The notes under the pieces were generated by a model. The model had not been told where the DNA came from, searched no databases, and was given only the letters and a program-made list of their open reading frames with translations. Position numbers and translations under genes: made by a program. A DNA stretch of 31,048 nucleotides. Origin: a virus. Numbering within the stretch: position 1 is the first letter of the stretch; each line of letters begins with the position of its first letter. Of this stretch, positions 1-31,048 are shown piece after piece. Where the stretch lies: positions 1 through 31,048 of IMG/VR virus record IMGVR_UViG_3300021503_000006; one strand, 5' to 3'.

Positions 1-452
1 TCTTTTTTAAGCCTATTTACTATGCCGGCAAGCTCAGCAATCTTTTGAGATTGATCTTCTTGTTTCTTTAATACTAACTCTATCTTATCTAAATACCCAT
101 GAAACAAATTTACGGAGCTATTAATTTCTTGTGAGACCTTGTTTATGTCATGTAAATAGTTTATAACCCTGTTTTTAATCTCATCTAGATCTTCTTTTAT
201 CTGTCGCCTAATGATCTCTTGATTGACAGGTGTCTGTACCGGCTGCGGCTTCTTTTCTTCACCTTCAAACCTAAACTCAACATTGTAAACCTCATCTATA
301 GCCCTCCTTAATTCGCTTTTTTGAACATTACCTTGCTGCTGTACAACTCTCTTCCTGTTATTAGTAACTACAGGCGACCTCCTATTCTTCTTGTTAGCCT
401 CTAAACCCACAAAAAATAAACCAATCGCTAAAACTAATAATAGTTTACGCAT
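1..452 (-). CDS. Secreted coiled-coil protein of unknown function (partial, runs off the left edge)
   Basis: An open frame reads leftward from an ATG at 452-450 to the window edge without a stop, giving about 150 visible residues. It begins MRKLLLVLAIGLFFVGLEA, a clear signal peptide: a short basic n-region, a hydrophobic core and an A-x-A-like end. A basic, Asn/Gln-rich stretch follows, then a long charged region with heptad-like spacing of I, L and V (around residues 80-150) that should form a coiled coil. A good ribosome binding site, AGGAAAGGG, lies 5-13 bases before the ATG and supports the start. The gene diverges from the ERF operon across an 80-base gap holding 10-bp repeats. I do not recognise the family. 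It may be an exported phage moron or a neighbouring host gene. The C-terminus is outside the window. Confidence 0.75.
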   Translation of the reverse strand, partial: MRKLLLVLAIGLFFVGLEANKKNRRSPVVTNNRKRVVQQQGNVQKSELRRAIDEVYNVEFRFEGEEKKPQPVQTPVNQEIIRRQIKEDLDEIKNRVINYLHDINKVSQEINSSVNLFHGYLDKIELVLKKQEDQSQKIAELAGIVNRLKK

Positions 453-470
453 ATTGACCCTTTCCTATAA

Positions 471-510
471 ATATATTATCATATATTATCATATGTTATC
501 ATATGTTATA
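471..510. repeat. Four in-phase 10-bp tandem repeats between divergent genes
   Basis: Four consecutive 10-mers read ATATATTATC, ATATATTATC, ATATGTTATC and ATATGTTATA. They fill half of the gap between the minus-strand secreted protein and the plus-strand ERF gene. The period is close to one helical turn, so each TTATC core would face the same side of the DNA. That arrangement suits a cooperative operator or a bent promoter region. The repeat is seen directly; the regulatory role is inferred. Confidence 0.6.
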
Positions 511-532
511 CAATTAAGTCAAGGAATGAGTT

Positions 533-1000
533 ATGGAAAAAGAGAATAACGCGGGTGATAATTCTTCTAAGAGTATTAAGCTGGAAAGGGTGAGAGCATT
601 GGCTGGTTTGAATGAGGAAGAACGAAGAGTAATTTTGTATAATTCTTTAGCAAAAATGCAGGCTGAGTTACCTGTTGTTCTGAAAAATGCCAAGGGATTT
701 AATTATAAATATGCTGATTTTTCTGAAGTAGTTATGGTTTCTAGGCCTATATTATCTAAATATGGCTTATTTGTTATTCAATTTGTAGATTCTTTAAATA
801 AAGATTTTTTAATATTAGAAACTAGGGTTTGCCATTATTGTGGTGCTTATATACAAAGCAGAATACCTTTAATAGTTAATGAAGATGGCAAAAACCAGAA
901 CAAATTACAAAGATATGGAGCTGCTATAACTTATTTAAAAAGGTATCAATATTGTGCTATGTTGGGAATTGTTACAGATGATGATTCAAATGGAAAGTAA
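533..1000 (+). CDS. erf: ERF-family single-strand annealing protein, core-only copy
   Basis: This 155-residue protein matches the ERF family of phage recombinases, which anneal complementary single strands during recombination and genome circularisation. Typical features are visible in order: the KYADFSEVV segment (59-67), the RPILSKYGL segment (71-79), and the family signature around 129-146, GAAITYLKRYQYCAMLGI, followed by an acidic D-rich end. The family usually continues with a variable C-terminal domain; this copy stops directly after the core. The start is supported by AAGGAATGAG just upstream. The gene is followed after two bases by a second ERF-like gene, so the two are almost certainly co-transcribed and translated together. 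The family assignment is strong. How it divides labour with the second copy is inference. Confidence 0.85.
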   Translation: MEKENNAGDNSSKSIKLERVRALAGLNEEERRVILYNSLAKMQAELPVVLKNAKGFNYKYADFSEVVMVSRPILSKYGLFVIQFVDSLNKDFLILETRVCHYCGAYIQSRIPLIVNEDGKNQNKLQRYGAAITYLKRYQYCAMLGIVTDDDSNGK

Positions 1001-1002
1001 TA

Positions 1003-1683
1003 ATGGAAGATATTTTAAGAGCCTTACAAAAACTGGAGGTTAAAATTGATGCAGCTTTAGCTAGAGTAGTAGACGACCCCTATGAGTCTAAGGAAACTAA
1101 AGACCTTAACTTGGCTCTGGCTAGGGCTGCAGCTGAATACCCTAAAATCAAGAGTAATAGAAAAAATAATTATTATAAAAATTATTATTCTGACCTAGAT
1201 AATATAATGTTTCATGTGCGCCCAATATTGTCTAGGCACGGCTTATCTTTAACACAGAGAACATTTATAATGCCTGACGGTTCAACTGTTCTTAAAACTA
1301 GATTATGGCATTCTTCTGGCCAATGGATAGAATCCAGAACAAGATTAATCCTCCCTAGAGATGATCTTAAAACTTATATTTCTATCTTTAATATGATGAA
1401 GAAACAACAAGTTATCTCTATCCTTAATGTAACCTTGGAGGATGATGTTGAAGACGATGACTTAGTTAATGCTACAGGATTTACGCAGAAAAAAGATAAT
1501 CCTATTTCTATAAAAACTATAACTAAAGATCAACTTGAAGAGTTAGAACTAGAAATAGGAAACGATGAAAAATTAGCTACCATGATATTAGAAACCTACA
1601 ATTTACAAACTTTATCTGATTTACCTAAAGATAAATTCCTTTATGTTATTAATAAAATAAGGAAAATTAAGGCTTTAAAATGA
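1003..1683 (+). CDS. Second ERF-like protein with degraded core motif and extra C-terminal domain
   Basis: This 226-residue protein keeps the first half of the ERF fold: the YYSDLDNIMFHVRPILSRHGL segment lies at 61-81 and the TRLWHSSGQWIESRTRL segment at 99-115. Where the first copy has the conserved GAAITYLKRY signature, this one reads TYISIFNMMKKQQVISILNV (124-143), so most signature residues are gone, although the downstream acidic D/E run remains. Residues about 169-226 form a small helical domain (ITKDQLEELELEIGNDEKL and onward, ending in basic residues). ERF and RecT-like proteins often carry such a domain at this place. It looks like the product of an ERF duplication in which one copy kept the core and the other kept the tail. 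Its stop overlaps the next start (ATGA at 1680-1683). Confidence 0.75.
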   Translation: MEDILRALQKLEVKIDAALARVVDDPYESKETKDLNLALARAAAEYPKIKSNRKNNYYKNYYSDLDNIMFHVRPILSRHGLSLTQRTFIMPDGSTVLKTRLWHSSGQWIESRTRLILPRDDLKTYISIFNMMKKQQVISILNVTLEDDVEDDDLVNATGFTQKKDNPISIKTITKDQLEELELEIGNDEKLATMILETYNLQTLSDLPKDKFLYVINKIRKIKALK

Positions 1684-1928
1684 TAAGATATACTATTCCA
1701 ACTAAATTAGATAAAGGAAATTACGGAGAAATCTGCAAAGTTATAGAAGATCAAAAAACTTCTTATTACATTCAATTATCTAAAGATAAAGATCATTTTT
1801 TATGGATTTCTATAGGTGATTTTTTACAAAAAATCTTTCTTCAAAATTTGTTAGATAATCAAGATTTCTTAGATTCATGCTTAAAAAAGTGGGAGGAGCA
1901 ACAAGGCTTCTCCCAGCAGAAAGGATAA
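1680..1928 (+). CDS. Small hypothetical protein of the ERF operon
   Basis: This 82-residue protein is translationally coupled to the second ERF-like gene through an ATGA overlap. It has mixed charge and aromatic residues (IPTKLDKGNYG near 6-16, HFLWISIGDFLQ near 39-50), no signal peptide and no membrane segment. It probably folds as a small alpha/beta protein. I do not recognise a named family. The operon position suggests a role with the annealing proteins, for instance as a partner or regulator, but nothing in the sequence proves this. Its last codons double as the hairpin of a minus-strand terminator. Confidence 0.65.
   Translation: MIRYTIPTKLDKGNYGEICKVIEDQKTSYYIQLSKDKDHFLWISIGDFLQKIFLQNLLDNQDFLDSCLKKWEEQQGFSQQKG
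1883..1915 (-). terminator. Rho-independent terminator of the fibre operon, inside an opposing gene
   Basis: On the minus strand TGGGAGAAGC pairs with GCTCCTCCCA (10 pairs with one G-U) around a six-base loop. One C and then TTTTTT follow (plus strand 1888-1883). This is a textbook intrinsic terminator placed 28 bases beyond the stop of the last fibre-operon gene at 1943. It overlaps the coding end of the convergent plus-strand gene ending at 1928. On the plus strand the hairpin has no T-run after it, so it should act mainly leftward. Confidence 0.75.
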
Positions 1929-1942
1929 AAGAAAGGAGAATA

Positions 1943-2251
1943 CTACTTCACAACATTTTCTGGGACAGGCTTGTCGATATCAGACCGACTCTTATAATCC
2001 TCTCTTGCAAATATCATAGCAGCAAATTTTTCATCATCAAGAGGGATAAATTCTTTCCCTTCTTTTTTAAGAATAGGCAACCATTTCCTCTTCAATTCCT
2101 CGATGCTATTATCATACTTTTGCCTTAACACCCATCTTATCCTTCTACTTATCTCATCTATAAATTCTTCTTTAAGCATATTACTTAATAAAACTTTATA
2201 TTCAGTATCTGTAAATTCATATATTAAATGATCATCTATATATATTTTCAT
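1943..2251 (-). CDS. Conserved phage hypothetical protein at the end of the fibre operon
   Basis: This 102-residue soluble protein has a beta-rich start (MKIYIDDHLIYEFTDTEYK) and a helical middle with RRIRWVLRQKYDNSIEELK around 36-54. Its end is KFAAMIFAREDYKSRSDID near 80-98. Small proteins with this shape (an R-W-x-L-x-x-K-Y segment, a proline-containing link and an F-A-x-x-x-F-A-x-x-x-Y segment) occur in other phages beside tail fibre genes, as far as I recall, without a known function. The start is fixed by a strong site, AGGAGAAAAT, that includes the TAG stop of the upstream fibre gene. It is the promoter-distal gene of the minus-strand operon. It could be a fibre chaperone or assembly factor, by position only. 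Confidence 0.7.
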   Translation of the reverse strand: MKIYIDDHLIYEFTDTEYKVLLSNMLKEEFIDEISRRIRWVLRQKYDNSIEELKRKWLPILKKEGKEFIPLDDEKFAAMIFAREDYKSRSDIDKPVPENVVK

Positions 2252-2259
2252 ATTTTCTC

Positions 2260-5004
2260 CTATAATTCATGGATATAAAATCCACTTACATGTGTATCTA
2301 CACCTTTTATGCCGGCTACTTTACCTCCTAAAGCTGCTATATTTATTGTTATACCAAACTCCATAGTGTATCCAGCATACATTCTATATGTTCCAGCCAC
2401 AAAGAATCCTTGTTCGTTATTGCCATTACTTGGTTGGTTGATAAATATAGGTGCACTATCTCCTTTTGGATTATGAGAAGCATCATATATTTGACAGTAA
2501 ATACTTAACTCATCTCCAGATGATGGAGCAGTCGTTACACCTATTGCTACTATACTTACAGTAAAGAAATAAACTCCTGTTTGTGGCGCTTCAAAATGTG
2601 CCGCTGTTCCAGCTCCGTCACCTACATAAAAATGATTACCATAATCAAAATGCTCATTCATAACAGCAGAAGAGCCTAGTCTATAATGAGTTCCATCACC
2701 AGTAACATTAGCTACATCAGTACTCTGATACGCAGAAAAACAAACAGTATAATTTTCTCTAATATTTATTTCATTGGAACCATAAGCAATAGCTAACGAT
2801 GGATCTAAAGAAGAAAGTCTACCTATATCGTATCTACCCATCGTGCTATTACCAATATATAAATCTCCATCAGATAAGCTATATGATCCTAATGGTACAC
2901 CTAATCTTTTATATTCATCATCATATTCATCGTTATTGTATACAACCATTGCTGGAACCCATGTTGGGTCTAAAGATGTAATAGCAGATTGTATGTAAGC
3001 TTTTGTATGATAGGTAGGATGTCCTATATGTAAAATAGAAGATTGATCTGGAATTCTTGAAGCCATAGTCCCTATATAAATACCGCCACCATCTTGGTAT
3101 GTATCACCAGCTTGATATCCTATAGATGTGCAGTTTTTTATTTCTCTATAGATTGGTAATAATCCACTACCATCATCATAAGGGACTTCTGTTTTAGCCC
3201 CTATTCCAATAGAGTTAGAACCTGAAGCTGAGTTCATAGCTTCATATCCTATACCTATTACTTCGTTAGGTTCCGTTCCATCTCTTGTAGTTGTTGCATT
3301 TACCCCAACACATCGCCCTGCATTTATACCTATAAAATAACTAGTATTTACGGCGTTATAATCTGGTGGGGTAGAAGATGTTTTTCTTTTTTGTAATGTC
3401 AACCTATGGAAAAATCTATCGCCTCCTAAGAAATAGACTCCTTGAGTCATGTCTACATCTGCGTCTGGTAGGTATATAGATTTATCTAGATTTACTGTGA
3501 TAGTGCTTCCACCGCCTGTTGTGTTAATATTATCTCCGCCGGATATATTAACAGTTCCAGCTGTAGGTGTAGCTGTTCCTGTATCTCCAGAAAGGGTATC
3601 AAGAGTGCCAGTGCCACCACCTCCTCCTGTTGTTGCTCTAAAGTTCATATATCCAGGATCTCCAAATCCTACAACCATTGTTCCATCAGAAGAAATAGGT
3701 GTTAGCCAGACTGGATTATCTCCTGTTTTACCTATCAAGAATTGCTCAGAATTCCCTTGGCTACTTGTGAGTTGATTTGAGCTATCAGCGAAGACTGTAC
3801 CTTGGCTTATAGGTACTGTTAAACTGTTACCGATAATTACATCATTTTTAAGGTTAATATCTAGTTCATCCCCAGAAGCGGAGGTAGATATGTTAGTTGT
3901 TCCTAGAATCTTTATTTTATTAGCTATGTTAGGAAGAGCCATTCCACTATCAGCTATGATTCTATCTTTATCTACTACAGTTACCAAATCTATGCTATTA
4001 ACTCCATTAGTGATTAGGACAGTATTGTCTGACGAAGTGAGATTGGCCCATGTTGGTGCTGTTCCACCTCCTATCAATAATTGGCCATCAGTACCATTAT
4101 TTGCAAATAATTCATTAGCATTATCAACTTGGACTACTCCACTTAATCCAGAAAATGTAGATGTTCCTGTAACTGTAATATTGTTGCATGTAATAAGGTT
4201 ATTAGAAGCAGCATTAACGCAGGATATGTTACCTGTTGTTGTTATAGAAGCTGCTGACATGTTATTTATAGAGATCGCAGAATTAAGATCGATAGTTATA
4301 TTATTAGAAGAAGCTGAAGTAGTGATATTGGTTCCATCGCCTAATATTTTTACTACACCTGATATTGGTACAGCATCACCGTTATCTGTTGTAAATGCGT
4401 TTAATAGACTTACTGTTCCTGCATTAACTTTAAGGTCTATAGAATTCGAGCCATTAGTGATAACGATACTTCCATTAGAAGATATTAGATGATCCCATCT
4501 AGGGATATCAGTATTACTTCCTATAAGAAGCATGCCATTAGTTATATTACTATCACTATATGTTTCAAATAATCCATCAGAGTTTGTTCTTAAAATGCCT
4601 TGATTAAGTAATGATACTGTTAATGTTCCTAAAATAGAGATATCGTTTCTTGTGTTTATAGTTATGATATTATCATGGCCTTCTGTGATAAGGTTGCCTG
4701 GTCCTAGGATTCTGATTTTATGGTCTATTACATTTGCTACGGAGACGTCTGTTACAAAGGTAAAGGCTGTGGATTCTATAGGGTAGATTCTTGTCCATCT
4801 AGAAGAATTTTCTTCGTAATTAAGTAGAGTATATATTTCGTTTTTTGAGTAATTTATCCATAAAGATCCGAACTGATATTCTTTAATATTTTCATCTTGA
4901 GGGTTAGTAGGAGAATAGATTATTTCTGGTGGATTAGTTGGATCGACGCCCATATATGCTAATGGTTGTAAGCCTGTGATATCTGGTCCTTTTTTTTTGC
5001 TCAT
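2260..5004 (-). CDS. Long tail fibre with N-terminal attachment module, beta repeats, YadA-like head repeats and C1q-like tip
   Basis: This 914-residue fibre has a modular layout. Residues about 11-75 are the shared N-terminal module: GLQPLAYMGVDPTNPPEII, then FGSLWINYSKNEIYTLL, ending in a W-x-R motif. Next come several copies of a unit of the form LLIGxxxxxPxWxxLxSSxxxxxITNGxNSIDL, alternating with DSGTATP-like units and a poly-Gly hinge (GGGGGTGTLDTL). Around residues 555-680 are YadA-head-like repeats (GIGYEAM, SIGIGAK, TSIGYQAG, IYIGTMA). Residues about 754-914 resemble a C1q/TNF-like jelly roll: FSAYQS, NVTGDGT, FDYGNHFYVGDG, FEAPQTGVYFFTV and a terminal SGFYI. Such domains act as trimeric receptor-binding tips. 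The whole should form a long trimeric fibre. The start is supported by AGGGGATAATT. Module identities are by motif, not by search. Confidence 0.8.
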   Translation of the reverse strand: MSKKKGPDITGLQPLAYMGVDPTNPPEIIYSPTNPQDENIKEYQFGSLWINYSKNEIYTLLNYEENSSRWTRIYPIESTAFTFVTDVSVANVIDHKIRILGPGNLITEGHDNIITINTRNDISILGTLTVSLLNQGILRTNSDGLFETYSDSNITNGMLLIGSNTDIPRWDHLISSNGSIVITNGSNSIDLKVNAGTVSLLNAFTTDNGDAVPISGVVKILGDGTNITTSASSNNITIDLNSAISINNMSAASITTTGNISCVNAASNNLITCNNITVTGTSTFSGLSGVVQVDNANELFANNGTDGQLLIGGGTAPTWANLTSSDNTVLITNGVNSIDLVTVVDKDRIIADSGMALPNIANKIKILGTTNISTSASGDELDINLKNDVIIGNSLTVPISQGTVFADSSNQLTSSQGNSEQFLIGKTGDNPVWLTPISSDGTMVVGFGDPGYMNFRATTGGGGGTGTLDTLSGDTGTATPTAGTVNISGGDNINTTGGGSTITVNLDKSIYLPDADVDMTQGVYFLGGDRFFHRLTLQKRKTSSTPPDYNAVNTSYFIGINAGRCVGVNATTTRDGTEPNEVIGIGYEAMNSASGSNSIGIGAKTEVPYDDGSGLLPIYREIKNCTSIGYQAGDTYQDGGGIYIGTMASRIPDQSSILHIGHPTYHTKAYIQSAITSLDPTWVPAMVVYNNDEYDDEYKRLGVPLGSYSLSDGDLYIGNSTMGRYDIGRLSSLDPSLAIAYGSNEINIRENYTVCFSAYQSTDVANVTGDGTHYRLGSSAVMNEHFDYGNHFYVGDGAGTAAHFEAPQTGVYFFTVSIVAIGVTTAPSSGDELSIYCQIYDASHNPKGDSAPIFINQPSNGNNEQGFFVAGTYRMYAGYTMEFGITINIAALGGKVAGIKGVDTHVSGFYIHEL

Positions 5005-5006
5005 AA

Positions 5007-7592
5007 TTATCCCCTACTTACTAAAAATCCAGACACTCTTGTATAGTTTGCTCCTACACCTATTGTTTTACCTGCTCCGCTAATAAATATTGCTACAGCA
5101 AACCTACATGTATCTCCTACATCCATATCTGCTAATGCTGCATAATAAAGAGATTGTTCTTCAAATACTTCTGGTAATAATGCTGGGTTAATGAGCTGAT
5201 ACGTTCTCTTTGTTGTTATAATCATTACAGGATCAACAGGTGGAGCTGGTGGTGGAGGTGCAGCTCCTTCCATGCCGGTGATATAAGTATCTATGGTAAA
5301 GTAATATTTACCTTTTACAGGAGCAGTAAAGTAACATTCTGAGCCAGATCCATTACCTCCATAAAAGTTATTACCATCATCAAATTCTTCAGTCATAACA
5401 GATTGAGTACCTAAGTAATATGTGGTTCCATCACCAGTAACATTAGCTACATTACCAGATTGATAAGCTCTAAAAGCTAACCTATTAGTCAATCTTAAAT
5501 CTATCGATCCAGGATTATTGATTATTGTTATAGAATTATCTGAAGATGTTAGATGAGCTCTTCGCATTCCATTACCAGTAGACCCTATTAGTAACTCTCC
5601 GTCTGTAGATGTTCCATTTGTGCCTAATTGTCCCGTTGATGGATTAATAAATACAGGCTCTCCGTAAATTTCGTTTTTTATGCCTTCTATGTAAACGTGA
5701 TATCCTCCAGCACCTATTCTTATAGTATGGTTATCCCCAGCAACACCGCCATGATTTATACAAACATTGTAACTTTCATTAGAGGTATAATTTATACCTG
5801 CACCTGTTCCTATAGCTACATTATGAGTTCCAGTAGTAAGATAATGAAGAGCATCAGTTCCAACAGCAACGTTACAGTCTCCTGTGGCTAAAGATAATAC
5901 ATCTTTTCCTATACCGACATTGTATATAGCAGGAGAACTTAGGTTGCCGGCGTTTTCTCCAAAGAATGTACCGCCTTTATTGTGTAAAACTCTCTTTCCA
6001 CCAAGGTAATAGAATCCTTCATTTGTAGAAGGATTACTATTAGGAAGATAAATAGATTTATCTAGGTTTACGGTAACAGTATTTCCTGTTGCGGAGGTAT
6101 TGATATTGTCTCCTCCTGCTATTTTTATATCTCCTGAACCATCAGGTGTAGCAGTACCAGAATCTGATGATAGAGAAGAAATATCACCTCCTCCTGATCC
6201 TCCTCCTGTTGCTTTAAAGTCTATAGTACCAGCTGTAAAATCTACTGTTATAGTTACGGAGCTATCTGAAGATGTTGGTGTAAGCCATTGAGGAGCTGTT
6301 CCTGTTTTACCGATATACATTTGGTTATTGGTTCCTTGAGAAGCAGAAAAGAGGCCTGAGCTATCAGCGTAAACAACGCCTTGTAGTCCTGTTACTTTTA
6401 AAGAGTTACCTATAACTACATCATCTTTTAGGTATACATTTAAGGTATCAGAGGCTGCTTCAGTACGTATATTAGTAGAGCCATACATTTTTACTGCACC
6501 TGCTACAGGAGTAGCTGTACCGCTATCTGCATCTAATTCATCAAGAGCTCCTCCTCCACCGCCGCCTGTAACTGTAAGATCTATACTATTAGCTCCATTA
6601 GTGATAGTTATAGAAGAGTCAGATGAGGTTAAATTAGCCCATATAGGAACAGAACCTCCGCCAATAAGTAACTGTCCATTTGTTCCATTTGTTGCAGATA
6701 AAACTCCAGAAGCATTAGCTATAACAACACCATTACTTAAACTAGATAAAGTTGTTGTTCCAGAAACTGTTAATCCATTACCAGCTGTTACTGATCCAGA
6801 AGCTGTTATATCGCCAGATGTAGTAGAAATATCTCCACTTGTAGCAGTAATATTGTTGTTTACTGTTAATGTTCCAGAAAGAGTAACATTGTCATCAAGG
6901 GCAACAGTGACAATATTACTTGTTCCTGATGTATGAATATTGGAGCCACCTAAAATATTTATTATGCCTGAAGTTGGAGTAGCTGATCCTGAGTCTGTAT
7001 CTATTTGTGATACATTACCGCCTCCTGATGGGGCTACTGCACGTATATCGATAGAGTTACTTCCAAAAGTAAAAAGAACAGAGTTGTCAGAAGATGTTAA
7101 ATGAGCCCAAGCAGGAGGGTTTGAGGAAGAACCTATAAGTAGTTGTCCATCTGTTCCATCAGCTAATGTTGTTAATGTATGAGAAGCGTTTACGTAGACT
7201 AAGCCTTGATTTAATGAGTTTACTGTTAATGTTCCAGGGATAATAGGATTATCATCGAGGCGTATATTAATAATGTTATTGATACCTTCGGTATTGATGT
7301 TATCGCCACCTAAGACTCTCAAAACTCCATCTTCTGGAGTAGCTGATCCTATGTTAGCTATATATTCTCCTACAGCTCCTGTTGGGTATAGTTGTACCCA
7401 AACAGGGTTACCATCGACAAAGTCTATAAGCATCCATAATTTATCTTGATTTTTTGTGATCCAGAGTGTGCCTATATCATGATCTTTATCTATGGATGAT
7501 GGATCTCTGTCGAAGACTATTAACTGTGGAGGTGTAGAAGCTTCTACTCCAAGATAAGCTAATGGATTTTTACCTGTTTTTACGTAAGACAT
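5007..7592 (-). CDS. Tail fibre paralogue with N-terminal attachment module and C1q-like tip
   Basis: This 861-residue fibre is a paralogue of its downstream neighbour. The N-terminal module is at about 8-72 (NPLAYLGVEASTPPQL, IGTLWITKNQDKLWMLI, WVQLYPTG). The shaft holds at least four LLIG/SSD repeats (for example GQLLIGSSSNPPAWAHLTSS), DSGTATP units and glycine hinges. Residues around 535-640 are head-like repeats (GENAGNL, NVAVGTDAL, NVAIGTGAG, IRIGAGG, then YIEGIKN). The C-terminal 157 residues (705-861) match the C1q-like tip of the 914-residue fibre: FRAYQS, NVTGDGT, FDDGNNFYGGNGSG, FTAPVKGKYYFTI and a terminal SGFLV. This tip has a proline-rich insertion (GAAPPPPAPPVDP near 772-784) that the other lacks. 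AAAGGA precedes the ATG. It is expected to form a trimer and bind a host receptor. Confidence 0.8.
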   Translation of the reverse strand: MSYVKTGKNPLAYLGVEASTPPQLIVFDRDPSSIDKDHDIGTLWITKNQDKLWMLIDFVDGNPVWVQLYPTGAVGEYIANIGSATPEDGVLRVLGGDNINTEGINNIINIRLDDNPIIPGTLTVNSLNQGLVYVNASHTLTTLADGTDGQLLIGSSSNPPAWAHLTSSDNSVLFTFGSNSIDIRAVAPSGGGNVSQIDTDSGSATPTSGIINILGGSNIHTSGTSNIVTVALDDNVTLSGTLTVNNNITATSGDISTTSGDITASGSVTAGNGLTVSGTTTLSSLSNGVVIANASGVLSATNGTNGQLLIGGGSVPIWANLTSSDSSITITNGANSIDLTVTGGGGGGALDELDADSGTATPVAGAVKMYGSTNIRTEAASDTLNVYLKDDVVIGNSLKVTGLQGVVYADSSGLFSASQGTNNQMYIGKTGTAPQWLTPTSSDSSVTITVDFTAGTIDFKATGGGSGGGDISSLSSDSGTATPDGSGDIKIAGGDNINTSATGNTVTVNLDKSIYLPNSNPSTNEGFYYLGGKRVLHNKGGTFFGENAGNLSSPAIYNVGIGKDVLSLATGDCNVAVGTDALHYLTTGTHNVAIGTGAGINYTSNESYNVCINHGGVAGDNHTIRIGAGGYHVYIEGIKNEIYGEPVFINPSTGQLGTNGTSTDGELLIGSTGNGMRRAHLTSSDNSITIINNPGSIDLRLTNRLAFRAYQSGNVANVTGDGTTYYLGTQSVMTEEFDDGNNFYGGNGSGSECYFTAPVKGKYYFTIDTYITGMEGAAPPPPAPPVDPVMIITTKRTYQLINPALLPEVFEEQSLYYAALADMDVGDTCRFAVAIFISGAGKTIGVGANYTRVSGFLVSRG

Positions 7593-7601
7593 ATTATTCC
7601 T

Positions 7602-9263
7602 TTAATAAGTTATTACATATCCGGGTATATAAGGTAACTGAAAATGTGTTGCAAAGTCGTATCCAGGAGTTCCTTTAGCTATTTTATGATTATCTGAGAC
7701 TGCTATCCACCATAAATCAGGGCATGTAATATCTACGTCTATACATTTAATGGTATCGCCTGTAGAGGTTAATGATCCTTCATCAAAAGGTGAGTTAAGT
7801 AAAAACATAGGTATTTTTTGGTGCCAAGGTTGGTTTTCGTGTATTCCGAACAATAATTGTCCTCGTGTATGGCCTATAAGAATATTGTTTGTAGTGGCTT
7901 TACAGGCTGTTGGGTAGTAATAAGTTCCAAGAGTATCTCCTGCTCGCATCCAGTTATATCCATTTTGTGATATTAATAATTGTTCATTAGCTTGTGTGCC
8001 ATCGGAGATAGTGAAATATCTATTACAGCCATAGGTTATATCTTTAAAGCCTGGAGTGTTATTAGTTCTGAAATAGTTTTGTGTAAATACATCGCTCCAT
8101 GTAGATGCGTCTGTACTATAAACTATGTTGGATTCTCCGCCTGATCCTTCTACAAATATCCATTTATCGTCATTAAATATAATTTTTTTCAGGTCTTCTA
8201 CGCCTGTAGATGTTGAGTGGTTGGTCCATGTAGTACCATCTGAGCTTTTAGAGTAACTTGTTGAAGTTCCTCCGCAGATCCATAATCCATTAGGTGAAGC
8301 TTTTCTATTGTGAGCAACACAGTAAATATGGTATCCGGCAGGGAAGTTACTTGTTCTCATGGTCCAGTTTATGCCATCTGGTGATGTAGCTAATTTTCCG
8401 TTAGCTCCTACTATAACCCATAATCCGTCAGGAGAAGCTTGTTGGTTATGAGCTACTCCGTAGATGGTATCTGTTCCGAACCCGGATGTTCTCATGGTCC
8501 AGGAATTTCCGTCTATAGATGTAGCTAGTTCTCCGTTTGTTCCAGCTGCTACCCATAAGCTATCTGATCCTGACTGGCCGTTATGAGCTACGCAGTGTAT
8601 TGTTCCTGTGAAAGAGTTAGTTTTTAAGCTAAAAGAGGGTTGTTGGTATTTTTGGCCTATTACATTATATAGGTCTGGGTAATCTGCTTGAGCTACTATT
8701 GATCCGTCGCAATCGAGGTAAGATGTTCCTGCTGGGATAGTATTATCGAACTTTAGGATGGTTCCTGGAGCTACGCCTTTAGTGGTTGTTGATATGGTTA
8801 TAGAGTGTGTTCCATTAACGATATTTATGCCTGATCCTGCTGTAAGGTGTGCCCAATCTGGGTTAGATCCTCCGCCTATTAAGAGTTGACCATCTGCTCC
8901 GTTAGGTAAATCTATGGATATGGTATTGGCATCTACTCTTGAAGAGGTGAGAGGATCGTTGCCTATGATATATACTTTACCATTGGCATCTGGGACAATA
9001 GAGTTACCATCGGCAGCTTCTATTGTTTGTACGTCATCGCCTCCTCCTGATGTTGAGAGTTGTAGCCAAGTAGCTACGCCTCCATTTTTATTAGTGAGTA
9101 CGTATATTCTATTTGCTGTTCTATATATCCAGATATCACCTATGACGTAGTTAGAAATATCATTAGCTGTGGGATCTCTATTGATGGTAAATACGTTAGG
9201 TGGTCTATCTGGATTAACTCCTACATATGCTAAAGGGTTTAATCCATTTAAATTTGAACTCAT
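7602..9263 (-). CDS. Tail fibre with attachment module and an Asp-box beta-propeller inserted in a tail-collar domain
   Basis: This 553-residue protein starts with the shared attachment module (7-70: GLNPLAYVGVNPDRPP, IGDIWIYRTANRIYVL, ATWLQLS) and one LLIG repeat (125-160). At about 163-206 it shows the first half of a phage tail-collar domain: PAGTSYLDCDG, then YPDLYNVIGQKY. The usual second half, an F-x-LP-x-x-x-G segment, appears only at the very end: FATHFQLPYIPGYVI, about 536-551. Between them lie some 320 residues of Asp-box repeats, such as SIDGNSWTMRTSGF, SPDGINWTMRTSNF, SSDGTTWTNHS and STDASTWS. These are typical of sialidase-like beta-propellers. A sugar- or surface-binding head inserted into the collar is the simplest reading. 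AGGAG in the last codons of the upstream gene serves as ribosome binding site. Confidence 0.78.
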   Translation of the reverse strand: MSSNLNGLNPLAYVGVNPDRPPNVFTINRDPTANDISNYVIGDIWIYRTANRIYVLTNKNGGVATWLQLSTSGGGDDVQTIEAADGNSIVPDANGKVYIIGNDPLTSSRVDANTISIDLPNGADGQLLIGGGSNPDWAHLTAGSGINIVNGTHSITISTTTKGVAPGTILKFDNTIPAGTSYLDCDGSIVAQADYPDLYNVIGQKYQQPSFSLKTNSFTGTIHCVAHNGQSGSDSLWVAAGTNGELATSIDGNSWTMRTSGFGTDTIYGVAHNQQASPDGLWVIVGANGKLATSPDGINWTMRTSNFPAGYHIYCVAHNRKASPNGLWICGGTSTSYSKSSDGTTWTNHSTSTGVEDLKKIIFNDDKWIFVEGSGGESNIVYSTDASTWSDVFTQNYFRTNNTPGFKDITYGCNRYFTISDGTQANEQLLISQNGYNWMRAGDTLGTYYYPTACKATTNNILIGHTRGQLLFGIHENQPWHQKIPMFLLNSPFDEGSLTSTGDTIKCIDVDITCPDLWWIAVSDNHKIAKGTPGYDFATHFQLPYIPGYVITY

Positions 9264-9264
9264 A

Positions 9265-10200
9265 TTAAACTCCTGGTTGAGCTGTTGTTATTACACCATT
9301 ATCTCCTATAGCAATAAAAAGATCTCTATTGGAGTCATAATGTACGTTATTTAGGTCTGAGGATACGCCTGATGATCTGCTGGTCCATGTTCCTGTAGGA
9401 TCTGTAGCTGTAAGCAGTGTTGGGCCATCACCTACTACAACCCATCCACCATTACCGTAAGCAACACCTCTAAGACTTGTAGATACGCCAGATGTACGTT
9501 GTGTCCAAGTAGAACCATCGGTAGAAGTTGCAATTTTACCGCTATAACCTACTGCTACGAATATCCCGGAACCTCCATAAGCTATTCTTATGATATGAGA
9601 AGATCCAAAAGAAGATGTTACATTTGACCATGTTCCTCCAACGGAAGTAGCTCTATACATGTAGCCGCTATTCATGACGCAGACATAGATATTTTTATCG
9701 GTATTCCAGGCTATACCGTTGACTGTAGATCCGCCAGAAGGAGACCAATTAGTCCAAGAGCCATCTATATCTGTTGTATATTGTAATTCATGTCCTGTGG
9801 ATCCTCCGCCTCCTCCACAGAACCAATATGTTCCATCGTAGTATAAAGCTCTTGGAACATCGTCTCCAAGTGGATAAGTTCTATCTGTCCATGTTCCGGT
9901 AGGATCAGTAGCGGTATAAACATGTTTACCATCAGAAGCTGTTGCCCATTTATTGCCGTATCTACAGCTATATACTAATCCAGATGTATCATGGTTTTTG
10001 GAGGTCCATGTAGATGTTGGATCTGATGCGTATCCTGATATACCGTTTGCAGATGTATCCTGTCCTGTTATAAAGCAATAAGAAGAGGAGCAGTCTATGC
10101 CCCTCAAAGTATCAGTGGTATTGAGCCAGGATCTGGCAGTCCAGGTAATGGCTTCTCCTCCAGAAGAGGATCTTCTTCCTAAGATAGCATGTATTATCAT
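9265..10200 (-). CDS. Stand-alone Asp-box beta-propeller protein, probably seven blades
   Basis: I choose the ATG at 10200 (311 residues). It overlaps the upstream stop as ATGA and has AGGAGGAGAT before it; a longer frame from 10224 lacks such support. The protein is almost entirely Asp-box repeats: SDPTSTWTS, TDPTGTWTDRT, TTDIDGSWTNW, TSVGGTWSNV, STDGSTWTQRTSG and TDPTGTWTSRSSG. The N-terminus (AITWTARSW) looks like the second half of a repeat and the C-terminus (GVITTAQPG) like the first half. The ring may thus close by joining both ends, making seven blades. There is no attachment module, so it may ride on a neighbouring fibre or bind surface glycans. No catalytic sialidase residues (Arg triad, Tyr) are obvious, so binding is likelier than cleavage. 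Confidence 0.75.
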   Translation of the reverse strand: MIIHAILGRRSSSGGEAITWTARSWLNTTDTLRGIDCSSSYCFITGQDTSANGISGYASDPTSTWTSKNHDTSGLVYSCRYGNKWATASDGKHVYTATDPTGTWTDRTYPLGDDVPRALYYDGTYWFCGGGGGSTGHELQYTTDIDGSWTNWSPSGGSTVNGIAWNTDKNIYVCVMNSGYMYRATSVGGTWSNVTSSFGSSHIIRIAYGGSGIFVAVGYSGKIATSTDGSTWTQRTSGVSTSLRGVAYGNGGWVVVGDGPTLLTATDPTGTWTSRSSGVSSDLNNVHYDSNRDLFIAIGDNGVITTAQPGV

Positions 10201-11657
10201 TCTATATCTCCTCCTAGAACCCAAGTATCTGTATCTATTTTGATTAACGCTGCCATAGAGTATTGGTCTTTAGTTTTATTGGCAGAGTTTGGAGCGTTAA
10301 TAGTGACGCCTGATCCTGCGGAGATAGTAACAGTTCCTGTATTTTTCTGATAAATGATGATTTGGGTTCCTGTTTCGAAAGCAACGGAGGAGTTAGGTGG
10401 TACTGTTACTGTGATATCAGAAGAGTTATCCATGGATAGGAATTTACCGGCATCAGAAAGAACTAAGGTATAGCTTGTTCCTGTTTGGGAGTTTATATTT
10501 AGATTGGTATCTAGGGTGATAGTGCCGGTACCTGTTGTTACATTTACTCCTGCGCCGCCTGATAGGGACTGTGTAGCTAACTGATGATCTGATGCTATGG
10601 CTACTAATTTAGACGAAGAAGAGTTATTGTTATAAATACCAGCTATGTAACATTTATTTTGTTGTCCTTCAGAAGAACCATCTGTTCCTATCCTAATAAC
10701 ATTACTTTCTCCGCCTGATTTTCCTGAGTTTTGTAAGTATATATTGGAACCCGAAGAAGAACCAAGATTAGTTCCTGCATATCTTCCAAGTATTAGATTA
10801 GCTTTACCTCCAACACCACCTCCTGCTTGGTGTCCTATAATAAGGTTATGTGTTGCTGAGCTTCCTATATTTAATCCAGCTTCGTAGCCTATACATATAT
10901 TAGCATCACCTAATGTAAGAGCTCTTCCTGCTTTATAACCAATAAGAGTATTATTTGATCCTCCTGAGAGGAGGTTATAACCTGCCTCATTACCTAGAAC
11001 TAGGCTTGTTCCTGAGGATACATATTTAGCAAATTGATAGCTGTCTAGGGATATTGTTCCTGAAAAATTTGGGTTATTAGGAATACCTATGGTTATAGTA
11101 TCTGAGGAGCCAGAGGTTTCTATTTCGTTTGATGTGCCTACTATTTTTATGGTTCTGGAAGAAGGGGTAGCTGTTCCTGAATCTGAAGAGAATGTTGTAG
11201 GTATATTAGCTACTGAGAGATCTGCGTCGTCGAAGGTTATGGTTCTTGTTGTAGAAGTAGTAATATTACCTACGGAGAATGCTAATTTCTTAGTGTTATC
11301 AGAGTCATCTTTAATTCTGAATTGTGTGTCTAGGAACTCGGGGCCTCCTGTAGTAGAAGTTATGGTGACTGTATCGGAGGATGCTGAGGTATTGATACCT
11401 GTACCGCCTACTATTTTTATGGTTCTGGAAGAAGGGGTTGCGGTACCAGAGTCAGAGGAGAATATTGTTGGTATGTTGGCTATTAACAGATCAGCGTCGT
11501 CGAAGGTTATGGTTCTGGTGGTTGAGGTTGTGATACTGCCTACGGAGAAAGCGAGTTTTTTTGTATTATCGGCGTCGTCTTTTATTCTAAATTGGGTATC
11601 GAGGAATTCTGTTCCTCCTGATCCTCCGGTAGTTCCTTTAGTAAATATTTGAGACAT
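10197..11657 (-). CDS. Tail fibre with two near-identical 90-residue N-terminal repeats and head-like repeats
   Basis: This 486-residue fibre lacks the shared attachment module. It instead opens with two tandem units (17-106 and 107-193) of the form EFLDTQFRIKDDxDNTKKLA, TTRTITFDDADL, SSDSGTATPSSRTIKIVG. Such F-R-I-x-D-x-x-D-x-T-K-K segments are common near the start of phage fibres. Residues about 225-310 carry YadA-head-like repeats (LVLGNEAGYNL, TLIGYKAG, ICIGYEAG, LIIGHQAG, LILGRYAG), followed by an IRIGTDG and CYIAGIYN segment. The end (about 395-486) is a beta-rich domain with SYTLVLSDAGKFLSMDNSS, TVTVPPNSSV and a final DTWVLGG, a pattern common in phage fibre C-termini. TAGGAGGTCATT before the ATG contains the stop of the upstream gene. 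Confidence 0.78.
   Translation of the reverse strand: MSQIFTKGTTGGSGGTEFLDTQFRIKDDADNTKKLAFSVGSITTSTTRTITFDDADLLIANIPTIFSSDSGTATPSSRTIKIVGGTGINTSASSDTVTITSTTGGPEFLDTQFRIKDDSDNTKKLAFSVGNITTSTTRTITFDDADLSVANIPTTFSSDSGTATPSSRTIKIVGTSNEIETSGSSDTITIGIPNNPNFSGTISLDSYQFAKYVSSGTSLVLGNEAGYNLLSGGSNNTLIGYKAGRALTLGDANICIGYEAGLNIGSSATHNLIIGHQAGGGVGGKANLILGRYAGTNLGSSSGSNIYLQNSGKSGGESNVIRIGTDGSSEGQQNKCYIAGIYNNNSSSSKLVAIASDHQLATQSLSGGAGVNVTTGTGTITLDTNLNINSQTGTSYTLVLSDAGKFLSMDNSSDITVTVPPNSSVAFETGTQIIIYQKNTGTVTISAGSGVTINAPNSANKTKDQYSMAALIKIDTDTWVLGGDIE
11079..11609 (-). repeat. Tandem protein repeat encoded by diverged DNA
   Basis: The two N-terminal units of the 486-residue fibre are 63 of 68 identical over their first 68 residues (17-84 against 107-174, counted by eye). 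Their DNA differs at many third positions, for example in the codons for the FSVG and TTRTITF segments. The repeat is therefore conserved mainly at protein level. Confidence 0.7.
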
Positions 11658-11666
11658 AATGACCTC

Positions 11667-11999
11667 CTATTCGCCATAAAGGGCTGTAAGGTAAACGGCG
11701 TTTTTGGTAGGAGCTCCGTCTACATATTTGACGTAGAGGGGTTGTCCGTTAGGGAAGAAGAATCCTCTATCGGAGTTTTTATTAGCTGTGAGGTCTAGGA
11801 CTATGGAAGATTCTGCGTTTAGTGGTAGGTGGTCGTGGCTACCGTCGAAGGAGAACATCATGATTTTATCTGTAAGGTTTTGGATGATGAGGATTCTGCA
11901 GAAGTTTTGTATAGGAGATCCTACGGCCTTATAAGAATTTGTTATTGATGAATAGTTTAAGGTTTTTACGTCTTCGTATCCTACTCTAATTGAAGCCAT
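11667..11999 (-). CDS. Small conserved phage structural protein
   Basis: This 110-residue protein is beta-rich, with RILIIQNLTDKIMMFSFDG near 36-54, an H-L-P-L-N segment at about 57-61, and VLDLTANKNSDRGFFFPNG near 67-85. A YVKYVDGAPTKNAVYLTALYGE end follows. Proteins of about this size and pattern (I-x-N-L-T-D-x-x-x-x-F-S-F-D-G, then L-D-x-T-A-N-K) occur beside fibre genes in other phages, as I recall. They look like single-domain jelly-roll or sandwich proteins. A role as a fibre connector or capping protein is plausible, but I infer it only from position between the stand-alone module gene and the first long fibre. AAAGGAG precedes the ATG. Confidence 0.7.
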   Translation of the reverse strand: MASIRVGYEDVKTLNYSSITNSYKAVGSPIQNFCRILIIQNLTDKIMMFSFDGSHDHLPLNAESSIVLDLTANKNSDRGFFFPNGQPLYVKYVDGAPTKNAVYLTALYGE

Positions 12000-12012
12000 G
12001 ATAATACTCCTT

Positions 12013-12216
12013 TTAGGTAATTTTTTTCCATGTAGCTGAAGAACTTGCGACGGAGGTTAAAATATAAGCGTCTTTAGTTGAGATATTGACCCACAAGGTA
12101 CCAACTTCAGATCTATCGTTGGTTCCGGGGTTTCTTTGGGAAATTATTGGTTCAGGGAAAACGTTAACGAAAGGTTCTTCTACGCCTATAGCTTTAGCTT
12201 TTTTGCTTCTAGCCAT
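12013..12216 (-). CDS. Stand-alone copy of the fibre N-terminal attachment module
   Basis: This 67-residue protein begins with a basic tail (MARSKKAKAIGVEEP) and then matches the first domain of the three long fibres: a proline-rich lead (VFPEPIISQRNPGTNDR), V-G-T-L-W-V-N-I-S-T-K-D-A-Y-I-L and a closing ATWKKIT. The matching segments are IGDIWIYRTANRIYVL with ATWLQL, IGTLWITKNQDKLWML with VWVQL, and FGSLWINYSKNEIYTL with RWTRI. It is the first gene of the minus operon, preceded by AAAGGA. Because it is the module without any shaft, it may fill fibre sockets, seed assembly, or be the adaptor on which fibres are built. The homology is visible by eye; the role is inferred. Confidence 0.75.
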   Translation of the reverse strand: MARSKKAKAIGVEEPFVNVFPEPIISQRNPGTNDRSEVGTLWVNISTKDAYILTSVASSSATWKKIT

Positions 12217-12269
12217 TTTATATCCTTTGAGTTAAAAAAAACATACATATTTTGAATATATATAGAAAG

Positions 12270-12299
12270 GTTATAACTTATAAGAGTTAGTAGTTTTAA
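12270..12299 (-). promoter_or_regulatory. Candidate promoter of the fibre operon in the divergent region
   Basis: On the minus strand TTAAAA (plus 12299-12294) is followed after 18 bases by TATAAC (12275-12270). This matches four and five of six consensus positions. The -10 lies in the overlapping small palindromes GTTATAAC (12270-12277) and CTTATAAG (12277-12284), which could bind a dimeric regulator such as the neighbouring ribbon-helix-helix protein. The first fibre-operon gene starts 54 bases further on. No equally good rightward promoter was found here. Confidence 0.35.
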
Positions 12300-12322
12300 A
12301 AGGATCTTTACTAAGGAAAATT

Positions 12323-12487
12323 ATGAAGAGAATAGGTGTATGGGTATCAGAGGAGTTTCATAAGAGGTTTAAGGATTACTGCAAGGCTCGAAAAATATCT
12401 ATGTCCATATATCTTAAAAGGAAGATTCTGAGGGATTTATATCAATATGAAAAAAGGCCACGCATAAAAAAGGTACGCAGCCTTTGA
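12323..12487 (+). CDS. Small ribbon-helix-helix (Arc/CopG-type) DNA-binding protein
   Basis: A 54-residue frame starts at the ATG at 12323, preceded by CTAAGGAAAATT, a good ribosome binding site. The N-terminal part fits the ribbon-helix-helix pattern: a beta strand of alternating residues (KRIGVWVS, 2-9), helix one (EEFHKRFKDYCKAR, 10-23), a short turn (KISM) and helix two (SIYLKRKILRDLYQ, 28-41). A basic tail follows. Proteins of this family act as dimers that place the paired strands in the major groove. It sits exactly where the two phage arms diverge, so it may control the fibre operon, its own arm, or both. The family call rests on pattern only. Confidence 0.7.
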   Translation: MKRIGVWVSEEFHKRFKDYCKARKISMSIYLKRKILRDLYQYEKRPRIKKVRSL

Positions 12488-12562
12488 TTTTTGTTGTAGG
12501 TTTATTAAAAAAGAAAAACGGGCCACAATGAAAAAAAGCATTACAACGATAAAGAGAATAAA

Positions 12563-12583
12563 TTTGACAAAAAAAATGTCAAA
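12563..12583. promoter_or_regulatory. Inverted repeat flanking an A-tract
   Basis: TTTGACA and TGTCAAA form a perfect 7-bp inverted repeat separated by seven A residues. Each arm contains a -35-like TTGACA. The ATGTCAAAC arm recurs once more at 12711-12719. It could be an operator in the segment between the ribbon-helix-helix gene and the winged-helix gene. No convincing -10 box lies at the right distance on the plus strand. Confidence 0.4.
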
Positions 12584-12605
12584 CACTCTTCAAAAAAAAA
12601 GAAAA

Positions 12606-12635
12606 GAGCTTATATTAGTTGTCTAATATAAGCTC
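12606..12635. promoter_or_regulatory. Perfect 13-bp hairpin with four-base loop
   Basis: GAGCTTATATTAG and CTAATATAAGCTC are perfectly complementary around a TTGT loop. CTCATCTTTT follows, and a T-rich stretch lies downstream. It may end transcripts of the ribbon-helix-helix gene, attenuate read-through into the winged-helix gene, or act as a DNA operator. The T-run is offset from the stem by four bases, which is weak for an intrinsic terminator. Confidence 0.5.
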
Positions 12636-12680
12636 CTCATCTTTTACATATTTTTTCATAATTTTAAAGGGACGCAAATT

Positions 12681-12743
12681 ATGAAAAAATACACGCCAAA
12701 GACTTTTGAAATGTCAAACCCTTTTAAATGGGAAAAAAAATGA
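12681..12743 (+). CDS. Possible 20-residue leader ORF joined to the winged-helix gene
   Basis: A 20-codon frame starts at ATG 12681 with AAAGGGA centred about 12 bases upstream. That is better than any site directly before the next gene. It encodes MKKYTPKTFEMSNPFKWEKK and stops at TGA 12741-12743, which overlaps the ATG at 12740 of the next frame as ATGA. Its last codons are GAA AAA AAA TGA, so a slippery A AAA AAA heptamer lies directly before the stop. A minus-one slip there would fuse it to the winged-helix protein. It may be a coupling leader, a frameshift fusion, or an artefact of an A-run length error. Confidence 0.4.
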   Translation: MKKYTPKTFEMSNPFKWEKK

Positions 12744-13747
12744 ATAAAAACAAAATGCCCGCGAACATAATGTTTAATAAAAAGAAATTTCAAAAGTCAA
12801 ATTCTCACAGGGTTATGAAGTATACAAAAAGAAATCTTAAAAGTCAAATTTTCGTAGGGGGGTTAAAAAAGAGAGAGACGGAGGTATTAAATCTCTTGAT
12901 GTCTTTGATGACGTCTCGTAAGAGAAAGTGTTATGTAACGAAGAAGTGGTTAGCTGAGAAGAGTGAATATCATACGAGAACTGTTCATCTAGCGACAGTA
13001 GCCTTAGAGAAGAAAGGTTTCATTAAAAGATTCTATCAAGGCTGGAATAAAGTTGACTATGATGCAAAAATCTTCGTTTCTAAGCCTAACCTATATCTAC
13101 TAACAGACAAGTTCATATCTTACATTAAGTCACTCAGAAAATACCCCGAATACCTTAAAGAATTAAGAAAGCAGCTACCCTCCATAACCAAGATTCTATG
13201 CATGTTTTTCCCCCTAATTAATTTAAATATATATAATAATTATAAAAATATAACGTATGCTAGTATGAAGGAGAGTAAGTTCGTAGGTATATCTACGAAG
13301 CTTGAATGTATTTATGGCAAAGATGACTACTTCGTCGCAAAAGCTTACGAATTACTACACAAGAACCACAGGAGTAGTCTGCCTGTACGTAACGCTTCGA
13401 ATAAACAAACTGTCACTAGAGAAAAAAAATTAAATAAATACGTTTCTTTTAGTAAAGAAGAATTCTATGAGTACAAAGAAAGATTTTCTAAGCTCAAGAC
13501 GCAAGATATTTCTCCACAAAAAAACAACAATTCTTCTTTTTTAAGCAATAATCCTTCCCATATAAGCAACATACTCAACGAAGTTAATCCTAGATTGCTT
13601 AACAAGGAAAACTTCGTAGAAACCCAAAAAGAAATTAGAAAATCCCAAGAACAACTGGCCGCCCAAACCCACGCCAAAATCCAACAACACCGTAAAAAAG
13701 AACCTAAAAAAGAATTCCTCGACTTCTTTAAGAAACTCCTTGAATAA
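12740..13747 (+). CDS. Winged-helix DNA-binding protein, replication-initiator or regulator type
   Basis: This protein has 335 residues from the ATG at 12740, or 339 from the in-frame ATG at 12728. I prefer 12740 because of the ATGA overlap with the leader ORF. After a very basic N-terminus, residues about 45-95 read as a winged helix: KKRETEVLNLLMSLM, then YVTKKWLAEKSEYHTRTVHL and ALEKKGFIKRFYQG. This is like the HTH_36-type domain found in phage and plasmid replication initiators and in MarR-like regulators. The middle is unassigned. The C-terminus (about 285-335) is a charged helix rich in Q, K and E that could form a coiled coil. It opens the rightward arm before the terminase genes, so a role in replication initiation or late-gene control is plausible but unproven. 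Confidence 0.65.
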   Translation: MNKNKMPANIMFNKKKFQKSNSHRVMKYTKRNLKSQIFVGGLKKRETEVLNLLMSLMTSRKRKCYVTKKWLAEKSEYHTRTVHLATVALEKKGFIKRFYQGWNKVDYDAKIFVSKPNLYLLTDKFISYIKSLRKYPEYLKELRKQLPSITKILCMFFPLINLNIYNNYKNITYASMKESKFVGISTKLECIYGKDDYFVAKAYELLHKNHRSSLPVRNASNKQTVTREKKLNKYVSFSKEEFYEYKERFSKLKTQDISPQKNNNSSFLSNNPSHISNILNEVNPRLLNKENFVETQKEIRKSQEQLAAQTHAKIQQHRKKEPKKEFLDFFKKLLE

Positions 13748-13794
13748 CGCTTCCAGATGTGCTAAACTAAACCTAACAATCGGAAAGGTCGTCT

Positions 13795-14406
13795 ATGAGC
13801 GTCATAAAAGAAAAAAAGTCTAGCAAGGTTGTCACCATCAAAGGAAAAGACGGTAAAAAACATAAAGTATTAGAGGGATCTTGGCGCCACATCGAGCTAA
13901 CTTCTCCAATCTCATTCACAATGCCTCCACACCAAAAGTCTCACCTCGACGAAAATGAATACGTCATGTATCGAGGTATACCATACAAAGAAGCTCAGTT
14001 CGATAGGCTAGCTGAAGAGCTAATTCAATGGCTGCAAGAAAAACCAGATGCTCTCCTCTTTGAGGAATTCCTAATAAAAAAAGGCTTAACCTACAGTAAA
14101 GCCCAAAAGGGAATGTTTTTATCAAAGAAGTTCGAAGAAGCTGTTACGTTCGCAAGAATGGTTCTAGGTACTCGCAGAGAAATAGGCATGCTTAAAGATA
14201 AACTCAATACGCGAGGCTCCATGTTCGTCCTACCATTTTACCTAGATTCATGGAGAGAAGCTCTTAAACTGCGCGCAAAATATAAAGCCGATATAGAAGA
14301 TAACAAAAACGTAACAGTAGTCATCGAAAAAGTAGGAGAAAAGAATGAGAGTAATAAGCGCAGACGAGTTCTTTCTTCCGGAGGAACCAATAAAAAAAAG
14401 GTATAA
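13795..14406 (+). CDS. terS: Probable small terminase subunit
   Basis: This 203-residue protein lies upstream of the large terminase gene, where phages usually encode the small subunit that recognises packaging DNA. The N-terminal third is basic and beta-rich. From about 65 there is a helical core (EAQFDRLAEELIQWLQ, FEEFLIKKGLTYSKAQKGMF, then EEAVTFARMVLGTRREIGML). Its helix-turn-helix-like layout and following SWREALKLRAKYKADI segment resemble small terminase proteins I know from other phages. The tail is basic and Ser/Lys-rich (KRRRVLSSGG). GGAAAGG supports the start. Its last 62 bases overlap the next gene. The assignment rests on position and general pattern, not on a diagnostic motif. 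Confidence 0.6.
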   Translation: MSVIKEKKSSKVVTIKGKDGKKHKVLEGSWRHIELTSPISFTMPPHQKSHLDENEYVMYRGIPYKEAQFDRLAEELIQWLQEKPDALLFEEFLIKKGLTYSKAQKGMFLSKKFEEAVTFARMVLGTRREIGMLKDKLNTRGSMFVLPFYLDSWREALKLRAKYKADIEDNKNVTVVIEKVGEKNESNKRRRVLSSGGTNKKKV

Positions 14407-14632
14407 ACTAGAACCAGGAATGCAGTTCGGAGATGTTATAATACTCGAAAAATTTAAACGCCCTAATAAAAATCATTGGCACTTTAAGATAAAATGTTTA
14501 GCCTGCGGAGAAATATCAGAAGCCAGTTATAACTTTATGAAAAGGTTAAAATATAAAAAATGCGTAAAATGCTCCAGAAAAGAACAAAGAAAAGAACACA
14601 AAAGAAACCACGTAACATTCAAAATAAACTAA
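14345..14632 (+). CDS. Small four-cysteine zinc-ribbon protein
   Basis: This 95-residue protein has two CxxC pairs, CLAC at about 54-57 and CVKC at about 73-76, set in the pattern GMQFGDVIILEKF ... HFKIKCLACGE ... NFMKRLKYKKCVKC. This resembles the small phage zinc-ribbon domains that occur alone or at the ends of homing-type nucleases, where they help bind DNA. No HNH or GIY-YIG motif is present, so no nuclease activity is claimed. AGGAGAAAAG before the ATG lies inside the small terminase gene, and the genes overlap by 62 bases. It may assist DNA recognition during packaging, since it sits between both terminase genes, but that is an inference from position. Confidence 0.65.
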   Translation: MRVISADEFFLPEEPIKKRYKLEPGMQFGDVIILEKFKRPNKNHWHFKIKCLACGEISEASYNFMKRLKYKKCVKCSRKEQRKEHKRNHVTFKIN

Positions 14633-14880
14633 CAGTATTAGGTACATTACCCAATGGTAATCTTCTCCTACAATGTGAATGCGGCTTGAAATTCGAACAA
14701 ACACCAGAAAAAGCAAAAAAAATAAAAGAATGTTTTTTATGCCATTTTAAAGTAATCGATGGAAAAAAAGATTTATTTAAACAAGTTCAAGCCCCGGGAT
14801 TATCAAAAAGAGATAATAGACGCTCTGGAGAATCAGGGGTACAGACGTATTTTAATGGTTTGGCCAAGACGCGCTGGTAA
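14560..14880 (+). CDS. Possible second zinc-ribbon protein overlapping the large terminase gene
   Basis: This 106-residue frame overlaps the previous gene by 73 bases and the large terminase gene by 122 bases. Its only non-overlapping part carries a second four-cysteine ribbon: LTVLGTLPNGNLLLQCECG, then KIKECFLC. The layout matches the upstream protein (a strand pair, CxCG, a basic linker, CxxC), so the two look like diverged duplicates. The N-terminus is very basic. No clear ribosome binding site precedes the ATG at 14560 or 14569, so translation could depend on coupling or on a frameshift from the gene before. The last 40 codons share DNA with the terminase start and are probably unconstrained. 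Confidence 0.45.
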   Translation: MRKMLQKRTKKRTQKKPRNIQNKLTVLGTLPNGNLLLQCECGLKFEQTPEKAKKIKECFLCHFKVIDGKKDLFKQVQAPGLSKRDNRRSGESGVQTYFNGLAKTRW

Positions 14881-16096
14881 AGATCTCCTTTGCTGGAATA
14901 TAATCATTCGACAAGCCCTCCAAAAAGTAGGCGTTTATTATTACATATTCCCAACATATTCCCAAGCTAAAAAAGTAATTTGGGACTCCATGACAAATGA
15001 CGGAGTAAGATTCAGAGACTTCATCCCCCAAAAATTAATAGAATCCTCCAACACTCAAGAAATGAAAATCATCCTCATAAACGGATCCCTAATACAACTC
15101 ATAGGATCAGATAACATAGATTCTATAGTTGGCACAAACCCTATAGGATGCGTGTTTTCAGAGTATGCTCTACAAGATCCTAAAGCTTATCAGTTTCTTA
15201 GACCAATATTAGTTGCTAATAAAGGTTTTGCTATATTCGAATCTACCCCTCGAGGTAGACGTAATCATCTCTATGAACTCTATCAAATAGCTTCTAATTC
15301 TGAAGATTGGTTCTGCTCCAAACTAACACTAGACGATACTCAACATATCTCCTTTGATGTTATAGAAAAAGAAAAAGCAGAAGGCCTCATGTCCGAAGAT
15401 CTTATACGCCAAGAATATTACACCTCTTTTGACCGAGGAGTAGAAGGCGCTTACTACACAAGATATTTAGACCAAATGAGACTTAATAACCAAATAACAA
15501 AAGTTCCTTGGGAACCAGCCTTCCTCGTCCACACAGCTTGGGACCTTGGTGTAAGAGATGCCACATCAATAATCTTCTTCCAAACAATAGGAACAACTCT
15601 GAGAATAATAGATTGCTACGAAAATACAGGCCAAGGCTTAGAATTTTACGTCAAAAAACTCTCCGCTCTACCCTACAATTACGGAAAACATATAGCTCCC
15701 CATGATATAAAAGTACGAGAATTAGGAACCGGCGTCTCAAGACTAGAAAAAGCAAGACAACTAGGAATAAGATTTACAGTAGCCCCTAATCTACCAATAG
15801 AAGACGGTATAGAAACTGTTAGATCAACCCTGCCTAAAACATGGATAGACGAAGAAAAATGTAAACCTCTTATTACAGCACTAGAATCATATAGACAAGA
15901 ATATGACTCTAAACGAAATATTTATAAAGGTATTCCCCTTCATGATAGCTCTTCTCATTTCAGCGACGCCTTCCGATACCTCTGTTTATCTCTACCAAGA
16001 ATAAGAGATGGTTTGTCAGCAGAAGAAATAGAAAGAAATTATAGAGAAGCTTTATACGGAGAAAAAGAACTTCCTCCTTTTTTCCGAGATTATTGA
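14759..16096 (+). CDS. terL: Large terminase subunit (packaging ATPase and nuclease)
   Basis: This 445-residue packaging motor cuts concatemers and pumps DNA into the prohead through the portal. The ATPase half shows Walker A, WPRRAGKD (35-42), a Walker B-like strand, IGCVFSEYA (129-137), and the coupling segment ESTPRGRRN (161-169). In the Walker B position Ser-Glu replaces the usual Asp-Glu, which as I recall also occurs in related phage terminases. The nuclease half shows WDLGVRD (261-267), HD (315-316) and HFSDAFRYL (400-408), giving acidic residues D262, D316 and D403 for metal binding. An in-frame TAA at 14753 rules out an earlier start. Its ribosome binding site is weak (AAAG), so it may be coupled to upstream translation. 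Confidence 0.92.
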   Translation: MEKKIYLNKFKPRDYQKEIIDALENQGYRRILMVWPRRAGKDLLCWNIIIRQALQKVGVYYYIFPTYSQAKKVIWDSMTNDGVRFRDFIPQKLIESSNTQEMKIILINGSLIQLIGSDNIDSIVGTNPIGCVFSEYALQDPKAYQFLRPILVANKGFAIFESTPRGRRNHLYELYQIASNSEDWFCSKLTLDDTQHISFDVIEKEKAEGLMSEDLIRQEYYTSFDRGVEGAYYTRYLDQMRLNNQITKVPWEPAFLVHTAWDLGVRDATSIIFFQTIGTTLRIIDCYENTGQGLEFYVKKLSALPYNYGKHIAPHDIKVRELGTGVSRLEKARQLGIRFTVAPNLPIEDGIETVRSTLPKTWIDEEKCKPLITALESYRQEYDSKRNIYKGIPLHDSSSHFSDAFRYLCLSLPRIRDGLSAEEIERNYREALYGEKELPPFFRDY

Positions 16097-16121
16097 CCAA
16101 ATGCTGTAAACTTTTGATACT
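16093..16121 (+). promoter_or_regulatory. Candidate promoter overlapping the large terminase stop codon
   Basis: TTGACC (16093-16098) and GATACT (16116-16121) are separated by 17 bases, matching five and four of six consensus positions. The -35 overlaps the TGA stop of the large terminase gene. Transcription would start about 15 bases before the ribosome binding site (GGAG) of the membrane protein gene. A private promoter would fit a moron-like insertion at this place. Confidence 0.35.
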
Positions 16122-16141
16122 ACATAAAGTGGAGATAGCTT

Positions 16142-16828
16142 ATGAATGCAAATTTTGTTGTTAGATATATAATAACATTCTTTATCATATTCTTCTTTTT
16201 TATGCTGTCTTATTACAGGGTAGCTAAACCCTATACTTTTATCGTTGTAGGACCTACAGACGAAAAAAATTGGTTCAAAGACGCTAAGAAAAAAATCAAA
16301 ACAGTCAAAGATAAAATCAAAAAAAATAACCCAACAGAAAGATTTGAACTCTTTCCTAATTTCAATTTTAGAAAAAGAGACTACGATAGATATTTCAGCC
16401 TGTACGACTATTACGATATTGCTACTTTTCTGTCTATAGAATTATATAACAGACATAAACAACTCCAAGAAAAGATTAATATTCTATGCTACGGGAAAGG
16501 TGTGATTATTGCTGCACTTGCAATTATTAAACTAGGTACTAGGGTACAGCATAATATACAGACATTTTCTGCTGATAATAGTATGGAAACTCTCGAAGGA
16601 ACACCTCCTGAATCACCAATAATTACTTCTTATCAAATACCACAAAATATCGAAGATAAAATAACCGAAGATGAATATTTTAAAATTATCCATTTAATGA
16701 ATCTAATGAGAAAAATAGATAGCGAAAAAGTAGAAAGTAACTCAAATTTAATAGCAGTATCAACAATAATAACTGCAGTAATTACTTGTATAATAGGGCC
16801 AATAATTGCTGCTATTATAACTATTTAG
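16142..16828 (+). CDS. Unknown protein with N- and C-terminal membrane segments, between terminase and portal
   Basis: This 228-residue protein has an N-terminal membrane segment (about 7-24, VVRYIITFFIIFFFFMLSYY) and a second at the extreme C-terminus (about 204-228, rich in I, A and T). The middle is soluble and Tyr/Lys-rich. Around 118-140 it has a strand-turn-helix, KINILCYGKGVIIAALAI, that recalls the nucleophile elbow of alpha/beta hydrolases. Gly stands where the catalytic Ser would be, so no enzyme activity is claimed. GGAG precedes the ATG. Neighbouring packaging genes rarely include membrane proteins, and it may have its own promoter. It could be a moron acting on the host envelope, such as superinfection exclusion. 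I do not recognise a family. Confidence 0.7.
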   Translation: MNANFVVRYIITFFIIFFFFMLSYYRVAKPYTFIVVGPTDEKNWFKDAKKKIKTVKDKIKKNNPTERFELFPNFNFRKRDYDRYFSLYDYYDIATFLSIELYNRHKQLQEKINILCYGKGVIIAALAIIKLGTRVQHNIQTFSADNSMETLEGTPPESPIITSYQIPQNIEDKITEDEYFKIIHLMNLMRKIDSEKVESNSNLIAVSTIITAVITCIIGPIIAAIITI

Positions 16829-16836
16829 GAGAAAAT

Positions 16837-18858
16837 ATGGCCGGCTTTATTGAACCAAACTGGCACGGAGATGATAATGATATCTTAAAATATATGTCTG
16901 ATTTCTATAAAGATGCCATATCTTTAAATCAATCTTATTGGGCCGAAGCAGACCTTGATGCAAGATTCGAAGCTGGAGATCAAACAGTTTATAAACAACT
17001 TTATAATAACCTTCCAGCTTCTTTTAAGAAACAGTTCAGCTTTAATAGAATTCGTAGAATCATTAACATGATCTCCGGATATCAACGAAGAAATAGAAAA
17101 TCTATTGTCGTAGTCCCAGTAGAAAATGGCGACCAAGAAACAGCAGACCAGTTCTCAAAGATCATTTTCTGGATAATACAGCAAAACCAAATGCTAGAAA
17201 CAATATCTAAAGCTTTTAACGATGCTCTTATTACAGGCTTATCTCTTTTACAACTCTGGATCGATTACACAGATGATCCTATTTCAGGTAACTTGTTCCT
17301 CGATCATTGTTCATATAACAGCTTTCTTATCGATCCATTTTTTAAGAAAGAAGATTTATCAGATTGTAATGCTATATGGAAACGTAGCTATTTATCCAAA
17401 AAAGAATGCATATCTCTCCTTCCAGATAAAAAAGAAGAAATAGAACAATTTAATACCTTCGATAAAGACGATAAATTCCAGTACATGCCTGAAGCTATGG
17501 CTGCCAACTTCAAAAATCTATTAACCTACGACGAATTCTATTACAGAGACTTTAGAAAACAAACTTTGCTTGTGGATACACAAACAGGAGAAACTTTTGA
17601 ATGGAATTCTAAAAAAGATGACCAATTGAACCAATTTCTTGCTATGTATCCACAAGTAACTGTTGTAAAGCAGCAAATACCTACAATAAAAGTAGCTATC
17701 GTTGTTGAAGGTCATGTTATGTATAATGGCCTCAACCCTCTAAGCATTGATCAATATCCTTTTATTCCTGTTTTTGGGTATTATAGACCTGATCTTGCAG
17801 ATTTCTCTATGAGAATACAAGGTGTTGTTAGAGGATTAAGAGATGCACAATATCTGTATAATCGCAGGAAGGCTATAGAATTAGATATTTTAGAGTCGCA
17901 AATTAATTCAGGATGGAAATATAAAGAAAATGCTTTAGTTAATCCAAAAGATATTTTCTTAACTGGACAAGGAAGAGGTTTAGCATTAAAAGAAGATGCG
18001 CAAATGTCAGATGTAGAAAGAATTATTCCGCCATCGATATCACCCTCTATGTTTCAGCTATCCGAGATGTTGGCACGAGAAGTACAAGAAATCTCTGGTG
18101 TTAACGAAGAATTGCTCGGATCAGCTATGGATGATAAGGCAGGCATCCTCTCCATGTTGCGACAAGGCGCTGGCCTTACAACTCTTCAATCCCTATTTGA
18201 CCAACTCGACCTGTCGCAAAAACTGCTGGGAAAGTTGTTAATAAACGTAATTCAGCAAAATTTTACTCCTGGTAAGGTTGAGAGAATAATAGAGCAAAAA
18301 CCTTCCCAGCAGTTCTATAATAAGCTTTTTGGTAAATACGATGCTGTAATCGAAGAAGGTGTTAATACTTCTACGCAAAGACAGGTACAATTTGCCCAAT
18401 TATTACATTTAAGAGAAATAGGTATACCTATCCCGGATGATGTAATAATAGACGCAGCTAATATACAAAATAAAAACGAGCTTAAAAAGTTCATAGAAGC
18501 GCAGAAAGAAGAAGCTGCTAGAATCGAGAAATATAGGCAACAATTAGAAATGCAAGAGCAAATAGCTACAACTAAACTAGCTAATGCTAGAGCTATAGCT
18601 GATGAAGGATTAGGTATAGAAAGAATGAGTAGAGTTAGAGAAAATCAAGCATTGGCCTATGAACGTAAAGCAGAAGCTGTTAAAGATCAGCAGCAAGGCT
18701 TGTTAAACCTAGTCAAATCTCTTAAAGAAATAGATGATATAGATATTTCTCATTTACAGAAACTTATTACACTCTCTAAAATAATTAAAAATGAAACTGA
18801 TAAAAAAGAACCTAAAACAGATAGGGTTGAAGAAGCCGCGGTGGAGTCTTCAACTTGA
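16837..18858 (+). CDS. Portal protein, P22 type
   Basis: I take the ATG at 16837 (673 residues), because AGGAG lies just before it; an earlier in-frame start at 16786 lies inside the upstream gene and lacks a site. The portal forms the dodecameric ring at one capsid vertex through which DNA enters and leaves. P22-type features include NRIRRIINMISGYQRRNRK (about 52-70) and DALITGLSLLQLWIDYTDDP. Also present are FGYYRPDLADFSMRIQGVVR near 312-331, NRRKAIELDILESQINSG, and QEISGVNEELLGSAMDDKAG near 421-440. The last 110 residues are a long charged helix (EAARIEKYRQQLEMQEQIAT and onward), consistent with the coiled barrel of P22-like portals. Length is near that of P22 portal. Confidence 0.88.
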   Translation: MAGFIEPNWHGDDNDILKYMSDFYKDAISLNQSYWAEADLDARFEAGDQTVYKQLYNNLPASFKKQFSFNRIRRIINMISGYQRRNRKSIVVVPVENGDQETADQFSKIIFWIIQQNQMLETISKAFNDALITGLSLLQLWIDYTDDPISGNLFLDHCSYNSFLIDPFFKKEDLSDCNAIWKRSYLSKKECISLLPDKKEEIEQFNTFDKDDKFQYMPEAMAANFKNLLTYDEFYYRDFRKQTLLVDTQTGETFEWNSKKDDQLNQFLAMYPQVTVVKQQIPTIKVAIVVEGHVMYNGLNPLSIDQYPFIPVFGYYRPDLADFSMRIQGVVRGLRDAQYLYNRRKAIELDILESQINSGWKYKENALVNPKDIFLTGQGRGLALKEDAQMSDVERIIPPSISPSMFQLSEMLAREVQEISGVNEELLGSAMDDKAGILSMLRQGAGLTTLQSLFDQLDLSQKLLGKLLINVIQQNFTPGKVERIIEQKPSQQFYNKLFGKYDAVIEEGVNTSTQRQVQFAQLLHLREIGIPIPDDVIIDAANIQNKNELKKFIEAQKEEAARIEKYRQQLEMQEQIATTKLANARAIADEGLGIERMSRVRENQALAYERKAEAVKDQQQGLLNLVKSLKEIDDIDISHLQKLITLSKIIKNETDKKEPKTDRVEEAAVESST

Positions 18859-18898
18859 GGATAGTCCTCAGTGTCTGTTAAATCTTTAGGAGTATGAG

Positions 18899-19096
18899 AT
18901 GGCCAAGAAAAAGAAAAAAAGACACTACTCAGATAATTACAGCAATATGATTAACCATGATTACTCAAATGCTGCAAATCTTCCACAGAACGTAATTATT
19001 AAAAATTATCCAGAAGAAGAAGTTTATGGAACAAGCTATGAAGGAGATTCTATTTCTGGTATAGATAAACAACGTAAAGAAGATAAACCTCGGTAG
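18899..19096 (+). CDS. Small charged hypothetical protein
   Basis: This 65-residue protein has a lysine-rich N-terminus (MAKKKKKRHYSDNYSN) and an acidic, probably disordered C-terminus (PEEEVYGTSYEGDS). The start is supported by AGGAGTATGAG. It lies between portal and DUF6496-like genes and is followed by a GC-rich hairpin. No family is recognised. It may be a minor virion or nucleic-acid-binding protein; the sequence gives no more. Confidence 0.55.
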   Translation: MAKKKKKRHYSDNYSNMINHDYSNAANLPQNVIIKNYPEEEVYGTSYEGDSISGIDKQRKEDKPR

Positions 19097-19115
19097 TTTT
19101 TCTTTCTCTCCAATT

Positions 19116-19133
19116 GGGCGGGTTTTCCCGCCC
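19116..19133 (+). terminator. GC hairpin between small genes, possibly an attenuator
   Basis: GGGCGGG and CCCGCCC form a perfect 7-bp stem with a TTTT loop, 20 bases after the stop at 19096. Only TTAACTT follows, so it lacks a proper T-run. It may reduce rather than stop transcription into the next gene, or protect the 3' end of processed mRNA. Confidence 0.45.
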
Positions 19134-19152
19134 TTAACTTAAAGGAAATAAA

Positions 19153-19386
19153 ATGCCTGAAAGAAAACCTAAGACAAAAAAACAAAAACAAAAAGCTGTT
19201 GAACTCGTAATGAGAGAATTCAAAAATAAAACCCTCAATATAGGTAAATCTAAAAAGAAAGTTAAAAGTAGAAAACAAGCAATAGCAATAGCTCTCAACG
19301 AAGCAGGATTGTCAAAAGTGAAAAAAAATCTCAAAGAAATGAAAAATAAGAAGAAGAATAAAAAGAAAAAGAGGAAAGGTAAATAG
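19153..19386 (+). CDS. DUF6496-like small basic protein
   Basis: This 77-residue, strongly basic protein contains VMREFKNKTLNIGKSKKKV (about 19-37) followed by KSRKQAIAIALNEAGLSK (about 38-55). This is the hallmark arrangement of the DUF6496 family: a V-M-x-E-F-K-x-x-T-L start and a S-R-K-Q-A-I-A-I-A-L end. Family members occur in many bacteria and phages without a proven function. The C-terminus is almost pure Lys/Asn, suggesting binding to nucleic acid. AAAGGAAAT precedes the ATG. Position between portal and scaffold suggests a late gene. Confidence 0.75.
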   Translation: MPERKPKTKKQKQKAVELVMREFKNKTLNIGKSKKKVKSRKQAIAIALNEAGLSKVKKNLKEMKNKKKNKKKKRKGK

Positions 19387-19434
19387 TGTTAGCTATTATC
19401 TCTTTTCTGTCTAAATTTTTTAAAAAATATATTC

Positions 19435-19905
19435 ATGGAAACGAAGAAAAAAAAGAAAAAAACACTAGGGGAAGTATCTCTAGAACTACTACGAAAAGAA
19501 GAAAAGTTCATCCCACACGAACAAGCAGAATGGCAGTTAGAAAAATACGAAAACGAGATTAATATTGCTATTAATAAAGGCTTGAAAAAGTTTCCTAATA
19601 AAGATTTTTATATAACTGTTCTAACATTCAAAGATAGATTATTAAAAAACGTAATACGTAATTATTTTATAACTAGAGAAAGCTGCCCCACTCCAACATA
19701 CGATCAAACAGTTTATAAATATCATTATAAAGATAAAAAAATAGAGTTTTTATGGTGTATACCAGCTAGAGATATATGTTTACTGCTTATGGATAATGCT
19801 TTATATTTAGATCCATACGAAAAAGCACTATTAAAGTTTGTTTTAGATTTTAAAAATGGTACCCTCCTTAAATTAGCTAAAAAATTAAATAACGAAGAAT
19901 CTTAA
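19435..19905 (+). CDS. Conserved phage hypothetical protein of the head module
   Basis: This 156-residue soluble protein has a Lys-rich start, then a helical and beta region with NKDFYITVLTFKDRLLKNVI (about 54-73), RNYFITRESCPTPTYDQTVY (about 74-93) and KIEFLWCIPARDICLLL (about 99-115). The R-N-Y-F-x-x-R-x-x-C-P-x-P-x-Y-D-Q-T-V-Y block is one I recall from small proteins encoded beside portal and capsid genes in other phages, with no assigned function. The first ATG in the frame is at 19435; no strong ribosome binding site precedes it, so it may be coupled to upstream translation. It probably serves in head assembly, judged by position. Confidence 0.7.
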   Translation: METKKKKKKTLGEVSLELLRKEEKFIPHEQAEWQLEKYENEINIAINKGLKKFPNKDFYITVLTFKDRLLKNVIRNYFITRESCPTPTYDQTVYKYHYKDKKIEFLWCIPARDICLLLMDNALYLDPYEKALLKFVLDFKNGTLLKLAKKLNNEES

Positions 19906-19914
19906 AGGAGATTT

Positions 19915-20622
19915 ATGGACGAACAGAAAAATATCGAAGAAATAGAACAAACAACTTTAGAACAAACAGAAAATTTACAAGAAAATCAACAAGAGCAAAT
20001 AGAAGCGCAAAACCCAGAAGAATCTCCTCAAGCAAAAAATTTTAAGGCTTTAAGGGAAGCTAAAGAAAAACTCGAAAAAGAAAGAGATGAAGCATATGCA
20101 AAATTAGCTGCATATGAAAAAATGTTACAGGAACAACAAGCTAAAAAAGTAGCAGAAAATTACAACGAAGATATTGATATTGGCGAAGAAGATGTTGTCG
20201 AAGGTAAACACCTAAAAAAAGTCTCTCAGGAAATAAAAAAAATCGAACAAGAATTACAACAATATAAACAACAAGCACAAGTAACTTTAGTAGAAACAAA
20301 ACTAAAAATGCAATATCCAGACTTTGATGCTGTTGTTACAAAAGAAAATATAGATAAACTTAAAGAAAATTTCCCTGAAATAGCTAAAACAATCAATGAT
20401 ACAAAAGATATTTATTCAAAAGCTGTTACCGCTTATGAATTCATTAAAAGAATGAATACTTCTAATCAAGAAAAAGAACTTATCTCCAAAAATAACGCTA
20501 AACCTAAACCAGCAACAGGCTCATCACCACTCTCCTACGCCAATGCTTTTGCAAATGGTCTTACCGAAGATTTAAAGCGAAAATTATATAAAGAAATGAT
20601 AGAAGCTGCTCAAAATAGATAA
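19915..20622 (+). CDS. Scaffold-like protein of the capsid module
   Basis: This 235-residue protein is highly charged and largely helical. The Glu/Gln-rich N-terminus (1-40) is probably disordered. Residues about 40-120 form a coiled coil (ALREAKEKLEKERDEAYAKL, then KHLKKVSQEIKKIEQELQQY). A helical domain containing MQYPDFDAVVTKENIDKL (about 139-156) follows. The C-terminus has GSSPLSYANAFANGLTEDLK and a basic helix, suitable for docking to capsid protein. This composition, length and position directly before the major capsid gene are those of phage scaffolding proteins, which shape the prohead and then leave. No protease motif is seen. AAAGGAGAT gives a strong start. Confidence 0.75.
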   Translation: MDEQKNIEEIEQTTLEQTENLQENQQEQIEAQNPEESPQAKNFKALREAKEKLEKERDEAYAKLAAYEKMLQEQQAKKVAENYNEDIDIGEEDVVEGKHLKKVSQEIKKIEQELQQYKQQAQVTLVETKLKMQYPDFDAVVTKENIDKLKENFPEIAKTINDTKDIYSKAVTAYEFIKRMNTSNQEKELISKNNAKPKPATGSSPLSYANAFANGLTEDLKRKLYKEMIEAAQNR

Positions 20623-20768
20623 TTATGTCTTTTTTTGATATTATCTATCTAGTGCGTAAATAGAGGTTCGCATCTCTACGGCTGTATTGGTCTCGCCAAC
20701 CATGGACGTATTGTAAGCTTTCGTCCGGCTTGAAGGTAGTTTTTGTTAACTATTTTTAAGGAAAAAAT
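20623..20768 (+). promoter_or_regulatory. Structured 146-base leader before the major capsid gene
   Basis: This is the longest non-coding gap of the head operon. It can fold into consecutive hairpins: TAGAG/CTCTA (20661-20678, loop GTTCGCAT), TTGG/CCAA (20687-20699), GGACG/CGTCC (20704-20726) and TAGTT/AACTA near the ribosome binding site. GGTT in the first loop (20665-20668) could also pair with AACC (20698-20701). The ribosome binding site AAGGA follows at 20757-20761. It may tune or stabilise the mRNA of the most abundant virion protein. No known RNA family is claimed. Confidence 0.5.
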
Positions 20769-21716
20769 ATGGCTATTACTACAACAACAATTCTACCACC
20801 ACCAGTACAGTTAAGTTTCAGCTATAAACTTCTTTCAATCCCAACTCCTTACTTAATCCATAAAACAGCTGCAACTTTAAAACGTATGCCTAAAAATGGT
20901 GGTACAACTATAAGAATGCGTAGATATAACAGACTTAATCCTGCTGTCGTTCCTCTTGGAAATACAGGCGAAACACCCCCAGCAGAAACGTTAAGCGCTG
21001 TTGATATCGACGCAACAATAGACTTTTATGGTCAATATATACAACTTAATGAACAAGTAACGCTCCAATCTCAAGACCCAGTTCTTAATGAAGCAGCTCG
21101 AGTCTTAGGTATTTCTCTAAGACAAACAGAAGACCAACTTACACGCGATAGATTACTAGCTACAGCTACAGTCATCCATTGCGTAGGCGGTGTAAACGGC
21201 GATAACCCTACAGAAATAACAAGAGCTGACGTAGATACAGTTGTCAAAACTCTTCTGTCTGCAGATGCTAGAACTATTACAGATAGCATTGAAGGTGAAG
21301 ATAAGTTTGGTACAGCTCCAGTAAGAGATGCTTTCTTTGCTTATGCTCATACAGATTTAGTAGGAACATTGGATTCCGTAGCAGGTTTTACGCAGGTTAA
21401 TCAATATCCATCCCCTATGAAAGCACTTAGATCAGAATGGGGTGCTATAGGTAATCTAAGATTTTTAGTATCTTCAGCTGGTGCTAAAACTCCAAGCTCT
21501 TCTCTTTTAGGCAATGATATTTACGATATCATTTGCGTAGGTATGGATTCATATGCTGCCATATTACAAGATGGATATAGTGCTCAATTTATATATAGGC
21601 CTCCTATCTATGATGGTCCATTAGCCCTCAATGCTTCCGTAGGATATAAGTTCGCTGAAGTGCCTGTCATTACAAACGATGCATGGGTTATTAAACTTCG
21701 TTCAACATTAAAATAA
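20769..21716 (+). CDS. Major capsid protein, N4-gp56 family
   Basis: This 315-residue protein matches the N4-gp56 type of major capsid protein, an HK97-fold shell subunit. Visible family features are KTAATLKRMPKNGGTTIRMR (32-51), then NTGETPPAETLSAVDIDATI (65-84), DFYGQYIQLNEQV (85-97, at the E-loop to spine region) and DQLTRDRLLATATV. A later HTDLVGTLDSV segment and a closing Y-K-F-A-E-V-P-V-I-TN strand are also seen. No N-terminal protease propeptide is apparent. AAGGA precedes the ATG. Scaffold lies upstream and a probable decoration protein downstream, a typical capsid cassette. Confidence 0.88.
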   Translation: MAITTTTILPPPVQLSFSYKLLSIPTPYLIHKTAATLKRMPKNGGTTIRMRRYNRLNPAVVPLGNTGETPPAETLSAVDIDATIDFYGQYIQLNEQVTLQSQDPVLNEAARVLGISLRQTEDQLTRDRLLATATVIHCVGGVNGDNPTEITRADVDTVVKTLLSADARTITDSIEGEDKFGTAPVRDAFFAYAHTDLVGTLDSVAGFTQVNQYPSPMKALRSEWGAIGNLRFLVSSAGAKTPSSSLLGNDIYDIICVGMDSYAAILQDGYSAQFIYRPPIYDGPLALNASVGYKFAEVPVITNDAWVIKLRSTLK

Positions 21717-21731
21717 TTTAAGGAGTTTGAT

Positions 21732-22718
21732 ATGAACGGAACAATTATCCAACAAGGAAGCTTTGTGGGCACTGGCTACACAAAAAACATAAGAATTAGA
21801 AGCGATTTCGATTGGGTTAAAGTAATAAATTACACAAATATTACAGGTTCAACCCAATGGGATGCTGTTGAATGGTTTTGGATGGACGGCCTTGATTCCA
21901 CTGATACCCTAGTTTATTACCATGCTGCAGCTTCACAAGCATTATCAGTATCAACAGTAGGCGTAGGATATAACTCCAAAACATTCGGAGGTATATCCAA
22001 AATAGATATGTCTAAAGACTCAGCTATAGGAGCTCTTTATAGCACCATTACAGCTATATCTACAGCAGCAACACCAGTAGTAACAGTCTCCGCCTGGAAT
22101 AATAAACTTCAAAATAACGCAATCGTTAGATTGATAAATGTAACAAACGCTCAACAATTAGGTGGTATAGACTTTACTATTGGTAATTGCAACCCTAGTG
22201 CTAAGACATTTGAATTGTCATATATGTCTCAACTAGGTGTAGCAGGTACAACGGGCTCTTATAGGGTGCTGAACTTCCAAGGAGAGTTTTATCCAAAGAC
22301 GAGGTATATATCTGCTATAACCAAAGCATCGCAGGCTGTAGTCACTCTTACAGTAACTCATGATTACGAAGTAGGTGGTTATGTAAGATTCAATGTTCCT
22401 TCTGCTTATGGTATGACCGAAATTAATGGTCAGGTCGGAAAAATAGTAGCTATAGACACGACAAATAACACTATTACTGTTGATATAGATACTACTGGTT
22501 ATACAACATTTGCGTTCCCTGCAACAACAGCTGTAGCATTTACTCCAGCAACGGTTACACCTATGGGTGTAGAAGCAGGTGGTACTACAGATTTTGCAAC
22601 AGAGAATTTTGGTGGAATATACCTTAGTTTAGAATCCAGTGGTAACAACGAAGGTGATCCTTGCGGAGCATCAAGTGATACCATTTACTGGATGGTAGGT
22701 AAGTCTTTTAATGTTTAA
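21732..22718 (+). CDS. Probable head decoration or minor capsid protein with two FCCH-like beta domains
   Basis: This 328-residue protein follows the capsid gene by 15 bases and has its own AGGAG site. The N-terminal 100 residues are beta-rich with aromatic clusters (AVEWFWMDGLDSTDTLVYYH). Two related domains follow, at about 104-165 and 192-262. The second reads YISAITKASQAVVTLTVTHD, then GYVRFNVPSAYGMTEINGQV and NTITVDIDTTGYTTF. This is the pattern usually annotated in phages as ubiquitin-activating-enzyme FCCH-like, although it has nothing to do with ubiquitin. The first copy is more diverged (TPVVTVSAWNN, FTIGNCNPSAKTFEL). It is probably displayed on the capsid or a minor head component. 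A GC hairpin follows the gene. Confidence 0.65.
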   Translation: MNGTIIQQGSFVGTGYTKNIRIRSDFDWVKVINYTNITGSTQWDAVEWFWMDGLDSTDTLVYYHAAASQALSVSTVGVGYNSKTFGGISKIDMSKDSAIGALYSTITAISTAATPVVTVSAWNNKLQNNAIVRLINVTNAQQLGGIDFTIGNCNPSAKTFELSYMSQLGVAGTTGSYRVLNFQGEFYPKTRYISAITKASQAVVTLTVTHDYEVGGYVRFNVPSAYGMTEINGQVGKIVAIDTTNNTITVDIDTTGYTTFAFPATTAVAFTPATVTPMGVEAGGTTDFATENFGGIYLSLESSGNNEGDPCGASSDTIYWMVGKSFNV

Positions 22719-22723
22719 TAAGT

Positions 22724-22743
22724 AGGCCCGGATAACCGGGCCT
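22724..22743 (+). terminator. GC-rich hairpin after the capsid cassette
   Basis: AGGCCCGG and CCGGGCCT form a perfect 8-bp stem around ATAA, six bases after the stop at 22718. TATATAA follows rather than a T-run. It may lower transcription of downstream tail genes relative to the capsid genes, or mark an mRNA processing end. Confidence 0.55.
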
Positions 22744-22764
22744 TATATAAATTATGGAGTTTTT

Positions 22765-23175
22765 ATGGCTGAAAATAAAAAAGTCTCTACTAAAACAACT
22801 AGACAGTTAGAAAAAGAAAAATCATTGCAGTATCAGAGAGATAGAGATAAGCAAATGGTTCGTGGTATCTTTAAGTTTTATGAAATACCAGGTGGAACCC
22901 TCAATTTCTTTTATAGAAAATATAAAGACGAAGAAGTTCAAGAATATACATTAGTAGACGGAGAACAATATACTATTCCTTATGGCGTAGCAAAACATCT
23001 TAATACAGAAGGCTGGTATCCTGTTCATAAATATATAAAAGATGACTCAGGGAAATATTCGACAAAGATAGGAAGAAAAATAAGAAGATTTGGTTTTCAT
23101 AGTCTAGATTTTAGCGGAGAAGACGAATTACAGCCACAAAAAGATATTCTTACAGTCGAATATGCTAAAAAATAG
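22765..23175 (+). CDS. Conserved phage hypothetical protein of the head-tail module
   Basis: This 136-residue protein has a charged N-terminal helix (about 1-32), then a beta-rich region, KQMVRGIFKFYEIPGGTLNF (about 29-48) and VDGEQYTIPYGVAKHLNTEG (about 64-83). A basic WYPVHKY segment and KIGRKIRRFGFHSLDF (about 102-117) follow. I recall proteins with this M-V-R-G-I-F-x-x-x-E-x-P-G-G-T-L and Y-T-I-P-x-G-V-A-x-H-L-N pattern after N4-gp56-type capsid genes in other phages, still unnamed. It may be a head completion or connector protein by position. GGAG supports the start. Confidence 0.7.
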   Translation: MAENKKVSTKTTRQLEKEKSLQYQRDRDKQMVRGIFKFYEIPGGTLNFFYRKYKDEEVQEYTLVDGEQYTIPYGVAKHLNTEGWYPVHKYIKDDSGKYSTKIGRKIRRFGFHSLDFSGEDELQPQKDILTVEYAKK

Positions 23176-23183
23176 GAGAAATC

Positions 23184-24152
23184 ATGGCTGATTCTACCAA
23201 TCTTCCTACATTGGAAAATATCAGGAAAAAAATACGACGACTTATTAAAGCGCCTTCAACTAGCCAAATTACAGATGCTCAATTAGATGATTACATCAAT
23301 ACTTTTGTCCTTTATGATATTCCTCAAGAACTTAAACTTGATATTTTGCAAACAACATTGATTTTTTATACGCAGCCATACAAAGATATTTACGAAAATT
23401 CAGATGATCCTAATAGTGATCTTTATAATATTAAAAACATCTACAGTATGTTTACTGGACCATTAATAATAGGTGGTCGTGTAGCAACATTATTTAATTC
23501 TAAACAACAATTTTATAATTATTATCCACCACAAAACTATAAAGAGACAATAGGAACAGGAACAGGAACACAAAGCCATTTTTCTGGAACTTTAGAGTAT
23601 AAGCCTATATTACAAAAATCTTTATATATATCATCAGTAGGTCTTACCGGAGAAAAAATAGTAGTTTATGACAATGGTCAAGGCCAATTAGAAGGAGATA
23701 CAGTTTTTGGATCAATAGACTATAAAACAGGTTCTTTTGATATTGATTTTTCTAATTGTCCTGGAATAAACGAAGAAGTATATGCTCAATATGAACCGAT
23801 AAAAGTTTCTAAGCCTACAGCATTACTTGCTCATGGTGGACAATTTATTCTTCGGCCAGTACCAGATAAAGTTTATAAAGTAGAAATACAAGCTTACAGA
23901 AGGCCTACTATATTGCTAGAAAATGGTGATAATCCTGATTTAGCTCAGTGGTGGCAATATATAGCCTACGGAGCAGCTAAAAAAATATTCGAAGAAAGAA
24001 TGGACCAAAATAGTTTAAATCTTATTTTTCCAGAACTTCATAGGCAAGAAATTTTAGTCTTAAGACGAACAATTTCTCAATTATCGCAACAAAGAGCAGC
24101 AACAATATATGATGGACAAACATCTCCAACAAATAAAATAGGAGATTTTTAA
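23184..24152 (+). CDS. Putative head-tail connector or tail accessory protein
   Basis: This 322-residue protein begins with a helical region typical of adaptor proteins (LPTLENIRKKIRRLIKAPST, then ITDAQLDDYINTFVLYDIPQ, about 28-47). It continues with a beta-rich centre (HFSGTLEYKPILQKSLYISS, then DYKTGSFDIDF). Near the C-terminus are FILRPVPDKVYKVEIQAYRR (about 228-247), a WWQYIAYGAAKKIFEERMD helix and a basic LVLRRTISQLSQQRAAT helix. A family with this layout is common downstream of N4-gp56 capsid genes, as I recall, and is usually unnamed. Position before the tail proteins suggests it bridges portal and tail, like P22 gp4 in role, though similarity to gp4 is not shown. AGGAG precedes the ATG. 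Confidence 0.65.
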   Translation: MADSTNLPTLENIRKKIRRLIKAPSTSQITDAQLDDYINTFVLYDIPQELKLDILQTTLIFYTQPYKDIYENSDDPNSDLYNIKNIYSMFTGPLIIGGRVATLFNSKQQFYNYYPPQNYKETIGTGTGTQSHFSGTLEYKPILQKSLYISSVGLTGEKIVVYDNGQGQLEGDTVFGSIDYKTGSFDIDFSNCPGINEEVYAQYEPIKVSKPTALLAHGGQFILRPVPDKVYKVEIQAYRRPTILLENGDNPDLAQWWQYIAYGAAKKIFEERMDQNSLNLIFPELHRQEILVLRRTISQLSQQRAATIYDGQTSPTNKIGDF

Positions 24153-24153
24153 G

Positions 24154-24747
24154 ATGGCATATAAAGAAATTCCAAACCCTACAGATAAAATCTCTGAATC
24201 TCAAGCAGAAATTAAAGAAAACTTCGTTCAATTAAAACAATTTCTTGAGCTTCAACATGTAGATTTTGCATCAGCAGATAAAGGGAAACATAAATATTTA
24301 ACATTACAAAACCAAACATCATCTCCTTCTACAGCTGTAAATGAATGTGCTATTTTTGTGAAAACTAATAGTAAAATCCCACCAGAACCATCACTATTTG
24401 TAAGAAAACATGACAACGGAGATGAATATGATATCACTACTGCTGATTTAACTAATCCAGGATGGTGTAGGCTTCCTTGTGGTCTTATCATGAAATGGGG
24501 TTATCAAGGTGGAATAGCTTATGGTGGAAATGGTCTAATAAATATTGCTCATGGAACAGGAATACCTTCAATAACTACCTTATTGTCTATTAATGTTAGT
24601 TTACATGGATCGATAACCAATCAATCATGTAGTTTATTTTTTAACTCTTGGGATGATACATCTACTCATAAAGTAACAGTTTCTATTCATAGAATTTCTG
24701 GTTCATCTGGTACAGCAGGAGTATATTATTTAGCCATAGGAGTATAA
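24154..24747 (+). CDS. Tail-associated fibre-like protein
   Basis: This 197-residue protein starts with a pattern often seen at virion-bound ends of phage fibres: IPNPTDKISESQAEIKENFV (6-25), then DKGKHKYLTLQNQ (about 42-54). The C-terminal half resembles the gp53-like fibre end: CGLIMKWGYQGG (about 109-120), a central beta region and a terminal GVYYLAIGV. Such ends fold as trimeric beta structures that contact the receptor. It is much shorter than the minus-strand fibres and unrelated to their attachment module, so it may be a needle-like or short-spike component of the tail. GGAG in the end of the upstream gene serves as ribosome binding site. Confidence 0.65.
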   Translation: MAYKEIPNPTDKISESQAEIKENFVQLKQFLELQHVDFASADKGKHKYLTLQNQTSSPSTAVNECAIFVKTNSKIPPEPSLFVRKHDNGDEYDITTADLTNPGWCRLPCGLIMKWGYQGGIAYGGNGLINIAHGTGIPSITTLLSINVSLHGSITNQSCSLFFNSWDDTSTHKVTVSIHRISGSSGTAGVYYLAIGV

Positions 24748-24748
24748 A

Positions 24749-26932
24749 ATGGCAACAGATCGTTTCCTTATAGCTCCCTTAGAAATAGGTTTGGAAAGAG
24801 ATCTTCCTCCATGGCAAATACCTGATGATGCTTATGAGAAATTAGAAAATGCCTACATTTTTAGGGGTAAAATAAAAAAAAGGTTTGGTTCTAGATACAC
24901 AGGTAATACATCCAACGAAATCCTTAAACCTTTATATTCTAGATTAAGAATAAAAATAGGGACTACTGATGGAAGCGGAAACTTTTCAGGAACTGTTCCG
25001 GGTAATATCTATAAAGTTGGACAGCAATTTTCTGTTGATGAAAATGTTTATTCTGTTAGTACTAGTGGATTGGCTAATCTTCAAGTTTTTGGAATCGGGA
25101 ACGGAACCTATAATACCGCTACTGGTGCGGTTACTATTAGTAACAGCGCTCCTAGTACTGATGTTTATTTTTACCCTGCTGAACCTGTAATGGGTTTAGC
25201 TCTTTATGAAAATAATTCAATAAACGATCAAACTGCATATGCTTTTGACACTCAATTTATATATAAATATACTGGCGCCTATTGGATAAATTCGTATACA
25301 GCAACGCCTTTTACAGGCTCTAACAGCGATTTTTTTTGGACTTGTAATTGGAGAGGTTCAGCGTCAGATGATGTATCTTTATTTGCTACAAATTTTAATA
25401 CTTCTGATTATATGGTTTATTTTGATGGCACTAATTGGAATAATTTTAGACCGGCATATCTTGTAGCTGCAGGCAACGAAATAATAACAGCAAGAATAAT
25501 AATCCCATTTAAGAATAGGTTAATCTTACTTAATACAGTAGAATCCAACGGAGGAGTTAATCATAGCTTTGTAAATAGATGTAGATATTCACATAATGGT
25601 AGTCCTCATGCAACATCTGCTTTTTATGAGCCAGGTGAAGCTGGTGCAACAGGGGGTGGTTATATAGATGCTCCAACAAAAGAAGAAATAATCTCAGTAG
25701 CATTCATCAAAGATAGATTAATAGTATATTTTGAACGAAGCACATGGGAATTAGTCTATACAGCTAACCATATGCTTCCTTTTATATGGCAAAAGATTAA
25801 TACTGAACTAGGATCAGAAGGTACATTCTCTTCTGTACCATTTGATAAAGTAGTTTTAACTATAGGAACAACAGGCGTTCATGCTTGTAGTGGTGTCAAT
25901 GTAGAAAGAATAGATACAAAAATACCAGACGAAGTATTTAAATTAGTCAATAAAGAAGAAGGAGTGAAAAGGGTAGCTGGTATAAGAGATTATTATACGG
26001 AGATGGTTTATTGGACTTTTCCTTCAGCTAGTAATTATTCTAATTCTGTTTATCCCGACAGAGTTCTTGTTTTCAATTACAATAATGGTACTTGGGCATT
26101 TAATGATGACAGTATTACCACTTTTGGTTATTTAGAGCAGTCTAAAGATTATATCTGGCAAGACATGTCTGAATCTTGGAATGAATTAGATTTTAAATGG
26201 ACAGAAGGAGTGGTATATCAACAATATCGATCTGTTATAGCTGGTAATCAGGAAGGGTTTGTATTTATCATAGATCCTGACAAAACTACAAATGAACATT
26301 TATTAGTAGTCAATTATGTTGATCGAAGTGCAACTGTAGTAGAGGGAAGAGTAACCTTACAAATAAAAGAGCATAATATTAAAGATGGAGATTATATAAA
26401 AATAAATACCTTAGATCCTAACTTTAATGCTCCTTCAATTTATAAAGTAAATGTAGTAGATGGTAATACTCTTAATATATATGACCAAGATCTTTGGTGG
26501 TATGTTGATTTTACTGGTAACGCTTCAAATTGGTATATATCAAGAGTTTCTAATATAAAAATATGGACGAAGCAATGGAATCCATATATTGCTCGTGGTA
26601 ATAAGTTTTTTTTAGAGAAGGTATTATTTTGTGTTAGTAGAACGGATAGTGGCAAGATAACGGTGGATTGTATACCTAATGGTTCGAATGTAAGCACTAT
26701 AGTTCCGGATGTTAATTTAGGGGCATCTGTGTTGGATACTTATCCTTATGATGACATGATGGAGACTATGCAGGATCGTTTTTGGCATCCTGTTTATTTT
26801 TATAGTGAAGGAGAGTTTATACAATTAAGGTTTTATTTTTCTGATGTACAAATGAGGGAAGAGAGCGTAGTTGATTCAGACTTTGAGTTAGAGGGTTTGA
26901 TTCTTTATACTCAACCTACGGGAGTATTGTGA
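24749..26932 (+). CDS. Large tail hub or stabilisation protein, gp10-like
   Basis: This 727-residue, beta-rich protein begins DRFLIAPLEIGLERDLPPWQ (4-23), then IPDDAYEKLENAYIFRGKIK and RFGSRY. The pattern of a short lead, P-W-x-I-P-D-x-A and L-x-N-A-Y-x-x-R-G-x-x-x-K-R-x-G-S is typical of P22 gp10-like stabilisation proteins and their relatives in podoviruses. The centre holds repeated F/Y/W-rich strands, consistent with a propeller-like body (for example FIKDRLIVYFERSTWELVYT near 312-331). The C-terminus has beta strands such as FIQLRFYFSDVQM. It should plug the connector and hold the needle or spikes. AGGAG precedes the ATG, and the stop overlaps the next start as TGATG. Confidence 0.75.
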   Translation: MATDRFLIAPLEIGLERDLPPWQIPDDAYEKLENAYIFRGKIKKRFGSRYTGNTSNEILKPLYSRLRIKIGTTDGSGNFSGTVPGNIYKVGQQFSVDENVYSVSTSGLANLQVFGIGNGTYNTATGAVTISNSAPSTDVYFYPAEPVMGLALYENNSINDQTAYAFDTQFIYKYTGAYWINSYTATPFTGSNSDFFWTCNWRGSASDDVSLFATNFNTSDYMVYFDGTNWNNFRPAYLVAAGNEIITARIIIPFKNRLILLNTVESNGGVNHSFVNRCRYSHNGSPHATSAFYEPGEAGATGGGYIDAPTKEEIISVAFIKDRLIVYFERSTWELVYTANHMLPFIWQKINTELGSEGTFSSVPFDKVVLTIGTTGVHACSGVNVERIDTKIPDEVFKLVNKEEGVKRVAGIRDYYTEMVYWTFPSASNYSNSVYPDRVLVFNYNNGTWAFNDDSITTFGYLEQSKDYIWQDMSESWNELDFKWTEGVVYQQYRSVIAGNQEGFVFIIDPDKTTNEHLLVVNYVDRSATVVEGRVTLQIKEHNIKDGDYIKINTLDPNFNAPSIYKVNVVDGNTLNIYDQDLWWYVDFTGNASNWYISRVSNIKIWTKQWNPYIARGNKFFLEKVLFCVSRTDSGKITVDCIPNGSNVSTIVPDVNLGASVLDTYPYDDMMETMQDRFWHPVYFYSEGEFIQLRFYFSDVQMREESVVDSDFELEGLILYTQPTGVL

Positions 26933-27459
26933 TGAACGAAGAAGGTATGTTTTTAGGTACTACTCAAGTTTGGGATATTACTGAGGCTACATCGGGTATT
27001 AAGAGTCCTGTTTTAAGGGAGTTATTTATTCGTTTATATCAGAACATGAACCTTGTGGCATTAGCTGTAAACAGCAAAGATACGGGTATATATAATACGT
27101 CTGAATATGTTTGTGGTCAGCAATATTTTAGTGATCCTTCTCTTAAATCTACATCTACTACGACACCATCTCCTCGGCAGGTATACAGAAAAGTTATAGA
27201 TTTTGGAGAGTTACCTAATAATACGACTAAATCTGTTGCTCATAATATCAATGTTACATCTTCTTTTATATTTACGCGCATATATGGAGCTGCTACTGAT
27301 CAAGCTAATTTAAAATATATTCCGTTGCCTTATTCTTCTTCTACTACTGCAGACATAGTGGAATTATATGTAGATAATACGAATGTTTATGTGAAGACTG
27401 GCAAAGATATGACCTCTTATAGTAAGGTTTATATTGTTTTAGAATATTTAAAATTTTAA
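26932..27459 (+). CDS. Small tail protein
   Basis: I choose the ATG at 26932 (175 residues), which forms TGATG with the upstream stop and has GGAG seven bases away; an in-frame GTG three bases earlier is less likely. The N-terminus is helical (TEATSGIKSPVLRELFIRLY, about 18-37). The C-terminal half is a beta domain: VIDFGELPNNTTKSVAHNIN (about 88-107), FIFTRIYGAATDQ (about 113-125), then a VDNTNVYVKTG strand and a terminal YIVLEYLKF. The pattern F-G-x-L-P-N-x-x-T-K-S-V-A-H-x-I is widespread in phage tail or fibre proteins. It probably belongs to the tail tip or hub. Confidence 0.7.
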   Translation: MNEEGMFLGTTQVWDITEATSGIKSPVLRELFIRLYQNMNLVALAVNSKDTGIYNTSEYVCGQQYFSDPSLKSTSTTTPSPRQVYRKVIDFGELPNNTTKSVAHNINVTSSFIFTRIYGAATDQANLKYIPLPYSSSTTADIVELYVDNTNVYVKTGKDMTSYSKVYIVLEYLKF

Positions 27460-27469
27460 GGAGAAATAG

Positions 27470-28000
27470 ATGGCATTATTTCCATTACTTGCTGCAGGAG
27501 CTTTAGCTGGAGGTTTATTTTCTTCTAGAAAAGGTAGGCAATTTTTAACTGGTAGCCCAACAAGACAAGGAGAGATTCCTTATTATACGCCGGAGCAGGA
27601 ATCAGCTTTGAATGATTTGTTAAACATGGGCATGTCAGGTTTAAGGAATTTATCTTTTGATTTTTCTCCATATGAGAATATAGCGCGTACAAAGTTTAGG
27701 GAAGAGACTATACCATCATTAGCTGAAAGGTTTTCTGCTTTAAATGCTCAAGGATCTTCGTCTTTTAAGAGTGCTTTAGGAAGAGCTGCATCTGATTTAG
27801 AATCGCAATTAGCGCAGATGAGATCTGAGTATGGTTTAAGGAGTTTACCTTTATTGCAAAATATGGTTACTATGGGTTTAGCTAGGAGATCTACTCCTTA
27901 TTATGAAGCTGGTCAACCTGGATTTATACAAGGTGTATTAAGTCAACCTGGAACTTTAAGGTCGTTGTTATCATTATTAATGGCGGGGAGAGGGTTATGA
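27470..28000 (+). CDS. Ejection-type internal virion protein, first of three
   Basis: This 176-residue protein has a hydrophobic Ala/Gly-rich start (PLLAAGALAGGLF, 5-17), then PYYTPEQESALNDLLNMG (about 37-54). The block TKFREETIPSLAERFSALNA (about 73-92) and GSSSFKSALGRAASDLESQL (about 94-113) come next. Short proteins with the R-x-x-F-x-x-x-T-I-P-S-L-A-E-R-F and G-S-S-x-F-x-x-A-L-G-x-A motifs precede ejection-type proteins in many short-tailed phages. They correspond in position to P22 gp7, which enters the cell envelope with the DNA. AAGGAGAAATAG supports the start. The stop overlaps the next start as ATGA. Confidence 0.7.
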   Translation: MALFPLLAAGALAGGLFSSRKGRQFLTGSPTRQGEIPYYTPEQESALNDLLNMGMSGLRNLSFDFSPYENIARTKFREETIPSLAERFSALNAQGSSSFKSALGRAASDLESQLAQMRSEYGLRSLPLLQNMVTMGLARRSTPYYEAGQPGFIQGVLSQPGTLRSLLSLLMAGRGL

Positions 28001-29232
28001 GAGGGTTAGAAGCATTATTATTGCAGCCTAATAGAAGAACTTCGTCTATAGGTTATTTATTAGGAGCAAATGTAGGCGAAGGGTTAAATGCTTTATTGCA
28101 AGATAAATTACAACAAATGAGAGAGAGGCAAGATTTAATGAAGCAGGTAACAGGATTATCTGCTTTAGGTTTAGCGCCTCAAGAATCTCTTCAGATTTCC
28201 ATGCTTTCTCCTAAGCTTCAAGAGCTAGTGATAAAAAACTATCTTGCAGGAGCAGAAAGAGAAGGTTTAGGTCAAGCATTACAATCTCTTCTTGGTGGAG
28301 CTCCTCAAGAACAACCTCCTCAAGCTGAGCAACCACCAGCAAGGGAGATACCTGCAGAACAGCAAGCTGAGTTACCTCCAGAACAACAAAAAGAATTATC
28401 AACAGAACAAACTGCGCTAGCAAAAAGTATAATGCAGCCACGTTTATCTCCTCAGATGCAATTACAATTAGCTAATCTTGGTCTTCAGCAAAAGAGAGAA
28501 GAATTACAAGAAAAGCAGATGGCTTTAAGGGATACTAGGGAGTTTAGGACTAGGATTAGTAAGGCTGCTGCTGATGCGGCTGATGATTTACAGAACATTA
28601 AAACGCAGTTGGATATGGTTAAGAAAGGCAGATTAGGGGGAAGAGTTGGTGCATTTTACAATGTTCTTTTAGATGCGGCTGCTTCGTGGTTAGGTAAAGA
28701 ATATGGGTTGCATTTAACTGAGCAGCAAAAACAAGCATTTAAAACAGATCCTATGCTCCTTTTTGAACAGAATAGTGTTAGGTATCTACGAAGTTTAAAA
28801 GATACGTTTGGAGCAAGGCCTACACAATGGGACGCTCAACAGATCATGAAATCTTATCCTTCTTTATATCAATCTGATGAAGGTAAAGAAGCTATATTGC
28901 AAGATATGGCTGCTATGGCTAAGGTTAAGATAAAGAAGCAAAAGATCATGAATGAAATTATTAGGGAGAATAAAGGTATTCCACCTATAGATTTAGAGGA
29001 GAAGATAGCAACTAGGTTAAGGCCTTATCAGAATAAGCTTTATAAGGAGACCCGGGATAGAATAAATACTATTTTAAGTAAGACTGGTAATATGCCTACG
29101 CCTGAATCTGCTAAGAAGCTAGGAAGAGGAACTATAGTAGAGAATGATAAAGGTTTGAAGTTGATATCAACTGGTAAGGATTGGGTGATAGCATATAGTG
29201 ATACTATAGATAGGTATAAGAAGGAGAAATAA
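27997..29232 (+). CDS. Ejection-type internal virion protein, second of three
   Basis: This 411-residue protein is largely helical. A start with LLLQPNRRTSSIGYLLGANV (about 7-26) leads into helices. A low-complexity Pro/Glu/Gln segment (about 100-135, repeats like PPEQQ and PAEQQ) acts as a flexible linker. A coiled coil follows (QKREELQEKQMALRDTREFR, about 164-183), then a helical C-terminal domain. It matches the middle gene of a P22-like trio (gp20 position) by layout, not by a diagnostic motif. Such proteins are packed inside the head and form a conduit for DNA through the envelope. It is coupled on both sides: ATGA before and TAATG after. Confidence 0.6.
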   Translation: MRGLEALLLQPNRRTSSIGYLLGANVGEGLNALLQDKLQQMRERQDLMKQVTGLSALGLAPQESLQISMLSPKLQELVIKNYLAGAEREGLGQALQSLLGGAPQEQPPQAEQPPAREIPAEQQAELPPEQQKELSTEQTALAKSIMQPRLSPQMQLQLANLGLQQKREELQEKQMALRDTREFRTRISKAAADAADDLQNIKTQLDMVKKGRLGGRVGAFYNVLLDAAASWLGKEYGLHLTEQQKQAFKTDPMLLFEQNSVRYLRSLKDTFGARPTQWDAQQIMKSYPSLYQSDEGKEAILQDMAAMAKVKIKKQKIMNEIIRENKGIPPIDLEEKIATRLRPYQNKLYKETRDRINTILSKTGNMPTPESAKKLGRGTIVENDKGLKLISTGKDWVIAYSDTIDRYKKEK

Positions 29233-30470
29233 TGGAAGAGAATTTTTCCTCTGGTTTAACCAGGCAAGTTTTACAATATTTAAGCAGATTAGGGGAAGGG
29301 GCGTTAGGAGCTATACCTGGGGCAATATCTTTTCTTTCTGGAGGGGCTAAAGATGTAAGGGAGACATTTAGTCCTTTTCAGTATTTAGAGAGTTTTAAGG
29401 GTTCTAATGCGCGAGATGTGATAGGAGAGCTTCTGGGGCAGGTATCTGAAAAATCTGCGCAATTTTCTCCTGAGGGTTTGAGGGAATATACGAAGAAATG
29501 GTCTAAGGGGTATTTAGAGCCTCAAACACCTTTAGAGGAAGGGATAGGTGAGTTTTTTAAAGATGTGGGATCATTTTCTTCAGGAGGTATAGGAAGAGCA
29601 GTAACGACATCGGCGCTAGCAAATACTGCATATAACCTAGGTAAGCTATTCCTCCCAGAAGAAAAAGCAAGAACATTAAAAATCGCAACATTTTTAACAA
29701 CTCCTTTTATAAATGTTAAATCAATAAAGCCTGTATACGATAAACTTTTTCAAGAAGTAGAAGAATTGGGTACTAAAGTTGATCCTGTAACAGGCTCATT
29801 AGTTAAAAAAGGTACATCTTTAGCGAATAATATTGTAGATGTAGCCAACAGAGGATACAGGAAGATGCCGCATAAAGATGTGCTAAGGAGGTTTGGCAGA
29901 GATTTAGATAATGCTTTAGATAAAGGTTCTATAGGATTAGATGAGGTAATAGAGTTCAAGCGAGATTTAAGTAATCTTAAAACGAAGTTGAAGGTAGACA
30001 AAAATCCGGCTATTAGGCATGTAGTAAACAAAGCTGAGAAGTATTTTGATAGCATTGTATCCTCCTATAAGGAAAAAAGTCCTGAGTTATTTAATAAGTA
30101 CAAGGAAGCAGAGGTTTTGAGGTCGATAGATGAGGCTACTCCGTTTTTAAACAGAATGATAAATAAGGTTACAGGTCTAGAGGAAGATAGCATGTTTACT
30201 GATCTTCTGAAGAAAGGGTTAATCTGGAGTGCGTATGGTATCAAGGGGTTAGTAGCGCATAGTTTATTAAAAAATCTTCGTCTAGGTAGAGGTATGAAGG
30301 CGTTGATGGAGTCTCCGGAATATCGTAAGGAAATGTTAAAGCTTACTAAAGCTGTCATGGCTCGTAACTCTGCTCCCGCAATAAACTCTTTAAGGAAGAT
30401 TAAAAAGTTTTACAACGAAGAAGTCAAAGTAGAAGATGATGACCTTAAAGGGTTTAAAGTAGTTGGATGA
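29232..30470 (+). CDS. Ejection-type internal virion protein, third of three
   Basis: This 412-residue protein has a Gly/Ala-rich amphipathic start (GEGALGAIPGAISFLSGGAK, about 21-40). A region that may touch membranes follows (GGIGRAVTTSALANTAYNLG, about 117-136). A long helical C-terminal half contains DALDKGSIGLDEVIEFKRDL and a helix with RHVVNKAEKYFDSIVSSYKE. The end is charged and acidic (VKVEDDDLKG). It occupies the place of P22 gp16 at the end of the ejection trio. No transglycosylase motif was found. The stop lies six bases from the convergent minus-strand gene, and no obvious plus-strand terminator hairpin is seen there. Confidence 0.6.
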   Translation: MEENFSSGLTRQVLQYLSRLGEGALGAIPGAISFLSGGAKDVRETFSPFQYLESFKGSNARDVIGELLGQVSEKSAQFSPEGLREYTKKWSKGYLEPQTPLEEGIGEFFKDVGSFSSGGIGRAVTTSALANTAYNLGKLFLPEEKARTLKIATFLTTPFINVKSIKPVYDKLFQEVEELGTKVDPVTGSLVKKGTSLANNIVDVANRGYRKMPHKDVLRRFGRDLDNALDKGSIGLDEVIEFKRDLSNLKTKLKVDKNPAIRHVVNKAEKYFDSIVSSYKEKSPELFNKYKEAEVLRSIDEATPFLNRMINKVTGLEEDSMFTDLLKKGLIWSAYGIKGLVAHSLLKNLRLGRGMKALMESPEYRKEMLKLTKAVMARNSAPAINSLRKIKKFYNEEVKVEDDDLKGFKVVG

Positions 30471-30475
30471 CATAA

Positions 30476-30811
30476 TTAACCTAAATCATACCAATCCATA
30501 CTTGTTTGCGCTAAACCATCAAAAACCAGATCAAACTCATGACCTATATCTACTAAATAGTTTTCCATATCATTTGGATCTATATTTGAATTAGGAAGTA
30601 TATCATTAGGATGGCATACAAAAACATCAATATTATTCAATTTATATTTAGTTTCTTTATTTTCTTCTAGCCCAGGATCACAGATAAAGATTTGAACATC
30701 CTTATTTTTTTTGAATTTAATAACTTTAGTGATTTTATCATCAAAAGTTATTTTTAAACTCTTACCAACTTTTTGTATCTTAAGCTCTTTAAATTTATTC
30801 TGCTTTTTCAT
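30476..30811 (-). CDS. Small hypothetical protein convergent to the ejection genes
   Basis: I choose the ATG at 30811 (111 residues); a TTG five codons earlier opens the same frame. A G-rich run (GGGGGG) lies 8-13 bases before the ATG, only a moderate ribosome binding site. The protein has a Lys-rich N-terminal half with beta strands (KVGKSLKITFDDKITKVIKF, about 15-34) and an acidic C-terminal half (IDPNDMENYLVDIGHEFDLV, about 77-96). Conserved-looking pairs of Cys-x-Pro (C-D-P and C-H-P) occur in the middle. No family is recognised. Its opposite strand, own promoter-like region and place after the virion genes suit a moron or an early/lysogenic gene. Confidence 0.6.
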   Translation of the reverse strand: MKKQNKFKELKIQKVGKSLKITFDDKITKVIKFKKNKDVQIFICDPGLEENKETKYKLNNIDVFVCHPNDILPNSNIDPNDMENYLVDIGHEFDLVFDGLAQTSMDWYDLG

Positions 30812-30841
30812 AATTAGACCCCCCAATTAAGGATTAAACTA

Positions 30842-30884
30842 TTAACATCTATACACATGTTAACACATATATATACAATGTCAA
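30842..30884 (-). promoter_or_regulatory. Promoter with an overlapping inverted-repeat operator
   Basis: On the minus strand TTGACA (plus 30884-30879, perfect -35) is followed after 16 bases by TAACAT (30862-30857), a four-of-six -10. The -10 lies inside the inverted repeat TTAACAT-8-ATGTTAA (30842-30863). A repressor on this dyad would cover the start of transcription for the gene at 30811. The boxes are visible; repression is inferred. Confidence 0.5.
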
Positions 30885-30892
30885 CAGGGTAT

Positions 30893-30923
30893 AAAAAAAG
30901 GCAGGAGATTTATTCCTGCCTTT
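30893..30923 (-). terminator. Strong rho-independent terminator, leftward
   Basis: AAAGGCAGGA and TCCTGCCTTT form a perfect 10-bp stem around a seven-base loop. On the minus strand the stem is followed by an unbroken T-run (plus A-run 30893-30899, partly in the stem). It ends transcripts of the minus-strand gene entering from the right edge and isolates the promoter just downstream. Confidence 0.85.
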
Positions 30924-30950
30924 GAACCTATAGAACCTCTTGAGGATGTG

Positions 30951-31048
30951 CTAGTAGCCTGTTGGCGTTGTTATTGTCCAGTCATAACCTTCGTCGTCAC
31001 CTGGACCATCATAACAAATAGTAAATGGGACCAACAAAAGCAAGAATA
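30951..31048 (-). CDS. C-terminal end of a small, possibly secreted protein (partial at the right edge)
   Basis: A minus-strand frame enters from the right edge and ends at TAG (30953-30951), 27 bases before the strong terminator. The 31 visible residues read FLLLLVPFTICYDGPGDDEG and then YDWTITTPTGY. The leading hydrophobic run followed by a Cys and a polar, acidic tail suggests the end of a signal peptide or a membrane segment on a very short protein. The true start is outside the window. The other two frames have earlier stops. Support comes mainly from the terminator placed correctly behind it. Confidence 0.45.
   Translation of the reverse strand, partial: FLLLLVPFTICYDGPGDDEGYDWTITTPTGY

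Follow-up and report, generated by a model that had tools for sequence, protein, structure and literature searches.

Why does a virus carry two different genes of the ERF family of annealing proteins side by side, and do their products work together? Phage annealing proteins have been studied as one-gene systems and are used as recombineering tools. In the 31,048-base virus record analysed here (the window), which is without terminal repeats, two such genes, ERF1 and ERF2, occupy one end on the + strand; the ERF2 start follows the ERF1 stop after 2 bases, and a small gene that overlaps the ERF2 stop comes next. The structural genes are of the P22-like podovirus type; the portal matches PF16510 (E 8e-78), and the terminase has 40-43% matches in phages such as Pelagibacter HTVC010P. 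On the minus strand, positions 2260-11657 encode several large tail/spike-like proteins with common repeated DGQLLIG and TSSDxSxxxxxGxNSIDL segments. The features of the ERF locus are:

521..525, + strand: AAGGA, a Shine-Dalgarno-like site 7 bases 5' of the ERF1 start (read from sequence)
533..1000, + strand: ERF1, a core-only ERF single-strand annealing protein of 155 aa (Pfam PF04404, phrog_2324, AF2 model)
917..946, + strand: the canonical alpha3 signature GAAITYLKRY, ERF1 residues 129-138 (pattern match)
992..997, + strand: GGAAAG, a weak Shine-Dalgarno-like site for ERF2, within the end of ERF1 (read from sequence)
1003..1683, + strand: ERF2, a divergent ERF of 226 aa with a complete core and a C-terminal domain (Pfam PF04404, phrog_155, AF2 model)
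1366..1425, + strand: helix alpha3 of ERF2, residues 122-141, with the altered signature YISIFNMMKKQQ (AF2 model and pattern)
1525..1677, + strand: the C-terminal three-helix domain of ERF2, residues 175-225 (AF2 model, hhalign)
1680..1928, + strand: an 82-aa protein whose start overlaps the ERF2 stop (ATGA) (homologue in G001)

The 82-aa protein gave no family match in Pfam or PHROG; a homologue lies at the same position in the related record G001 (L003:1498-1764, E 2e-13), and the protein is conserved only there.

Both genes belong to the ERF family. ERF1 scores 73.8 bits (E 1.9e-20) and ERF2 39.9 bits (E 5.3e-10) against the Pfam ERF profile (PF04404), above its cut-off of 25, and the PHROG Erf-like families match ERF1 at 2.8e-28 (phrog_2324) and ERF2 at 3e-21. 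The two proteins align with 30% identity over 105 aa, in agreement with an earlier note, made from the sequence alone, that had described two ERF-like genes two bases apart. Neither protein matched the Rad52 family in Pfam at E up to 10. Like the known phage ERFs of the SSAP superfamily, such as P22 Erf and D3 Erf, both exceed the cut-off of the profile and are predicted to have the core fold, and ERF2 has the usual C-terminal domain. Unlike them, they occur as two where a genome normally has one, ERF1 is without the C-terminal domain, and ERF2 is without the alpha3 signature.

Relatives of ERF2 were found in the IMG/VR records G001/G002, G003, G004/G005, G006, G007 and G010/G011, giving with the window a comparison set of seven lineages, mostly incomplete contigs from several metagenomes. 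Every relative record has exactly two ERF matches except G010 and G011, so that both ERF types are present in six divergent lineages including the window, all of one podovirus-like group, with ERF2s that are 33-76% identical. The earlier note had proposed a comparison of gene neighbourhoods. Such a comparison shows that the pair is retained in six lineages and that a spacing of just 2 bases occurs in the window alone; in the relatives the two genes lie 0.3-4 kb apart. Some have a gap of 0.3-0.7 kb with another gene between, and in G007 the terminase and portal genes separate the two ERF genes by about 4 kb, with both retained. Searches for a host, scanning 84,980 genomes of bacteria and archaea twice, gave no relative, and a viral scan with the window ERF1 gave none.

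The earlier note had named single-gene relatives as evidence against its reading; one of the seven lineages is of this kind (G011, ERF2 only). G010 is identical to G011 over 13.5 kb and likewise has ERF2 only. G011 is apparently a whole genome, since its portal gene is cut by the contig ends into two pieces, which correspond to residues 1-76 and 79-665 of the G007 portal and so leave a gap of two residues. We detected no ERF1, RecT or Sak4 in G011, and its ERF2-type protein has the same altered helix as the others. As the sole detectable annealase of an apparently complete genome, this ERF2 suggests that the protein is not strictly dependent on ERF1.

In three lineages the gene immediately upstream of ERF1 encodes SSB; the window and the records G001, G007 and G011 gave no SSB. 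A YqaJ domain, sought as the mark of an exonuclease partner, was found in none of the seven lineages. Two stand-alone proteins of about 110 aa (L014:4409-4741 and L040:7596-7928) are related to each other (E 6e-11), and the latter resembles phrog_434, a family of RecE-like exonucleases, over that family's C-terminal part only (E 0.003); in G004 the protein of this size is encoded just upstream of SSB and ERF1. The large terminases of G003 and G006 (L023:2239-4692, L024:1-2368) are 790-820 aa long, with an intein-like insertion at Walker A (PRRC-LAKDTH...GD.ILS) that the window terminase (14759-16096) does not have. In L005, short repeated peptides (NTSVVNTSV, DTSVADTSV, SFAKRGEALRSFAKRGEAL) occur in many ORFs, including the N-terminus of the G003 ERF1, which suggests a mobile repeat inserted into coding sequence.

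Models of both window proteins are predicted to have the complete SSAP core (helix, hairpin, helix, three strands, alpha3). The AF2 model of ERF2 has a pLDDT of 80.7 and a pTM of 0.53, that of ERF1 a pLDDT of 78.5, and alpha3 is intact in each (residues 122-141 in ERF2, 122-144 in ERF1). The pair had been called split-looking, and ERF2 was said to keep the front half of the fold; both cores are complete, and in the ERF2 model every element, including helix 122-141, is present. The only significant PDB fold match for either model is Gp77 (9y6u), an ERF solved with the immunity protein RAZR, at E 1.5e-5 for ERF1 and, by Foldseek, E 4.2e-5 with a TMt of 0.68 for ERF2. Gp77 (9y6u, 9y9c) is also the best sequence match, at 7e-15 for the ERF2 profile A1 and 2e-13 for the ERF1 profile A2. 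Its helix is canonical (GSAFTYGRRY), however, and that of ERF2 is not.

In the published SSAP fold, alpha3 packs across the sheet, and the only recognisable sequence signature of the superfamily lies in the ssDNA groove (PMC9870868). The DNA site of RAD52 includes Lys152, Arg153 and Arg156 (PMC9989933), which we infer to correspond to residues of the ERF helix. Written as G[AST]xx[TS]Yx[RKQ]RY, the alpha3 signature of ERFs is present in 22/22 reference ERFs and 6/6 ERF1s, compared to 0/7 ERF2s, as the earlier note had observed for the ERF2 of the window. Where other ERFs have TYxRRY, the ERF2s have NMMKKQ, MHLTRT, NSMKRF (three times), SELRKS or NELKKS. The aromatic residue preceding the basic pair is gone from all of them, and a basic residue at the position of the invariant Arg is retained in all seven. 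The ERF2 front motifs and C-terminal domain are strongly conserved. Because the signature is missing from 7/7 ERF2s and present in all 28 other proteins, we call ERF2 a divergent protein of the ERF superfamily.

A C-terminal helical domain is common among ERFs, though not universal. In the ERF2 model it consists of helices 175-185, 189-198 and 209-225, and ERF2 matches phrog_155 over residues 6-224, reaching position 269 of 308. Aligned with the C-terminal domains of canonical ERFs, it gives an hhalign probability of 96 (E 4.4e-9), and the domains of all seven ERF2s outscore all 200 shuffles. By these profile comparisons it is the ordinary ERF C-terminal domain, not an addition to ERF2 as had been proposed, and ERF1 is the protein that is without it. 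The description of ERF1 as core-only with an intact GAAITYLKRY signature was accurate: the helix matches the pattern and the protein ends after the core, its phrog_155 match stopping at 191 of 308. The domain is missing from all six ERF1s. The architectures are thus complementary in six lineages, with ERF1 matches ending at phrog_155 positions 191-205 and ERF2 matches at 260-270. In L005, L006 and L012, the three lineages whose SSB gene is adjacent, the ERF1 C-terminus is NESNFF, SENFF or LSPYF, which recalls the acidic-aromatic tips of SSBs, and the adjoining SSBs are themselves without such a tip. Several canonical ERFs terminate in NIENF, SIEKF or FNEF.

The two genes have different histories. 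The seven ERF2s form one clade with support of 100/100, or 98/98 with the helix removed, and score 130-376 bits against each other compared to at most 67 bits against anything else. The ERF1s are not one clade in the best tree, where a single ERF1 clade is not rejected (p-AU 0.403); the best tree also separates ERF1 from ERF2, and a joint clade of the two is not rejected (p-AU 0.226). Outside the trio G003/G004/G006, the ERF1s score no higher among themselves than against the ERFs of unrelated phages. These match scores suggest independent origins of the ERF1s, with fast evolution as the alternative, and ERF1 may have been replaced during evolution. Within the trio, ERF2s are 74-76% identical and ERF1s 39-63%, ERF1 evolving about twice as fast as ERF2. 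Being faster-evolving and not a supported clade, the ERF1s do not demonstrate duplication in place. Portal identity correlates with ERF2 identity (Spearman 0.62) and not with ERF1 identity (0.14) over ten non-independent pairs.

For the ERF2s of the trio, pN is 0.17-0.19 compared to a pS of 0.67-0.77, and pN is far below pS in both ERF1 and ERF2, with synonymous sites near saturation and dN/dS therefore rough. The ERF2 of G011 has been under purifying selection since its split from G007. On these sequence comparisons, the ERF2s are under purifying selection and more constrained than ERF1, contrary to the possibility, raised in the earlier note, of an inactive second copy under no selection. 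A split gene or pseudogene is ruled out by the complete predicted cores of both proteins together with purifying selection.

We consider the pair real and probably a case of work shared by two proteins. Our preferred interpretation, to which we give slightly less than an even chance, is that ERF1 and ERF2 divide the work of a single annealase, by analogy with yeast Rad52 and Rad59. We infer that ERF1 anneals, that the tail of ERF2 handles SSB, and that the two act together. ERF2 would be the lineage's own, vertically inherited protein, with a complete core, a changed DNA-groove helix and the usual C-terminal domain; by analogy with the phage 80alpha protein Sak, its tail would engage and load ssDNA that is coated with SSB. 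For Sak, annealing of SSB-coated DNA needs both the C-terminal domain and the SSB tail (PMC11846896). ERF1, the faster-evolving core-only ERF with the canonical helix, would supply ordinary annealing. In yeast there are likewise two annealing-fold paralogues, one with a C-terminal tail (Rad52) and one tail-less (Rad59), but the tail-less partner is accessory there and the kinship to ERFs is only distant; the comparison is one of working only (PMC3496973).

We count several findings in favour of this division of labour: co-retention of the pair in six lineages, the complementary architectures, the ERF2 clade, purifying selection, the SSB gene upstream of ERF1, and the retention of both genes in G007 despite the terminase and portal genes between them. 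Against it we count G011, where ERF2 works without ERF1, and the failure to find SSB in the four lineages named above. The lack of a supported ERF1 clade, with ERF1s outside the trio matching unrelated ERFs equally well, argues against a tightly co-evolved interface.

Alternatively, ERF1 and ERF2 could be independent annealases that form their own homo-oligomers and serve different steps or substrates, for example end joining or circularisation as opposed to replication-fork repair, with ERF2 binding DNA in a variant way. This is consistent with an ERF2 that stands alone in G011 under purifying selection, with the retention, in 7/7 ERF2s, of a basic residue where other ERFs have the invariant Arg, with genes that are often non-adjacent, and with ERF2, not ERF1, tracking the phage lineage. 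It would, however, make the complementary architectures of six lineages a coincidence, and we regard it as somewhat unlikely. A further possibility is that the second, exchangeable ERF (ERF1) is a back-up that protects recombination or diverts bacterial sensors. Redundancy against immunity is a serious rival, though less probable than independent annealases and on balance quite unlikely. The sole solved ERF structure that we found is that of Gp77 bound to RAZR (9y6u), in the closest trio the rate of ERF1 evolution is about double that of ERF2, and replacement of ERF1 may have occurred. Several bacterial defences sense or block annealing proteins: besides RAZR with Gp77, Sak is inhibited by Stl2 (PMC11846896) and Gabija is licensed by Exo-Erf (PMC12407980). 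An arms race has been connected with the diversity of SSAPs (PMC8093625). Yet there is no known defence gene or host for these phages, and simple redundancy explains neither the clade-wide change of the ERF2 helix nor the missing ERF1 tail.

The loss of a family-wide signature throughout the ERF2 clade could also mean that ERF2 no longer anneals and that its fold has been turned to a scaffold, a regulator or an SSB-loading factor. We think this very improbable, given that its front motifs and C-terminal domain are strongly conserved, that basic residues persist in alpha3, and that G011 has no other detectable annealase. That ERF2 is a decaying duplicate or an artefact of assembly or annotation has next to no likelihood: in seven lineages, drawn from several metagenomes, the frame is open, residues are conserved and selection is purifying.

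If ERF1 and ERF2 do divide the work of one annealase, they could do so as separate rings on the same DNA or in a mixed ring, as the earlier note had suggested. In a mixed ring, ERF1 would give canonical annealing grooves and ERF2 altered grooves and SSB-engaging tails. We consider a mixed ring unlikely. The ERF2-only G011 makes an obligatory mixed ring less likely, and it is further opposed by the poor tracking of the phage lineage by ERF1 compared to ERF2 and by genes that are usually non-adjacent. If present, it would be the first phage annealase of two different ERF subunits. A conserved diverged pair would in any case be a natural separation of core annealing from a partner-binding tail, and it bears on how phages sustain recombination when bacteria sense annealing proteins.

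Phages with two different ERF annealing proteins are a little-known group. A literature search for phages with two Erf proteins turned up nothing but an unrelated paper on plants. That one ERF per phage is the rule, as the earlier note had assumed, is borne out by a canonical ERF query, which matched 877 records of a phage collection at 880 places, and by 20 reference ERF phages, a diverse, non-random choice, in 19 of which a profile search found a single ERF. The exception, Bradyrhizobium phage ppBjS10J-1 (OP596615), likewise has two adjacent genes annotated as ERF family, but their cores are identical, the signature is present in both and one copy has a foreign C-terminal end, indicating a recent duplication and not a diverged pair. 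With 19 of 20 phages having one ERF and the exception having identical cores, we conclude that a diverged ERF pair is rare. The tandem ERFs of ppBjS10J-1 lie at L043:5887-7573, and the foreign end resembles HNH/AP2 homing-endonuclease segments.
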